Assembly (NCBI RefSeq): GCF_007859945.1
Contig: NZ_SJPQ01000001.1
Coordinates: 1,638,489 to 1,702,488 of the forward strand
DNA: 64,000 bases
Direction: 5' to 3'
From: Pseudobythopirellula maris
GTDB lineage: Bacteria; Planctomycetota; Planctomycetia; Pirellulales; Lacipirellulaceae
Made by a program: the position numbers and the translations under genes. Shown in pieces: positions 1 to 64,000 of this stretch; position 1 is the stretch's first letter; every line of letters begins with the position of its first letter. Under the pieces are notes generated by a model, which ran no database searches, was not told where the DNA came from, and saw only the letters and a program-made list of their open reading frames with translations.

Positions 1-1104
1 GGCGAGCCGTTCCGTCTGCGTGACGAGCTGCTCAGCAGCTGCTCGCCTTGGGACTTCGGCATGTGGACCCAGATCGGTTACCACAGCGACCGCGCCCGGG
101 CCTCGTTCGCCGACAACGACGCGTTGTCGTTCAACGACCACCCGGACCGCCTGAACCTGCACCAGCAGTGGTTCTGGCTCGAGAAGGTCGCCGAGGCGCC
201 GTGCTGCGGCATGGACTGGGGCTTCCGCATGGACCTGATGTACGGCACCGACGCGGCCAAGACGCAGTCGTTCGGCAACCCGGGCGGCACCTGGGACTTC
301 GCCAACGGTTGGGACAACGGCGGCGGCTACGGCTGGGCCCTTCCCCAGCTCTACGGTGAGCTCGCCTGGGGCGACTGGTCGGTGAAGGCTGGTCACTTCT
401 ACACGCTGATCGGCTACGAAGTGGTTACCGCCCCGGACAACTTCTTCTACAGCCACGCGTTGACGATGTTCAACAGCGAGCCGTTCACCCACACCGGCGC
501 CCTGGCCACCTACGGTGGGTTCGAAGACGTCGAGGTTTACGCCGGCTGGACGCTCGGCTGGGACACGGGCTTCGATCAGTACGGCGACGGCAGCTCGTTC
601 CTGGGTGGTTTCAGCACCAGCCTGACGGACGACATCGCCTTCACGTACATCGCGACGGCCGGCGACTTCGGCTCCCGCTCGCGTGGCGGCAACGGCATCA
701 ACGCCCCGAAGGGGACCGGCTACAGCCACAGCCTGGTGTTCGACGTGGCCCTGAGCGACAACCTCAACTACGTGCTGCAGAGCGATTACGTGGGGATCGA
801 CAACGACACCCGCACGATCGGCGCCAACGACCAGATCGGCGTCAACCAGTACTTGTTCTACACGATGAGCGACTGCGTGGCGGTTGGCTCGCGTATCGAG
901 TGGTGGAAGACGGACGGCTTCAGCTACCAGGAAATGACGTTCGGCCTGAACTACAAGCCGCACGCCAACCTGGTGATTCGTCCGGAGGTCCGCTACGACT
1001 GGACCGCCTCGGACGCGGCCGCCACGAACCTGGCTGGCGGCGCCTTCACGGCCGACCAGTACAACGAGTGGAAGTTCGGCATCGACGCGATCCTCAACTA
1101 CTGA
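1..1104 (+). CDS. Outer-membrane beta-barrel porin, 5' truncated
   Basis: The frame is open from base 1, so the true start and signal peptide lie outside the window; 367 residues are visible. The protein alternates aromatic and hydrophobic residues with short Gly/Asp/Asn turns and ends in a strand finishing with Asn-Tyr, as expected for a Gram-negative-type barrel. Phrases such as GHFYTLIGYEVV and FYSHALTMF resemble the BBP2/OmpL-like putative porin family that is abundant in planctomycetes. It probably forms a passive outer-membrane channel; the substrate cannot be read from the sequence. A strong hairpin terminator begins 33 bases after the stop. The family call is from memory of its sequence pattern. 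Confidence 0.75.
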   Translation, partial: GEPFRLRDELLSSCSPWDFGMWTQIGYHSDRARASFADNDALSFNDHPDRLNLHQQWFWLEKVAEAPCCGMDWGFRMDLMYGTDAAKTQSFGNPGGTWDFANGWDNGGGYGWALPQLYGELAWGDWSVKAGHFYTLIGYEVVTAPDNFFYSHALTMFNSEPFTHTGALATYGGFEDVEVYAGWTLGWDTGFDQYGDGSSFLGGFSTSLTDDIAFTYIATAGDFGSRSRGGNGINAPKGTGYSHSLVFDVALSDNLNYVLQSDYVGIDNDTRTIGANDQIGVNQYLFYTMSDCVAVGSRIEWWKTDGFSYQEMTFGLNYKPHANLVIRPEVRYDWTASDAAATNLAGGAFTADQYNEWKFGIDAILNY

Positions 1105-1136
1105 GCGACCGCGTAAGAGTTTAAGCGATACGACCA

Positions 1137-1174
1137 GCCGCCGGCTCCCCCTTGGGGGGCCGGCGGCTTTTTTT
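1137..1174 (+). terminator. Rho-independent terminator of the porin gene
   Basis: A GC-rich stem (GCCGCCGGCTCCCC pairing with GGGGGGCCGGCGGC around a short loop) is followed directly by a run of seven T, 33 bases after the porin stop codon. Confidence 0.9.
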
Positions 1175-1190
1175 GTGCGCGCCGCGGGGG

Positions 1191-1280
1191 CGAGCCGGCG
1201 GCGTAAGCCGCCGGTGGTTTAGGCGCCGGTGGAGACTCCGACGCGCCGGAAACCCACCGCCGGCTCACGCCGGCGGCTCG
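1191..1280. repeat. Inverted pair of REP-like palindromes
   Basis: Two arms of about 30 bases (1191-1220 and 1250-1280) are inverted copies of each other with few mismatches, and each arm is itself palindromic (CCGGCGGCGTAAGCCGCCGG in the left arm). The arrangement resembles the BIME-like pairs formed by REP elements. No protein is encoded. Confidence 0.75.
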
Positions 1281-1845
1281 CTGGGGTGGGGCCAGGTTAG
1301 CAGCGCGGTCTTCTGTTTGTGGCGGACGTAGTGGATCGCGGTGCGCTCTGCCCGCAACTGCCAACAACACCAACAGACACGCTCCACGCGGCAAGTCCGA
1401 GCGAGCGGTCCTGCATACGTTGGTGAGACGTCTGGCTATGGAGCAACTCTTAACCGCAGTACAAAGTACAAGCGGCAAAAGCCGAGCTAGCTTGACGAGG
1501 GTTAACCCCGCCACCTTGTTATTGCGCTTGAAGCGGTGATCACAGGAAGCCAAGGCTTCGAATCGACGCGCATCAATTTCTCGCTAGCAGCGAAGCTGGC
1601 GCCGCTCGGCCGCCCGCAAAGTTTCGCGCGCTAACCGATGAATCCTCAAAAAATCCTTGCGCGGGCTTCGATCGGCGTTGGTCGCTCGCCTCTCTGCGCG
1701 TAGAGTGAATTCTCAAGCGAAGGAGCTGGCCTCTTGCAGCCGGTGGGCTTGGCCTCTGCTCGCTCGACAAGACCCTCTCGGCCGCCTCGCTCGGGCGCGG
1801 GACGGGGGAGGGCGCTCCCCCTTCTCTTCTTATGGAGCCAAAGCG

Positions 1846-2127
1846 ATGGAACGGAATCCCCTGTCGACGCAAACGCCTGCGGCCACCTCGTCCCCCCCGT
1901 CTTCGCCGACGACCTTCTCCACGGCGCAGTTCTTGGCGAGGCAATCCACACGCGCACGCAACCTCCGCCGACGGTTGCGGATCATCGGCCGGCGCTCGGT
2001 GGTGGTCGGTGTCGCCGTAGCCGCCGTGGGCGGCGTGGTCGGGGCGCCCCTGGTCACGACGCTTGGCATCCTCGCTCTGGCTGCCGGCGCCTACGCCGAA
2101 TGCACCGGCCAGATCGGCGCGTGGTGA
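1846..2127 (+). CDS. Small hypothetical membrane protein (93 aa)
   Basis: No family recognised. The N-terminal half is Ser/Thr/Pro-rich, followed by a strongly basic patch (residues about 36-50, rich in Arg) and then a hydrophobic Gly/Ala/Val segment (about 51-83) long enough for one or two membrane passes. Positive charges before the segment suggest a cytoplasmic N-terminus. The ATG at 1846 is chosen because GGAG lies 8 bases upstream; the frame continues further upstream without a comparable site. It lies alone, codirectional with the sensor kinase that follows, and a hairpin precedes its ribosome-binding site. Confidence 0.5.
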   Translation: MERNPLSTQTPAATSSPPSSPTTFSTAQFLARQSTRARNLRRRLRIIGRRSVVVGVAVAAVGGVVGAPLVTTLGILALAAGAYAECTGQIGAW

Positions 2128-2311
2128 AGCCGCAGCGGTAAATCGACCTTCGCACCGCATGGCGGCTGCCCCTCCCCCCCGAGACCGGATGGGAGGAACA
2201 GGTCCCACGTTGGAGTTGAGAGGCCGGGCGCCGTAGAATCGAGGTGCGGCGGCGGGGAGAACCCCTCTCGCCACCTTGCCCACTCGTTCCGCCGTCTCCC
2301 CGCTCCACGCC

Positions 2312-4144
<1,833 letters not shown>

Positions 4145-4243
4145 TTGCGACCGCCGAAGCACGAGGGACACGAACACGCTTTCTTGTTATCTTTGTGCCC
4201 TTCGTAAGTTGATGGATCTCTACCTGGCGGAGCAGACCGGATC

Positions 4244-4693
4244 GTGATCGAAGTCCACCTCTACACCGACGGCGGTTGCAGCGGCAACCCGGGCCCCGGC
4301 GGCTGGGCCTACCTGCTGCGTCACCCCGATTCGGGCAAGCAGACCGAGGCCTCCGGCGGCGAGGAGCTCACCACGAACAACCGCATGGAGCTCTCGGCCG
4401 TGGTCGAGGGCCTCACGGCGCTCACGCGGCCGACCCGCGTCGAGCTGTTCACCGACAGCGTTTACGTCGGCAAGGGCCTCAGCGAGTGGATGCCCAAGTG
4501 GAAGGCCAACGGCTGGCGCCGCAAGGAGAAGGGCCGCTGGGCCGAGGTGAAGAACGTCGACCTGTGGCAGAAGCTCGACGAGCTCGCCGCCAAGCACACG
4601 GTCAAGTACACCCGTGTGGCCGGCCACAGCGGCCACGCCGAGAACGACCGCGTCGATGAATTGGCCGTGGCGGCTTATCAGAAGTATCTGTGA
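4244..4693 (+). CDS. rnhA: Ribonuclease HI
   Basis: Cleaves the RNA strand of RNA-DNA hybrids, removing R-loops and Okazaki primers in the cytoplasm. All the catalytic acids are visible: Asp9 in YTDGG, Glu49 in RMEL, Asp71 in FTDS and Asp135 near the end, plus the conserved His128. The basic handle segment (WKANGWRRKEKG) seen in the E. coli enzyme is present. Length (149 aa) is normal. It starts at GTG 4244, which places the first beta strand correctly. It is followed immediately by the left arm of the inverted repeat that brackets the macro-domain gene; recG, also an R-loop processing gene, lies beyond that insert. Confidence 0.96.
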   Translation: MIEVHLYTDGGCSGNPGPGGWAYLLRHPDSGKQTEASGGEELTTNNRMELSAVVEGLTALTRPTRVELFTDSVYVGKGLSEWMPKWKANGWRRKEKGRWAEVKNVDLWQKLDELAAKHTVKYTRVAGHSGHAENDRVDELAVAAYQKYL

Positions 4694-4696
4694 GTG

Positions 4697-4758
4697 GAGA
4701 GAGGTGTGAGGTCGGAGGTCAGGAGGCAGGGGAATAGCCGACGAGCTACGCTCGTCGG
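4697..4758. repeat. Left arm of inverted repeat bracketing the macro-domain gene
   Basis: This stretch of GAGGTCGGAGGTCAG-type sequence ends in the perfect palindrome CCGACGAGCTACGCTCGTCGG (4738-4758, allowing for the central bases). Its reverse complement recurs at 5256-5315 with a few indels, in opposite orientation on the other side of the gene at 4776-5240. Confidence 0.85.
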
Positions 4759-4775
4759 AGGTCGGCTTATCAACC

Positions 4776-5240
4776 ATGAAACTCGAATTCGTCGAAGGCG
4801 ACTTACTCGATCAAGACGTCGATGTGATCGTCAATCCATGGAATCGCAATATCATCCCTTGGTGGTTGTTGTTGCCCCAAGGAGTATCAGGCGCGATCAA
4901 GCGGCGAGCCGGGATCGCTCCCTTCCGTGAGATCGGTAAGACCGGAGCACTGCCTTTGGGCGGAGCTCGCTTCACTAGCGCTGGGCGGCTGCCCCACTCA
5001 GGCATTATTCATGTCGCCGGAATCAATATGCTTTGGCAAGCGAGCGAATTCTCCGTCAAGGAATCCCTTCGAAACGCCCTCGGGATAGCGAGAACAAAGG
5101 GCTTTCATTCTATCGCGTTCCCGCTGATTGGATCTGGCTCTGGCGGCCGTTCAGCCGATCGGGTTCAAGATTGGATGACCGAAGCATTCGCATCCGAGGA
5201 GTTTGATGGCCTGGTCAGGGTCGTGAGGTGGATTCACTGA
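4776..5240 (+). CDS. Macro-domain protein (ADP-ribose binding or hydrolase)
   Basis: A 154-residue single macro domain: the N-terminal strand-helix (KLEFVEGDLLDQDVDVIVNP), the GVSGAIKRRAG helix that lines the ADP-ribose pocket, the strand GIIHVAG and the phosphate loop FPLIGSGSGG are all present. Members bind ADP-ribose or remove it from proteins or nucleic acids. The usual NAAN motif is replaced by NPWN followed by a Trp-rich insert, so catalysis is uncertain. Base composition looks less GC-rich than in rnhA and recG, and the gene is bracketed by inverted repeats, so it appears to be an insert between those two genes. Start ATG 4776 is 18 bases from the left palindrome. Confidence 0.8.
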   Translation: MKLEFVEGDLLDQDVDVIVNPWNRNIIPWWLLLPQGVSGAIKRRAGIAPFREIGKTGALPLGGARFTSAGRLPHSGIIHVAGINMLWQASEFSVKESLRNALGIARTKGFHSIAFPLIGSGSGGRSADRVQDWMTEAFASEEFDGLVRVVRWIH

Positions 5241-5255
5241 ATAGACAGGCCCAGC

Positions 5256-5315
5256 CCGACGAGCGTAGCTCGTCGGCTATCCCCCCCTGACCTCTGACCT
5301 CCGACCTCTCTCCTC
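5256..5315. repeat. Right arm of inverted repeat bracketing the macro-domain gene
   Basis: Begins with the palindrome CCGACGAGCGTAGCTCGTCGG (5256-5276) and continues with a pyrimidine-rich GACCTC repeat. Its reverse complement matches 4697-4758 over about 55 bases. It ends 13 bases before the recG start codon, so it occupies the place of the recG leader. Confidence 0.85.
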
Positions 5316-5328
5316 TATACTGCCGGGC

Positions 5329-7401
5329 ATGTCCGTTACGCTACACACGCCCGTCGCCGAACTGCCCGGCGTTAAGCCGGCCCAAGCGCGCTGCTTGGCC
5401 AAGATGGGGCTGCACTACGCCCAAGACCTGCTGTTCCTGTTCCCGCGGGGGTACGAAGATTTTTCCGACCTGCGGCCGATCGCCGAGCTCGAGGCCGACC
5501 TCCCGCAGACCGTGCAAGGCGAGGTGACCGACATCGACTCGCGCGGCGGGTTCGGCAGGTCGCGAGTCGGCGTGGTCATCCGCGACGAGTCGGACGCCCT
5601 GCGGGCCACCTGGTTCAACCAGGCGTTCATGCGCGACAAGTTCAAGGTGGGGCAGCGGGTGCAGTTCTCCGGCAAGCCGCGTCTGCAAGGCCACCGCTGG
5701 GAGATGGCCCACCCGCGGGTGGCGTACCTCGATGGCGATCCTGCTAACAGCGCCGAGGAGGGGCTGCTCCCCGTCTACTCGCTCACCGAGGGGATGACGC
5801 TGTACCACATGCGGCGGATCGTCGGCGACGTGGTCACGGCGCTGGCATCGGCGCCCGAGGAGGTGCTGCCCGATGACCTGCGGTCCGACTACGACCTCAT
5901 GCCGCTGGCCGACGCCCTGCGCTGGGTCCACCGCCCCGCGGACGAGAAGCAGCGCGACGACGCCGTGCGGCGGTTCGTCTTCCAGGAACTGCTCGTGTTG
6001 CAGCTCGCGCTCGCGGCGCGACGCTTGCAGCAGCGTGTCGGCTTCAAGGCGCCCGAGCTGCCGGCCGACGCCCGGGTCGACGCCCGCATCACGCGGCTGC
6101 TGCCGTTCGACCTCACGGGCGACCAGCGCGCGGCGATCACCGCCGTGGCGGCCGATATGGCGAGCTCCACGCCGATGAACCGCCTGCTGCAGGGCGACGT
6201 CGGCAGCGGCAAGACCGTGGTCGCACTCTACGCCATGCTGATGTGTGTCACGCACGGCTGGCAGGCGGCGCTGGTGGCGCCGACCGAGGTGCTCGCCCGC
6301 CAGCACGGACTGACCCTCGAAAAACTGCTGGCCCAGAGCCGCGTGAATTGGCGGCTCCTGGTGGGCGGCATGACCGACGCCGAGAAGGCCGACGTGAAGC
6401 GCGGCCTCGCCGCCGGCGAGATCGACGCGGTGATCGGCACCCACGCGGTGCTCGAAGAGTCGGTCGCGTTCGCCAAGCTCGGCCTCGCCGTGGTCGACGA
6501 ACAGCACAAGTTCGGCGTGCGGCAGCGGGCCAAGCTGCGCAGCGGCGAGCGCTCGCCCCACTTCCTGGTGATGACCGCCACGCCGATCCCACGCACGATG
6601 AGCATGACGCAGTTCGGCGACCTGGACGTGTCGACCATCCGCGAGACGCCCCCCGGCCGGGCGCCGATCCGCACTTACCTGGTCGAGCCGACGAAGCGCG
6701 ACGAGTGGTGGGGCTTTGTCCGGGGGCGCCTGGACGAGGGCCGCCAGGCTTTTGTCGTCACGCCGCTGGTCGACGAGTCGGCGACGCTCTCCGCGACGAG
6801 CGTGCAGGAGGCGTACGAGGCGCTGACCAACGGCGAGTTGGAGGCGTACCGCGTGGCGCTGTTGCACGGCCGCATGGCGGCCGCCGAAAAGGAGTCCGTC
6901 ATGGAGGCCTTCCGCACGGGCGAAACCCAGGTGCTCGTGAGCACCACCGTGATCGAGGTCGGCGTCGACGTGCCCAACGCGGCGGTGATGACCGTCGCCT
7001 CGCCCGAACGGTTCGGTCTCAGCCAGCTGCACCAGCTGCGCGGCCGGGTCGGCCGGGGATCGTTCCCCGGCGCCTGCGGGCTGCTGCTCGAAGAGGAAGT
7101 GGGCGACAAGGCCGCCGAGCGGCTCAAGGCGTTCGCCGAGACGACCGACGGATTCAAGCTGGCGGAGCTCGACTTCGAGCTGCGCGGCCCCGGCGACCTG
7201 TTCGGCGACCGCCAGAGCGGCCTGCCGCCGCTGCGCATGGCCGACCTGAGGCTCAACCTCGCGGAGCTGCTCGAGGCCCGCGCGGCGGCCGCCAAGCTGT
7301 TCGCCGCCGACCCGGGGCTCAAAGACGAACGGCACCACGCGCTGCGCCGGCAGATGCTGCGCCGCTACGGCGAGTCGCTGGAGCTGGGCGACGTGGGTTA
7401 A
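5329..7401 (+). CDS. recG: ATP-dependent DNA helicase RecG
   Basis: Remodels stalled replication forks and branched intermediates, and unwinds R-loops and D-loops. The 690-residue protein has an N-terminal wedge/OB-fold region (about 1-240) and two SF2 helicase lobes: Walker A GDVGSGKT (289-296), Walker B DEQH (390-393), motif III TATPIPRT (around 416), and the RecG C-terminal block with QLHQLRGRVGRG and a C-terminal LRGPGDLFG-type TRG motif. Length is typical. ATG 5329 fits the family start. No strong Shine-Dalgarno sequence is visible because the repeat arm sits directly upstream. Confidence 0.97.
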   Translation: MSVTLHTPVAELPGVKPAQARCLAKMGLHYAQDLLFLFPRGYEDFSDLRPIAELEADLPQTVQGEVTDIDSRGGFGRSRVGVVIRDESDALRATWFNQAFMRDKFKVGQRVQFSGKPRLQGHRWEMAHPRVAYLDGDPANSAEEGLLPVYSLTEGMTLYHMRRIVGDVVTALASAPEEVLPDDLRSDYDLMPLADALRWVHRPADEKQRDDAVRRFVFQELLVLQLALAARRLQQRVGFKAPELPADARVDARITRLLPFDLTGDQRAAITAVAADMASSTPMNRLLQGDVGSGKTVVALYAMLMCVTHGWQAALVAPTEVLARQHGLTLEKLLAQSRVNWRLLVGGMTDAEKADVKRGLAAGEIDAVIGTHAVLEESVAFAKLGLAVVDEQHKFGVRQRAKLRSGERSPHFLVMTATPIPRTMSMTQFGDLDVSTIRETPPGRAPIRTYLVEPTKRDEWWGFVRGRLDEGRQAFVVTPLVDESATLSATSVQEAYEALTNGELEAYRVALLHGRMAAAEKESVMEAFRTGETQVLVSTTVIEVGVDVPNAAVMTVASPERFGLSQLHQLRGRVGRGSFPGACGLLLEEEVGDKAAERLKAFAETTDGFKLAELDFELRGPGDLFGDRQSGLPPLRMADLRLNLAELLEARAAAAKLFAADPGLKDERHHALRRQMLRRYGESLELGDVG

Positions 7402-7433
7402 TCAATTGCACAGGTCACACAGGAACCCTACCA

Positions 7434-7823
7434 ATGCAAGGCGGAGATCAAGTCGCAGCCGTCATCGTTACGGCCCTGTTCTGCGGAGTCTTGCTGGGCA
7501 TTGCTCTCTATTGCCTTGCTGGTGCGTGGAAGGTTTTTGGTAAGGCGGGTCTGCCGGGATGGTTCGCCCTCGTGCCGCTGCTCAATGCGTATCTGATCTG
7601 CAAGATCGCCGGCAAGCCCGGCTGGTGGGTCGTGCTGCTCTTCGTTCCTCTCGTCAATCTCGTGGTCTTGTGGCGCGTCGTAAGCGGCTTGGCGATGTGG
7701 TTCGGTAAGACTGACCTGTATGCCGTTGGTTTGTTTCTTGTGTTCCCACTCTTCTTCGCGATGATCGGGCATAGCACCACACGCTACCGCGGGCTGGCAG
7801 CCGGTAGTTACGTCCGTTCGTAG
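7434..7823 (+). CDS. DUF5684-type integral membrane protein (129 aa)
   Basis: Four or so hydrophobic helices fill the protein. The pattern FGKAGLPGWFALVPLLNAY followed by KIAGKPGWWVVLLFVPLVN is the signature of the DUF5684 group of small membrane proteins, sometimes found next to or fused with signal peptidase genes. Function is unknown. ATG 7434 is chosen with AGGA about 10 bases upstream; the open frame continues further upstream only as a shadow of recG. It begins 33 bases after recG on the same strand. Confidence 0.75.
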   Translation: MQGGDQVAAVIVTALFCGVLLGIALYCLAGAWKVFGKAGLPGWFALVPLLNAYLICKIAGKPGWWVVLLFVPLVNLVVLWRVVSGLAMWFGKTDLYAVGLFLVFPLFFAMIGHSTTRYRGLAAGSYVRS

Positions 7824-7935
7824 TGCAACTGAGGATCACATAACTCCAGTCATGTCGCTTGAAACGCAACGGAAGCGCTGCCGAGCAAGCGGATTTTTTA
7901 GCTAGTCGTATTCCCCCCCCTTTCGGCCTAGAATA

Positions 7936-10908
7936 GTGGCTGGTCTCCGCTGCGCGGCGGGGGCTACCTGTTTCCTTTTCTGGGCGTTGGTCGTGCGCGT
8001 TTCTCCTCTGCTACTATCGATCTGTCTATCGTTCGTCGCCTGCCTAGGGAACGTCCGCGCCGACCAAGCGGAGAAGATCGACTTCAACCGCGACATCCGG
8101 CCGATCTTCGTCGGTCAGTGCGCCGCGTGCCACGGCGGGGTGAAGCAGGCGGGCGAGATCTCGTTCGCCTACGCCAGCCAGGTGCTGCCGCCCGAGGGCT
8201 GGATCGTCGAGCCGGGCGACCCCGACGCGTCGGTGCTGATCGACCGCGTTCTCGAAGAAGACCCCGAGTACCGCATGCCGCCCCCCGAGCATGGGCCTGC
8301 GCTCTCGGAACGCGAGGTCGGACTGCTCCGCGACTGGATCGCCCAAGGCGCCGAGTGGCGTGAGCACTGGGCCTACGAGGCGCCGATCGCCCCGCCGCTG
8401 CCCGCAGTCGAATCGCCCGGCTGGGCCCGTCGGCCGCTGGACCGCTTCGTGCTCGCCCGGCTGGAACGGGAGGGCCTTGGCCCCTCGCCGGCAGCGGACC
8501 CCACGCGTTGGCTGCGCCGGGTGAGCCTCGATCTGGTCGGCCTGCCGCCGTCGCCGGAAGAGATCGCCCGCTTTCGCAGCGAGTGTCGCGAGCTTGGCGA
8601 GGAGGCTTACGAGCGCGCTGTCGACCGCCTGCTCGCTTCGCCCCATTACGGCGAACGGTGGGCGAGCGTTTGGCTCGACCAGGTGCGTTACGCCGACTCG
8701 AAGGGCCTGGGGATGGACAACCCACGCACCATCTGGAAATACCGCGACTGGGTCGTCGACGCCCTAAACAGCGACATGCCTTACGACGAGTTCACGATCA
8801 AGCAGATCGCGGGCGACTTGCTCCCCAACGCCACGGCGGGCGACCTGGTGGCCACGGCCTGCCAGCGGCTCACCCAGACCAACGAGGAGGGCGGGACCGA
8901 CGACGAAGAGTTCCGCATCGCCGCGGTGCTCGACCGGGTGAGCACCACTTGGCAGACGTGGCAAGGAGTGACGTTCGGCTGCGTGCAGTGCCACAGCCAC
9001 CCGTACGACCCGATCCGTCACGAGGAGTTCTACCGCTTCGTGGCGTTCTTCAACAACACGGCCGACTGCGACCTGCCCGAGGAGTTGCCGCTCTACCGGG
9101 CGCCGGTCGACCCGGCCGACGACGCGCGGGCCGTCGAACTCGACCGGCGGATCGACGCCGAGCGTGAGGCGCTCTGGCAGCCGCGCAGCGAGGTGCTGCT
9201 GGACGACTCGCGCTGGACGCCGCTCGAGGGGCTCCGGGTCGAGGCGAGCAAGGGAACCCGGGTGGCGGTCGAGCGGCGGGCGGGCCAGGAAGAGTTCTAC
9301 ACCATCGACAAAGTCGCGCGCAACACCGACATCGCCGTCGAGGCGCCGTTGCCGCAAGACCTGGAGCAACTCGCCGCGATCCGCGTGACGGTCCTGCCTC
9401 TCGACCCGGAGAAAGCGCTGAGCGATTCGGAGTGGGGGTTTGTTTGGTCCTACGTCGAAGCCGAGCTGCGCATCCCCGGTGAAGATGGTAATCGTGACGG
9501 CGCAGTCGAAGCCGAAGATGGCGGGCCCACGAAACAGCCGCTCGCAATCAAGGCGGTCGTGCCGGACGAGTGGCGCCCCGTCTACAACCCCGCCGAGAGC
9601 CTTCAGCCGAAGTCGGGCAACGGATTCGGCGCCTACACACGGATCCACCACGCCCGCTGCGCGGCGCTGGTCCTCGAAGAGCCCGTGACCGTGCCGCCCG
9701 GCGCGAGCCTGTGGGTGCGGCTCAAGCACCGCAAGTTCATCTCGTCGGCCTTCAGCCTCGTTTCGAAGCGGGGCCGCGTGGATGTGACCGCTGACGCCTC
9801 GCTCAACGAGATGATCCGATCCCCCGAATCACTGGCGACCGAAGAGCTCATCAAGTCGCTGCGCAAAGAGCGGCGTTCGATCGAGTCGGTCGCCACCCCC
9901 GTGCTGCGCGAGCGGCCGGAGCGGCTGGCGCGACCGACGCACGTTTTCCTGCGCGGCTTGTTCCTCGACAAGGGCGAGCGCGTCACGGCCGGGGTTCCCG
10001 AATCGTTGCCCCCGCTGCCTCCAAGCGACGGCGGCGAGCCAGATCGGCTCGACCTCGCCCGCTGGATCGCCAGCGACGAGAACCCGCTCACGGCGCGGGT
10101 GGCGGTCAATCGCTACTGGGCGCGGATGTTCGGCGTGGGACTCGTGGCGACGGAAGAAGACTTCGGTTCCTCAGGCGAGGCGCCTTCGCACCCCGAGTTG
10201 CTCGACCATTTGGCGGTGCGGTTCCAAGACGATTTCGCTTGGAGCACCAAGCGGCTGCTCAAGGAGATCGCCCTGTCGGGCGCTTACCGCCAAACCGCCG
10301 TGGCGCCCGAGGGGCTCCGCGAGCGCGACCCCGCCAACCGGCTGATCGGTCGCGGCCCGCGCACCCGGCTGCCAGCCGAAACGGTGCGTGACCAGGCGTT
10401 GGCCGTGGCGGGTCTCTTGGACGAGACCCTCGGCGGGCCTCCCGTCAGGCCGCCGATCCCCGAGGGGGTTTGGCGGCCGTTCAACCGAGACCCGTGGCCC
10501 AACGCCAAGCCGGGCGACCCCTCGCGTTACCGGCGTTCGCTCTACACCTACGCCAAACGCAGCATCCCCTACCCGATGTTCGCGGCGTTCGACCAGCCGT
10601 CGCGCGAGTTCTGCACGCCGCGACGCCTGCGTTCCAACACCCCGCTGCAAGCGCTCGAGATGCTCAACAGCGAGAGCATGCTCGAGTGCGCCGCGGCGCT
10701 AGCCGAGCGGATGCGTAGCGACGCGAGCGGGCTCGACGCGCAGATCGCCCGCGGTTTTGAACTCGCCCTGTGCCGCCCGCCGACCGACAGCGAGCTGCGT
10801 GTGGTGCGTGCACTGTGCCAACGCGACACCGAGCAAGGAGCCGCCGGCGACGGTCTGGGAGCAGCCGCCTTGGTGCTGCTCAACCACGACGAGTTCTTAA
10901 CGAATTAG
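7936..10908 (+). CDS. PSD1 / DUF1549-DUF1553 cytochrome c domain protein
   Basis: A 990-residue secreted protein of a family greatly expanded in planctomycetes. After a signal-type hydrophobic stretch (about residues 10-42) comes a planctomycete cytochrome c domain with heme motif CAACH (62-66), then DUF1549 (about 145-390) with a second CxxCH (FGCVQCHSHPYDP), a variable middle region, and DUF1553 (about 680-960) containing ARVAVNRYWARMFG and FNTP-like NTPLQALEMLN. The reaction is unknown; the family commonly pairs with a DUF1501 partner, as here. GTG 7936 gives a full signal sequence, but GTG 7993 is a possible alternative; neither has a clear Shine-Dalgarno. Confidence 0.93.
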   Translation: MAGLRCAAGATCFLFWALVVRVSPLLLSICLSFVACLGNVRADQAEKIDFNRDIRPIFVGQCAACHGGVKQAGEISFAYASQVLPPEGWIVEPGDPDASVLIDRVLEEDPEYRMPPPEHGPALSEREVGLLRDWIAQGAEWREHWAYEAPIAPPLPAVESPGWARRPLDRFVLARLEREGLGPSPAADPTRWLRRVSLDLVGLPPSPEEIARFRSECRELGEEAYERAVDRLLASPHYGERWASVWLDQVRYADSKGLGMDNPRTIWKYRDWVVDALNSDMPYDEFTIKQIAGDLLPNATAGDLVATACQRLTQTNEEGGTDDEEFRIAAVLDRVSTTWQTWQGVTFGCVQCHSHPYDPIRHEEFYRFVAFFNNTADCDLPEELPLYRAPVDPADDARAVELDRRIDAEREALWQPRSEVLLDDSRWTPLEGLRVEASKGTRVAVERRAGQEEFYTIDKVARNTDIAVEAPLPQDLEQLAAIRVTVLPLDPEKALSDSEWGFVWSYVEAELRIPGEDGNRDGAVEAEDGGPTKQPLAIKAVVPDEWRPVYNPAESLQPKSGNGFGAYTRIHHARCAALVLEEPVTVPPGASLWVRLKHRKFISSAFSLVSKRGRVDVTADASLNEMIRSPESLATEELIKSLRKERRSIESVATPVLRERPERLARPTHVFLRGLFLDKGERVTAGVPESLPPLPPSDGGEPDRLDLARWIASDENPLTARVAVNRYWARMFGVGLVATEEDFGSSGEAPSHPELLDHLAVRFQDDFAWSTKRLLKEIALSGAYRQTAVAPEGLRERDPANRLIGRGPRTRLPAETVRDQALAVAGLLDETLGGPPVRPPIPEGVWRPFNRDPWPNAKPGDPSRYRRSLYTYAKRSIPYPMFAAFDQPSREFCTPRRLRSNTPLQALEMLNSESMLECAAALAERMRSDASGLDAQIARGFELALCRPPTDSELRVVRALCQRDTEQGAAGDGLGAAALVLLNHDEFLTN

Positions 10909-11014
10909 TCCCATGCCAGTTGAAACGCACTGTCAGCCAACACGGAGTTGACGCCCGATTCTAGCGCCATCTCTACTCCGTGATTCCTCACGCCTTTTGT
11001 AGTAACCCACCGCC

Positions 11015-12481
<1,467 letters not shown>

Positions 12482-12801
12482 CCGCCGATTCTCCGCGTGC
12501 AGGGCCTTCCTTTTTGGGTGTCCGTGTTCGGCAAGCCACACGACAGCGACGCCGCTCCCCCCGCGCGGGCGAGCTAGTCTTTCTTACGGCAGGTCGCCGT
12601 ATCGTTGGATACCACCACGTACTCTGATTGGCTACTCACGACCGAAGAGGGGGGTTTTACCCCGCAGCCCATGAGGCTGCTTCTAAAAATCGAGTCGATT
12701 CAATCGAACGCCGCACGAGCGCGGCTATTCGATTCTCTGCTGTAGCACCACTTGATTCACCTCATAAATTTCAGCGCCGTCGAGCGCCCCCAAAGGAGAG
12801 T
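12482..12801. other. Intergenic region before the receiver cluster
   Basis: About 320 bases with no gene seen. It probably carries the promoter of the signalling cluster, but no clear -35/-10 pair could be assigned. The last 10 bases hold an AAAGGAGAG ribosome-binding site. Confidence 0.5.
12794..12798 (+). promoter_or_regulatory. Shine-Dalgarno AGGAG deciding the first receiver start
   Basis: AGGAG ends 3 bases before ATG 12802 and 9 bases before the in-frame ATG 12808. The second spacing is the better one, so translation may begin at 12808. Confidence 0.6.
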
Positions 12802-13263
12802 ATGCGCATGGTTCCCACCCAGCTACGCCGTCCCGTTAAGAACCGTCCCACCCAAAGCTCCGAAGTCCGGGTCCCCCACATCCTGTGCGTGGACGACGAT
12901 CCCGACATCCAAACGACCATCCAGATGCGCCTGCGCGTGTACGACGTGGCGGTCGACCACGCCTACTACGGCATGCAGGGCGTGGTCGAGGCGGCCAAGT
13001 CGCGTCCCGACATGATCCTGATGGACATCGCCATGCCCAACGGCAACGGCGAGTACTTGATCGATTACCTGAAGAGCAATCCCGAGACACGCGACATCCC
13101 CGTGGTGGTTCTCACCGGCATGCGCGACCCCCAACTGAAGCGGCGGATGCTCGCGGCCGGGGCCGAGGGCTACCTCAGCAAACCGGTGCTGTTCGACGAT
13201 CTGGTCCACGAGATCCGTCAGCACGTTGACTTGCGACTCTGCGAAGAGGGAGACGAAATCTAG
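12802..13263 (+). CDS. Single-domain response regulator (receiver only)
   Basis: A 153-residue CheY-like receiver after a 25-residue basic lead. The acidic cluster VDDDPD, phospho-acceptor Asp in LMDIAMPNGNG, switch Thr in VLTG and Lys in YLSKPV are all present, so it should accept phosphate. No output domain exists, so it presumably relays phosphate or acts by protein contact. The open frame extends to 12628, but the purine-rich AGGAG at 12794-12798 fixes the start at 12802 or 12808. The next gene begins one base after this stop, so the two are almost certainly cotranscribed. Confidence 0.9.
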   Translation: MRMVPTQLRRPVKNRPTQSSEVRVPHILCVDDDPDIQTTIQMRLRVYDVAVDHAYYGMQGVVEAAKSRPDMILMDIAMPNGNGEYLIDYLKSNPETRDIPVVVLTGMRDPQLKRRMLAAGAEGYLSKPVLFDDLVHEIRQHVDLRLCEEGDEI

Positions 13264-13264
13264 C

Positions 13265-14854
13265 ATGTGCCGCAACGAGAACATAAGGGTCCTGCTCCTC
13301 GAGGACGATCACGACTTCTACCGTCTGATCGCCCACCAGCTGAACAACCATCGCCGGCGGTTCGAGCTGGACCGAGTGGAGACCCTCGCCGAGGCGATCG
13401 ACAAGCTCAAGTTGGGTGGCTACCACCTCGTGCTCAGCGACCTGTCGGTCCCCGACAGCTCGGGATTCAACACGATCGAGAGCCTGCGTCAGGTTTGCGC
13501 GCTCACGCCGATCATCGTGTTCACCGGGCTCGACGACGACGCCATCGAGCAGCAACTGGTCGAGGCGGGCGCCCAGGACTACCTGGTCAAGGGCGAGTCG
13601 AACGCTTCCTCGTTGGCGCGGTCGATCTTCCACGCGGTCCAACGCCAAGAGGCGAAGAACCGCATCACGGGTCTGGTCGCGCAGCTGCAAGAAAGCCAGG
13701 AACTGCTCAGCGAGCAGACCATGCTCTTGCAGAAGAAGAACCGCCGCCTCAAGAAGCTCTACAAAACGGCCCAGGAGTTTGTCGACAACGTGTCGCACGA
13801 CCTGCGGACACCCCTCACCGTGATCAAGGACTACATGAACCTGATCCGCGAGGGGATGGTGGGCGAGGTGAACGAGCGGCAGCAGGAGATGCTCGGCAAG
13901 GCGTGCGTGCGGGCCGACGACCTGAACCACATGGTCGACGACCTGCTGGACGTGAGCAAGCTCGACTCGGGGCTGCTGGGCGCGTGGCGCCGCCCCGTCG
14001 CTCTGGCCAAGATCTTGGACCACGCCGCCGCCACGCTCAAGCAGCGGGCCGAGGTGCGGGGAACGGCCCTCGAGGTCGACTGCGAGGCCGACCTGCCGCT
14101 GGCGTTCTGCGACGCCGAGAAGGCGGAGCGAGTGCTCACCAACCTAGCGGTCAACGCCATCAAGTATTCCGCCCCCGGCAGCCGGGTGCGGCTCTGGGCC
14201 CGTTTCGACGCGGATCGCGACGAGATACTCGTGGGGGTCACCGACAACGGCCCCGGCATCCACGAGGACGCCTTGCAAGAGATCTTCGAGCGGTTCAACC
14301 AGTCGGGCGGGTCGACCGACAGCAGCGGCAAGAGCTACGGCCTGGGGCTCAGCATCGCTCAGCGCTTCTGCCGGATGAACCTCGGCGTGATCGACGTCGA
14401 GAGCAAGGCCGGCGAGGGCAGCACGTTCAAGTTCACGCTCCCCACGGCCGAGCCTACCGGGGTGTTGCAACGTTGGCTCGACCTGTCGGGCGTGGTCGGC
14501 TCGCCGATCCGGCTGATCGAAATCGTGGCGCCGCCCGAGGCCGCCGACCAGTTTGCCGAGTACGACGGGTTCCTGCACGGTCAATTGCGTCGCGACGATC
14601 TGCTGGTCGAGAACGGGCCGGGGCGGTGGCTGTTCGTCATCGGCGTGGCGCCGAGCGAGGCGGAACTCTGGTTCGAGCGCGCGCAGAAGGACTTCAAACG
14701 CATGAACCGCAACCGATTCGCGGGCCCCCTTGCGCCGTATCGCACCGAGACGATCCGCACGTGGGAGCCCTCGTCCGGGCGGGAGACGATCCTCGAAGAC
14801 TTCCGCGACGCGCTGTGCGGCGCCGCGGCCGAAGCCCCCTCCCTCAGCGTGTGA
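13265..14854 (+). CDS. Receiver-histidine kinase hybrid with degenerate GGDEF-like tail
   Basis: 529 residues and no membrane segment, so cytoplasmic. Order: receiver (Asp59 in LSDLSVPD, Lys109 in YLVKG), coiled coil (about 125-170), HisKA with His178 in NVSHDLRTP, HATPase (N box NLAVNAIKY, DNGPGI, YGLGLSIA) and a C-terminal region of about 120 residues (about 410-529). That tail resembles a GGDEF fold in pattern (EYDGFLHGQLRRDDLLVEN then GPGRW where GGDEF would be), but the active-site residues are gone; this assignment is inference. An input receiver on a kinase suggests control by the receiver encoded just upstream. ATG 13265 follows the previous stop by one base. Confidence 0.88.
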   Translation: MCRNENIRVLLLEDDHDFYRLIAHQLNNHRRRFELDRVETLAEAIDKLKLGGYHLVLSDLSVPDSSGFNTIESLRQVCALTPIIVFTGLDDDAIEQQLVEAGAQDYLVKGESNASSLARSIFHAVQRQEAKNRITGLVAQLQESQELLSEQTMLLQKKNRRLKKLYKTAQEFVDNVSHDLRTPLTVIKDYMNLIREGMVGEVNERQQEMLGKACVRADDLNHMVDDLLDVSKLDSGLLGAWRRPVALAKILDHAAATLKQRAEVRGTALEVDCEADLPLAFCDAEKAERVLTNLAVNAIKYSAPGSRVRLWARFDADRDEILVGVTDNGPGIHEDALQEIFERFNQSGGSTDSSGKSYGLGLSIAQRFCRMNLGVIDVESKAGEGSTFKFTLPTAEPTGVLQRWLDLSGVVGSPIRLIEIVAPPEAADQFAEYDGFLHGQLRRDDLLVENGPGRWLFVIGVAPSEAELWFERAQKDFKRMNRNRFAGPLAPYRTETIRTWEPSSGRETILEDFRDALCGAAAEAPSLSV

Positions 14855-14865
14855 AGGAAGACCAC

Positions 14866-15234
14866 ATGACCGCTACAAAACGCGTGCTGGTCGTCGACGA
14901 CGAGGAGGACATCCGCGAGGGCGTGAGCATGTGGCTCGACGCGGCGGGCTTCGAGTCGATCCAGGCCTGCGACGGCTGTGAGGGCCTCGACCTCGCCGCC
15001 TCGGAACGCCCCTCGGCGATCTTCCTCGACATGATGATGCCCAACAAGAACGGGATCGAGACCCTGACCGACCTGCGTCGATCCGAGGCGACCGTTGACA
15101 TCCCGGTGGTGATGCTGTCGGCAAGCCTCCGCGACGAGCAGAAGGCGCTCGACGCGGGTGCTAGGTTCTTCGTTCACAAACCGTACCACGGCCCGGTGCT
15201 TATCGAGGCCCTCCGGGCGGCGCTCGACGAGTGA
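14866..15234 (+). CDS. CheY-like response regulator
   Basis: A 122-residue receiver only. It has the acidic pair in VVDDEED, the phospho-acceptor in FLDMMMPNKNG, the switch residue Ser in MLSAS and the conserved Lys-Pro in VHKPY. AAGGA lies 7 bases before ATG 14866, and the start is 11 bases after the kinase stop, so it is in the same operon. It is a plausible phosphate target of that kinase, inferred from order. Confidence 0.92.
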   Translation: MTATKRVLVVDDEEDIREGVSMWLDAAGFESIQACDGCEGLDLAASERPSAIFLDMMMPNKNGIETLTDLRRSEATVDIPVVMLSASLRDEQKALDAGARFFVHKPYHGPVLIEALRAALDE

Positions 15235-15301
15235 GTCGCCCCGCTCGCCTCGCTCCCCCTTCAAGCTGCAGTACTTTATCCGCAACCCTGATTGCCGCGC
15301 C

Positions 15302-16273
15302 ATGACCAAGAAGATCCTCATCGCCGAAGACGACCCCGACCTGCTGCGGCTGCTGGTCCGCCGTTGCCAATCGCTGCGGCACGAGGTCGATTCGGCCGAC
15401 GACGCCATCCTCGCCCTTTGCAAGCTCGAGGGGACACTCCCCGACTTGGCCATACTCGACGTCGACATGCCGGGCGGCAACGGGCTGAGCGTTTGTGAGA
15501 TGATGTCGACCCACGAGCAGATGCGCGCGATCCCAACTATCATGCTCACCGGCAACAGCGACCCCGACACGATCCGCCGCTGCCACTCGCTCGGCGCCTA
15601 CTACGTGCAGAAGTCGGTCGACGTTTGGAGCCGCCTCGAGCCGCTGCTGCGCGAGTTGCTGGGCGAAGGAACGGCTCCGGCCGAAGAGGCCGGCGAGGTC
15701 AAAGAGGTCAGCGAGACCGAACAAGCCGTGGAGGCCGCCCTGCACTCGGGAGAAGGTTGTCTCTACGCGGTGCAAACCGACCCCAACGCGGAGTCGGACA
15801 CGATCATCGACGCCGTGTTCGCGGCCCTCGGGGTCGAGGGTGGCGACCAGGCGTTCGAAAGCGAGCCGGACTCGGCCGAGCCCGCCGACGATCGCCCGTG
15901 GGTCTTGTCGGTCGAAGACGACGACGACATCGCGCTCGCGCTCAAGCTCCGACTCGCCGAGTCGGGCTACAACATGGTCCGCGCAACGGCCGGCGTTGAG
16001 GGCTACCGCAAGGCGTTCATGACGGCGCCCAGCGCGATCCTGCTCGACTACGAGTTGCCCAACGGCAATGGCGACTACGTGCTGCGGCGCCTGAAGGAAT
16101 CGCCCGCCACGAGCGACATCCCGGTGATCGTTCTCACCGGCCGACGCGAGGCGACGATCGAGCGGCAGATGCGCAACCTCGGCGCCGACGAGTTCCTCAC
16201 CAAGCCGTTCGATTGGCGGCGGCTCCGCGAGTCGCTCGAACGACTGGTCGATACGAACGCGGTGGGCGCCTGA
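15302..16273 (+). CDS. Double-receiver response regulator
   Basis: 323 residues with two complete receivers separated by an acidic, probably flexible linker (about 125-205). The first has AEDDPD, acceptor Asp in ILDVDMPGGNG and Lys in VQKS; the second has VEDDDD, acceptor in LLDYELPNGNG and Lys in LTKPF. There is no DNA-binding or enzymatic output. Tandem receivers of this kind often act as phosphate sinks or relays. The second is more like the receiver encoded at 12802 (PNGNGxY) than like the first. ATG 15302 begins the conserved strand; the frame is open further upstream. A terminator follows 28 bases after the stop and closes the operon. Confidence 0.9.
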   Translation: MTKKILIAEDDPDLLRLLVRRCQSLRHEVDSADDAILALCKLEGTLPDLAILDVDMPGGNGLSVCEMMSTHEQMRAIPTIMLTGNSDPDTIRRCHSLGAYYVQKSVDVWSRLEPLLRELLGEGTAPAEEAGEVKEVSETEQAVEAALHSGEGCLYAVQTDPNAESDTIIDAVFAALGVEGGDQAFESEPDSAEPADDRPWVLSVEDDDDIALALKLRLAESGYNMVRATAGVEGYRKAFMTAPSAILLDYELPNGNGDYVLRRLKESPATSDIPVIVLTGRREATIERQMRNLGADEFLTKPFDWRRLRESLERLVDTNAVGA

Positions 16274-16301
16274 CGCCGCGAACCCGAAAAGCTAAACCAA
16301 C

Positions 16302-16344
16302 AACCGCCCCCTTTCACGGGACTTTACGTGGGAGGGGGCGGTTT
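16302..16344 (+). terminator. Terminator closing the receiver operon
   Basis: AACCGCCCCCT pairs with AGGGGGCGGTT across a loop of about 20 bases, with TTTA after the stem. It lies 28 bases downstream of the double-receiver stop. The loop is long and the T-run short, so efficiency is uncertain. Confidence 0.7.
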
Positions 16345-16540
16345 ATTGCGCGCGGAGTCTGTGCCGTTTTTCACGAAAGGCTTTTGCGGATGCACACAAA
16401 CCGCAAACCACTCTTACTGGGGGAGTCCGCACCGTCGCCCTTCTGTTCCCCGGTCAAGACTATGTCGAGCAGCGATCTTGCCCGCATTCTGCAAGGGCAC
16501 GATCGCGTAGCGGCTTTATTAACTAAGAGCCTGGCATTCA

Positions 16541-18346
16541 GTGATGTGTCTGCAAGAAGCAGCAACGTTAGCTCCGACATCCGCGGGCAAGCGGACCGCC
16601 GCGGTCCACTTGCTCCTCGCGGGGATTGTTCTGGGCGGGTGCGTTTGCCACGCCGTGGCGGCTCCGATTGCCAGCGATACCGCGGCGTGCTGCTCGCCGG
16701 AAGGCGCCATCCCTTGCTTTCTTGTCGGCTCGCCCGCCACGCAAGAGCAGACCGCAGGCTCGGCCTTTGGCTGGATCTTCGACACCTCGCCTTACCCGCC
16801 GTGTTGGCGCTGCGGTCAGTGGACTGCGGCGATAGGCTGGTTGCACATCGTATCCGACTTGCTGATTTGGCTCGCCTACATGGCGATCCCAGTCGGCCTG
16901 GCGTTCTATGCGGGCATGCTAAGGAAGGGCCCTTATCGTGGCATACTTTGTCTGTTCTGCGCGTTCATTCTTAGCTGTGGCGTCACCCATCTGATGGAAG
17001 TGGTCATCTTCTGGTGGCCCGCCTACGGGCTGGCCGGAGTCTTGAAGGCGATGACCGCAGTCGTTTCGATCGGCACCGTGATCGCAATGGCCCGCATGCT
17101 GCCTTTTGCTCTCACGTTCCGCAGCCCCAAACAACTCGAAGAAGAGGTGTCGCAGAGGACCCGCGAACTCGAGCTCTCCGAACGCCGAGCCATGAGCGTG
17201 ATCGAGTCGTCGCCCGCGGCCATGGTGATGGTTGACGAGGCGGGATGCATCGTGCTGGTCAACGAGGCCGCCGAGCGGCTGTTCGGCTTTCAGCGCGAAG
17301 AACTCCTAGGCCGATTGATCGAGTCTTTGCTGCCAGAGCGAAACCAGCTGGTCCACCCGGCGGATCGCCAGGCCTTCTTCAACGCCCGCGAGGCGCGGCG
17401 CATGGGTATGGGACGCGATCTCTATGTCCGCCGCGCCGATGGGGTCGAAGTGCCGGTCGAGGTAGGAATCTCACCCATCGAAACACACGACGGCATGTTT
17501 GCCCTCAGCGCGATCGTCGACATGAGCGAACGCAAGGGAATGGAGTGCAAACTCAAACAGGGCGCCGAAGAGCTCGACAAAGCCAACCAAGCGTTGCGGC
17601 AGAGCAATGTCGACCTCGAGCAGTTCGCCTACGCGGTGTCGCACGACCTGCAAGAGCCACTGCGCAAGATCGCTTCGTACAATCAGATCGTGCTGGACGA
17701 CTACGGTGATCGCCTCGACGACGCCGGCCGAGAGTTCCTTCAGATCAGCATCGAGAGCTCGCAGCGGCTCAAGGGAATGATCAAGGACCTGCTCGCGTTC
17801 TCACGGATCACGACGAAAGGCGCCGCCCTCAAATCGATCGACGCCGAGGAAGCGACCGACACCGCCCTGCGGAGGCTCGAGATCGCCATCGAAGAGAGCA
17901 ACGCGCAAGTGTCATGCGACCCCATGCCGCACGTGCTCGCCGATGCCGCTCAACTCGAACGCCTGCTGCAGAACCTTGTAGGCAACGCCCTGAAATACCG
18001 CGGCGAGCAGACGCCCAAGGTCCACATCGGCTGCCGCAGGCTCGGTTCGATGGCCGAATTCTCGATCAGCGACAACGGCATCGGCATCGACCCCAAAAAC
18101 TACTCGCGGGTTTTCGGTGTCTTCCAGCGACTCCACAAGCACAACGAGTACGAGGGGACCGGCATCGGTTTGGCGCTCTGCAAGCGCATCGTCGAGCGTT
18201 TCGGCGGCAGCATCTCGCTCGAATCCGTTTTGGGCGAAGGGAGCACGTTCCGTTTCACCCTGCCGCTCGCCGATGAAGGATGGTGTGAACCCAGCGACGC
18301 TTCCCCCAACGCTGGTGACGAGCGTCTCGTCTCCGCAGCGCCCTGA
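16541..18346 (+). CDS. Ethylene-receptor-like PAS sensor histidine kinase
   Basis: Order: signal-like N-terminus (about 18-41), a three-helix membrane domain (about 98-190), coiled coil, PAS (about 215-335), HisKA with His368 in AVSHDLQEPLRK and HATPase ending near 585. The membrane domain matches the plant ETR1 sensor: Asp106, Tyr113, Ile116, Pro117, Ile143, Cys146 and His150 keep exactly the ETR1 spacing of D25, Y32, I35, P36, I62, C65 and H69, including the copper ligands in CGVTH. Binding of ethylene or another small ligand through Cu(I) is therefore likely but unproven. The SHDLQEP box is of the bacteriophytochrome type. GTG 16541 or ATG 16544 can start. The partner may be one of the receivers upstream. 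Confidence 0.9.
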   Translation: MMCLQEAATLAPTSAGKRTAAVHLLLAGIVLGGCVCHAVAAPIASDTAACCSPEGAIPCFLVGSPATQEQTAGSAFGWIFDTSPYPPCWRCGQWTAAIGWLHIVSDLLIWLAYMAIPVGLAFYAGMLRKGPYRGILCLFCAFILSCGVTHLMEVVIFWWPAYGLAGVLKAMTAVVSIGTVIAMARMLPFALTFRSPKQLEEEVSQRTRELELSERRAMSVIESSPAAMVMVDEAGCIVLVNEAAERLFGFQREELLGRLIESLLPERNQLVHPADRQAFFNAREARRMGMGRDLYVRRADGVEVPVEVGISPIETHDGMFALSAIVDMSERKGMECKLKQGAEELDKANQALRQSNVDLEQFAYAVSHDLQEPLRKIASYNQIVLDDYGDRLDDAGREFLQISIESSQRLKGMIKDLLAFSRITTKGAALKSIDAEEATDTALRRLEIAIEESNAQVSCDPMPHVLADAAQLERLLQNLVGNALKYRGEQTPKVHIGCRRLGSMAEFSISDNGIGIDPKNYSRVFGVFQRLHKHNEYEGTGIGLALCKRIVERFGGSISLESVLGEGSTFRFTLPLADEGWCEPSDASPNAGDERLVSAAP

Positions 18347-18388
18347 CCGTCGAACTCGCCGCGTCATTCACCGCAGCCTCAAAGCTGC

Positions 18389-20335
18389 TTAGCGGTTATT
18401 CGCGGAGCCCGGAAGCGCCTCGCCGGCGCCCACCAAATAAACGCTCGGCCGCGGCGGCGCCGTCATGCCGTCGCCCAAGTAGAAGCTCGGGTGGCACGGC
18501 TTGTTGTAAACGACGTTCTGCCAAGCGATCCCCAAGCGGTACTGCGGGTCGTGCAGCAGCGTGACCAATCGCAAGTCGGTGGGGATCGTCGTCGTGTAAA
18601 GCCGGAGCGACTTGCGATCGGGCGCCACCATGAGGATCTCTTCGCGCCAGTCGCCCAGCAGGTCGCCCACGATGGCGGGCCCGCGGCCGGCGCCGATTGC
18701 GTCGCACTCGTAGATCGTTTGCTCTTCGCTCTTCTCCCAGTCCCACTTCATCACGCGGGTCGGCTGGGGATCGCGGAACCGACGCCAGCGCTTAGAGCCC
18801 GGGCGGCCGCACGAGAGCAGCTCGCGCAACGGGTCGGCGTCCCACCACAGGCACCAGTCGTTGTTCCGCGGCGCCGGGCCGAGCGTCTCGCCCTGCTCGC
18901 CGCGCAGGCCCCCCGGGCCGCCCCACGCCTCGTAGCCGCGGTGGGTGGGGTCGATGTCGGCCGCCATTCCGCCTCCCACATCCACGGTTGGACTGTGGCT
19001 CCAAAGGATTTCGCCCGTACGGGCGTCGCGCATCGCGGCGCCGGGGGTCTGGAACAGCTCGGCGTCGTCCTCGTTCTCCTGAACCGTGAAGACTTCCATG
19101 CCCGGCCGGTCGGGGTACATGTCCGTGATGTGCATCGAATCGCCGTGCCTCAGGCCCGTGCTGTAGAGCCCCTTGCCGTCGTCATCGACGACCATCGCCT
19201 GGTAGACGACCTCGTCGCGGCCGTCGCCGTCCACGTCGGCCACCGAGAGCGAGTGCCCCCCCATGCCGGCGAACGGCGAGGCGTCGTCGTACGGCGGTTG
19301 GCTCGACCCGGTGTCGAAGACCCACCGCTGCGTCAGCTTGCCGTCGCGCCAGTCCCAGGCGGCCATGACGATCCGGCCGTAGACGCCGCGGCACATCACG
19401 ACGCTCGGCCGCTCGCCGTCGAGGTACGCCACGCACGCCAGGAATCGGTCGCAGCGGTTGCCGTAGCTGTCGTTGCCGGCGTTGCCGCCGATGCCGCCCC
19501 AGGCGCCGATCGAGCCGCGTCCGGGGACGTAGTCGACCGTTTCGAGCGCCGCGCCGGTGGCGCCGTCGAACACGGTGAAGTACTCGGGCCCGTCGAGGAT
19601 GCGGCCGTGGCGTTGCGAGCCTTCCTCAAGAGTACGCCAATCTTTGTCGGGGTCGCCGATCGTTTTTCCCTGGCCGTCGACCGTGCCGTCGGCCGTCTTG
19701 CAGGCGACCTCGGCGCGGCCGTCGCCGTCGAGGTCGTAGACCATGAATTGGGTGTAGTGCTCGCCCTCACGGATGTTCTTACCGAGGTTGATCCGCCAAA
19801 GGTGCGTGCCGTCCATCTTGTAGGCGTCGAGCACCGGCTCGCCCGTGACGCCCGCCGAGCCGTTGTCGCGACCCCTCGAAACCTGGTGCAGAACGATGTC
19901 GAGCTCGCCGTCGCCGTCGAGGTCGGCGACCGAGGCGTCGCCCGGTCGGTAGCCTTCGATCGACTCGATCGGGATCTCGAGGCGCTGGTCGCTCCAGACC
20001 GCCACGCGTTTGCTGGCCGGGCCCTCCGCGCCGTCGACGACCGGCTTGAGGAAGTAGGCCAAGGGGCTCGACGTGTCGGCCCCGGCGTCGACGAAGTTCG
20101 TCGCCCCGGTGAGCGGATCGCTGTTGGCCAGCACCGGCTCGCCATCGGCCGTCACGCGGTAAAGGTTGAACGCGATCCCCTCGGGGTCGACGCCGAACAA
20201 CCGCCAGCCGACGTAGACGCCCCCCTCCTGCTTCACGGCGACGAGGCCACGGCTGAGGTTCTCCATCTGCCGCTGGGCCGGGGCGACTGACGCAAGCATA
20301 GCCGTGGCGAGGAGAGCAAGAAGACGGAGTCGCAT
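18389..20335 (-). CDS. Rhamnogalacturonan lyase, PL11 type
   Basis: About 648 residues with a Sec signal (LLALLATAMLASVAPA), a small N-terminal beta domain (YVGWRLFGVDPEGIAFNLYR) and an eight-bladed propeller with Ca-binding D-x-D-x-D-G loops (DLDGDGELD, DLDGDGRAE, DVDGDGRDE), ending in LHDPQYRLGIAWQNVVYNKPCHPSFYLG-type sequence, the PL11 hallmark. PL11 enzymes cut rhamnogalacturonan I by beta-elimination. Unlike its two neighbours it has no LEPR-XLL, dockerin or extra domain, so it is probably periplasmic or freely secreted. ATG 20335 is chosen at the signal peptide; a TTG at 20371 would add 12 residues. Confidence 0.9.
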   Translation of the reverse strand: MRLRLLALLATAMLASVAPAQRQMENLSRGLVAVKQEGGVYVGWRLFGVDPEGIAFNLYRVTADGEPVLANSDPLTGATNFVDAGADTSSPLAYFLKPVVDGAEGPASKRVAVWSDQRLEIPIESIEGYRPGDASVADLDGDGELDIVLHQVSRGRDNGSAGVTGEPVLDAYKMDGTHLWRINLGKNIREGEHYTQFMVYDLDGDGRAEVACKTADGTVDGQGKTIGDPDKDWRTLEEGSQRHGRILDGPEYFTVFDGATGAALETVDYVPGRGSIGAWGGIGGNAGNDSYGNRCDRFLACVAYLDGERPSVVMCRGVYGRIVMAAWDWRDGKLTQRWVFDTGSSQPPYDDASPFAGMGGHSLSVADVDGDGRDEVVYQAMVVDDDGKGLYSTGLRHGDSMHITDMYPDRPGMEVFTVQENEDDAELFQTPGAAMRDARTGEILWSHSPTVDVGGGMAADIDPTHRGYEAWGGPGGLRGEQGETLGPAPRNNDWCLWWDADPLRELLSCGRPGSKRWRRFRDPQPTRVMKWDWEKSEEQTIYECDAIGAGRGPAIVGDLLGDWREEILMVAPDRKSLRLYTTTIPTDLRLVTLLHDPQYRLGIAWQNVVYNKPCHPSFYLGDGMTAPPRPSVYLVGAGEALPGSANNR

Positions 20336-20389
20336 GGCGGGGCTTATCGGTTGGAAGGAAGAAGGTCGCAAGTCGGACGGGTAGACTTC

Positions 20390-20412
20390 AGCCCCCGGCG
20401 ATGCCGGGGGCT
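20390..20412. repeat. Short palindrome between sulfatase and PL11 genes
   Basis: AGCCCCCGGC / GCCGGGGGCT is a perfect 10-bp inverted repeat with a 3-base centre. On the minus strand, the direction of transcription here, no T-run follows, so it is called a REP-like palindrome and not an intrinsic terminator. Confidence 0.6.
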
Positions 20413-20423
20413 GGTTTTGCTAG

Positions 20424-21899
20424 TTAAGGCGCCGCGGCGGGCGTGTGGCCGGCGACGTGCTCTCGGGCGATCTTCGAGAGCCGCCCGACCGTGTCGGCGT
20501 GCTCCGGGTCATTGACCAGGTTCACCAACTCGTGCGGATCGCTGACCGGGTCGGTCAGCATCGCCCCCGGGCCGCGGCCGTAAAACTCGGCGTAGCGCCA
20601 CCGCTCGGTCCGCACGCACACACCGGTGATGTGCTCGCCATCTCCGCTCCAGACGGTGAACGCGGGGCTGTCGTCCTCGTGCGTGGGGTCATCGAGCAGC
20701 GTAGCGAGGCTCTCGCCCTCCAGGCCCGCTGGGCGGTCCACACCGCAGAGGTCGCACAGCGTCGGGTAGAGATCGATGGTTTCGACCACTCGTGGGCAAG
20801 GCGTTCCGTTGCCCGCCTTGCGCGGGTCGCGGATGAAGAGCGGCACGCGGGCGCCCTGCTCCCACAGCGAGCCCGCCTTCGACCATTTGCCCTTCTCGCC
20901 GAGCTGGTAGCCGTGGTCGCCCCAGAACACGACGATCGTGTTCTCGCCCAGCCCGAGCTCGTCGAGCGTGTCGAGCACCCGGCCGGCGTTCCAGTCCATC
21001 CACGCGGTCGAGGCGAGGTACGCCCGGGTCATCATCTTAGCCTCTTCCTCAGAAGCCTCGCGACCGATGAACAGGTCCGCGTTGCGGGGGCGGATCGAAC
21101 CGGCCGGGAAGCCCTCCGGCACGGTCGGACGCGCGGCGAAGTCAATCGGCAGCTCGATCTCGCCCAAGTCCCACATGTCGAAGAACCGCTTCGGCGCCGC
21201 CAGCGGGCTGTGCGGCTTGCTGAACCCACAGGCGAGGAAGAACGGCTGTTGCTGCTCGTCGCTCGCTGCGCTGCGCAACATCTCGATGGCGCGCGTGGCG
21301 ACGCGGTGGTCGCCGGTCTTCTCTTCGTCGCCTTCCAGCACGATCCAGCGGTCGCTGCGCTGCTGCTTGGTGAGTCGCCGGCCGCCGGCGGCGCGGTCGG
21401 GCCGGATCGAGGGGGGCGGCCGTCGCGTGGCGCCCTCGCCGAAGTAGCGCGCCGAGCCCCCTTCGTCCCACGCCTCCACGTCGTCGATGCCGCCGTGGAA
21501 GATCTTGCCCGCGCTGAGCGTGTGGTAGCCGTTCTGGCGGAACCAGCGCGGCAGGCTCACCGCGTCGGGCCGCGTGGCGCCGAACCAGGTGCGGTTGCCG
21601 AGCACACCGACCGTGGTGGGGTAAAGCCCCGTGAGCATCGAGCTGCGTGACGGGTTGCACAGCGGGTATTGGCAGTACGCCCGATCGAAGCGCACCGAGC
21701 TCTCGGCGAGCTCGTCGAGTCGCGGCGTCGAGGCGCGCTCCACGCCGTAGCAGCCCATCTCGTTGCGCAGGTCGTCGGAGATGATGAACAACACGTTCAT
21801 CGGCGCCGGCGTGTCGGCCGCGGCGTCGCCCGGTCGGGTCAGCGCCCACGCGGCGAGCAACAGACTGAGCACGACTACCGTACGACGCGATTTCATCAC
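20424..21899 (-). CDS. Secreted sulfatase (iduronate-2-sulfatase-like)
   Basis: 491 residues with a Sec signal (about 1-29). The metal-binding ISDDLR and the formylglycine site CNPSR (81-85, within LCNPSRSSMLTG) are intact, so an active type I sulfatase is expected after maturation by a formylglycine-generating enzyme or anaerobic maturase that is not in this window. ACGFSKPHSPL and WGDHGYQLGEKGKWSK are typical of iduronate-2-sulfatase-like members (S1 family). Location between PL11 lyase genes suggests removal of sulfate from the same polysaccharide, which is inference. GTG 21899 is followed at once by ATG 21896; either may initiate. Confidence 0.94.
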   Translation of the reverse strand: MMKSRRTVVVLSLLLAAWALTRPGDAAADTPAPMNVLFIISDDLRNEMGCYGVERASTPRLDELAESSVRFDRAYCQYPLCNPSRSSMLTGLYPTTVGVLGNRTWFGATRPDAVSLPRWFRQNGYHTLSAGKIFHGGIDDVEAWDEGGSARYFGEGATRRPPPSIRPDRAAGGRRLTKQQRSDRWIVLEGDEEKTGDHRVATRAIEMLRSAASDEQQQPFFLACGFSKPHSPLAAPKRFFDMWDLGEIELPIDFAARPTVPEGFPAGSIRPRNADLFIGREASEEEAKMMTRAYLASTAWMDWNAGRVLDTLDELGLGENTIVVFWGDHGYQLGEKGKWSKAGSLWEQGARVPLFIRDPRKAGNGTPCPRVVETIDLYPTLCDLCGVDRPAGLEGESLATLLDDPTHEDDSPAFTVWSGDGEHITGVCVRTERWRYAEFYGRGPGAMLTDPVSDPHELVNLVNDPEHADTVGRLSKIAREHVAGHTPAAAP

Positions 21900-22039
21900 G
21901 TGGTTCCTGAGAGGGTTTCAGAGAAGGCGAGCTCGTGGCGGGCAGGCTTAGTGCGAATCGCACAGATGCGTAGCGTGTGTGGCGGTGTGATTTGGCGTCG
22001 ACAAGGCGAAAACGACGCTACGGCTACCAGTAGTGCGCT

Positions 22040-25000
22040 CTAGTAGAGCTTACGCAGCCAGTCGCCGAGCGTTCTGTCCGCCAGAGCACCGTAGGACGAA
22101 CGATCCAAGGACGAGTCGTCGGCAGCCGTTCGATCCCTGAGTCGGTTCGACGTGGAGTCCGGCAGCAACTTGGCCTCGTCGGCGAGCAGCAGCAAGGCCT
22201 CGTCGTCGGCCGTGGGTGAGAGCGTCTCTGCGGTTGCGGGGCTGGCGTCGCGTGAGTCGTCGAGCGGCTCGGCAACCAGCAGCGCGAAGGCCAAGTCGTT
22301 GGGCGTCTTCGCGGCGGGCTCCTCGGTGGGCTCCTCGATGATGACCGGGGCGGCCGGGGCGGTCAGGGCGGCCGCCGACGCCTGGGCGAACGCGAGCGGC
22401 GGCTCGGCCACCTCGCCAAAGTTGTCGACCCACACCTGGTAGTCGGCCATATCGACCTCGCCGTTGTGGTCGCCATCGGCGGTGAGGTTGGTGATGCTGC
22501 CGAGCGAGTCGCGCCACACGGTGAAGTCGGCGCCGTCGACCACGCCGTTGCCGTTGTAATCGCCCGCGAGCTCGCCGCCGAAGAACAGCGCCGGCCGCGG
22601 CGCCTCGCCCATGCCGGCGCCGATGAAGTAGCTCGGGTGCGGCGGCTGGTTGTAGTAGCCTTGTTGCCAGGCGATCGCCTGGCGGTACATCGAGTCGTGC
22701 ATCAGCGTCGGCAGCCGCATGGTCGAGGGGATCGTTGTCGACCAGATCTCCAGGGCGGTATTGTCCGCTCGGCGCCAGATCACTTCTTCGCGCCAGTCGC
22801 CAAACAGGTCGGCCGACAGCGCGGGGTTCGACTTCGTGCCGTTGTTGCTCGCCAGGCCCGAGGTGCTGTTGATGCCCGAGTTGCCCCATGAAACGAGGTT
22901 CTGACGCCCGGGCTGAGCCCAGTCGTGGCGCCACTTCGAGATTGTCGTGCCGTCCAAGAGCTCACGCAGCGGGTCGGCGTCCCACCAAACGCCGAAGTTG
23001 ATCAGCATGTTCGACGGCATCTCATAGATCGCGCCTTCCTGCACGTTGTAGATCATCCGCGCCCCGCCGTCCGGGTCGGCGGTCGTGGCCCAGAACTCGT
23101 AGCCGGGGTAATTGGGGTCGATGTCGAACGCCGCCCCGCGGCCGACGTCGTTCGTGGCCTGGATGCCGTAGAGCAGCTCGCCGGTCTGGGCGTCGCGGTA
23201 GTCACCGCCCGCGTCGCGGTACTCGCCCACGCTCTCGTGGGGCGAGAAGATTTCGAGGCCCGGGTTGTCGGGGTCCATGTCGGCCACGTGCAGGGCGTCG
23301 CCGTGGCCGCGGCCGGTGCTGTAGAGGCCCGTGCCGTCGTGGTCGACCGCCATCGCGCCCCAGATGATCTCGTCGAAGCCGTCGCCGTCCACGTCGCCCA
23401 CGCTGGCGTTGTGGTTGCCCTGGCCGACGTACTCCTCGTTCACGTCGCTGTCGGTCCCCTCGATCGCGGTGAAGGTCCACCGCTCAGAGAGCTGCCCGTC
23501 TCGCCAGTCCCAGGCGGTCAGCTCGGTCTTCGACTGGTAGATCCCGCCGATAGCGTGGTACAGACCGCGGCCGACCACGAGGCTCGGCCGCTGGCCGTCG
23601 AGGTAGGCGACCACGTGATTGAACGTGGTGGCGCGGTGGCCGTAGTCGTCGCCGTACTCGACGCCGTCGTCCCGCGCGGGGCTGAGCGGCGTATTGGCCA
23701 GCAGCTCTCCGGTGTAGCCGTCGAACACCGACAGGTACTCGGGCCCCGAGGTTACCCAGCCGTCGGGGTTTTGCCACAGCGCGTTGGGGTCGCCGATCAC
23801 CTGGCCATCGCCGGCGACCGTGCCGTCGGATGTGTTCATAATGACTTCGGCGCGGCCGTCGCCGTCGAAGTCGTAGACATTGAACTGGAACGAGCTGGCG
23901 ATCGTTTTGATGTTCGGCCCCACGTCGATCCGCCACAGCCGCGTGCCGTCGAGCTCGTAGGCGTCGAGGTACATGTTCGGAGAGGGCGCCGAGCGGTCTG
24001 CCGGCGAGCCGATCCACTTGAGCACGACCTCGTAGTCGCCGTCGCCGTCGAGGTCGCCGACGCTCGCGTCGTTCGCCGAGTAGACGTGCGTCTCCCCGTC
24101 GGAGGTCGTCATTGGCGGGGGCGCGACGATCGGGATCGTCAGGTGCTGCTCGACCGCCGAGCCGGCCGGCAGCACGTACGGCTCGCTCGCTTCGAGCTCC
24201 ACGCCGTCGACCACGGGCCGAACGCTGTAGGCGACATCGAACACGAGGTTGGCCCCGTAGTCAACGTAGTCGGTCGTTTGTGTGAGCGGAGCGCCGTTCA
24301 CCTTGACCGCCGAGCCGCCACCCGTCGATCGGTACAGGTTGAACGCAACGTCCACCGGGTCGTCGCCCAGCAGGCGCCAACCGACATACACCTCGTTGGT
24401 CGATCGTCGCATCGCGATCACGCCGCGGTCGAGCTTCTCGACCTGGCGGGGCAGCACCACCGGCTCGACGGGGTACGGGTCGGGCCCGGGCTCCTCGGCA
24501 AACTCCAACTCGAGCCGCGGGCGGATCGAGGCGTCGGCGTGCTCACGCGACGCGAAGCCGACGCCACGCACGTTGCCGGCGTCGATGAGCGTGACGAAAG
24601 TCACTAGGCCGTTAGCGTCGGCGCGGTCTTGGAGGAAATCGATCAGGTCGGGGCCCGAGATCGACTGCGGGCCGCCGGTGGCGTTGATCAGCGTCTCCCA
24701 AGTTTCGGCGCCGTTCTCGTAGTTGAAATCAACGAGCCGCACGGGGTCGACGCCGTAGTCGCTCGCCCCCAGGTACTCCGCGCCGGGGCCCGTCTCGGCC
24801 AGGGTCGCCTCGTCCCACGCCTGCGGCGTGTTGCCCGGCAGGTCGGCCAGGCCGAACACGTCGAAACGGTCGAAGTTGATGATGTCGTAGCGTGTGCCGG
24901 GCAGCTTGGAGAGCGACAACTTGGCGTCGGTCAGGTCATCAAGGTCCAGGCCCGACAGGTCGAACCGCACGTAGGCCACGCTATCGCCCGCCGAGCCGTT

Positions 25001-25159
25001 GCGATCGAGCACGTCGAGCACCGGCGCCGAGCCGGCCCCAACGCCCGCGTTGGTGAACGTGTCGGCCGTGGCGGTGAGCGTGACGCCGCTTAGGACCCGG
25101 CGGTCTTCGAGCGGTTCGAAACGGAGCACACGCCCGCGAGGGTGGCGGCGGCTCTTCAT
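22040..25159 (-). CDS. LEPR-XLL rhamnogalacturonan lyase (PL11) with DNRLRE and dockerin-like domains
   Basis: About 1039 residues: LEPR-XLL-type N-terminus (FEPLEDRRVLSG), a DNRLRE/CBM96-like beta domain (about 25-205), a PL11 catalytic propeller with DxDxDG loops (about 225-845), two EF-hand dockerin-like repeats (DYNGNGVVDGADF and DHNGEVDMADY), then an acidic tail with LAFALLV and EALLLLADEA. LEPR-XLL marks surface-exported planctomycete proteins. ATG 25159 is chosen because GGGAG (25168-25172) is 8 bases upstream; the frame opens earlier. It starts 14 bases after its paralogue stops, so the two form an operon. Confidence 0.9.
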   Translation of the reverse strand: MKSRRHPRGRVLRFEPLEDRRVLSGVTLTATADTFTNAGVGAGSAPVLDVLDRNGSAGDSVAYVRFDLSGLDLDDLTDAKLSLSKLPGTRYDIINFDRFDVFGLADLPGNTPQAWDEATLAETGPGAEYLGASDYGVDPVRLVDFNYENGAETWETLINATGGPQSISGPDLIDFLQDRADANGLVTFVTLIDAGNVRGVGFASREHADASIRPRLELEFAEEPGPDPYPVEPVVLPRQVEKLDRGVIAMRRSTNEVYVGWRLLGDDPVDVAFNLYRSTGGGSAVKVNGAPLTQTTDYVDYGANLVFDVAYSVRPVVDGVELEASEPYVLPAGSAVEQHLTIPIVAPPPMTTSDGETHVYSANDASVGDLDGDGDYEVVLKWIGSPADRSAPSPNMYLDAYELDGTRLWRIDVGPNIKTIASSFQFNVYDFDGDGRAEVIMNTSDGTVAGDGQVIGDPNALWQNPDGWVTSGPEYLSVFDGYTGELLANTPLSPARDDGVEYGDDYGHRATTFNHVVAYLDGQRPSLVVGRGLYHAIGGIYQSKTELTAWDWRDGQLSERWTFTAIEGTDSDVNEEYVGQGNHNASVGDVDGDGFDEIIWGAMAVDHDGTGLYSTGRGHGDALHVADMDPDNPGLEIFSPHESVGEYRDAGGDYRDAQTGELLYGIQATNDVGRGAAFDIDPNYPGYEFWATTADPDGGARMIYNVQEGAIYEMPSNMLINFGVWWDADPLRELLDGTTISKWRHDWAQPGRQNLVSWGNSGINSTSGLASNNGTKSNPALSADLFGDWREEVIWRRADNTALEIWSTTIPSTMRLPTLMHDSMYRQAIAWQQGYYNQPPHPSYFIGAGMGEAPRPALFFGGELAGDYNGNGVVDGADFTVWRDSLGSITNLTADGDHNGEVDMADYQVWVDNFGEVAEPPLAFAQASAAALTAPAAPVIIEEPTEEPAAKTPNDLAFALLVAEPLDDSRDASPATAETLSPTADDEALLLLADEAKLLPDSTSNRLRDRTAADDSSLDRSSYGALADRTLGDWLRKLY

Positions 25160-25173
25160 GCGGATCACTCCCG

Positions 25174-28100
25174 TTAGAACGTGCGGAGGGCACGGAGGCC
25201 TCGGCGCCACTGGCCGAAGATCATGTCGCTAGCGTCGTCGGCAGCGTAAGCATTCGCGGCGCTCTCGCCCGCACCAATGGCCTCATCCGACAGGGCGGCG
25301 TGCTCGGCGTCGGCCTCGGAATCGAGGCTGCGTGACGCCAACAGCAGCAGCGAATCGTCGGCGACAACCGTGGCGGCTTCGATCGCGTCGAGGGAGCTAT
25401 CAGCCGGCGGGTCGTCTTCGACAACGAGCAGGGCGAACGCCAAATCGCCGCTCGCCGCATCGCTCGAGGCCCCGTCGATCGCCTGGGCGGCCGAAGGAGT
25501 TGTGGTGAACTCGGCGGGCGCTGCGGCGACATCGCCAAAGCGTTCGACCCACAGGTCGTAGTCGGCCATCTCAACGATGCCGTTGTGATCGCCGTCGGCC
25601 CGCAGGTCGGTCTCGCTGCCGAGCGAGTCACGCCACACGGTGAAGTCGGCGCCGTCGACCACGCCGTTGCCGTTGTAGTCGCCCGTGAGTTCGCCGCCAA
25701 AGAACAGCAGCGGCTGGGGCGGCGTCTCCATCCCCTCGCCGATCCAAAAGCTCGGGTGCGGCGGCTGGTTGTAGGCCGAGTTCTGTGCGGCGATCGATTG
25801 CCGGTACATCGAGTCGTGCATCAGCGTGGTGAGCCGCGAGTCGGCGGCGATCGTCGTGGTCCAGATCTCGAGGGCCGAGCTGTCGCTGCGACGCCAGATC
25901 ACCTCCTCACGCCAGTCGCCCAAGATGTCGGCCGACAACGCCGGCGTGCTCTTCGTACCGTTGTTGCTCGACAGGCCCGCCGTGCTGTTGATGCCGCTCT
26001 TGTCGTAAGCCACGTAATTCGAGCGACCGGGATTCATCCAGTCGGAGATCGTGGTGCCGTCGAGCAACTCGCGCGACAGGTCGCCGTCCCACCAGACGGC
26101 GAAGTTCACGCTCACATTGCCGTACTCGTACAACGCCAGGCCAGAGACGTTGTAGATGTAGCGGGTACCCTCGTTCGTCGTGCCCCAGAACTCGTAGCCC
26201 TCGTGGTTGGGGTCGATGTCGGCGGCCACGCCGCGGCCGACGTCGCTGTCGACCGCCGAGGGGATCTGGAAGATCAGCTCGCCGGTCGCCGCGTCGCGAA
26301 GCTCGCCGCCTGCATTGCGGCCCTGGCTCTGGAAGGCATTGCTCGACTCGTGGACCATGAAGACCTCGAGGCCAGGCCGCGAGGGGTCCATGTCCGAGAG
26401 GTGCAGCGCGTCGCCGTGGCCCAGCTCCGTGGCGTAAAGCCCCGTGCCGTCGTGGTCGATGACCGCAGCGCCGTAGACCACCTCGTCGAAGCCGTCGTTG
26501 TCGGCGTCGCCGATCGTGAGCGAGTGGGCCCCCTCGCCGATGTATTCGCCGTTGCTGCCCCTATTGCCTAAAGTGTCGGCCTTAAAGATCCACCGCTGCG
26601 TGAGCTGACCGTCACGGTAGTCGTACGCGGCCACCTCGTTGCGCGCTTGCCGCCCGCTCTGCGGGCCATAATAGCCGCGGCCGATGACCACGCTCGGCGA
26701 TGTCCCGTCGAAGTAGCCGACACCGGCCGTGAAGCGGTCGACTCGGTTGCCGTATCCATCGCCCCACTCGGCGACGTCGCCCCGCACCGGGTCGAACGCG
26801 ATCGTGTCGAGTTCCTCTCCGGTGAGGCCGTCGAACACGGTGTAGTACTCGGGACCGGTGAGAATGTACCCAGACGAGTTGCGGTAGTCGTCGGTCACTT
26901 GGTCGGCGCCCATCAGCACGGCGTTGCCCAGGCCGTCGATCGTGCCGGGGGCGGTCTTCAAGACGATCTCCGATCGGCCATCGCCGTCGAGATCGTAGAC
27001 GATCGGCTGCGTGTAGTGGGCGCCCGCGCGAATGTTGTGGCCGAGGTCGATCCGCCACAACAGCTCACCCTCGAGCGTGTAGGCGTCGATGTAGACGTTG
27101 CCGGTGTAGCCCGCGTGCGCATTGTCCTTGGCGTTGGACGGGTCCCACTTGAGGATGACCTCGTACTGCCCGTCGCCGTCGAGGTCGCCGACGCTCGCGT
27201 CGTTGGCCGAGTAGGTGTAGGAGCCGTCCGGCGTGGTTCCGCCGGCGGGGATCTGCAGCGGGATCGTCAGGTGCTGCTCGATCGTGGCGTTGGCCCCGAG
27301 CGTGTAGCTCGCGCTGTCTTCCTGCTCGACCCCATCGACGACCGCCCGCACGAAGTACGTGTTGTCGGCGTTCAGGTTGGCCGTGGAGTCTTGGAAGTCG
27401 GTGGTCTGTGTCAGCGGAGCGGCGTTGAGTTTGACGGCCGGGGCGCCGTTCTCGCTGCGGTAGAGGTTGAACGCCACGTCCGCCGGGTCGTCGCCCAGCA
27501 TCCGCCAGCCGACGTAGGCCGCACCGCCCGAGGGTCGCACGGCGACCACGCCGCGGTCGAGCCGCTCCAACTGGCGCGGCGTGACGACCTGCTCGAACGG
27601 CGCCGCCTCGTAGGCGACCGGGCCCTCGGCGGCGTTGGCCGCTAGCTCGCTGGAGCCGACCGCCTCGTCGTACAGCCGCACTTCGTCGATCAGGCCAAAG
27701 AACCCCGGGTCGTTGTTCCACAACGAGCGACCGAAGTAGGCGACCGACTGTGTGATCGAGCCGATGTCGGCGCCGGCGAGCGAAGTGGCTCCGCGCTCGA
27801 CGCCGTCGACATAGAGCCGCAGCGTGTTGGTCGCGTCGTCCACCACACCCGCCACCACGTGCTGCTGGCCGTCGGCGGTCTCGGTCCCCCAGGTAGCCGC
27901 GCGCTCGCCGCTCCCACCGCCGCCGGTCGAAAGCGCTAGCCGCGAGTCGCTGCCGCCCGAGTTGGCCGTGAAGAAGAAGTACGAGTCGCCGTTCGACCCG
28001 TTCTGACTGCCGAAGTCGAACACCCGACTCCAGGTGGTCGAAGAGTCATTGATCGCCGTGGTGAACCAGACCTCGACCGTGAAGCTGCCGCTCGCGGGCA

Positions 28101-28371
28101 GCGCGTTGGTTGGCAAGCTGAGGTACTGCACCTCGCTCGCGTCGCCGCTGTCGGCGCCGTTGTTGTAGAGCACCGCTTGGCCGTTGATCACGCCAACGCC
28201 GTTCTCGAGCGTCATGTCGGCCGAGCCGACCAAGTCGTCGCCCGTGCCGTCGTTGAACGTGTACCAGTGGGTAAGGCTGAGCACGCGGCGCGGCTCGAGC
28301 GTCTCGACATGCAGACGACGCCCTGCGGCATGAGAACGCCGGGCGGAGCGGGAGTGCTTGCGTAGCGGCAT
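25174..28371 (-). CDS. LEPR-XLL rhamnogalacturonan lyase (PL11) with LamG and dockerin-like domains
   Basis: 1065 residues: basic N-terminus with ETLEPRRVLSL (LEPR-XLL), a LamG/concanavalin-like domain (about 33-255) starting HWYTFNDGTGDDLVG, a PL11 propeller (about 265-895) ending LHDSMYRQSIAAQNSAYNQ, one canonical and one weaker dockerin-like EF-hand (DYNGNGVVDGADF, DHNGIVEMADY), and an acidic tail containing LAFALLVVE and DSLLLLA. It is a tandem paralogue of the following gene from the lyase domain onward but with a different N-terminal module. It is the first gene of the minus-strand operon and is divergent from the DUF1559 gene. Confidence 0.9.
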   Translation of the reverse strand: MPLRKHSRSARRSHAAGRRLHVETLEPRRVLSLTHWYTFNDGTGDDLVGSADMTLENGVGVINGQAVLYNNGADSGDASEVQYLSLPTNALPASGSFTVEVWFTTAINDSSTTWSRVFDFGSQNGSNGDSYFFFTANSGGSDSRLALSTGGGGSGERAATWGTETADGQQHVVAGVVDDATNTLRLYVDGVERGATSLAGADIGSITQSVAYFGRSLWNNDPGFFGLIDEVRLYDEAVGSSELAANAAEGPVAYEAAPFEQVVTPRQLERLDRGVVAVRPSGGAAYVGWRMLGDDPADVAFNLYRSENGAPAVKLNAAPLTQTTDFQDSTANLNADNTYFVRAVVDGVEQEDSASYTLGANATIEQHLTIPLQIPAGGTTPDGSYTYSANDASVGDLDGDGQYEVILKWDPSNAKDNAHAGYTGNVYIDAYTLEGELLWRIDLGHNIRAGAHYTQPIVYDLDGDGRSEIVLKTAPGTIDGLGNAVLMGADQVTDDYRNSSGYILTGPEYYTVFDGLTGEELDTIAFDPVRGDVAEWGDGYGNRVDRFTAGVGYFDGTSPSVVIGRGYYGPQSGRQARNEVAAYDYRDGQLTQRWIFKADTLGNRGSNGEYIGEGAHSLTIGDADNDGFDEVVYGAAVIDHDGTGLYATELGHGDALHLSDMDPSRPGLEVFMVHESSNAFQSQGRNAGGELRDAATGELIFQIPSAVDSDVGRGVAADIDPNHEGYEFWGTTNEGTRYIYNVSGLALYEYGNVSVNFAVWWDGDLSRELLDGTTISDWMNPGRSNYVAYDKSGINSTAGLSSNNGTKSTPALSADILGDWREEVIWRRSDSSALEIWTTTIAADSRLTTLMHDSMYRQSIAAQNSAYNQPPHPSFWIGEGMETPPQPLLFFGGELTGDYNGNGVVDGADFTVWRDSLGSETDLRADGDHNGIVEMADYDLWVERFGDVAAAPAEFTTTPSAAQAIDGASSDAASGDLAFALLVVEDDPPADSSLDAIEAATVVADDSLLLLASRSLDSEADAEHAALSDEAIGAGESAANAYAADDASDMIFGQWRRGLRALRTF

Positions 28372-29328
28372 AAAAGAGACGCCCCAGAGAACCTGAAGAG
28401 CAGCGGGGGATATTAGCTAAGCGGCGCCGAATGGGCCGGGTGTTCCAGCCTATTACCTTAACCAGAATTATGCTTCTTCGCGACGCGTTGGGCCTGCCGC
28501 CAGGGAAGAAAACAGGCGTCATGCGGCATTCCGCGGCTATTGTTCGCACCACACACGAACGAGAAGACCGAACTAAACGTTCGGATGCCGGGCATCGCTC
28601 GAACACGATCGAGGTCAACGGACTATCGAGCGGACCTTGCTCTCTACGGAGCGGGCTCTCTACGAAATCGGGCGTCGTGCGAGGCGAGGGCAACGCGGCA
28701 CTCCACCCGATATTTTGCCGTAGGTCCTGCCGAGCCAAGCCGAGACTTTGGTCAGGTGACGGAGAGTGAATAAGCACACGTTACGTGCCATTTTGAGCGC
28801 CCAGAATCCAGACGAAGCGACGAGGGCTTGTTAGTCCAAGACCTACGTAGGCAGCTATCAGTTAGTCGAGATATGGCCAATGATTCATCGGCAAAGACAA
28901 GAGAAGAACGATATGCCACTCGTTAGATAGCTATTGATATGCGTGCCTACAGCAGGTGACAGAATGTCGCAAAAAGTTACCTGTTTCACGCATACTAAGT
29001 TTTTGCGACGGTTTGGCGGTACCATCGAAAGGTCTTTTTGCTACGGTATATCTAAACGCTTGATAGTTGTTTACTCATCCACCGCTCTTCGCCAGCCCCC
29101 TTTTCTGCTGGTCGAGCTTTGCCCGGTCTCTCGGCGGCTGAGCCGCCGAGCGCCACAGACTATCGCCACCGCGATCTGATTTCACTTATAGCCTCGCGCT
29201 CCGCTCCGCAGGAGCGCGTGCGTTGCGAAACCGCATGCGACGCGTCGTTGAGGCGCCCAGCCTTTGTTTTCCTAGCTGCTGTCGACTCTTCCTCTTCTAT
29301 TCGGTTTATCTACCTGGAGGTCGTTTTC
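28372..29328. other. Divergent intergenic region with AT-richer core
   Basis: Almost 960 bases separate the PL11 operon from the DUF1559 gene. No gene is seen; the frames on either strand lack ribosome-binding sites and family motifs. Composition becomes visibly richer in A and T from about 28780 to 29090, as would suit divergent promoters, but no confident -35/-10 pair was identified. Confidence 0.5.
29316..29320 (+). promoter_or_regulatory. Shine-Dalgarno GGAGG fixing the DUF1559 start
   Basis: GGAGG sits 8 bases before ATG 29329 and rules out the longer upstream extension of the same frame. Confidence 0.75.
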
Positions 29329-30435
29329 ATGCGCCCCTGGCTCTCCTGCGACTCGCATCGTAAACCCCAGCAGCCTATCCGCCGTGTTGGCTTTACGCTC
29401 GTCGAACTACTCGTCGTGATCGCCATCATCGGCATCCTGGTCGCGCTGCTGCTGCCGGCGGTGCAGTCGGCGCGTGAGTCAGCACGGCGAACGATGTGCA
29501 TCAACCAGATCCGGCAGATCGTGCTGTCGACGCACAATTACCACGACACCAAGAGCAGCATGCCGCCCCACGGCGACAAACCTTCTCAGCTCAGCGCTCA
29601 CACCAGGTTGCTCCCTTACATGGAAGAGCCCAACCTGCTCAATCTGGTCGACCAGACGAAGCGTTGGCGCGACCCGGTCAACCGGACAGCGTTGGAGAAC
29701 ACGCCGCTGAACTTCTTGCGATGCCCCAGCGGCGAACCCGCCAGCACGCAGTTTTTCGCCATCAACGGCCGTGACTTTGGAGAACAAACCACGTTCCAAG
29801 GCACGGTCGACAGCAGCGCCCCGAGCCACTACGTCGGCATCATGGGCGCCCGGCCGGGCGACCCCTGGCCCTGCCCGGGGGCCTCGTCCGGAACCGGCGG
29901 CGGTTTCGGCGGGGGCAGCGCGCTCGAATGGCCCGAGACCGAGTACTCGCAGCACGCCTGCACAACCGCCTCCCAGCTCCCATGTTCTGGCGACGGCTGC
30001 TCGGGTGGGGCCGGCAAGAACGGCGTGATCTTCCCCGACAGCTCGATCGATTTTGGCGACATCACGGACGGCACCTCGCACACGATGATTTTTGGCGAGC
30101 TCTCCTGGAAAGTCGACTACCGTGTCGCAGGCGACGGCGGTTCGGCGCCGTTCGAGCCGTGGCTAGTGGGCAGCACGAGCATCGACAGCTCCTCGGGTTG
30201 GGTGCACAACGCAAAGAACATCCGCTACGGCATCCACGAGCGGGTTTACTTCAACGAGGCTAAAGAACAAGTCAGCCATCTGACCGACGTGAGCCTCGGC
30301 AGCAACCACCCGGGCGGCACGAACATCGGCATGTGCGACGGCTCGGCCTTCTTTATCCGAGAGAATGTCGATTTCTCCGTGTTGCAGGCCCTCGCCAGCC
30401 GCGGTGTGGGCGAGGTTTTTGAGAACCCTTACTGA
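29329..30435 (+). CDS. DUF1559 protein with type IV pilin-like N-terminus
   Basis: 368 residues. The prepilin leader ends at Gly21 with [25 protein letters not shown] after it, so cleavage by a prepilin peptidase is expected. The DUF1559 body follows ([25 protein letters not shown]) and the C-terminal H-X9-DG motif is seen as [19 protein letters not shown]1559 proteins are present in very large numbers in planctomycetes and may form pseudopilus-like structures; individual roles are unknown. The start is fixed by GGAGG. A strong terminator follows 29 bases after the stop, so the gene is transcribed alone. Confidence 0.95.
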
Positions 30436-30464
30436 GGCTTATCCCTCAAGAGATCTACAAACAC

Positions 30465-30501
30465 ACGGGGCGGCGGAACAAGGTCCGCCGCCCCGTTTCT
30501 T
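30465..30501 (+). terminator. Terminator of the DUF1559 gene
   Basis: A perfect 13-bp stem (ACGGGGCGGCGGA / TCCGCCGCCCCGT) with a 6-base loop is followed by TTTCTT, 29 bases after the stop. Confidence 0.92.
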
Positions 30502-30665
30502 ATGCGCAGACCGCACGACGGACACAGAGACCTCGGATAGAAACGCAGCGCAGTCCGGACATCACCGACCGTCGGGCAACCGGTCCACCGGCAGCCGTCC
30601 AACGCACTGACAGCCGGCCGCTGCGAAAGCCGACGCCCAGAAGCGGCGTGGCTAAAAAAAGAGAG

Positions 30666-30738
<73 letters not shown>

Positions 30739-31017
30739 GGCGTGGATTGCGTTGCTTGGCGGGGGGCGGCCATTGGCCTGGGGCCCGGCGGCAACGCGAA
30801 TCCCTAAGCTTATCGTCTCGCGGCCGTTCTGCAAGGGCCGCACGACCCGCGTATTCCGGCGAATCGTGCGCTAGGGGACGTCCCGGAGCGGGGCTGGCGA
30901 TTGGGCAGCGACGGGGGCCGGCGTGGGCGGGCTAACTTTTCACGGGAGTCGCGCCAGCGCCGCCTCCCCCAGCCCTGTTGCATAACGCCGTCCGATCCCC
31001 CCGCCCGAACGACGACC
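30739..31017. other. Spacer between tRNA and LamG gene
   Basis: About 280 bases with no recognised element. The downstream frame is open from 30901, so some of this could be coding if the upstream TTG 30901 is used, but the residues encoded do not look like a signal peptide. Confidence 0.4.
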
Positions 31018-33642
31018 TTGATCGCTCGCCCCCCTTCCTGGCTCGTCCTGTCGATTCTCCTGCTCGCGACGCCTTGCGGCGCCGTGGCTCAGGAGCTGCT
31101 GTTCGTGCGCACTAGCTCGGGTTCGTACAGCGCTCAAGAGCAGTCGCGGGTGACGCAGTTCGAGAACTGGGGCTACACGGTCACGCCGATCCACGACGAG
31201 GCTTCGCAAGCGAGTTTCGACACCGCCTTCGCTTCGGCAAACGTGGTCTACATCTCCTCTACGGCCAACGAGAATCAGGTCAGCGGCAAGTGCAAGAGCG
31301 CCACGGTGGGAGTCGTGTGTGAGCAGCGGTACATCGACAAACTCATGGGGTTCTCGACAAACCAAGGCTGGAACAGCAATTTCACATCGACAACGATCCT
31401 CGACAACACACACCCGGTGACCGCCGGCTTGGCGACCGGCGCCGTGACGATCGTCAGCTCGAGCCAGCCGCTAACGATGATGAACAGCACCGTAGCCGGA
31501 GGCATGACGATCCTGTCGAGGAACCCGAGCTACGGCAACGGCAATATGCTCGGCGTGATGGAGGCGGGCGCCTCGCTCGGCGGCGGCGGCGTGGCGGCGG
31601 GTCGGCGCGTTCGGTTGCCGTGGGGCAGCGGGAGCTTCGATTGGTCGGCGCTCAACGCCAACGGCCTGCTGATCGCCCGCCAGGCGCTAGAGTGGGCCGT
31701 CAGCGAGAGGCTCCTCGCTCACTGGACGTTCGACGAAGGTAGTGGCGTGACGATCGCCGATTCGTCCGGCAATGGCGAGGACGCCGCCTTCGCCACGGGG
31801 ACCCCTGCGTGGGTTTCTGGGGTGCGGGGCAACGCCCTGCAATTCAACGGCTCGAACGACGCGGAGACCGACAGCACGTTCGACCCGCCTCCGATCGGTT
31901 CGGTGGCGTTCTGGTTCCGCTGCAACGCGGACCCGGCGAGCGTCCAGCGTCTCTTCGGCCTCGGCGACGACTGGGAGGTGATCCTGCTGTCGGGCGGCGC
32001 TCTCTACTGCAATCTATCAAACAACTCGACCGGCGACTTTAGGACCGCCGACGGCGTCGCCACGGCCGGCAAGTGGCGTCACGTCGTGGCGATCTACAAC
32101 TCGACGGGCGACACGTACAAGCTGTATCTCGACGGCGAGCTGGTTTCGAGCGGGTCGGTTTCGATGTCCGACCAGGGTGCGGCGACCCTCTCGTTCGGCG
32201 TCCGAACGGGCACCACCAACCGATTCGACGGCGCGCTCGACGACATCCGGGTCTACAACTACGAGCTCTCGGAGCCGGAGATCGCCGAGGTCTACGGGCT
32301 GGTGGGCCATTGGAAGCTGGACGAGTCGGCCGGGACCACGGCCGCCGACTCCTCGCTGTCCAGCGCGGACGGGACCTACACCGGCGGCATGGACCTGGCT
32401 GCCGAGGGCCCCTACCCCGGCGAGGGGGAGATCGCCGCCGAATTCGATGGCTCGAACGATTACATCGCGTTGCCCAACCAGGAGATCGACTTTTCCGATG
32501 GGCTCACGATCGCCTTGTGGGCCCATCCCGAGGGGTCGGGGAACTGGCGGCGATTCGTTGGCCTCGGCAACGGCCCCTACGTCGACAACATCCTCTTTAC
32601 CCAGCGTGCTGGGACGACCGACCTCTTTTTCGAACTGCACGACGGGTCGCTAGGAAGCCGGAGCCTGACCGCCTCCGACGCGGTTCGCAAGGACGAGTGG
32701 GCGCACTACGTCGCAACGATTGACGGCAGCGGAGACGCGATCCTTTACCGGGACGCGGAGGCCATCGCTTCCGGCGTCACAGGCGTGCCCGCGAGCGTCC
32801 TCCGGACCAACAACAACATCGGCGAGAGCAACTGGTCCAGCGACGATTTCTATGAGGGGCGGATGGCCGACGTGCGGCTCTACAACCGCCCCCTATCGCA
32901 GGCCGAGGTATCCGACCTCTACGGGCTGATCGGCCGCTGGAAGCTCGAAGAGTCGAGCGGCTCGACGGCGGTCGACTCTTCCGGGATCGGCAACGACGGG
33001 ACTTACGTGAACGCCCCCACGCTTGGCGTGGGGGGGACCGGCGCCGCGTCGACCGGCACGGCGGTGCTGTTCGACGGCGTCGACCAGCACGTCACGATCC
33101 CGTATCACGAGATTTACGCGGCCAACGAATTCAGCGTCACCGCCTGGTTCCGCCGCGAGGGGTCTCTCTCAAGCGACCAAGGGGGTGTCATCGGAGCCCG
33201 CTACGGCAACGATCGTGGCTTCGATCTCAAGGTCGAGTCGGACCGCCTCCACAGCGATGTGGCGGGCGTGGGCGATTCGTTCGCTTCCACAGCGGCCGAC
33301 ATCGAGGAGGGCGACACCGGCACGAACGGCGTCGGCGGCCGCACGGCCTCGTACCGTTGGTACCACGTGGCGTACGTGGTCAACGCCGCTGACTTGGAAG
33401 CGGATCTCTACCTCAACGGCGACCTCAAGGAGACCGTGCCGCTTAGCGAACTGCCGCTGCTGATGAAGAGTGAACAAACACTGCGTATCGGCCACACCGG
33501 ATACGGCGAAGAGTACTTCCTGGGAAGGCTGAGCGACGTGCGGCTTTACAGCCGTCGGCTTGGCCCCGAGGAGATCGAGGCCCAGTACTCAGGCGGCAAG
33601 ACACCCGGTGTGCGGATCACGCGTTGGATCGAGGTTCGCTGA
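31018..33642 (+). CDS. Secreted protein with ThuA-like N-domain and three LamG domains
   Basis: About 874 residues. A Sec signal (SWLVLSILLLATPCGAVA) precedes a roughly 210-residue alpha/beta domain (ELLFVRTSSGSYSAQEQ...) that resembles class I amidotransferase/ThuA-like folds by its DNTHPVTAGL and ALEWAV elements (weak inference). Three LamG/concanavalin-like repeats follow, each starting with a variant of LxxHWKLDESxGTTAxDSS and ending in DVRLYNRxLSxxEV. Such domains bind glycans or proteins. No PEP-CTERM or dockerin is present, and the end is RITRWIEVR. TTG 31018 is chosen because it directly precedes the signal peptide; TTG 30901 is possible. No Shine-Dalgarno decides. Confidence 0.8.
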   Translation: MIARPPSWLVLSILLLATPCGAVAQELLFVRTSSGSYSAQEQSRVTQFENWGYTVTPIHDEASQASFDTAFASANVVYISSTANENQVSGKCKSATVGVVCEQRYIDKLMGFSTNQGWNSNFTSTTILDNTHPVTAGLATGAVTIVSSSQPLTMMNSTVAGGMTILSRNPSYGNGNMLGVMEAGASLGGGGVAAGRRVRLPWGSGSFDWSALNANGLLIARQALEWAVSERLLAHWTFDEGSGVTIADSSGNGEDAAFATGTPAWVSGVRGNALQFNGSNDAETDSTFDPPPIGSVAFWFRCNADPASVQRLFGLGDDWEVILLSGGALYCNLSNNSTGDFRTADGVATAGKWRHVVAIYNSTGDTYKLYLDGELVSSGSVSMSDQGAATLSFGVRTGTTNRFDGALDDIRVYNYELSEPEIAEVYGLVGHWKLDESAGTTAADSSLSSADGTYTGGMDLAAEGPYPGEGEIAAEFDGSNDYIALPNQEIDFSDGLTIALWAHPEGSGNWRRFVGLGNGPYVDNILFTQRAGTTDLFFELHDGSLGSRSLTASDAVRKDEWAHYVATIDGSGDAILYRDAEAIASGVTGVPASVLRTNNNIGESNWSSDDFYEGRMADVRLYNRPLSQAEVSDLYGLIGRWKLEESSGSTAVDSSGIGNDGTYVNAPTLGVGGTGAASTGTAVLFDGVDQHVTIPYHEIYAANEFSVTAWFRREGSLSSDQGGVIGARYGNDRGFDLKVESDRLHSDVAGVGDSFASTAADIEEGDTGTNGVGGRTASYRWYHVAYVVNAADLEADLYLNGDLKETVPLSELPLLMKSEQTLRIGHTGYGEEYFLGRLSDVRLYSRRLGPEEIEAQYSGGKTPGVRITRWIEVR

Positions 33643-34437
33643 GCAAGGGCTATGCGCACGCTGCGTTGACGCGGGAGTCGTCTAAGCGACGCCTCCTGCC
33701 GCCCTGCCCCCTTTGCCGTGGGCCATGCACGCTCTCTCTGCACGCCTCTTTCTGCACTGCCGTCACTGAGCAAGGCGGCTCCGCCATTCGAGCCGCCAGA
33801 ACGGGGTAAGTGGCACAGCCACATTGCGCGGCTACCGCTCAGCTTGAGCACCTCGGCGCGAGCTAATCCTCAAAACGGAGTCCGAATTGAGACACTCACG
33901 CTCATGAGTGGTCAGATGGATCAGCAGGTTACTGCACATCGCGTATAGCTTTTCGGCAAAGCCTTCTATACAGCATTGAGCCTGCAATAACCAAGTTGAT
34001 TACTGCACTTTTCGACTGAAAAAAGTCAGCAGCAGCCTCGGCAGAATTGCGATAAAGTTTAGCAATTCATCCTTGATTCCTTGCTAGAATAACCTGATCA
34101 GTTAATATAAGCGGCAGTTAGGACACTTCGTTTTGAGCGATCCGCTCAATCGATTTGCCCTGAGAGACGATCGGTTTTTCTGCCTAAGCTCCGTGCATCG
34201 AGCTCTCGTTCAGGCCTCCCCCGAGTCGCCTGAACTGGGAGACCGGACAGCGGCGATGGGTGCAGCCGTTCGGTCGCTACTTTTCTACTCGGCTTTTCAC
34301 ACATACCGTCGGCGGCCGTTGTGGCCACGATTTTTCGCTATCAGGCTATTCAGCTCTTTGGCAGTTACGCGCGATCGACTCATCCAGCGCGTCGAAGGCC
34401 CAGGACAAGCGGACCCTTACAGCAGGAATTCACTTCC
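33643..34437. other. Intergenic region upstream of the autotransporter-repeat gene
   Basis: About 795 bases without a convincing gene. The stretch around 33880-34130 is clearly richer in A and T than the flanks and contains the only promoter-like match noted here (34081-34108). Frames through the 3' part are shadows of the next gene or unsupported. Confidence 0.5.
34081..34108 (+). promoter_or_regulatory. Possible sigma-70-like promoter
   Basis: TTGCTA, a 16-base spacer and TAATAT lie in the AT-rich segment, 330 bases before the start of the PEP-CTERM gene. This is a visual match only; the leader would be long. Confidence 0.25.
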
Positions 34438-37400
34438 ATGGATCGCATCGCATCTCGTCTCGGTTTGTTCTTGCTGGGCGCCGCCATCGCGGCCACGCCA
34501 GCAGCTCTGCTCGCCCAGAACGGCACTTGGGACGGAGGCACCTTGGGCGTTTGGAGCAACTCGGGCGACTGGCAAGGGGGAACCATCGCCAACGGCGCCG
34601 GCAACACCGCTTCCTTCACCGCGACAGACGTCGACACGGTCGAGATGTTCAACTCGTTCGGCGACACCTTCTTCCGCAACGGCGTCGACCTCAACTCGAG
34701 CCGCACACTCGGGCATCTCGTTTTCTCGGACTCCAACCCCGCGACCGGCGGCGGTTACGAAGTCTTCACCTCGACCCCGAACAGCACTTTCTCTGGCACC
34801 ACGCTCACGCTTAGTGATGGTGCTTCTTCGCCTACGATCACGGTGAACCCTTTGGGGCCGTTCGACACCTCCACTTTATCGGGCGCGACGCCCACGATCG
34901 TCGACGACGTGATCTTCCGGCCTTACCTGTCGGGCACGAACGGCTTTACCAAGCTCGGCGGTGGTGTCCTGACCCTAGCGGGCGAGGCCGACGGCGCGAA
35001 CTCGGTGGGCAACAACCTGAAGGGCGTGGTTGAGATCGCCGAGGGTACGCTCCGCATCGCCGAGACCTTCAGCTACTACGACTTCACCAACCTAGTGGAG
35101 CCCGCCGCCCAATCGATCGACGCCTTCAATCTGCAGGACGGCGGCACGCTGGACCTTGGCAACAACGTGTTCGCCAGCCGCGTCACCTCGTCCCCCGGCG
35201 CCACGGTCAACGTGGTCGGCGGAACCGGCTCAGTGATCAACAACTTCTCCCCCGCCGCAGGCACCACGCTGAACTTGCACGTCGAGAATCGCGGCGACGG
35301 CGACTCCGAATTCACCGCCGACACCTTCACCGCCCAGGGCGATTGGGCGCCCGATGAGACCGGCGGGTTCGATACGATCAACCTCTCCGGCGTAGCGGGC
35401 GACATGGGCGAGACCACGATTTTCCGCGTACGTCCCAACGTCAACTCCAACGCCTTTTTCATGGACAGCTTCGCCCAGACGGTGATCAATCTCGATACGA
35501 TCACCACGATCGTGCGGACCAACTCTTTCGGCAACGACTTTCCCATCGGCGAGGTGCATGGCCAAGCGAGCTCGAACATCTCGGGCGGCGTGGCCATCGG
35601 CGGCGTGGCTCGCTACCACATCGGCGGCCTGAACACCGACTCCACCCACGCCGGCCGCATCACTTCGGGCACCGGCGGCCTCGACCTGTACAAGGAAGGA
35701 ACCGGAACGCTGACGCTCTCCGGATCCCTTGAGTACCGCCCCGTTAACAACGAAGAGGGAACGCCTCCAGACCGGGGCCAGGCGGTGCAGCCAGACCGCC
35801 GCGGCGGCATCACCACCGTGGTCGCCGGCACACTGGCCCTCACCGGCGACGCGCAGTTGCCCGCCGGACGTAACGACGTCGGCACTTCTACGAACCTGGG
35901 TCTACTCTACTCGACGGTCGATATCCAAGCCGGCGCCACGCTCGACGTGTCGGGCACAACCGGCAACTCGACCGCAGCCTTGCAGCAGGTCATCGGAGCC
36001 GGCACCATCGCCGGCAACTATGTGCACGGCGACGGTCGACTGGCGCCCGCCGACGACAACGTTGGCACCAGCGCCACGCTGACCCACATCGGCGGTGCGA
36101 TCAACTTCGCCAACAATCTCACGATCAACGGCGGCGAGATCCTCTACGACGTCGACACCTCCGTCGGCGGCACGAACGACTTGATCCAGGTGGCCGGATC
36201 GACCACCGTGGGCGGATCCGTGGAGGTCAACCCAACCTTCCTCGATTCGATCCCGACCAGCGGCCAGTACACGCTGCTCACCTCCGCAGGCGGCATCAGC
36301 GGCAGCCTCGCCGGCTGGAGTGTCGCCTGGCCCGGCCGCGGCGCCGACCCGGTTGTTACTCAGTCGGGCAACTCGCTCGTCTTCAACGCGATCCCGGTTT
36401 CCGGCGCCAACATCGTCTGGACCGGTTCGGTCAACAGCGATTGGGACGTCGAGACGACAAGCAACTTCACCAACGGTGGCAGCCCCGATCAGTTCTTCGA
36501 CGGCGACATCGTCACCTTTAATGGTGGCGGCCCCTCGACTGTCAACATCTCCGAAGACATCAAGCCGAGCGAGATTATCGTTTCCTCGGGCAGCTACACG
36601 TTCGAAGGCCCCGGCGCCATCACCGGTTTCGCGACGCTCACTAAGAACGGCGGCGGCACCCTGACGATCGCTCGCAACAACACATACAACGGCCCCACGG
36701 TCATCAACGGCGGCGTTGTCGATATCCAGGGCAATCTCGGCGCCCTCGGCACCGGCGCGATCACCCTCAACGGCGGCACGATCGTCACCAACGCCGCTCA
36801 GCTCGCCCCGATCACCAACTCGCAGCTGGTCGTCGTCGGCACGGGCAACTCGATCATTTTCAACGGTTTGCTGACAACGCCGCTCAACGACCCGGTAGCA
36901 ACCCCCTCGCTTGCCGGCGCCGGCGAGTTGCTTCTCACGACCGAAGAGGAGCCGGGCCGCATCGCCGACCTCGGCAACGACAGCACCGCGTTCACCGGCG
37001 TCTTATCGATCGCTCCCACCGGGCTGGCCACGACGTTCAACGTTCGCATCCCGGCCGGAGTTGGATTCGGCATGCCCAATGGCACGCTCGACCTCGCCGA
37101 CGGCGTCACGATGCTCAGCCGTCGCAACACGAGCGCGGTGACCGAGATCGGCGCCCTGACGGGCGAGGAGGGGTCAACCATCGGCGGCTGGGCCGGCGGC
37201 GGCACCGCCCCGACGGTCAACCTGCAACTCGGCGCCGCCAACGTTTCAGTCGCCACTTTCGAGGGCGCCGTGGTCGACAGCGGCTCGGAAGAGGCCCCTA
37301 TCCCGACCAACATCTTCAAGGTCGGTTCGGGCGTCCAGAACCTCTTCGGCGAGAACACCTTCACCGGCAACGTTACCGTAGAAGAGGGCACGCTCGCTTT

Positions 37401-37878
37401 TGACTCGGCTACCCTCGCCGACACCTCGACGGTTTCGCTCTTCACGGGGGGCGTGTTGGGTCTGATGCACGGCGTGACCGACGTCGTTGACATGCTCTTC
37501 ATCGACGGCGCGCCGGCAGCCGTTGGCACCTGGGGCGGCGCGGGCTCGGGCGCCGCAAACATCTCTTCGTTGTTCACCGGCAGCGGCATCCTCGATGTCA
37601 CGAGCACCTTTGTGCTGGCCGGTGACTACAACAACAATGGGGTCGTCGACGCGGCCGACTTCACCGTTTGGCGTGACAACCTCAACACCGCCACCGTGCT
37701 GGACAACGACCCGATCGGCGGCACGATCGGCACGGCCCAGTACGACCAGTGGGTCAACAACTTCGGCAATGTCTTGCCGAACTTCTCGGTCGCGACCGCC
37801 GTTCCCGAGCCCGGCTCGCTGGCCGGTCTCGCCTTGCTGATTGCCTCGAGCCTCGCCGGCGTTCGGCGTCGCTCCTGA
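34438..37878 (+). CDS. PEP-CTERM protein with autotransporter-type beta repeats and dockerin-like EF-hand
   Basis: 1146 residues. Sec signal (LFLLGAAIAATPAALLA), then a long passenger-like region of parallel beta-helix repeats: GxNTxTGxTxVxxGxLxxxG-type units such as NGGGTLTIARNNTYNGPTV and GENTFTGNVTVEEGTLAF are the autotransporter-associated repeat. Near the end are a dockerin-like loop DYNNNGVVDAADFTVWRD, a PEP motif (VPEPGS), one hydrophobic helix and a terminal RRRS. It has no outer-membrane translocator barrel, so it is probably sorted by the exosortase/PEP-CTERM route. ATG 34438 precedes the signal peptide. It is followed 60 bases later by another PEP-CTERM gene. Confidence 0.9.
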   Translation: MDRIASRLGLFLLGAAIAATPAALLAQNGTWDGGTLGVWSNSGDWQGGTIANGAGNTASFTATDVDTVEMFNSFGDTFFRNGVDLNSSRTLGHLVFSDSNPATGGGYEVFTSTPNSTFSGTTLTLSDGASSPTITVNPLGPFDTSTLSGATPTIVDDVIFRPYLSGTNGFTKLGGGVLTLAGEADGANSVGNNLKGVVEIAEGTLRIAETFSYYDFTNLVEPAAQSIDAFNLQDGGTLDLGNNVFASRVTSSPGATVNVVGGTGSVINNFSPAAGTTLNLHVENRGDGDSEFTADTFTAQGDWAPDETGGFDTINLSGVAGDMGETTIFRVRPNVNSNAFFMDSFAQTVINLDTITTIVRTNSFGNDFPIGEVHGQASSNISGGVAIGGVARYHIGGLNTDSTHAGRITSGTGGLDLYKEGTGTLTLSGSLEYRPVNNEEGTPPDRGQAVQPDRRGGITTVVAGTLALTGDAQLPAGRNDVGTSTNLGLLYSTVDIQAGATLDVSGTTGNSTAALQQVIGAGTIAGNYVHGDGRLAPADDNVGTSATLTHIGGAINFANNLTINGGEILYDVDTSVGGTNDLIQVAGSTTVGGSVEVNPTFLDSIPTSGQYTLLTSAGGISGSLAGWSVAWPGRGADPVVTQSGNSLVFNAIPVSGANIVWTGSVNSDWDVETTSNFTNGGSPDQFFDGDIVTFNGGGPSTVNISEDIKPSEIIVSSGSYTFEGPGAITGFATLTKNGGGTLTIARNNTYNGPTVINGGVVDIQGNLGALGTGAITLNGGTIVTNAAQLAPITNSQLVVVGTGNSIIFNGLLTTPLNDPVATPSLAGAGELLLTTEEEPGRIADLGNDSTAFTGVLSIAPTGLATTFNVRIPAGVGFGMPNGTLDLADGVTMLSRRNTSAVTEIGALTGEEGSTIGGWAGGGTAPTVNLQLGAANVSVATFEGAVVDSGSEEAPIPTNIFKVGSGVQNLFGENTFTGNVTVEEGTLAFDSATLADTSTVSLFTGGVLGLMHGVTDVVDMLFIDGAPAAVGTWGGAGSGAANISSLFTGSGILDVTSTFVLAGDYNNNGVVDAADFTVWRDNLNTATVLDNDPIGGTIGTAQYDQWVNNFGNVLPNFSVATAVPEPGSLAGLALLIASSLAGVRRRS

Positions 37879-37938
37879 TTCTTCTCACTCCCTTCGATAC
37901 GTCTTGTCCCCACTTCCCTTGAGAGAAGGAAAGTTCCA

Positions 37939-38778
37939 ATGAGTTTGAGATACCTCACCACCACCCTAGCGGCGTTCGCCCTGGTTGCGGCGCTCGCTTC
38001 CAGCGCTCAGGCCGTCGCCTGGGTGTCGACCGCCGACGGCGGCGCCGACACCTCGATCCAGAACGACTGCCAAGGCGCCACCGGCATTGACTGCGGCGTC
38101 GATCCCGACGGCCGCGCCCACACCGTCTATGGGGCCGGCTCGTCCGCCGAGTTCCGCCGCCTGGACGATGTTCGCCAGAAGCTTGTCCTGCTGAAGTTCG
38201 ACATCTCGACACTCGACGCATCGAGCTACGCTGACGCGGTGCTGCGGCTTGACATCAATCATAACCGCACACGGACTTACCGTGTCTACGGCATCGGCGA
38301 AGACTACGACGATTGGGACGAATCGATCACGAGCTACTCGAACGCCCCGGGCATCCTGCAACCGGACCAAGGCGGCAGCGCTTACGGTTCGGCCGGTAAC
38401 AACTTCCTCGACGCCTCCGAACTCTACTTGCCCGGAGCGCCGAACCCGCAGCGGCCCAATCCGTTCCAGCTCGGCACGATTGGGTACATCGACACCCGGA
38501 GCCTACCGGGCGGTCGAGGCGCGGTCATGTCGGACCCGTTTAATCTTGATCTTGAAGATTTCTTGAACGCCGACACCGACGGGTTTGTCAGCTTCTTGAT
38601 CTTCCTCGACGCCAGCGACGGTGCGCCGGCTGGCAACGTCGCGACTAAGGAAACGACTGGCAACATCTTGGCCGCCCCGGCTCTGGGCGTGCTGCCGGCG
38701 TTCCTCGTGCCGGAGCCGTCGACGGCTCTGCTGGCCCTGGCTGGCGTGATGGGCCTGATGGCTCGTCGCCGCAGCTGA
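37939..38778 (+). CDS. PEP-CTERM protein with DNRLRE-like domain
   Basis: 279 residues: Sec signal ending ASSAQA, a single beta domain of DNRLRE type (ADTSIQND..., QKLVLLKFDIS, ADAVLRLDIN, YRVYGIGEDYDDWDESITSYSNAPG reduced to its recognisable pieces), and a PEP-CTERM end (VPEPST, hydrophobic helix, ARRRS). DNRLRE domains occur in surface and biofilm-matrix proteins, often next to carbohydrate-active modules. A Shine-Dalgarno AAGGA precedes ATG 37939. The 60-base gap to the upstream PEP-CTERM gene and the terminator after it suggest a two-gene unit. Confidence 0.88.
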   Translation: MSLRYLTTTLAAFALVAALASSAQAVAWVSTADGGADTSIQNDCQGATGIDCGVDPDGRAHTVYGAGSSAEFRRLDDVRQKLVLLKFDISTLDASSYADAVLRLDINHNRTRTYRVYGIGEDYDDWDESITSYSNAPGILQPDQGGSAYGSAGNNFLDASELYLPGAPNPQRPNPFQLGTIGYIDTRSLPGGRGAVMSDPFNLDLEDFLNADTDGFVSFLIFLDASDGAPAGNVATKETTGNILAAPALGVLPAFLVPEPSTALLALAGVMGLMARRRS

Positions 38779-38807
38779 TCCAGGCCTGATGCTGCTAGAA
38801 TCGAATG

Positions 38808-38842
38808 ACAGGGGCGGTGAGCTTTCACCGCCCCTGTTTTTT
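38808..38842 (+). terminator. Terminator after the DNRLRE PEP-CTERM gene
   Basis: ACAGGGGCGGTGA pairs perfectly with TCACCGCCCCTGT across a 4-base loop and is followed by six T, 29 bases after the stop. Confidence 0.94.
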
Positions 38843-38959
38843 ATGCGCTACGCATTTTTACGCCGACTGTTGCACAGGCGCCGCGGTGTCGCCACGATAG
38901 GTTGTTCCCCCCACGACTTTTACTCAAGCTAGTTCCCCCCGCCGCTAAAGGACTCTGGC

Positions 38960-40279
38960 ATGCGCCGTTCACTGGCCGCTCTCGCTGCGTTGCTCGTCGC
39001 TTTCTCTGCTCTCACGGTCGGCCGGGCCGATGCGGCCGACGCCGTGATCACCGACTTCGGCGTCCAAGCGGGCGAGTCCGATCGGGTACAAACGGTCGCG
39101 TTGCAGCGTGCCATCGACGAGACCTCGGCCGGCGGCGGCGGGCGGCTCACCGTGCCCGAGGGCGAGTTCCGCACCGGGGCGCTCGACCTTAAGGCGGGCG
39201 TCGAGCTCCACCTGGCCGAGGGCGCTGTGCTGCTGGGGTCGGACGACATCGCCGACTTCCCGATCCGCCAAACGCGGATCGAGGGCAAGGTGCAGCCGTG
39301 GGTCCCGGCGGTCCTCAACGCCAAGGGCCTCAGCGGCGTGCGCGTCACCGGCCCCGGCACTCTCGACGGCGACGGCAAGCCGTACTGGACCGCCTTCTGG
39401 AAACGCCGGGCCGAGAATCGCAAGTGCACGAACCTCGAGGTCCACCGGCCTCGGCTGATGTACTTCGAGTCGTGCGACGACGTCGAAGTGATCGATCTCA
39501 ACCTACGCAACTCCGGTTTCTGGAACCTGCACGTTTACAAGTGCGCCGGCGTGCGGATCGAGGGCGTTTCGATCCGCGCCCCGCACGGCGACCCGCCCCG
39601 CATCACCGGCGACGACCAGCCGTGGGACGAGGTCTCGATCGACCGGGCGCCGAGTTCCGACGGCATCGATGTGGACAGCTGCCAGAGTGTCGTGATCCGC
39701 GACTGCGTGATCTCGGTCGGCGACGACTGTATCGCCCTGAAAGGGACGAAGGGCCCGCGCGCCATGGAGGACGAGGCCAGCCCGCCGGTCGAGAATATCC
39801 TGATCGAGGGCTGCGACTTCCAGAGCGGCCACGGCGTGATGACCTGCGGCAGCGAGGCGACGATCGTCCGCAACGTCGTGGTGCGCGACTGCAAGGTCGG
39901 CCCCGGGGTGCCGGTCTGCCGGCTGAAGCTCAGGCCCGACACGCCGCAAAGGTACGAGAACCTGCTGTTCGACGGCCTGACGCTCGACGGCGCCCAGTCG
40001 CTGTTCGACGTGAAGCCGTGGCGGCAGTTCTACGACCCGCAGGGCATGGCGCCGCCGAAGTCCGAGGTGCGCAACGTCGTGCTCCGCAACATCACCGGCT
40101 CGCTCCGCTCGCTGGGCGACCTGCGCGGCAACCGGGGCGACTCGATCGAGAACGTCACGCTCTCGAACATCGAGCTCATCACCGACCGTGGCGACCTGCG
40201 AGTCGGCGAAGTCGTGGGGCTGCGGTACGTGGGGGTCGTGATCAATGGCGACGAGATCGAGGCGCCTGATTCCGAGTAA
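38960..40279 (+). CDS. GH28 glycoside hydrolase (polygalacturonase or rhamnogalacturonan hydrolase)
   Basis: 439 residues with a Sec signal (LAALAALLVAFSALTVGRADA) and a right-handed beta-helix. GH28 catalytic elements are in order: SDGIDVD (Asp234, Asp237), GDD (254-256), GHG (His291) and RLK (321-323). It hydrolyses galacturonic-acid linkages in pectin backbone; whether the substrate is homogalacturonan or rhamnogalacturonan cannot be told. AAGGA lies 8 bases before ATG 38960. Bases 39490-39574 of this gene recur as an isolated copy at 45633-45717. It has no dockerin or PEP-CTERM tail, unlike the nearby PL1 lyase. Confidence 0.94.
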   Translation: MRRSLAALAALLVAFSALTVGRADAADAVITDFGVQAGESDRVQTVALQRAIDETSAGGGGRLTVPEGEFRTGALDLKAGVELHLAEGAVLLGSDDIADFPIRQTRIEGKVQPWVPAVLNAKGLSGVRVTGPGTLDGDGKPYWTAFWKRRAENRKCTNLEVHRPRLMYFESCDDVEVIDLNLRNSGFWNLHVYKCAGVRIEGVSIRAPHGDPPRITGDDQPWDEVSIDRAPSSDGIDVDSCQSVVIRDCVISVGDDCIALKGTKGPRAMEDEASPPVENILIEGCDFQSGHGVMTCGSEATIVRNVVVRDCKVGPGVPVCRLKLRPDTPQRYENLLFDGLTLDGAQSLFDVKPWRQFYDPQGMAPPKSEVRNVVLRNITGSLRSLGDLRGNRGDSIENVTLSNIELITDRGDLRVGEVVGLRYVGVVINGDEIEAPDSE

Positions 40280-40332
40280 GATGTTCGGAAGTCGATACCG
40301 ATCGCACTCTGCCCAATCCGTGGGAGCCAATC

Positions 40333-40797
40333 GTGGGTCTGCTCGACAAGACCAACCCGCGCGCCACGCCCGAGAGCGTCCGCCTCCACGCGGTGATCGG
40401 CGGCGTGCTCGGCTTTGTCGCGTGCGTCGCGTACTTCCTGATCTGGGGCCCCGAATACGCTGGCTGGCCTTTGCTAACGCCTATCGCCGCCCTACTGGGG
40501 GCGGCGCTGCTGGCGCTGATCGAGTGGCAGGTTGACGACGTACTAGACGCCTCCGAGATCATCCGCGAAGTTGAAGTCGCGTTCGGGATGACGCTCTCGG
40601 ATTCCGACTGCGAGAACATATTTGTGGTGGGAGACCTCCACCGAGCGGTCCTTGCCGCGGTTCGTCGCCAGGACGAGGCCGCCGACGAAGAGGAAGTTTG
40701 GCGTCGGCTCCACGCGATCCTGGTCCGAGAATTGGGTATCGAGCCTGAACGAATCACACGGTCGACCGATTTCCACTCCGACCTCGGGGTGGGGTGA
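40333..40797 (+). CDS. Membrane-anchored acyl-carrier-like small protein
   Basis: 154 residues. Residues about 18-60 form one or two membrane helices. The soluble part looks like pieces of an acyl carrier protein in swapped order: first EVEVAFGMTLSDSDCENIFVVGDL, like the second half of ACP, then LHAILVRELGIEPERITRSTDFHSDLG, like its first half, ending just before where DSL would stand. No phosphopantetheine Ser is present. I recall similar swapped ACP-like proteins in other bacteria, but the role is unknown. GTG 40333 is the start, with no clear Shine-Dalgarno. The cupin gene follows 41 bases after its stop. Confidence 0.7.
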   Translation: MGLLDKTNPRATPESVRLHAVIGGVLGFVACVAYFLIWGPEYAGWPLLTPIAALLGAALLALIEWQVDDVLDASEIIREVEVAFGMTLSDSDCENIFVVGDLHRAVLAAVRRQDEAADEEEVWRRLHAILVRELGIEPERITRSTDFHSDLGVG

Positions 40798-40838
40798 CGA
40801 AGCTATATTCTGTCCCCAAAAAACCAAGGCGATACGCC

Positions 40839-41210
40839 ATGCCCCGACTGATCGAAACGCCCCAGGTAATCACCGCCGCCGGCGAGCCGCCCAAGCGGAT
40901 CGAGGAGTACGCCGGCCGCGTGGCCACCGGCCACACGGGTGTGAGCGTCGCGCGGATGGTCTCCCCCTCGGGCTGGAGCGAGCCGTTCCAATCGCCCGAG
41001 TTTGAGGAGATCACGGTGGTGCTCCGCGGCGTGCTGCGGGTCGAGTCGGACGCGGGAGTGCTGGAGGTCGCCGCCGGCCAGGCGGTCGTCGCGAGCCCCG
41101 GCGAGCGGGTCCGCTACAGCACCCCGGGCCCCGAGGGAGCCGAGTACCTAGCCGTCTGTCTGCCCGCCTTCACGCCAGACACGGTTCACCGCGAGGACGA
41201 GGGGGCGTAA
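40839..41210 (+). CDS. Cupin-domain protein
   Basis: 123 residues forming one cupin barrel: SGWSEPFQSPEFEEITVVLRGVLRVE corresponds to cupin motif 1, here Glu-rich with only one clear metal-ligand candidate, and GQAVVASPGERVRYSTPGPEGAEYLAVCLP to motif 2, lacking the usual His. It may be a ligand-binding and not metal-dependent cupin. A frame extending upstream to GTG 40794 overlaps the preceding stop; ATG 40839 is preferred because the cupin-type sequence begins there. Its position between pectin-degrading genes would fit sugar-acid handling, but that is inference. Confidence 0.85.
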   Translation: MPRLIETPQVITAAGEPPKRIEEYAGRVATGHTGVSVARMVSPSGWSEPFQSPEFEEITVVLRGVLRVESDAGVLEVAAGQAVVASPGERVRYSTPGPEGAEYLAVCLPAFTPDTVHREDEGA

Positions 41211-41387
41211 CGCAGTCCGCTTTCGCCACTCGGCTTCCGTCGCTCGAACGAGACCGGGCCAATTCACCTTTGCGGGTTTGCGTTCGACAAGACGCCCACC
41301 AGATGGTCATCTACAGGCTGCTGCATGCGCTGAATCCATAAGCTTCACGAATCGTCACCGAGGGCGTTCTCTAGGGACAGCGATGCC

Positions 41388-42272
41388 GTGGAAACGACCG
41401 GTATAGAAAGCAAGGTCGAAGAACGCATCGACAGGCGCGGTGCGTTGCTGCTGTCGGCGGCGTGTCACTTGCTCGCGTTGATCCTGCTAGCGCTCCTCAC
41501 GCAGGCCGGCGACGAGGAGGGCCCGCTCACGCTCGAGGTGGGCATTGCCGACGCCTTTGATCTCGACACGCCCGCAGAGTTCGACACGGTCGAGCTCGCG
41601 AAGTCACTCGACGTCCCCCTAGCCGAAACGCCCCCCCAGTCGCCCGAGTTGGCCCCGCTGGCTCTCGCCGAGGCGCTGCTCGGCGCCGAAGATTTCAACC
41701 TTGGCGCCCTGGCCCCGGCCGGACTGACGGAGGGCGGGGGTGGCGGCGACGAAGCCGTCTCGTTCTTCGGCCTCTCCGGCAGCGGCGAGTCCTTCGTGTT
41801 CGTGATCGACTGCTCGTCCAGCATGAACGAGGCGGGCAAGTTCACGCAGGCCAAGAAGGAACTGATGCGGACGCTGCGGGGGCTGCTCCCGCACCAGCGT
41901 TACTTGGTCGTCCTGTTCAGCGACAACGCCTACCCGATGGACCCTATGAGGCCGATCGCGGCTACGCCCGAGAACATCGACCAGACTTCTCAATGGCTCT
42001 ACGGCCTGGAGCCCGACGGCGGCACCAACCCGTTGCCCGCGTTGCTCTTCGCCCTCGAACTCAAGCCGAGCGCGATCTTCTTCCTGTCCGATGGGAAATT
42101 CGAGCTCTACGTGGTGAAACAGATAAAGACCAAGAACGACAGGGGACGCCGGCAGACGCCAATCCACGCGGTCTCATTCTACAACCGCCAGACCGAAGGG
42201 TTGATGAAACGGGTGGCCCGCAACTCCGGCGGCTCGTACCAATTCGTCACCAACGGCGACAGACGCAACTAG
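41388..42272 (+). CDS. Membrane-anchored von Willebrand factor A domain protein
   Basis: 294 residues: one membrane helix near the N-terminus (about 18-40), an acidic, Gly-rich extracytoplasmic linker (to about 125) and a VWA domain (about 133-290). The MIDAS metal site is seen as DCSSSM, with GGT at the second metal loop and LSDG at the third, so Mg-dependent binding is plausible. VWA proteins of this N-anchored type are common in planctomycetes; partners are unknown. The start is GTG 41388. The gene stands alone, convergent with the GH29 gene. Confidence 0.88.
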   Translation: METTGIESKVEERIDRRGALLLSAACHLLALILLALLTQAGDEEGPLTLEVGIADAFDLDTPAEFDTVELAKSLDVPLAETPPQSPELAPLALAEALLGAEDFNLGALAPAGLTEGGGGGDEAVSFFGLSGSGESFVFVIDCSSSMNEAGKFTQAKKELMRTLRGLLPHQRYLVVLFSDNAYPMDPMRPIAATPENIDQTSQWLYGLEPDGGTNPLPALLFALELKPSAIFFLSDGKFELYVVKQIKTKNDRGRRQTPIHAVSFYNRQTEGLMKRVARNSGGSYQFVTNGDRRN

Positions 42273-42321
42273 AGCGGCGTCGAATCGCTAGCCGAGCGTC
42301 GCCTTCGAGGGACAAACCGAT

Positions 42322-44043
42322 CTAATTGGCAAGCGTAAGCTTGTAGACCACCGCGTCGGGGGCGGTGGGGTCTGCGTCGGAAGGATTGGCGGCCGGCAAG
42401 GTGCGGATCACGAGTCGCTCTGCCGTTTGCTCCCAGTCGGCGGCGCCGCCCGAGCCCAGCAGTTCGACACGCTCGACACGCCGCTCGAGCAAGCCCGCCT
42501 CGGCGCCGAGCGATTCGAGCGAGACCGGCTCCACGGGCGAGCCCATGACGATCGCGTAGAGCGTCGCGCCGTCTTTGCTGGTGGTGTAGCGGATGTCCTC
42601 GGCGGTCAGCGGCTTGCCCTTGCCTTCGTTGAAGCCTTGCGCGTGAATCGGAGCTCCCTCGCTCGCCGGGCCCTCGCCAAAGACCTTCCACGGCCGGGTG
42701 GCTAGGATCGCCTCGCGGTTCACTTCCATCCAGCTGGCGATGCTTTCCAAAATGGCCTCCTCCTTCTCGTCGATCGAGCCGTCACCCCGCACCGGCACGC
42801 TCAGCAGCAGATTGCCGTTCTTGCTCACGATGTCGGCGAGCATGTGGACGACCGCCTTGGCGCTCTTGTAGCGGCTCTGCTGGTAGACTCCGCGGTCGTA
42901 GTGCCAGCCGCCCAGGCAGGTGCAGGTCTGCCAAGCGGGGAACTCCATCGTCGGCGGCACGCCGCGTTCCACGTCCCAGGTAAGGGCCTCCTTTTGGTCG
43001 TCGGAGAGGACCTTGCCAAACAGCACGCCGTTGCTCGCCCCGCCCGTCTTGCGGAGGTTGGTGTTGTAGAAGTGGGCGGCCAGCTTCAGCCCGGCGTCGC
43101 TCACCGGCCAGAGCGGCAGCGCCGTGTCGTCAAAGTAAATCAGCTCGGGCTGGTGCTTGTTGATCAAGTCCATCGTGCGGTTGTAGAACTTCTCGCAATA
43201 GGCTTGATCGGGCAGTGTGACGTCGTTGTTCCAGGTCCACCGCCAGTGGATCCGGTTGAGGTTGGCGAAGTCGGGGCTCGGCTTGTGGGCCTGGGCGTAC
43301 AGGTCTTGGGGGTCGAGGCCCTCCCACCACGTCCCCTTTCCGTCGGCCTTGGTCAGGTTGCCATCGTACGGCGCCCCCGCCTTATCGCCCTCGGTGTCGG
43401 CGCCCTGCGCCACCTCGTACCAGCTCCAGGCGTGCGCCGCGTGCGCGCTCACGCCGAACGGCAGGCCGTTCTCACGGGCGGCCTTGGCCCAGCCGGCGAT
43501 CAGGTCCTTCTTCGGGCCGACGGCGACCGAGTTCCACGGCTGGTGCCTGGAGTCCCACATGTCGAGATTGTCGTGATGGTTGGCCATCGCAAAGAAGTAC
43601 TGGGCGCCAACACGCTTGTAGAGACCGACCAGCCGATCGGGGTCCCACTTGTCGGCCTTCCAGTCGTGGATCACGTCCTTGAAGCCGTACTCGGAGGGGT
43701 GGCCGTAACGCTGCATGTGGGCGTCGTACTGCCCGCGTCCCTGGCTGTACATGTGGCGCGCGTACCAGTCGCCCGCCTCGGGTTGGCACTGCGGCCCCCA
43801 GTGGGCCCAGATACCGAACTTCGCGTCGCGGTACCACTCCGGAACGTCGTACTGCCGCAGCGACTCCCAGGTCGGTTCGAACTTGCCGGGAGCGACCGGC
43901 TCGCTCTGGGTGTCGACGATCACCGTCGGCACAGCGTCTGAGGGCAGGCTCTCGGCTCGCGAAGCCGCGGCGGACGCGGCCAAGACTCCCACCAGTAAAT
44001 GAGGCCAAGCAAATACGCGGCGGTTTGCCTTCGAAAGCTTCAT
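42322..44043 (-). CDS. Alpha-L-fucosidase, GH29
   Basis: 573 residues with a Sec signal (about 14-31). GH29 features: WYRDAKFGIWAHWGPQ near the N-terminus, then FFAMANHHDNLDMWDS (substrate His residues), and ELIYFDDTALPLWP with the probable nucleophile Asp; the tail is a small beta domain. It removes terminal L-fucose from glycans, here perhaps pectic side chains or algal fucans. ATG 44043 is preferred: GGGAG lies 8 bases upstream and it begins the signal peptide; the open frame extends to 44157. It lies 53 bases after the PL1 lyase in the same direction, so the two may share a transcript. Confidence 0.93.
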   Translation of the reverse strand: MKLSKANRRVFAWPHLLVGVLAASAAASRAESLPSDAVPTVIVDTQSEPVAPGKFEPTWESLRQYDVPEWYRDAKFGIWAHWGPQCQPEAGDWYARHMYSQGRGQYDAHMQRYGHPSEYGFKDVIHDWKADKWDPDRLVGLYKRVGAQYFFAMANHHDNLDMWDSRHQPWNSVAVGPKKDLIAGWAKAARENGLPFGVSAHAAHAWSWYEVAQGADTEGDKAGAPYDGNLTKADGKGTWWEGLDPQDLYAQAHKPSPDFANLNRIHWRWTWNNDVTLPDQAYCEKFYNRTMDLINKHQPELIYFDDTALPLWPVSDAGLKLAAHFYNTNLRKTGGASNGVLFGKVLSDDQKEALTWDVERGVPPTMEFPAWQTCTCLGGWHYDRGVYQQSRYKSAKAVVHMLADIVSKNGNLLLSVPVRGDGSIDEKEEAILESIASWMEVNREAILATRPWKVFGEGPASEGAPIHAQGFNEGKGKPLTAEDIRYTTSKDGATLYAIVMGSPVEPVSLESLGAEAGLLERRVERVELLGSGGAADWEQTAERLVIRTLPAANPSDADPTAPDAVVYKLTLAN

Positions 44044-44096
44044 AGCGGCGTCTCCCGGAAACGATTCACGCGATGGCGAGGTGGTATTGGCACGGC

Positions 44097-45359
44097 TCAT
44101 TCTCGGCGACGCGGAGCACGGCGAACGCGGAACACTGAGAGCAGCGCCCCACACCACACCAATCCCAGCGCGCCCGGCTCGGGGACCGCGCTGCTGGCCG
44201 AGGCGAGGATCAACTCTTGGTTCTGGCCGAAGTTGTCACGCCACACCTGCAGCTGCGGGTCGCCGATCGGCTGACCGCTGGCGTCATTCGGGAGCGCGCC
44301 GGCCGGCTCGCCGAGGCGGTCGCGCCACACGGTGAAGTCGGCCGCGTCGACCGAACCGTCCGCGTTGTAGTCGCCCGCGATCGGTAACACGCCAACCGAG
44401 GTCTGCGGCCCCGAGTTGGCCATGATCTGCTCGCGCAGGGTATCAGTCGGGTCGAGCGTGTAGTCGTAGTAGTCGCTCGGCGAGAACGGCGTGCCGCGGG
44501 GACGCAGGGGCGAACCCGAGTTGATCAGCACGTCGCCGTTGGCCACAAATTGGGCGTTGTCCTCCACCAGGTACCCGCGAATAACGTTGTCGAAAATGTT
44601 GTTCTCCGAGACCACCTGGGCCGAACCACGCGGGTTCAGGCCATAGCTCGAGATGTCCTCGAGCAGATTGTTGTAGAAGTGGCCGATCACGTTGTCGAAA
44701 GCCGGGTTGCGTTGGTGCGTGTCGTGGATCCAGGTGTGGTGGATCGTCACCTTCTGGTTCGTGTCGTCGGTCCAGCCGACGCCGAGCGCTTTGTTGTGTT
44801 CGCTGAGGATGCTGTTGGAGATCGTCACGTAGTCGAGCCCCGCGCCGCGCAGGTCGATCAAACCGTCGCCCATGCGTGTCAGGTGGACGTGGTCGATCCA
44901 GATGTGGTGGCTGTTGTCGACCTGGATGCCGTCGTAATCCTGGGTCTTGCCGTCGTCGTCCCCCTCGACGTAGCTGTCGCGGATCGTCAGGTTGCGGACG
45001 ATCACGTTCGACTCACTGATGATGCGGAAGCCGCCGTAAACGATCTCCGCGTCGTCGCCCAAGCCGATCACGGTTTTGTTCGACCCGATCGGGATCTCGC
45101 GGCCGAAGTCGCTGATCTCGATGCTGCCTCGCACCGCGACCACGCGCGGCGTGTCGCCCGCCAGGTAGCCGGCGAGCTGCGACTCGTTCTCGGCGATGAC
45201 GACCGCCCCGCCGGCGCCGCCGGTCGTGCCACTCAACCCGAGCGCCGCGACCGATGCGAACCCGGTCGGCTGGTGCGGCGCCGCTTGCAAGCAAGCCGCC
45301 AAGCCGAGCAACAAAAGCACGCCGCTAGCGCAGCTACACCAAACGCGCAGGAACCTCAT
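44097..45359 (-). CDS. Pectate lyase, PL1, with dockerin-like repeat and PEP-CTERM
   Basis: 420 residues: Sec signal (CSCASGVLLLLGLAACLQA), PL1 parallel beta-helix with HIWIDHVHL, the long-helix GDGLIDLRGAGLDYVTISN and catalytic Arg in HQRNPAF, then a dockerin-like EF-hand DYNADGSVDAADFTVWRD with a second, degenerate half, and a PEP-CTERM end (VPEPGA, hydrophobic helix, RRAPRRRE). It cleaves polygalacturonate by beta-elimination, usually with Ca. ATG 45359 has GGAG 9 bases upstream and precedes the signal peptide. First gene of a probable PL1-GH29 unit. Confidence 0.94.
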   Translation of the reverse strand: MRFLRVWCSCASGVLLLLGLAACLQAAPHQPTGFASVAALGLSGTTGGAGGAVVIAENESQLAGYLAGDTPRVVAVRGSIEISDFGREIPIGSNKTVIGLGDDAEIVYGGFRIISESNVIVRNLTIRDSYVEGDDDGKTQDYDGIQVDNSHHIWIDHVHLTRMGDGLIDLRGAGLDYVTISNSILSEHNKALGVGWTDDTNQKVTIHHTWIHDTHQRNPAFDNVIGHFYNNLLEDISSYGLNPRGSAQVVSENNIFDNVIRGYLVEDNAQFVANGDVLINSGSPLRPRGTPFSPSDYYDYTLDPTDTLREQIMANSGPQTSVGVLPIAGDYNADGSVDAADFTVWRDRLGEPAGALPNDASGQPIGDPQLQVWRDNFGQNQELILASASSAVPEPGALGLVWCGALLSVFRVRRAPRRRE

Positions 45360-45968
45360 ACCGCCACTCTCCGTTGTTCCGTCGATCAGAGAAAAGAGGA
45401 ACGGCGCCTCAACCGCCCTCCGAAAAGCTTTGCGCCCGAACGGGCCAGCCTTTCCAGGATAACGACGCGGAAACACGCACGCCACTCAAAGCGGCTGATG
45501 GGGAGATGCTCCGCACGACAAGCTCGCGTTAGAGAGGCCATGGGCTACCGAGCGGGTTTGTGGCGCTCGGGGGCTTCCGCTTCGCGGTGCGCACCCGCCC
45601 CCCGCAACTCGCCGTGCAACGACGCGGGAGGAGATCGATCTCAACCGACGCAACCCCGGCTTCTGGAACCTGCACGTTTCCAAGTGCGCCGGCGCGCGGA
45701 TCGAGGGCGTTGCGATCAACGGCCTTGCGAACGAAGCGACCGCTGAGAAATAATCCGTCTCGAAAGGCGACAGAGCTCATTATTCCCGCAGCTGCATCTC
45801 CTGCTCTCGGTCACATGGCCCCCGGGCGTGTACAATCGTGGGGTGGATCGAACCCTTATCGCCGCTAGTTGTCGAGAAGCGACTAGCGTCTTTTCGTGAG
45901 GTCATTGACGCACCTCCCGCGGTCAGCCCGCCCGCTTGCGCCTCCCACCGATTGCGCGGTCACTCGAC
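45360..45968. other. Intergenic region carrying a GH28 fragment
   Basis: About 600 bases between divergent genes. The only recognisable content is the GH28-derived segment at 45631-45753; frames on both strands overlapping it are its shadows. Confidence 0.6.
45631..45753 (+). pseudogene. Fragment of a GH28 pectinase gene
   Basis: Bases 45633-45717 match 39490-39574 inside the complete GH28 gene at 79 of 85 positions. The translation (EIDLNRRNPGFWNLHVSKC and onward) stays in the same frame as the intact enzyme and runs into TAA at 45751-45753. Sequence on either side does not match, and there is no start codon or ribosome-binding site in frame. It is a remnant or a gene-conversion donor, not a working gene. 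Confidence 0.8.
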
Positions 45969-48900
45969 ATGAACAGGCACAAAGTCAAGATGAGCAGTCC
46001 GAAGCATTCCCAACAATGCGCGATCGCGTTCTCCCTCTTGGCGACCGCGATCGCGTGCCTCGCGACTCCGGCGAGGGCGGACCTCGGCTACACCGTGGGG
46101 GGCAGCTGGCCCAACGCCGCCCACCGCGCCGCGGCCGAGAACGCGATACAAACGGTCACCGATCGCTACAACGCCTACGGCGACTTCGGCAGCCCGAACG
46201 TTTACGTTTACTACAACGCCGGCATCCCCACAGCCCAGGCGAGCTACCTGGGCAGCATCGGATTCGGCGGGACTTACCCCAACGAGCGAGTCACGGCCCA
46301 CGAGATGGCGCACTACCTCGGGCTCCCGTCGGGGAATTGGGGCTCGCTCATGTCGGGCGGCACATGGAGCGGCGCCCACGGCCTAGCCAAGGTCAAGCAG
46401 TTCGATGGCGAGCAGGCGACACTCAATGGCGACTCGATTCACTACTGGCCCTACGGGCTGAATTTCGACAGCGAGGGGAGCGAGACCAACAAGCAACGGC
46501 AGGTCGCCGTGGTCTACGCCATGCGGGCCGACCTCGGCATCGGGTCGAGCACGCACCCCGCGGCTTTTAACAACGAGGTGGTCCTGACGGCCGACAACCC
46601 CGCTGGCCAGAGCGGCTTTAACTACAAGGGCGAGTGGAGCGACGGCCACTTTGCTCACGCCGGCTCGCACTACGCCACGGGCGATTACAAGCTACGCACG
46701 CCCACGAGCGGATCCGCCTACCGGTTCTACGGCGATTATCTCACGGTCAACAACACCAACGGCGCGGCGGGCGGTCTGCTTTACAAGGGCCAGGGCGCGG
46801 CCGCTAAGGTCACGATCAATAGCCTCAGGCTCGACGGCGGATGGATCCAGCACCAGAGCACTCTGAGCAGCCCCTTCGAGCTCGACGGCGCCATCAACGT
46901 GCTCTCCGATTCGGTTTTCTATGCGAAACAGGGCGACATCGACGTGACGGCGGCCATTCGAGGTTCGGGACGCATCACCATCGAGACAACCGACTCACCC
47001 GACCAAGACGCCCGTTACGTTCGCTTCCATTCCGACCGCATCTCTTTTGTGGGCGACATCGAGAACCGATCGCGCTTCGAGCTGGCCAGCGGCGGCAGGC
47101 TCGGCTTCTTGGTCGGCCCCTCGGGGAGCACGAACTCGATCACCGGCGCCACGGCGCGGGCGACGCATTTCAACGGCGCGTTCAACATCAACCTGTCGCA
47201 AGCGTCGTTCGAGGCGGGCGATTCGTGGGCGCTCGTTACGGCCGCCAACTCGAGTTACGGCGACGACTTCGAGGTGACCGGATTCGAGGGCGCCGAGGGT
47301 GTGTGGGGCGACGGCTCGTACTCCTTCGAGCAGGCGACCGGCCTGCTGACGATCGTCCCCACCTGGGACATCGACGGCGGCGGTTCGTGGAGCACCGCCG
47401 GCAACTGGATCGCGGGCGTCCCGTTGGTGGGTGGCGAAGCGAGCTTCGGCGATGCGCTAGGACCGGCTAACGCCCCGGCCGCAATCAATGTCGACACCCC
47501 CGTCACGCTGCGCCGGCTGAACTTTGACAACGCGAGCCCTTACACCCTCAGCGGCGCCAATGCGATCACACTCACCGGCGCCGCGATGGTGTACGCCAAG
47601 AGCGGCGATCACGAGATCGCGACTCCCCTGGCGGGCGGAGCCGGGCTCACCAAGCGAGGAGAGGGCGCGGTCACCCTCTCGGCGGCGAATCCCTTCACCG
47701 GCGACACGCGCGTCGACGCCGGCGCCCTGAGGCTCACAGGCGGCGCCTCGATCGCGGGATCGTCGAACATCGAGGTGCAGGCAGCCGCCACGCTCGACGT
47801 CTCGGGCCTGAGCGGCTCCTTCGTGCTCGGCGGCGGCCAGACGCTTAACACACAGAGCGGCGCCGCCGTTGTCGGCGACGTGGTCGCCGGAGCGGGGTCG
47901 TCCGTCACCGGCGCCGGCGCCTTGGCCAACAGCCTGACCGTCGAGAACGGCGCCTCCTTGCGGATCGGCGAAGCGGGGCTCCCAGTTTTGTCGCAGGCAA
48001 CGCTCATCGACAACTTCGACTCCTACAACAACAGCGTTGTGCAAAACATCGGAGCCCACTCTAACGGCGACGCCACCTCGGGCGTGTGGGACGGCGTGTT
48101 CGACGGCACCTCAAACGGCTTGATCGTCGACGCCGATCCGGGCAACAACGCGCTGCAGGCGCTCGGCATCCCCTCCCAAGGCTCCGGCGGCTGGCGCGGC
48201 GCGGTTACGGACCTGGCTAACAACTTCTCCGACGACCACAGCCTGGCCGACGGCGACTCAGCGACCTACTTCTTTCAGGTCAGGAACGAGGGCAACGCCT
48301 ACGCCGACACGATGATCGGTCTGACCGAGAACACCGGCCGGCTCGACATCAACAACGCCTGGCAAGACTTCTCGGTCAGACCCGTGGTGAAAGGGTCGCC
48401 GGGATCGGCGGTCCTAGACGTCAACGGGACGACGGTCGCCTCGCTGGTCGACGGCGAGTGGCGGAACGTTTGGCTGGTGGTCGACAACTCCAGCAAGACG
48501 TTCGACGTCTACACCTCGACCGGCCAAGACGACGGCGCCCTCGCCCTCGCCGGCGTGACGTTCAACACGATCACCAACCCCCTGGACCTCGCGGCGTTCG
48601 GGATCGCCGGCCGGGAGAACGGCCGCGTCACGGTCGACAACATCTTCACGGCGCCGGGAGAGTTCACCGGCAACCCGCTCGCGCCCGGCGGTGGGTCCGT
48701 TTACTCCACCGAAGTGCTCGGCGTCGCTGGCGACGTGCTCCTGGAGAGCGGGGCGGTCGTCTCGTTCGGCGTCGCTGGCTCGGGTGTCAACGACCGGCTG
48801 GAGATCGGCGGTGGTTTCACAGCGGGCGGCCTGCTCCAGGTCCAACTCGTCAACGGCGCCCCGGCGCCCGAACAGGGCGACAGCTTTGACTTGTTCGACT

Positions 48901-49598
48901 TCGCTTCGGCAAGCGGCGCATTCGACGAGTACGACCTCCCCGAGCTCGGCGCCGGACTCCGCTGGGACACCTCCGGCCTCACCGAAGAGGGATCTCTGTT
49001 GGTCTCGGTGGCGCTTGCGGGAGACTTTAACGAGAACGGCGTGGTCGACGCCGCCGACTTCACCGTGTGGCGAGACCGCTTGGGGCAAACGGGCATGCTC
49101 GCCTACGCCCCCGGCGACGGCGATGGCGACGGCGACGTAGACATCGCCGACTACGGCGTTTGGGTCGCCAACTTTGGAGCAACGGCGGCAACGCAAACGG
49201 TCGCCATCCCCGAGCCGCTTTCCGCTTCTCTCTTAGCGCTCGGCCTGGCGGCGTTGGGCCGGTCGCGTCCCCTCACCCGCCGGCGCCCTCGACACGCAGT
49301 TCGCCGCCCGACTCGGTCACGTTGTACCGGGCGCCGTCGACGGCCTCGCGCGTCGTGTCGGCGGCCTCGCCGCCGCGAAGGTCGAACCTCAGCGGCGAGG
49401 GCCGGCAACGCAGGTGCCTCCTCACGTAGCGGGGCGGCAACTCGTACCGCTTCTCGCCGATCGTGTAGCTCACGCTCGCGTCCGATTCGTTCGCCACGCG
49501 GAACTCGATCGCCGCGGAGCGCGGCCGGCCGAACAGCTGCACGGCGTACCAGTAGCCCGTCTTCTCGCTGCGGGCGACTGCCACGCCGGTCTCCGTGA
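45969..49598 (+). CDS. PEP-CTERM protein with HExxH metal site, beta repeats and dockerin-like EF-hands, run-on C-terminus
   Basis: 1209 residues in frame. Sec signal (about 17-37), then a domain of about 150 residues with HEMAHYLG, a zinc metallopeptidase-type motif, followed by autotransporter-associated beta repeats (GAGLTKRGEGAVTLSAANPFTGDTRV reduced to its pattern), two EF-hand loops (DFNENGVVDAADF, DGDGDVDIADY) and a PEP-CTERM (IPEPLS, hydrophobic helix, RSRPLTRRR). A stop is expected just after that Arg cluster, near 49285, but the frame runs on for about 105 Arg/Ser-rich residues antisense to the CAP gene. The functional end is probably lost or created by a small deletion. Confidence 0.85.
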   Translation: MNRHKVKMSSPKHSQQCAIAFSLLATAIACLATPARADLGYTVGGSWPNAAHRAAAENAIQTVTDRYNAYGDFGSPNVYVYYNAGIPTAQASYLGSIGFGGTYPNERVTAHEMAHYLGLPSGNWGSLMSGGTWSGAHGLAKVKQFDGEQATLNGDSIHYWPYGLNFDSEGSETNKQRQVAVVYAMRADLGIGSSTHPAAFNNEVVLTADNPAGQSGFNYKGEWSDGHFAHAGSHYATGDYKLRTPTSGSAYRFYGDYLTVNNTNGAAGGLLYKGQGAAAKVTINSLRLDGGWIQHQSTLSSPFELDGAINVLSDSVFYAKQGDIDVTAAIRGSGRITIETTDSPDQDARYVRFHSDRISFVGDIENRSRFELASGGRLGFLVGPSGSTNSITGATARATHFNGAFNINLSQASFEAGDSWALVTAANSSYGDDFEVTGFEGAEGVWGDGSYSFEQATGLLTIVPTWDIDGGGSWSTAGNWIAGVPLVGGEASFGDALGPANAPAAINVDTPVTLRRLNFDNASPYTLSGANAITLTGAAMVYAKSGDHEIATPLAGGAGLTKRGEGAVTLSAANPFTGDTRVDAGALRLTGGASIAGSSNIEVQAAATLDVSGLSGSFVLGGGQTLNTQSGAAVVGDVVAGAGSSVTGAGALANSLTVENGASLRIGEAGLPVLSQATLIDNFDSYNNSVVQNIGAHSNGDATSGVWDGVFDGTSNGLIVDADPGNNALQALGIPSQGSGGWRGAVTDLANNFSDDHSLADGDSATYFFQVRNEGNAYADTMIGLTENTGRLDINNAWQDFSVRPVVKGSPGSAVLDVNGTTVASLVDGEWRNVWLVVDNSSKTFDVYTSTGQDDGALALAGVTFNTITNPLDLAAFGIAGRENGRVTVDNIFTAPGEFTGNPLAPGGGSVYSTEVLGVAGDVLLESGAVVSFGVAGSGVNDRLEIGGGFTAGGLLQVQLVNGAPAPEQGDSFDLFDFASASGAFDEYDLPELGAGLRWDTSGLTEEGSLLVSVALAGDFNENGVVDAADFTVWRDRLGQTGMLAYAPGDGDGDGDVDIADYGVWVANFGATAATQTVAIPEPLSASLLALGLAALGRSRPLTRRRPRHAVRRPTRSRCTGRRRRPRASCRRPRRREGRTSAARAGNAGASSRSGAATRTASRRSCSSRSRPIRSPRGTRSPRSAAGRTAARRTSSPSSRCGRLPRRSP

Positions 49599-50088
49599 CG
49601 TTCGGGCCGAGCATGTTCTCGCGGTGGCCAGGCGAGTCACGCCAGCCCTCAAAGAACTGGTCGGCGAGCCCCCGGCTCTCGTAGCCGCCGCCGTCGAAGG
49701 CGTAAGCGATGTTCTCGGTCACCACGCAGTACTCGTAGCCCTCGTCGGCCACGCGGGCCGCGGCCGCGCGGCCGTCGGCGTGGTGCCCGTAGCGGTCATG
49801 CTCCGCCATGTAACGGGCGAACCCCTCCGCCGCGGCCATGAGCTTCTCATGGCGTTCGAGCGTCTCACGGCCCTCCTGCTGGCGGAACCCGTCCGTGCGA
49901 CGGACGATGTGGTCGACGGCCTCGGCCGGTTCGACCTCGGTTTCGGGCGGGGGGCCGGCGGGCGCCTCGATCGTCTCGACGTCGTGCTCCTCGCCGCTCT
50001 GGGCGGCGGCCGGCGGGGCCGCGAGCGAGGCAAGCAAAACGGCGGCGCAGGCAACGAGCCACGAACAACGGGGAAGCGTGCGAGTCAT
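49273..50088 (-). CDS. Secreted CAP/SCP-family protein
   Basis: 271 residues with a Sec signal (LVACAAVLLASLAAPPAAA). A CAP domain covers about 70-185: HxxLMAAAEGFARYMAEHDRYGHH, ENIAYAF, GWRDSPGHRENML and GYWYAVQLFG are the family landmarks with both conserved His. A C-terminal beta domain (IEFRVANESDASVSYTIG... RHLRCRPS) follows. Bacterial CAP proteins bind or act on extracellular lipids, glycans or peptides; no precise role can be given. Its last 326 coding bases overlap antisense with the run-on end of the gene at 45969-49598; the CAP reading is the one with protein-like sequence there. Confidence 0.9.
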   Translation of the reverse strand: MTRTLPRCSWLVACAAVLLASLAAPPAAAQSGEEHDVETIEAPAGPPPETEVEPAEAVDHIVRRTDGFRQQEGRETLERHEKLMAAAEGFARYMAEHDRYGHHADGRAAAARVADEGYEYCVVTENIAYAFDGGGYESRGLADQFFEGWRDSPGHRENMLGPNVTETGVAVARSEKTGYWYAVQLFGRPRSAAIEFRVANESDASVSYTIGEKRYELPPRYVRRHLRCRPSPLRFDLRGGEAADTTREAVDGARYNVTESGGELRVEGAGG

Positions 50089-50216
50089 GCGATTGGGTCC
50101 GGGGTGGAATCAGACTGAATACCATCTGCGCAACTAGACGGACACTCCCCCCCTCCGCCAGGGACCGGCGCAACGCCCCCGCCCCACTTCGCGCCACCGG
50201 AAACCGACGCGTTATC

Positions 50217-51458
50217 TCACGGACGATCGCCGCGCCGACGCCACGCTGCGCCCCCGAGTCCGATCGCCGCGAGCAGCAATCCCGCCGGCTCCGGCGCCAC
50301 GACAAAACCAGTGTCGGAGAGCATGAACACCGTGCCGGGGCCGGGAGCACCGCCGCCGTACGTCGTACCGTAGAGATTGCCTTGCGAGTCCGCAATCAAA
50401 TGCCCGCGGGGCTCTATGCCGTTGTCCCCGTTGAAGGAAAACAGTGTTGTGAGAACGGCGGTGGATAGATCGAATTTGTAGACCGCCCCTGATCCGTGGG
50501 CTCCGCCACGGGTCGCCATGCCGTAGAGATTGCCAGCGGCATCAGCGAGCAGACCGGTCGCGGGGTAGATGCCCTCGTGACTATCAAAGGAGTAAAGCAG
50601 TTCGAAGTCGCCAGTCTCAGGATCGATTCGGTATAGGGTCCCTTCGTGGTGGTAGCCCCCCCGGTGGGTTGTGCCGTAGAGGAGGCCATCCTTGCCCCAA
50701 AGCAATCCAGCTGGGGCGTCACCGTTGCGTTCATCGAACGAATGTAGCGTCGTCAGGTCCCCGTTCGAGCGATCGTACTTGAACACCGTACCGTGGTAAC
50801 CCGGGACGCCTCCATCGGCGGTTGTTCCGTATAAGTTTCCGGCGGCGTCTGCAATCACACTGCTCGCGAAGAAGCCTTGGTCAAAATCGGAAAAGTATGC
50901 CAGCGTTTTCAACTCTCCCGCCACAAGGTCGAACTCGAAAACAGTTCCGCCCCCCAAGAAACCAATGTCTCCGTAATGACTAGTCACGCCGTACAACTTC
51001 TCCGAAGGGCCGGGCATCAGCCGGCCGGGCCCCCAGCCGTGGGGCCCTCCAAAACTATCAAGAAAGCTGAGCTCGCCCGTCGAAGGGTCGATCTTGAAGA
51101 CAACCCCAGGGCCGTACGACGCGGATCCGGCGGCGGTTCCGTAAAGCATGCCGTCACGGTGCAGCAACAGGTCGCCGGGGGAAGTGACACCGGTGACATC
51201 GTAGTCGAAGGAGACGAGAGTGGCGAAGTCGCCCGTTGTTGGATCGATTCTATACACCGACCCGAAGTTGTATGCCCCGCCATAGCGTGTGGAGCCGTAG
51301 AGAGCGCCGGATGCATCGGCGACCAACCCCGAGTTGGGGTGACGCCCTTCTCCCAAATCAGAATTGTAGAGCGTCGTGAGCGTCGCCGCGGGGGCTGAGA
51401 AGCATGCCGCCGACGCAACCACGAACGCCAACAGCCTGAATCCAAAACGCTCATCCAT
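50217..51458 (-). CDS. GloVer tandem-repeat PEP-CTERM protein
   Basis: 413 residues: Sec signal (about 1-25), then nine or so repeats of about 37 residues with the core GxLYGTTxxGGxxxxGxVYxxD alternating with TLxSFD, the choice-of-anchor GloVer repeat, likely a beta propeller. The end carries APEPAG, one hydrophobic helix and WRRRGDRP, a PEP-CTERM variant. Function is unknown; a surface-exposed propeller is inferred. Upstream of it on the same strand is 324 bases of non-coding sequence. Confidence 0.88.
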   Translation of the reverse strand: MDERFGFRLLAFVVASAACFSAPAATLTTLYNSDLGEGRHPNSGLVADASGALYGSTRYGGAYNFGSVYRIDPTTGDFATLVSFDYDVTGVTSPGDLLLHRDGMLYGTAAGSASYGPGVVFKIDPSTGELSFLDSFGGPHGWGPGRLMPGPSEKLYGVTSHYGDIGFLGGGTVFEFDLVAGELKTLAYFSDFDQGFFASSVIADAAGNLYGTTADGGVPGYHGTVFKYDRSNGDLTTLHSFDERNGDAPAGLLWGKDGLLYGTTHRGGYHHEGTLYRIDPETGDFELLYSFDSHEGIYPATGLLADAAGNLYGMATRGGAHGSGAVYKFDLSTAVLTTLFSFNGDNGIEPRGHLIADSQGNLYGTTYGGGAPGPGTVFMLSDTGFVVAPEPAGLLLAAIGLGGAAWRRRGDRP

Positions 51459-51782
51459 GAGTCACTCGAAGCGATTGATCTGAGGGTTCAGCAGCGAAAC
51501 ACACGGCACATGTCTTTGAGCCGTTCCTGGGTCAACAAGAGGCCGGCATCCTACCGTATGACGCCAGAGAATGGGTATTGCGATTGAGGAAATACTTTGT
51601 GGCGATAGTCGCGGTCGATGCCAGACGCATATCGCTGTTCTAAACACGTCAAGACCGGGTTGCGGCGCCCACGTCACAACACATTGCAGTCAGATGCTTA
51701 GCGGATATTACACTGGCTGACAGCAGTCTGCGCCGGCAAACCCATGGGGTATTCTCTGACTTCGCAGCGCTGTCGCGATCGA
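51459..51782. other. Intergenic region between GloVer and GH2 genes
   Basis: About 320 bases, no gene or clear terminator seen. Confidence 0.5.
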
Positions 51783-54113
51783 TCACTCCCGCACGACAAC
51801 CGAGGACGATTCGAGCCCTTCCGCCGTCGCGGTCACGCGGATCGTTCCCTCGTTCGCGTCTGCGCGGACGATCGCCAGACAGCGGCCGCGGAGCGCCTGG
51901 CGGGTCGACGCTTGGTAGCTCTCGGTGCTGACGATCGAGCCGTTGTCCACGGCGATCACGCGGCCGGGGCCCTCGACCGCGAACTCGATCTGCGGCGTCG
52001 CGTCGGGCACGAGCACGCCGGCGGCGTCGACCACCTCGACCTCGACGTGGGCCACGTCGTCCCAATCGGCTGTGAGGCCGGGGCGGTCCGACTTGAGCCG
52101 CAGGGCGGCCGGCTCGCCGGCGGTGCGGAGCGCGCGGCGGGCGACCTCGCGGACGCCGTTGCGGGCGATCGCGACCAGCTCGCCCGGCTCGTAGGCGACG
52201 CTCCATTGCCGCGGCTCGGCGCTGGGATCGATCTGCTTGGCGCCGAGCGATCGGCCGTTGAGCAGGAGCTCCACTTCTTCGGCGTTGCTGTAGACCTCGA
52301 TTTGCTGGGCCGCTTCCGCGTTCATAGGGTTGTCCAAAGGATTCCAGTCGTCGAACCTGACCCGCTTGCGGACCCACTCGATCTCTTCGTAGCCGGGGTC
52401 GACGGGGATCGGGGCGTCGCGGCCGACGCGCCGCACGACGTAGAGCACCGGCTCCTCAGCCCACCAGCCGGCGCGCTCCATGCCGCGCGGGGAGACGAGG
52501 CCGGTGCGGTCCAATAGGCCGGCGTCGAAGGTGTTCACGGGCCAGCGGCGCGACTCGCCGAGGTAGTCGATCCCACACCACAGGAATTGGCCCGAGTGCT
52601 GTGGGTTGTCGCGACAGCGGAGCCAGGTGCTGCGGTCGTGGTTCTGCTCGGTGCCAACGATCTTGCGCGACGGGTCGTCGCGCCACGCCTGGAGCAGCTC
52701 GGCGTCGCGGTAGTTTGTGCCGACCACGTCGAGCAGGTCGGCCAGGCCGTTGTCGTAGTCGTGCGTCACGTTCGGGCGGAACAGCGCCTGCGTGACCGGA
52801 CGGCTGGGGTCGGCGGCGTGGCAGGCGTCGACCAGGCCGGTGAGCACGCGCTTGGCGAGCTCCGTGTCGTGCGTGTCGCGGATCTCGTTGCCCACGCTGT
52901 AGAGCAGGACGCTGGGGTGGTTGCGGTCGCGGCGCACCGTGTCCGTGAGATCGCGCCGCCACCACTCCTCGAAGTCGCGGTGGTAGTCGTGCTTGTTCTT
53001 GCCGCGGGTCCAGCAATCGAAGAACTCGTCCATGACGAGAAAGCCCATCCGGTCACACAGGTCGAGGAACTCGGGGGCGACCGGGTTGTGGGCCGTGCGG
53101 ACGGCGTTCACGCCGAGCGCGCGGAGCCGCTCGAGCCGTCGCTGCCACACCCGCAGCGGCACGGCGGCGCCCACGGCCCCGCCGTCGTGGTGCAGGCAAA
53201 CGCCCTTGAGCTTGACGCTCTCGCCGTTGAGCACGAAGCCTCGCTCGGAGCTGAACTCGGCGGTGCGCACGCCGAACGGCGTGACGACCTCGTCGACCAC
53301 CTCGCCGCGCACGACCAGCTGGGTGACGAGCCGGTGCATCGCCGGGCGGTCGACGTCCCACAGCGTGGGCCGCAGGAGGGTCAGCTTCAGGGTGGTCTCG
53401 CCCGTGGGATCGAGCCGCGTCCGCGACGAGGCGACACGGCGGCCGGCCGGGTCGATGATCGCGGCGTGGATCCTGGCCCGAACGCTCGGTTGCGGGCGCT
53501 CGTCGGCCGTTTCGACCGCCACCCGCACCTCGGCCCGCTCGGCGGTGATCTGGGGCGTGGTGACGAACACCCCGTCGCGCGCGACGCGCAGCGGCGGCGC
53601 AACGACGAGCCGCACGTGGCGGTAGATCCCGGCGCCGGTGTACCAGCGCGACGCCGGTTGCGCGGAGGTGTCGGCCCGCACTTCGATGAGGTTCTTCTCG
53701 CCGGTTCCTTTGAGGTGGTCGGTCAGATCGTAAGCGAAGCTGACGTACCCGTTGGGCCGCTCGCCCAGCAGCTCGTCGTTGATCCAGACCTTCGAGTGCG
53801 CCATCACGCCATCGAACTCGATCGACACCCGGCCGTGCGGCGGGATCGTGGGGGTGACGAACTCCTTGCGGTACAGGCCAACGCCCGAGGGCATGAAACC
53901 GCCGGCGCCGCCGGTGGGGGCGTCTTCCCGCACCGGGCCCGCGATGCTCCAGTCGTGCGGCGTGCGGACCGCCGTCCAGCCGTCGTCGCCCCGGCCGCCG
54001 TCTTGGCGGAAGCGCCAGCCTTCATCGAAGTCGATGACCTCGCGTCCGGCCGCGATCGTCGCGACATGAACCATCAGCAGCAAGGCGACTAAATACCAAC
54101 GGAACAACAGCAT
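51783..54113 (-). CDS. Glycoside hydrolase family 2 beta-galactosidase-like enzyme
   Basis: 776 residues with a Sec signal (LVALLLMVHVATIAAG). GH2 architecture: sugar-binding jelly roll (about 25-190) with DDGWTAVRTPHDWSI, immunoglobulin-like domain (about 190-300), TIM barrel (about 300-575) with GVCLHHDGGAVGAAVP, RTAHNPVAPEFLDLCDRMG and acid/base Glu in SVGNEI, nucleophile Glu probably in GTEQNH, then C-terminal DUF4982-type and Ig-like domains. It would release beta-galactose, or beta-glucuronate in some relatives, from side chains of pectin. Export is shown by the signal peptide. ATG 54113 is the start. Confidence 0.92.
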   Translation of the reverse strand: MLLFRWYLVALLLMVHVATIAAGREVIDFDEGWRFRQDGGRGDDGWTAVRTPHDWSIAGPVREDAPTGGAGGFMPSGVGLYRKEFVTPTIPPHGRVSIEFDGVMAHSKVWINDELLGERPNGYVSFAYDLTDHLKGTGEKNLIEVRADTSAQPASRWYTGAGIYRHVRLVVAPPLRVARDGVFVTTPQITAERAEVRVAVETADERPQPSVRARIHAAIIDPAGRRVASSRTRLDPTGETTLKLTLLRPTLWDVDRPAMHRLVTQLVVRGEVVDEVVTPFGVRTAEFSSERGFVLNGESVKLKGVCLHHDGGAVGAAVPLRVWQRRLERLRALGVNAVRTAHNPVAPEFLDLCDRMGFLVMDEFFDCWTRGKNKHDYHRDFEEWWRRDLTDTVRRDRNHPSVLLYSVGNEIRDTHDTELAKRVLTGLVDACHAADPSRPVTQALFRPNVTHDYDNGLADLLDVVGTNYRDAELLQAWRDDPSRKIVGTEQNHDRSTWLRCRDNPQHSGQFLWCGIDYLGESRRWPVNTFDAGLLDRTGLVSPRGMERAGWWAEEPVLYVVRRVGRDAPIPVDPGYEEIEWVRKRVRFDDWNPLDNPMNAEAAQQIEVYSNAEEVELLLNGRSLGAKQIDPSAEPRQWSVAYEPGELVAIARNGVREVARRALRTAGEPAALRLKSDRPGLTADWDDVAHVEVEVVDAAGVLVPDATPQIEFAVEGPGRVIAVDNGSIVSTESYQASTRQALRGRCLAIVRADANEGTIRVTATAEGLESSSVVVRE

Positions 54114-54324
54114 GGCGTCTGGAGGGTTGAGCTGAGGAATCGCTTGCGAGGAAGAAGCCGAAGAGAAGTGTCCAGTATCTACGTGACCGCGTGGGACTTC
54201 AACTTGCCACGGCCCGGCGGCGTCTGGCCGATCTTCTGTACGCGGGGTTACAGTCGCCCCGGGGCCTGTGGCCTAGAGTGGGTCGCGTTTCAACGGTTCC
54301 TACCCCCAGCCAGGATATCCCACG

Positions 54325-54945
54325 ATGAACATGTTCCGTTCGCCCGGCCGCCCGTCACTCGCTCGCCCATCGCTCGCCCTGCTGGTGGCCGCTGCCCTGA
54401 GTAGCTCTGCCCCGCTCGCCTCGGCCGCCGAGCCCCCGGCCAAGGGCGACAAGGCCGCCGACTTCACCCTCGGCAAGCTGGGCGGCGGCGAGCTGAAGCT
54501 GAGCGACGCCCTGGCCGACGGGCCGGTCGCGCTGATCGTGCTGCGCGGCTTCCCCGAGTACCAGTGCCCGGCCTGCTCGCGGCAGGTGGCCGAGTACGTA
54601 CGCCACGCCGAGGAGTTCGCCGCGGTCGGCGCCCAGGTCGTGATGGTCTACCCCGGCCCCTCCGGCGTGCTGCCCGCCAAGGCCGAAGAGTTCATGACCG
54701 ACGTCGAGCTTCCCGAGGGTTTCACCCTGCTGCTCGATCCCGACTATAAGTTCACGAACCTCTACCACCTGCGGTGGGACGCCCCGCGCGAGACGGCCTA
54801 CCCCACCACGCTGGTGATCGGCGAGGACGGCGTGATCGACTTCGCCAAGGTGAGCAAGACGCACGGTGGCCGCACGAAGGCGGACGACGCCCTCCACGCC
54901 CTCGGCCACCACAGCCACGAGCAGGGGCACGCCACGGCCGAGTGA
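54325..54945 (+). CDS. Secreted peroxiredoxin/AhpC-TSA-like redoxin
   Basis: 206 residues with a Sec signal (about 15-35) and a thioredoxin fold of the AhpC/TSA family (about 40-190). The active site is CPAC (81-84) in FPEYQCPACSRQV, so one or two catalytic cysteines are available for reducing peroxides or disulfides in the periplasm. The tail is His-rich (HALGHHSHEQGHATAE), perhaps metal-binding. AGGA is about 9 bases before ATG 54325. It is 97 bases upstream of the dehydratase gene; no functional link is evident. Confidence 0.92.
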   Translation: MNMFRSPGRPSLARPSLALLVAAALSSSAPLASAAEPPAKGDKAADFTLGKLGGGELKLSDALADGPVALIVLRGFPEYQCPACSRQVAEYVRHAEEFAAVGAQVVMVYPGPSGVLPAKAEEFMTDVELPEGFTLLLDPDYKFTNLYHLRWDAPRETAYPTTLVIGEDGVIDFAKVSKTHGGRTKADDALHALGHHSHEQGHATAE

Positions 54946-55042
54946 CATTCGCGGGGGCCGGTGGCCATGCCGCCGGGGAGCTGGGATAATGGCGGCTTGT
55001 GCTCACCAAGATCCCCGCGACCCGGCAGCAACCCGGCGGCCC

Positions 55043-56098
55043 ATGCCTGCGACCCTCATCACCGGCGGCGCCGGCTTCCTCGGCAGCGAGTTCGTCCGCC
55101 AGACTCTTGAGCTCGGCGATGAGACCGCCGTCGTGCTCGACGCGCTCACCTACGCCGGCGACCGCGACAACCTGCCCGCCGAGGGCGACCGCCTCGTCTT
55201 CGCGCAAGGCGACATCGCCGACCGGCCGCTCGTCGAGCGGTTGCTCCGTGAGCACGGCGTGACGCGCATTGTCAACTTCGCCGCCGAGTCGCACGTCGAC
55301 CGCTCGATCGACGACCCGGGGGCGTTCCTGCGCACCAACGTGCTCGGCGTTTACGAGCTGCTCACCGCCGCGCTCGGCCACTGGCGCCGGCTCGCCGGCG
55401 CCGAGCGCGAGGCGTTCCGCTTCGTGCAGGTCTCGACCGACGAGGTCTACGGCTCGCTCGGCGCCACGGGCGAGTTCACCGAGGGCTCGCCGTACGCGCC
55501 GCGGTCGCCCTACGCGGCGTCGAAGGCGGCGGGCGACCACTTCGTGCGGTCGTTCCACACAACCTACGGCCTGCCGACGATCGTCACGAACGGCTCGAAC
55601 TGCTACGGCCCGCGGCAGTTCCCCGAGAAGCTCGTGCCGCTGCTCGCCATGAAAGCGATGCGCGGCGAGCGGCTGCCGATCTACGGCGACGGGTCGAACG
55701 TGCGCGAGTGGCTGCACACGGCCGACGCCTGCCGGGCGATCCGCGCGGTGGTCGAGAAAGGCCGACCGGGCGAGTCGTACAACGTCGGCGGCGGCGCCGA
55801 GCGGACCAACCTGGAGGTCGCCCGCCAGGTTTGCCGGCTCGTCGAGAAGCATTTTTCTGAGGCGCCGGTCAAGCCGGTCGAAAGCCTCATCGAGCTGGTC
55901 GCCGACCGCCCCGGGCACGACTTTCGTTACGCGGTCGACGCCACGAAGCTTCGCAGCGAACTCGGCTGGACGCCCGAGATTGGCTTCGACGAGGGCCTCG
56001 ACGAGACGGTCCGCTGGTGCGTCGAGAACCTCGCGTGGACCGAGCGGGCGCTCCAGCGGGCCGGCTACGACGGCGGCCGGCTCGGCCGCGGCGAGTGA
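55043..56098 (+). CDS. rfbB: dTDP-glucose 4,6-dehydratase
   Basis: Converts dTDP-glucose to dTDP-4-keto-6-deoxyglucose, the second step to dTDP-rhamnose and other deoxysugars for surface glycans. 351 residues: NAD-binding TGGAGFLGS (7-15), catalytic STDEVYGS (131-138) with Asp133 and Glu134, and YAASK (157-161). The C-terminal substrate domain includes NCYGPRQFPEKLVP and VREWLHTADAC. Length is typical. ATG 55043 is required for the nucleotide-binding strand; the open frame extends upstream without support. The other rml genes are not adjacent, so it is a lone copy here. Confidence 0.95.
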   Translation: MPATLITGGAGFLGSEFVRQTLELGDETAVVLDALTYAGDRDNLPAEGDRLVFAQGDIADRPLVERLLREHGVTRIVNFAAESHVDRSIDDPGAFLRTNVLGVYELLTAALGHWRRLAGAEREAFRFVQVSTDEVYGSLGATGEFTEGSPYAPRSPYAASKAAGDHFVRSFHTTYGLPTIVTNGSNCYGPRQFPEKLVPLLAMKAMRGERLPIYGDGSNVREWLHTADACRAIRAVVEKGRPGESYNVGGGAERTNLEVARQVCRLVEKHFSEAPVKPVESLIELVADRPGHDFRYAVDATKLRSELGWTPEIGFDEGLDETVRWCVENLAWTERALQRAGYDGGRLGRGE

Positions 56099-56153
56099 GC
56101 CCCTCTCGGGCGCCGAGAACGCTGGTTAGAAATCGCCAAAGGGATCGCCTTAC

Positions 56154-56810
56154 TCATCTCTTCTCCTGGGTGAAGGGATCGTGGTTTTGATTGGTCTGAG
56201 GGGCGAAGGGGTCGTCTCTATGAATGGGCGCCACGCGCGGTTGTCCTTGTATTGTACTGGCTGTGCCAGTGGAGTCGCCTTGCCAGCTTCCGTTTGGTAG
56301 CGGATCGGCGCCGACTACGAACTGTGATTGCATTGTTGGGTACTGATTGTAAGGCGATGAAGAATACCCGTTCCCCCAGCCCAGCCCGTCGGCGTTGTTC
56401 TTGATCAAACTCAATTGAAGCTCCACCAGCTCGTCACGCTTCCTGACGCGCGTCTCGAGCCGCTCCTCCAGTTGGTCAACCCGTTTCTTGATCTTGTCGA
56501 ACTCCGCGCGACGGCTCTCGATGTCGAGCGTAAACTGATCCTGCAGAGCCTTGCGGAGTTTTCCCTGGGCCTCTTGCTTCTTCTCATCATTGTCGGCGTC
56601 GGCGTAGAGCTGGCGCGCCTTGTCGACCCGCTTCTGCGACTCGACAAACTCTTTCGACGGCGCCATCTGTGGGAAGGCCCCGTATGGCGTTGCATATTGT
56701 GTTGTGTATCGCCCCGGCGGGGTGTTCCATACCGGGTTTTGCGCCGTGGCGCCCTTCACCAACAAAGTGCCTACGACAACGAACACTGCCACTCTGACGA
56801 GATGGGTCAT
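56154..56810 (-). CDS. Secreted coiled-coil protein, third gene of the sigma-kinase operon
   Basis: 218 residues, family not recognised. A Sec signal (VRVAVFVVVGTLLVKGATA) is followed by a Pro/Tyr-rich stretch, then about 90 residues of charged coiled coil (about 50-140, with KRVDQLEERLETRVRKRDELVELQ as its core) and a Gln/Asn/Pro-rich tail. ATG 56810 overlaps the kinase stop by ATGA, so it is translationally coupled to the kinase; the longer upstream frame is a shadow of the kinase gene. It may be a periplasmic partner or output of the signalling pair, which is inference from order only. Confidence 0.75.
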   Translation of the reverse strand: MTHLVRVAVFVVVGTLLVKGATAQNPVWNTPPGRYTTQYATPYGAFPQMAPSKEFVESQKRVDKARQLYADADNDEKKQEAQGKLRKALQDQFTLDIESRRAEFDKIKKRVDQLEERLETRVRKRDELVELQLSLIKNNADGLGWGNGYSSSPYNQYPTMQSQFVVGADPLPNGSWQGDSTGTASTIQGQPRVAPIHRDDPFAPQTNQNHDPFTQEKR

Positions 56811-58318
56811 GGTTTCTCTCGGTTTTTGGGAGGGTGGGTCATCTGCGCACCGGGGAGGGAAATCAGCTCGCGTCGCAGCGTGTCGGCTTGGACGCGCCAC
56901 GGATCGTTTTGCGGGACCCACGGGACAGCTCTGGTCTCCGCCGCGGCCGTGGCTTCGAGTCGGTCGAGGGCCTGCTCGATCGTCGCGACGTCGGAACGCC
57001 ACTGCTGAGCCTCGGGCGAGTAAAACGCCTGATGCGCGAAGGCGGCAGGGGGCGGATCTGACCATCTCGTCTCACCGGGTTGGAGCAACCGGTTCGCAGC
57101 CAACAGGGCGAGCAGCGTTAACACCAACAGCTGCAAGCCGACCCGTACACGCCGGCGGCGGCCCAACCGCTTGAGCCCCGCAAATCGCCAACGCCGGGGC
57201 CGCTGCAGTCGGGCGAGCGCCGTTTGCAGGGCGTCGTGCGCCTCGGCCGCCGACGCGTAGCGTCGCCCGGGCTTCTTTGTCATGAGCCGGTCGACCACGT
57301 CCGAAAGCTCGTCGGGCGTCTCAGGCCGGCGCCGCCAGAGCGGCGTGGGGGCGTCGCGGCAGATGCGGTGGAGCACGCCGACCGCTCGGTCGGCGCGGAA
57401 CGGCGGGTGGCCGGTTGCGGCGAAGTAGAGCGTCGAGCCGAGGCTGAACAGGTCGCTCCGCCAGTCGACCGCGGCGCCGCTCGCCTGCTCGGGCGACATG
57501 TAATGCGGCGTGCCGGCCACCACGCCGGTCTGCGTGAGGCTCGCCTCGTCGACCGTTTGGGCCAGGCCGAAGTCGGTCACCAGAGCCCGTTCTAAGCCGC
57601 TCTCCAAGAGCAGGTTGCCCGGCTTGATGTCGCGGTGCACCACGCCCTGCTCGTGAGCCGCCTCGAGCCCGGACGCCGCCTGGGCGCCGATACGCAGCAC
57701 CTCGACCGGGGCGAGCGGCCCGTCGCGGTCAACCCGCGCCTGGAGCGACTCGCCGTCGACGTAGTTCATCACCAGGAAGGGCGTTTCGCCTTCGGTCTGC
57801 ACATCGTGGATCGCCACCACGTGCTCGTGGACCACCGCGGCGGCGGCCCGCGCCTCGCGGCCGAACCGCTGCCGCGCCGGCCCGCTGTGCGCCAGGTGTG
57901 GGGCGAGCACCTTGAGCGCCACCGGCCGGTGCAACTCGGTGTCGAATCCCCTGTAGACGATGCTCATGCCCCCCGACCCGATCACGCGCTCCACGTCGTA
58001 GCGGCCGAGCCGACCGAGCATCTCCGGCTGTGCGGCGGCGCCGAGCGTGCGAACGTCGTCGCGGGTGGGAAGCTCGGCGAGCAACTCGCGTGTCTCCACG
58101 TCGAACTCGCCCGCGCCCGAGAGCGCGTCGAGCCGCTCGCGGCAAACGGGGCACGACTCGACATGGTCGAGCGCCGCGCGGTGGGCGTCGTCGTGCCCGT
58201 CACCGATGTGCCCGTCGCCGTCGTGCCCGTCGCCTATGAGCACGTCGTCAAACAGCAACTCACGCAATTGGTCGTCGCCCACGTGGGGCGAATCGGTTGG
58301 TGCTGGGGGGGCGTTCAT
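56807..58318 (-). CDS. Membrane-anchored serine/threonine protein kinase
   Basis: 503 residues. The N-terminus has a GDGH-type repeat (about 29-46) and an anti-sigma-like zinc finger (HVESCPVC, 52-59). The kinase domain (about 107-370) has GSGGMSIVY as glycine loop, ATP Lys136 in VALKVL, VHRDIKPGN with catalytic Asp230 and DFG (249-251); all are intact. One membrane helix (about 395-415) and a periplasmic tail of about 90 residues follow. Start ATG 58318 overlaps the sigma-factor stop (ATGA) and its own stop overlaps the next gene in the same way. The order suggests that kinase and sigma factor act on a common stimulus. Confidence 0.93.
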   Translation of the reverse strand: MNAPPAPTDSPHVGDDQLRELLFDDVLIGDGHDGDGHIGDGHDDAHRAALDHVESCPVCRERLDALSGAGEFDVETRELLAELPTRDDVRTLGAAAQPEMLGRLGRYDVERVIGSGGMSIVYRGFDTELHRPVALKVLAPHLAHSGPARQRFGREARAAAAVVHEHVVAIHDVQTEGETPFLVMNYVDGESLQARVDRDGPLAPVEVLRIGAQAASGLEAAHEQGVVHRDIKPGNLLLESGLERALVTDFGLAQTVDEASLTQTGVVAGTPHYMSPEQASGAAVDWRSDLFSLGSTLYFAATGHPPFRADRAVGVLHRICRDAPTPLWRRRPETPDELSDVVDRLMTKKPGRRYASAAEAHDALQTALARLQRPRRWRFAGLKRLGRRRRVRVGLQLLVLTLLALLAANRLLQPGETRWSDPPPAAFAHQAFYSPEAQQWRSDVATIEQALDRLEATAAAETRAVPWVPQNDPWRVQADTLRRELISLPGAQMTHPPKNREKP

Positions 58319-58950
58319 GGCTTTGCCTCGCTGGCGGGGTCGAGTGTCTCCTCCTCTTCAAGCAACCGGCGCACCTCCACCCTGAGCCGCGCCCGCACAC
58401 GGCTGCGGGCCACGTGCACGGCGCCGGGCGAAACGCCGAGCGTGGTAGCTGCCTCGTCGGTCGTGCGAGCCTCGACGCTGGTCATCCAGAACGCCCGCCA
58501 ATTGGTCGGGCTCACCCGCTCGCGCACCCGCTCGGCCGCCCAGCGGAACGCCTCGCGGCGCCACTCGAGGTCGAACTCGGCCGTCGCCTCGGTGGCCGGG
58601 TCGGCCAGCTCGCCGAGCCAGCGGGCGACGCCCGAGTCGCCGCTGCCGAGCGCCTGGTGCTTGCGGCGCGTGAGCCGGTTGATCAGCTCGTTGCGCGTGA
58701 TGCGCCCGAGCCAGGTCCGGAACCGCCCCCGCTCGGGGTCGGGCGTCCACCGCTCCACGGCCCGCGAGACCGACAGAAGCACCTCTTGGACCACCTCGCG
58801 GGCGTCGGCGTCTTGCATGCCGTGGGATCGGGCCAGCCGGTAGACGACCGGCTCGTAAAGCTCGGCGAAATGGCGCCACGCCTCCTCGTCGTCCGCGTCG
58901 CCGAGCCTGAGGATCAGGCTCATTCGGGTGTCGGGCGGCGGGGCGTTCAT
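58315..58950 (-). CDS. ECF-type RNA polymerase sigma factor
   Basis: 211 residues with region 2 (about 25-100: HFAELYEPVVYRLARSHG, DADAREVVQEVLLSVS, FRTWLGRITRNELI) and region 4 (about 150-200: EARTTDEAATTLGVSPGAVHVARSRVRARL) joined by a linker. It directs RNA polymerase to a small regulon. Lack of a nearby anti-sigma gene and the coupling to a Ser/Thr kinase with a zinc-finger-like HxxxCxxC suggest regulation by that kinase, as in planctomycete STK-linked ECF groups (inference). It is the first gene of a three-gene operon. Confidence 0.94.
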   Translation of the reverse strand: MNAPPPDTRMSLILRLGDADDEEAWRHFAELYEPVVYRLARSHGMQDADAREVVQEVLLSVSRAVERWTPDPERGRFRTWLGRITRNELINRLTRRKHQALGSGDSGVARWLGELADPATEATAEFDLEWRREAFRWAAERVRERVSPTNWRAFWMTSVEARTTDEAATTLGVSPGAVHVARSRVRARLRVEVRRLLEEEETLDPASEAKP

Positions 58951-59068
58951 CGGCTAGCGTGTGCGGGCGGGGCGAACGGGGGACGAGACTTCCCCCTTAT
59001 ACACCCATCGCCAAGCCGAACCTTGCGCGCGGCGGCCGAAATTCTAAGAAACCGTACGCGTCTCGCCG

Positions 59069-59890
59069 TCAGGCGGCGCAACGCCGCGCCGGCTCGGTCG
59101 CCTCGGGCGGCTCGGCCAACGCGTCGGCCCGCTCGGCGGGGTCGATTCCATAGAAACGCAAGTACTTCCGCTCGGCCCAGCCGAAGAACCGGCCCAAACG
59201 CGTGGCGCCCAGGCAGTGCCGGGCCGAGAGCACCCCAACCACGGCGCCGATCACCGTGTCGCTCGGGAAGTGGGCCCCCACGAACACCCGCTGCATGCCC
59301 ACCGCCACGGCGAGCGCCACAAACAGGCCGCGGGCGTGCGGGTAGAGCAGCACGAGCGCTGTGGCCAAGCCGAATGCCGACGCCGTGTGCGCCGACGGGA
59401 AGCTCTGGATGTTCGAGTCGTGCGACAACATCGGCATCAGGCCGAGGAACGTGTCGTTCAGCCCCAGGTCGGGCGCCGCCGCGAAATCGATCGACCGCGG
59501 CCGGCTCCGTGCGACAAGCAGCTTGACCACGTCGGCCATCACCCCGGCGCCCAAGCCGCAAGTCAGGATCCGTCCGCTGCGGTAGCGGTTCGAGGGGTCC
59601 ATCACGGCGATCACGCCGACGATGAGCATCACGCCAAAGCCGTTGCCGAACACCTCGGCCACTTGCAACAAGTTGCCCACTTCGCCCGGCGGGTCCCAGC
59701 CGTGAAAGGCCTCGGCCACGCGCACGTCGGCCGCCAGGGCGAGGCCCAGCGCCGCGGCCAGCAGCACGCAGGTCGTGCGCCACGGCAGCCCGACCAACAC
59801 ACCGGGCTTGAGGCGTCGGCGTGCGGCGAGTGTTGTCTTAGAAATGGCCAACGGGCGACTCGTGGTTGGGGGGCGGGCGCCCCGTATCAT
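59069..59890 (-). CDS. PAP2-family membrane phosphatase
   Basis: 273 residues, about six membrane helices. The three PAP2 motifs are present: KLLVARSRPR (motif 1), PSAHT (motif 2, with His) and RVFVGAHFPSD (motif 3, with His and Asp), so the phosphatase is expected to be active. Typical substrates are phosphatidic acid or undecaprenyl pyrophosphate. A C-terminal cytoplasmic tail of about 60 residues follows the last helix. Start 59890 gives a basic, non-conserved lead; TTG 59851 is a possible inner start. The gene stands alone. Confidence 0.92.
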   Translation of the reverse strand: MIRGARPPTTSRPLAISKTTLAARRRLKPGVLVGLPWRTTCVLLAAALGLALAADVRVAEAFHGWDPPGEVGNLLQVAEVFGNGFGVMLIVGVIAVMDPSNRYRSGRILTCGLGAGVMADVVKLLVARSRPRSIDFAAAPDLGLNDTFLGLMPMLSHDSNIQSFPSAHTASAFGLATALVLLYPHARGLFVALAVAVGMQRVFVGAHFPSDTVIGAVVGVLSARHCLGATRLGRFFGWAERKYLRFYGIDPAERADALAEPPEATEPARRCAA

Positions 59891-60337
59891 CCGGCGGACG
59901 GCTGACCGGCAAAATCATGGCCGGCGACGCCTCCGTCGACGGCGCCACGAGCGGCGTCGTCGCGTCGGCGCCCTCCTGAACGGGCGCCGAGCAAGTTGGT
60001 CTCATGGCTTCTGTCATCGGACCTGAGGCGCCATGAGGCTTGAGGCGGTTGCTGCTATCACGCGGAGAATTCACACGAAATACAGGATCGAAGCCGTGCT
60101 GTCGACCTCGCTTGCGCAGTTTCGCACGGCGGACGAATCTCCCAAGGACGCAAGCGCCGCTAGCATCCAGCCACCACGCATCGCTAGCAGATATACGGGA
60201 GCCGGCGGGTGTAAGCCTCGGAGGTCCCAGCCACCATCTGCACTACGCCGCCCCGCCGTGCCTTACAGCGTTCGGCTCCTAGTTTGTCTGTTCTCTTGGG
60301 GCGTGATCCATTACGCTCGGCGCCCTGTCAGAATCCC
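59891..60337. other. Divergent intergenic region
   Basis: About 450 bases between the PAP2 and glycosyltransferase genes. No gene, terminator or strong promoter match was seen. Confidence 0.5.
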
Positions 60338-62182
60338 ATGCCGGAGCTCAACAGCGTGACCAAGCTAGCACTCTCGCCCAAACTGGCCCCGTGGGCCGCC
60401 GTGACGATCGCCGCCGTGGTGTTTCTCACTCAGCTCGGCGCCGCCCGGTTGTGGGACGACGACGAGCCACGCAACGCCCGCTGCGCGGTCGAGATGTTCG
60501 AGCGTGGCGACCTCATCACGCCCACCTTCAACGGCGAGCTGCGGGCCCACAAGCCGGCGCTGCTCTACTGGCTGATGATGGCCAGCTACGCAATGTTTGG
60601 TGTGAGCGAGTTCTCGGCGCGGTTGCCCTCAGCGCTCTGCGGCATTGGCGCCGCCCTGCTCTGCTACCACCTCGGCCGGCTGCTGTTCGACCGCACCATC
60701 GGGCTGCTCGCCGCGGCGCTGCTCAGCAGCGCGCTGATGTTCGCCGTCGCCTCGCGCGCCGCCACGCCCGACGCCCTGCTGATCACCTGCGTGACGGCCG
60801 CCCTCTACCTGTTCGCCAAGGGCGTCGCCCGGCTGCGCGGCGGCGACCTGAACGACACGTCCCGCGGCTCGCTCTCCGACCAGAAGATGCCGCTCGGCGT
60901 CGCCGCGGCGATGTACGTGGCGATGGGCCTCGCGGTGCTCGCCAAGGGCCCCGTCGGCCTGGTGCTGCCGGGGGCCGTGATCGCCCTGTTCGCCGTGCTG
61001 CTCGACCCCGACCCGGCCGTGCTCGGCTCCGCGGCCACGACCTGGTACAAACGCCTCGCCGAGCGGCTCGGTGCGTCGCTCGATCCGCGTCGCGTGCTGC
61101 GTCTCTTGGGCGCCGTTCGCTTTCCGCTGGGGCTCGTGATCGTCGCGCTCGTCGCCCTGCCCTGGTACGTGGCCGTCGGCCTGGCGACGGGGGGCGACTT
61201 CCTGTCGGGCTTCCTCGGCACGCACAACGTCGGCCGCTTCATGGAGCCGATGGAGGGGCACGACGGGGCGCCGCTGTTCTACGTCATCGCGATCATGGCC
61301 GGCTTCTTCCCCGCCAGCTGCTTCCTGCCGGTGGCCACGGTCTCCGCGGTCCGCTCGCAACTCCGGCCCGCAACGAAAAGCGCCTCTTACGGCTTCTTGA
61401 TCGCGTGGGTCGCCGCCTACCTCGTCGTTTTCACGATCGCCGCCACCAAGCTGCCGAGCTACGTCACCCCCTGCTACGCCGCCCTGGCGGTCGGCACGGC
61501 GGCGTGGCTCGTCGAGCAGGTCCGCAGCAAACAAGCGGCGGGCGTCTCGCTCCGCAGCTGGTTGGCCGCCGGCGTCGGCTCGTTCCTGGTGGTCGGCGTT
61601 GGCATCGGCGTGGCGCTCGGCGTTGTGGCCATCGCGCTGCTGGAGGGCGACTCGGCGCTCGGTTGGCGCCTCGGCGCCGTCGCCCTGATCCCGGCCGCGG
61701 GCGGCGCCTACGCCTTGGCGGCGATCGCTAGCTCACGGCCGACCCGCGCGGTGGTCGGCTTCGCCGCCGCCGGCGTCGTTTTCACCACCGCCGCGATGGC
61801 GTGGGTCGCCCCCCAAGCGAGCCCATTCGCCGACGGCCCACGCATCGCCGAGCGCATCCGCCAACTCGAAGCGGCCGACCCCAACGCCGAGCCGTTCGAC
61901 GTCCTCTCGACCCGTTACACCAGGCCGACCACGGTCTACTACCTCGGCCGCACGATCGAAAGGAACGACGACCCGCAGCGCATCCGCGATCGCCTCACGA
62001 CGCCCGGCTCGCTGGTCGTCGCCTCGGCCGAGGCGTACGAGAACCTCAAGGCCACGCTGCCGCCCGGCGTGGTGGTCCTCGCCGAAGAGCACCGCCTGAT
62101 GCGCCCCGAGAAGGGCGTCGTGCTGCTGGGACAAGCAGAGCTGCAAGCGCGGCTGCCTGCCGAGAAGCGGCTGACGCGTTGA
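60338..62182 (+). CDS. GT39-family (ArnT-like) membrane glycosyltransferase
   Basis: 614 residues with about 11-12 membrane helices. The first periplasmic loop carries DDDEP (40-44), the metal/lipid-phosphate-binding acidic motif of GT39/GT-C enzymes, and HKPALLYWLMMASY is typical of ArnT-like proteins. It would transfer a sugar from a polyprenyl-phosphate donor to lipid or protein outside the membrane. The end is a soluble domain of about 80 residues. ATG 60338 is chosen; the frame starts at 60284, but the extra 18 residues have no support. A long palindrome follows 22 bases after the stop. Confidence 0.92.
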   Translation: MPELNSVTKLALSPKLAPWAAVTIAAVVFLTQLGAARLWDDDEPRNARCAVEMFERGDLITPTFNGELRAHKPALLYWLMMASYAMFGVSEFSARLPSALCGIGAALLCYHLGRLLFDRTIGLLAAALLSSALMFAVASRAATPDALLITCVTAALYLFAKGVARLRGGDLNDTSRGSLSDQKMPLGVAAAMYVAMGLAVLAKGPVGLVLPGAVIALFAVLLDPDPAVLGSAATTWYKRLAERLGASLDPRRVLRLLGAVRFPLGLVIVALVALPWYVAVGLATGGDFLSGFLGTHNVGRFMEPMEGHDGAPLFYVIAIMAGFFPASCFLPVATVSAVRSQLRPATKSASYGFLIAWVAAYLVVFTIAATKLPSYVTPCYAALAVGTAAWLVEQVRSKQAAGVSLRSWLAAGVGSFLVVGVGIGVALGVVAIALLEGDSALGWRLGAVALIPAAGGAYALAAIASSRPTRAVVGFAAAGVVFTTAAMAWVAPQASPFADGPRIAERIRQLEAADPNAEPFDVLSTRYTRPTTVYYLGRTIERNDDPQRIRDRLTTPGSLVVASAEAYENLKATLPPGVVVLAEEHRLMRPEKGVVLLGQAELQARLPAEKRLTR

Positions 62183-62203
62183 TCTCGCGCAGAGTCGCGG
62201 AGG

Positions 62204-62257
62204 AGTAGGGGTGCATGGGATGCACCAACAGGTGCGGTGCATCCCATGCGCCCTACT
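62204..62257. repeat. Long intergenic palindrome, possible bidirectional terminator
   Basis: AGTAGGGGTGCATGGGATGCACC pairs with GGTGCATCCCATGCGCCCTACT across a 9-base loop, about 22 bp with one mismatch and one bulge. It lies between two convergent genes. No T-run is present on either side, so it is a palindromic repeat that may also stop transcription. Confidence 0.75.
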
Positions 62258-62259
62258 TA

Positions 62260-62787
62260 CTACATTGCAAGTTCATCTCTGACGCGGTGTATCAAGTGCA
62301 AGATCATCACAATCTGAACCAGCATGCCAAGGACGAGGCCAAGGATGAGAATGAACGCCAACGGGCCAGCAGTATGCGAACCTTGCATGGCCAACTCGAA
62401 CAATGCTGCGCCAACCATGATCGCAACGTATACAACGCGGCGATTGCTCGCCCGATCAGCCAAATCCTGACGCTGTCTTGACATTGCAAACTCTCCGATA
62501 CCGCCGAGTAGATGCCACATCATCGCACAGCCCACGACCATCGTAACCAATCCGTAGGGGACGGCGAGAGCACCATGAACGGCGAAACCGAATAACCAAA
62601 GCATAGTCAACACAAAGCAAAGCATACCCGCAGTTATGAACTTCGTCGACAACGGCGAGAGACCACTGCAGCCGGCAGCGACAATCAAATACCCAACGCC
62701 ATCTACAAGCAAGTCGAAGCCGTTGAGTGAGAAATCGAGAATGACGAGCAGCAGCCCCCAGAATAGTTGCGAGAAATGGAATGCCAT
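62260..62787 (-). CDS. Hypothetical four-helix membrane protein (175 aa)
   Basis: No family recognised. Four or five hydrophobic helices (about 8-40, 50-75, 78-100, 120-140, 143-165) with a charged loop SRQRQDLADRASNRR between the third and fourth. GC content is lower than in the neighbouring genes, which could reflect recent arrival. ATG 62787 begins the first helix; the frame is bounded on the 3' side by the palindrome. It is the last gene in the window that I can support. Confidence 0.7.
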   Translation of the reverse strand: MAFHFSQLFWGLLLVILDFSLNGFDLLVDGVGYLIVAAGCSGLSPLSTKFITAGMLCFVLTMLWLFGFAVHGALAVPYGLVTMVVGCAMMWHLLGGIGEFAMSRQRQDLADRASNRRVVYVAIMVGAALFELAMQGSHTAGPLAFILILGLVLGMLVQIVMILHLIHRVRDELAM

Positions 62788-63062
62788 TCGTCATGAACCT
62801 CTGGCCAGTGCGGCTTGTAATATTACGCAAATCGGCTCCGTTGCCGGCCGCACGCGAAGTGGGCTACCAACCGTCAGTAACACTCTACTTGACTGGTGGC
62901 ACTGGCGACATGATCCCGTGTGCCACTGGCGTGGCGCCAGTGTGATGTACCGCTAAGAACGCAGGGTGCGATGAAGCGTCAGCGGTATCGTACCTCCCCG
63001 GCGTCTATCGCATGGCCGCCCGACTGGAAACGAGTCGGTGTGCCATCCAAATACCCACGGGT

Positions 63063-63270
63063 GGCGCCGACAGTCACGAGCAAACGACGCAGTGAGCCGC
63101 CCCGCACGCCCGAGTGCCCGCACGCCCGAGTGATTGTCGGGGTGCGTAGCACAAGAGGGTCGGGCGGACTCGTTGCCGCCTCGCCACCTGGGATTCGCCC
63201 CCCGACACTCGCCCGGCAAAGTCAAACGGCTCATGGCGCCAACCGCAAGCGAGTGTCGCGGCCACCCGTT
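63063..63270. repeat. Diverged direct repeat, copy 1
   Basis: The opening GACAGTCACGAGC, GTGAGCCGC-CCGCACGC and GGGCGGACTCG elements recur in the same order in copy 2 (63379-63580). Similarity is clear in the first half and fades in the second. No protein-coding logic was found. Confidence 0.6.
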
Positions 63271-63378
63271 CTTATCTCTTCTTGACCGTCTTCGTTCCTT
63301 AGTTCCTTCGTGGTTCTCTCCAGAGCCCACACAGTCTACGCCGGCGGGCCGCACGCGGGTCACCCCTCTAGCACGAGC

Positions 63379-63580
63379 GGGTGGCCTCGACAGTCACGAG
63401 CGAACGGCGACGTGAGCCGCTCCGCACGCGCGAGACTGCCGGGAGACGTAGCCCAAGAGTTGGGGCGGACTCGCTGTCGGAGCGCCTCCTGGGCGCCGTG
63501 CGGCTCCCCTCTGGCGGGCGCCGCATTCGCTGAGACTCACGCTTGGGCACAAAGTGCCAGAGAAGCGATCATGGCGGTCG
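63379..63580. repeat. Diverged direct repeat, copy 2
   Basis: Second copy of the element at 63063-63270, about 316 bases downstream in the same orientation, starting GTGGCCTCGACAGTCACGAG. Confidence 0.6.
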
Positions 63581-64000
63581 ATGCACCGGGGTAATCGTCC
63601 GTCGCCCACGCTCGCCTTGCTGAAGAGCTTTAGCAGGCCTCCCCAGGCATGGCGCCCAACGGTTTGGGGCACAGAACGATGCAAATTGCGTAAATACGCC
63701 CTTCAATTGCAACCTAAAGGGGCCGAAAGTGGGGCCTCCCAAGTATATTTAGGTTTTATGCTAAATGGCGGCCCCGCAGGTTGCGGGCTTATCACCACGC
63801 TTATCGCTCGAACCGAACCTGTCGGGAAGAGGTCCCCGGGCGGAGGCGGTCGCTTCCCCTGCGATCGGATTTTTTTGACGCCACGCTGCGTTCCGCAGTG
63901 CTGCACAAGCCATTGCCGCGCATTGCTTGGCTGGAAGTTTCGCATCACGACTCACTCTTAACACTTCTCTTGATCGGGCGCACGTCGCCCAAACACCCTT

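Follow-up and report, generated by a model that had tools for sequence, protein, structure and literature searches.

An ethylene-receptor-type sensor kinase beside a conserved cluster of receiver genes in the planctomycete Pseudobythopirellula maris

The ethylene receptor ETR1 of Arabidopsis combines GAF and kinase domains with a receiver domain, and its signal is relayed by CTR1; in bacteria, ethylene sensing has so far been established in cyanobacteria and Azospirillum. In addition to ethylene, the Synechocystis receptor SynEtr1 (slr1212) perceives UV-A light, and its signal is passed to slr1213 (PMC6682694); the first 130 residues of AzoEtr1 from Azospirillum brasilense bind ethylene in yeast (PMC11819568). 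The ethylene-binding domain (EBD) described here belongs to a different clade, and a search of the literature yielded no report of ethylene binding for any of its members and no discussion of planctomycete EBDs, which reviews may nevertheless list. While ETR1-type receptors as such are already known, the new elements of this study are the placement of the protein in this clade, a conserved putative phosphorelay adjoining it, and the exchange of input domains on a shared kinase.

We analysed a stretch of 64,000 nucleotides of the P. maris genome (hereafter the window; contig NZ_SJPQ01000001.1, positions 1,638,489 to 1,702,488), in which the gene at 16541..18346 (forward strand; 601 aa, with a GTG start at 16541 or an ATG start at 16544) encodes, according to its open reading frame and Pfam matches, an EBD, a PAS domain, and a histidine kinase. 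The EBD (16826..17116, forward strand) matches ETR1_N (PF25487) over aa 98-192 with E=1.4e-30 and 105.9 bits against a cut-off of 27, and its three transmembrane helices (aa 96-126, 133-155, and 162-192) were predicted by AlphaFold2, with 44 homologues, at a pLDDT of ~79-90 and are also visible as hydrophobicity peaks; the model is of a monomer and is silent on copper. An additional hydrophobic helix near the N-terminus (aa 17-39; 16589..16657, forward strand), which shows a hydrophobicity peak at aa 21-39 and was predicted with low confidence over aa 17-39, may be either a signal peptide or a fourth transmembrane helix. The remainder of the protein consists of a PAS domain (aa 220-332; 17198..17536), a HisKA domain with phospho-acceptor His368 (aa 359-424; 17615..17812), and a HATPase_c domain (aa 468-577; 17942..18271), all identified on the forward strand; the N and G boxes of the latter are intact (LVGNALKY, DNGIGI, and GTGIGLAL), and the acceptor histidine and ATPase boxes that define a sensor histidine kinase are thus all present. 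A Pfam search of the protein found no phytochrome-like domain, no credible sequence match to the EBD was found among solved structures in the PDB, no sigma-70-type promoters were found near the gene, and the gap 5' of it contains no known RNA, the sole Rfam match in the window being a tRNA. A candidate copper P-type ATPase is encoded in the same genome, with a score (381 bits) below the cut-off of 397.

The sequence-only reading of this DNA had claimed that seven residues of the ETR1 ethylene site are present at identical spacing and that the Lys in helix 3 is conserved behind a loop three residues shorter; both claims held. D106, Y113, I116, P117, I143, C146, and H150 correspond to ETR1 residues 25, 32, 35, 36, 62, 65, and 69 at an offset of exactly +81, and K169 matches ETR1 Lys91, with 19 residues from His150 to Lys169 as compared to 22 from His69 to Lys91 in ETR1; the letters of the ETR1 sequence are taken to be correct and agree with the residue numbers given in papers. 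Among 124 non-identical EBD relatives, each of Asp, Cys, and His is retained in 123, so that Cys146 and His150, whose loss among orthologues had been named as a reason to abandon the idea of such a site, are both conserved; Tyr and Pro are each kept in 122, the helix-3 position is Lys in 108 and Arg in 15, and the full set of seven residues is identical in 112. Because some relatives came from a contig scan with a five-sequence alignment, whose patterns favour GWLHI[VL]SD and IFW..P.Y, we repeated the count on the 50 EBDs found by profile only, which are free of that bias; the outcome was unchanged (Cys in 50/50; Asp, Tyr, Pro, and His in 49/50 each; all seven residues in 44/50). Retention of these residues in both sets points to strong constraint on the site across the family, and the conservation of Asp, Cys, and His, together with the E-value of the ETR1_N match, argues that the window EBD is not a chance match. 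Homology, residue conservation, and the spacing shared with AzoEtr1 give good support to the proposed coupling of a putative Cu(I)/ethylene-type site to PAS and histidine kinase domains, and the gene can soundly be assigned, on sequence grounds, to the ETR1-type bacterial receptors, with ethylene as the probable ligand.

Several relatives depart from the common pattern. The window protein and its orthologue from a second genus carry Gly at residue 163 (window 17027-17029), which lies in the loop preceding helix 3, while 117/124 relatives have Arg there. Arg replaces the helix-3 Lys in 14 EBDs of Bacteroidota (L063, L089, L090, L092, L095, L100, L102, L104, L105, L110, L117, L118, L128, and L140), unlike the EBD of L121, which retains Lys. 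In Zavarzinella formosa, a second EBD-like frame near an intact EBD gene (L062, 2-2275, reverse strand) has Ile at the position of the copper Cys. A protein of Aeoliella (G397; L040, 1-2013, reverse strand) has a degenerate ETR1_N domain in which Asp, Tyr, Pro, and His are gone while Cys and Lys remain, followed by an intact PAS-PAS-kinase; judged by these residues, its EBD would serve as a natural non-binding control.

ETR1_N is present in 42 of 392 planctomycete genomes and in 8 of the 44 genomes of the family (Lacipirellulaceae). While a scan of genome contigs for EBDs with a single sequence gave no matches, the scan with the five-sequence alignment also located EBDs in Bacteroidota, Verrucomicrobiota, Myxococcota, and one Omnitrophota MAG; a plasmid search found EBDs in Azospirillum, cyanobacteria, Rhizobium, and others, and no EBD was found in phages. 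The P. maris genome itself encodes a second ETR1_N protein (G000:C2:303957-304244; L041, 9780-11831), a hybrid kinase that contains PAS and receiver domains and to which proteins in G432 and G400 are related. When 90 EBDs were placed in a tree, the window EBD fell into a clade of Planctomycetota, Verrucomicrobiota, Bacteroidota, and Myxococcota (support 99/94), outside of which lie the plant, proteobacterial, and most cyanobacterial EBDs; since the tree rests on a short alignment with only three cyanobacteria and an ETR1 sequence taken to be correct, only this main split is trustworthy.

As this clade stands apart from that of the plant and proteobacterial EBDs, its ligand could differ, and the EBD might bind Cu(I) yet sense copper, CO, another alkene, or some other small ligand rather than ethylene. 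Consistent with such a role, ethylene binding has been demonstrated in other clades, copper and ethylene binding share residues, and many carriers appear, as inferred from record titles, to be aquatic or soil bacteria with no obvious ethylene source. However, all seven residues that alanine scanning found to be required for ethylene binding are kept, beyond the Cys and His, and sequence identity to AzoEtr1 is substantial; we thus regard a ligand other than ethylene as unlikely.

The conserved neighbours of the sensor gene are the receiver genes upstream of it, which the sequence-only reading had not mentioned. Four genes on the forward strand encode a single-domain response regulator (12808..13263, in an ORF open from 12628), a receiver-histidine kinase (13265..14854, ORF from 13226), a second single-domain response regulator (14866..15234), and a double-receiver protein (15302..16273, ORF from 15158); none of the four contains a DNA-binding domain. 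At the locus of the orthologue from a second genus (L044), all four genes recur in unchanged order, with 51-62% identity, and the EBD kinase follows directly. In a third genus (G394; L150) the same four genes, again in the same order, are followed by a kinase that is 45% identical over the PAS-histidine kinase part and carries a different multi-helix N-terminus with no ETR1_N; ETR1_N is absent from the entire G394 genome. For the individual genes, identities are 61% (to L044 6208-6636) and 58% (L150) for the first regulator, ~50% to L044, L150, and a further locus, L151, for the receiver-histidine kinase, 62%, 54%, and 61% to L044, L150, and L151, respectively, for the second regulator, and 51-52% to L044 and L150 for the double-receiver protein. 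In a tree of the kinase parts, the window protein pairs with that of L044 (97/88), nested among kinases that have no EBD, and its firmly supported branches require the EBD to have been gained or lost at least six times; the different input in L150 and these changes indicate that the EBD behaves as an exchangeable input. More broadly, response regulators lie within 1.5 kb of 25/80 EBD genes as compared to 1/80 at 4.5-6 kb, counts in which some loci are the same record twice, and the ethylene-sensor form of this receiver cluster was found in two genera only. In the window, the receiver genes and the sensor kinase are separated by a gap of ~270 bases that contains a terminator-like 17-bp hairpin followed by TTTATTG (16302..16343, forward strand; fold -34.6 kcal/mol, z -6.7), which a simple terminator scan did not list as such; because of this gap and its strong hairpin, the receiver genes and the sensor need not be co-transcribed.

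Our preferred reading, which we consider probable, is that the window encodes an ethylene-receptor-type sensor kinase that feeds the upstream receivers (12808-16273), with the EBD as its exchangeable input. Cys146 and His150 would be the residues through which the three transmembrane helices hold Cu(I), with Asp106 and Lys169 in a positioning role, and ethylene would bind at this Cu(I) site; the resulting change would be passed through the helical linker and the PAS domain to His368, from which the phosphoryl group would move to the receiver proteins. Kinase and receivers would thereby pair in a phosphorelay set that has no DNA-binding outputs. The EBD is a swappable module in this scheme, a relative with the same receiver cluster having the same PAS-kinase behind another membrane module. 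The candidate copper ATPase fits this reading; the separate clade, the Gly at residue 163, the gap with its hairpin, and the occurrence of the ethylene-sensor cluster in only two genera weigh against it.

The sequence-only reading had also called ethylene a sensible cue for an organism that breaks down plant or algal pectin; on this view, the sensor would switch on pectin degradation through the adjacent PL11 and sulfatase genes. The neighbouring PL11 rhamnogalacturonan lyase gene (18389..20371, reverse strand) was described as beginning 43 bases past the sensor gene; it lies on the opposite strand, so that its 3' end is 43 bases away and its start ~2 kb away. The reverse-strand run at 18389-28371 comprises three PL11 genes and a sulfatase gene, and the larger two PL11 genes appear, by eye, to have dockerin-like C-terminal segments. 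Beyond the 43-base distance in the window, control of PL11 by the sensor finds some encouragement in co-occurrence, as 14 of the 44 family genomes have strong PL11 matches, 8 have an EBD, and 6 have both (p=0.008; 0.03 among good genomes); this statistic takes no account of genome size, to which the weak co-occurrence may be due, and across the phylum (392 genomes; 17 with strong PL11, 42 with EBD, 3 with both) it is not significant (p=0.27). In addition, a genome of another family (G361) has PL11 ~4 kb from an EBD gene; one such proximity among about ten further EBD genes has an estimated chance of a few per cent, and a loose association between the two may thus exist. However, an ATP-grasp-like gene, hisF, and a Ser/Thr kinase gene intervene in G361, and its EBD sensor is of a different, hybrid type; that kinase (L147, 12813-14889) has a reading frame interrupted within the ATPase domain, either through mutation or through an error of assembly. 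The convergent genes of the window share no transcript, no PL11 gene lies near the orthologue in L044, which shares the kinase and the receiver cluster, five other family members with both genes carry them on separate contigs or >1 Mb apart, and none of the receivers in the cluster contains a DNA-binding domain. In a local protein search, PL11 queries also had matches in L041 and L042/L082, at places where a PL11 profile search reports none; we assume these matches to reflect non-catalytic C-terminal segments. The adjacency of EBD and PL11 genes is hence not a conserved feature, we judged the PL11 gene to lie outside the system, and its control by the sensor is very unlikely.

An alternative in which the EBD survives as a structural relic for anchoring or dimerising the kinase, and the PAS domain senses the signal, is most improbable, since, although the degenerate Aeoliella protein with its intact PAS-kinase indicates that the domain can persist without the site and a PAS domain is present here as well, the window copy retains every site residue, and the columns of Asp, Cys, and His rank with the least variable of the EBD.

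If the clade of the window EBD binds ethylene, Planctomycetota, Verrucomicrobiota, Bacteroidota, and Myxococcota would join the bacteria that sense this gas. Tentatively, these phyla may share an unstudied clade of ethylene sensors whose input is interchangeable between kinases, with ethylene a common cue for free-living polymer degraders far from plant roots, a cue that would here set a receiver-only phosphorelay. Clusters with and without an EBD on the same kinase and receivers represent a natural input-swap experiment, in which the output can be studied with either input.

Among the described receptors, AzoEtr1 offers the most direct comparison; its 525-residue sequence from A. brasilense Sp7 (L167) has Asp35, Cys75, His79, and Lys98, numbered as in PMC11819568. 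AzoEtr1 and the window protein share the EBD-PAS-histidine kinase layout without a receiver, the seven residues and the Lys, with identical spacing of Asp, Cys, His, and Lys, an EBD that is 42.6% identical, and a partner response regulator without an output domain close by; from this layout, spacing, and identity, we infer that the window EBD binds Cu(I) and ethylene. By contrast, the whole proteins are only 28% identical and their EBDs fall into different clades, AzoEtr1 lacks the extra N-terminal hydrophobic helix and has one response regulator downstream where the window has four receiver genes upstream, and ethylene binding has been demonstrated for AzoEtr1, whereas the window EBD is known from its sequence. 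With SynEtr1 and other cyanobacterial receptors, the window protein has in common a bacterial EBD joined to a histidine kinase (PMC6682694), but it contains a PAS domain, and a search for its domains revealed none of phytochrome-like type. Finally, Arabidopsis ETR1 shares the three-helix sensor, the seven binding residues, the helix-3 Lys (Lys91), and a Cys that is conserved ahead of helix 1, while it has three more residues in the loop leading to helix 3 and its EBD belongs to a separate clade of the tree.
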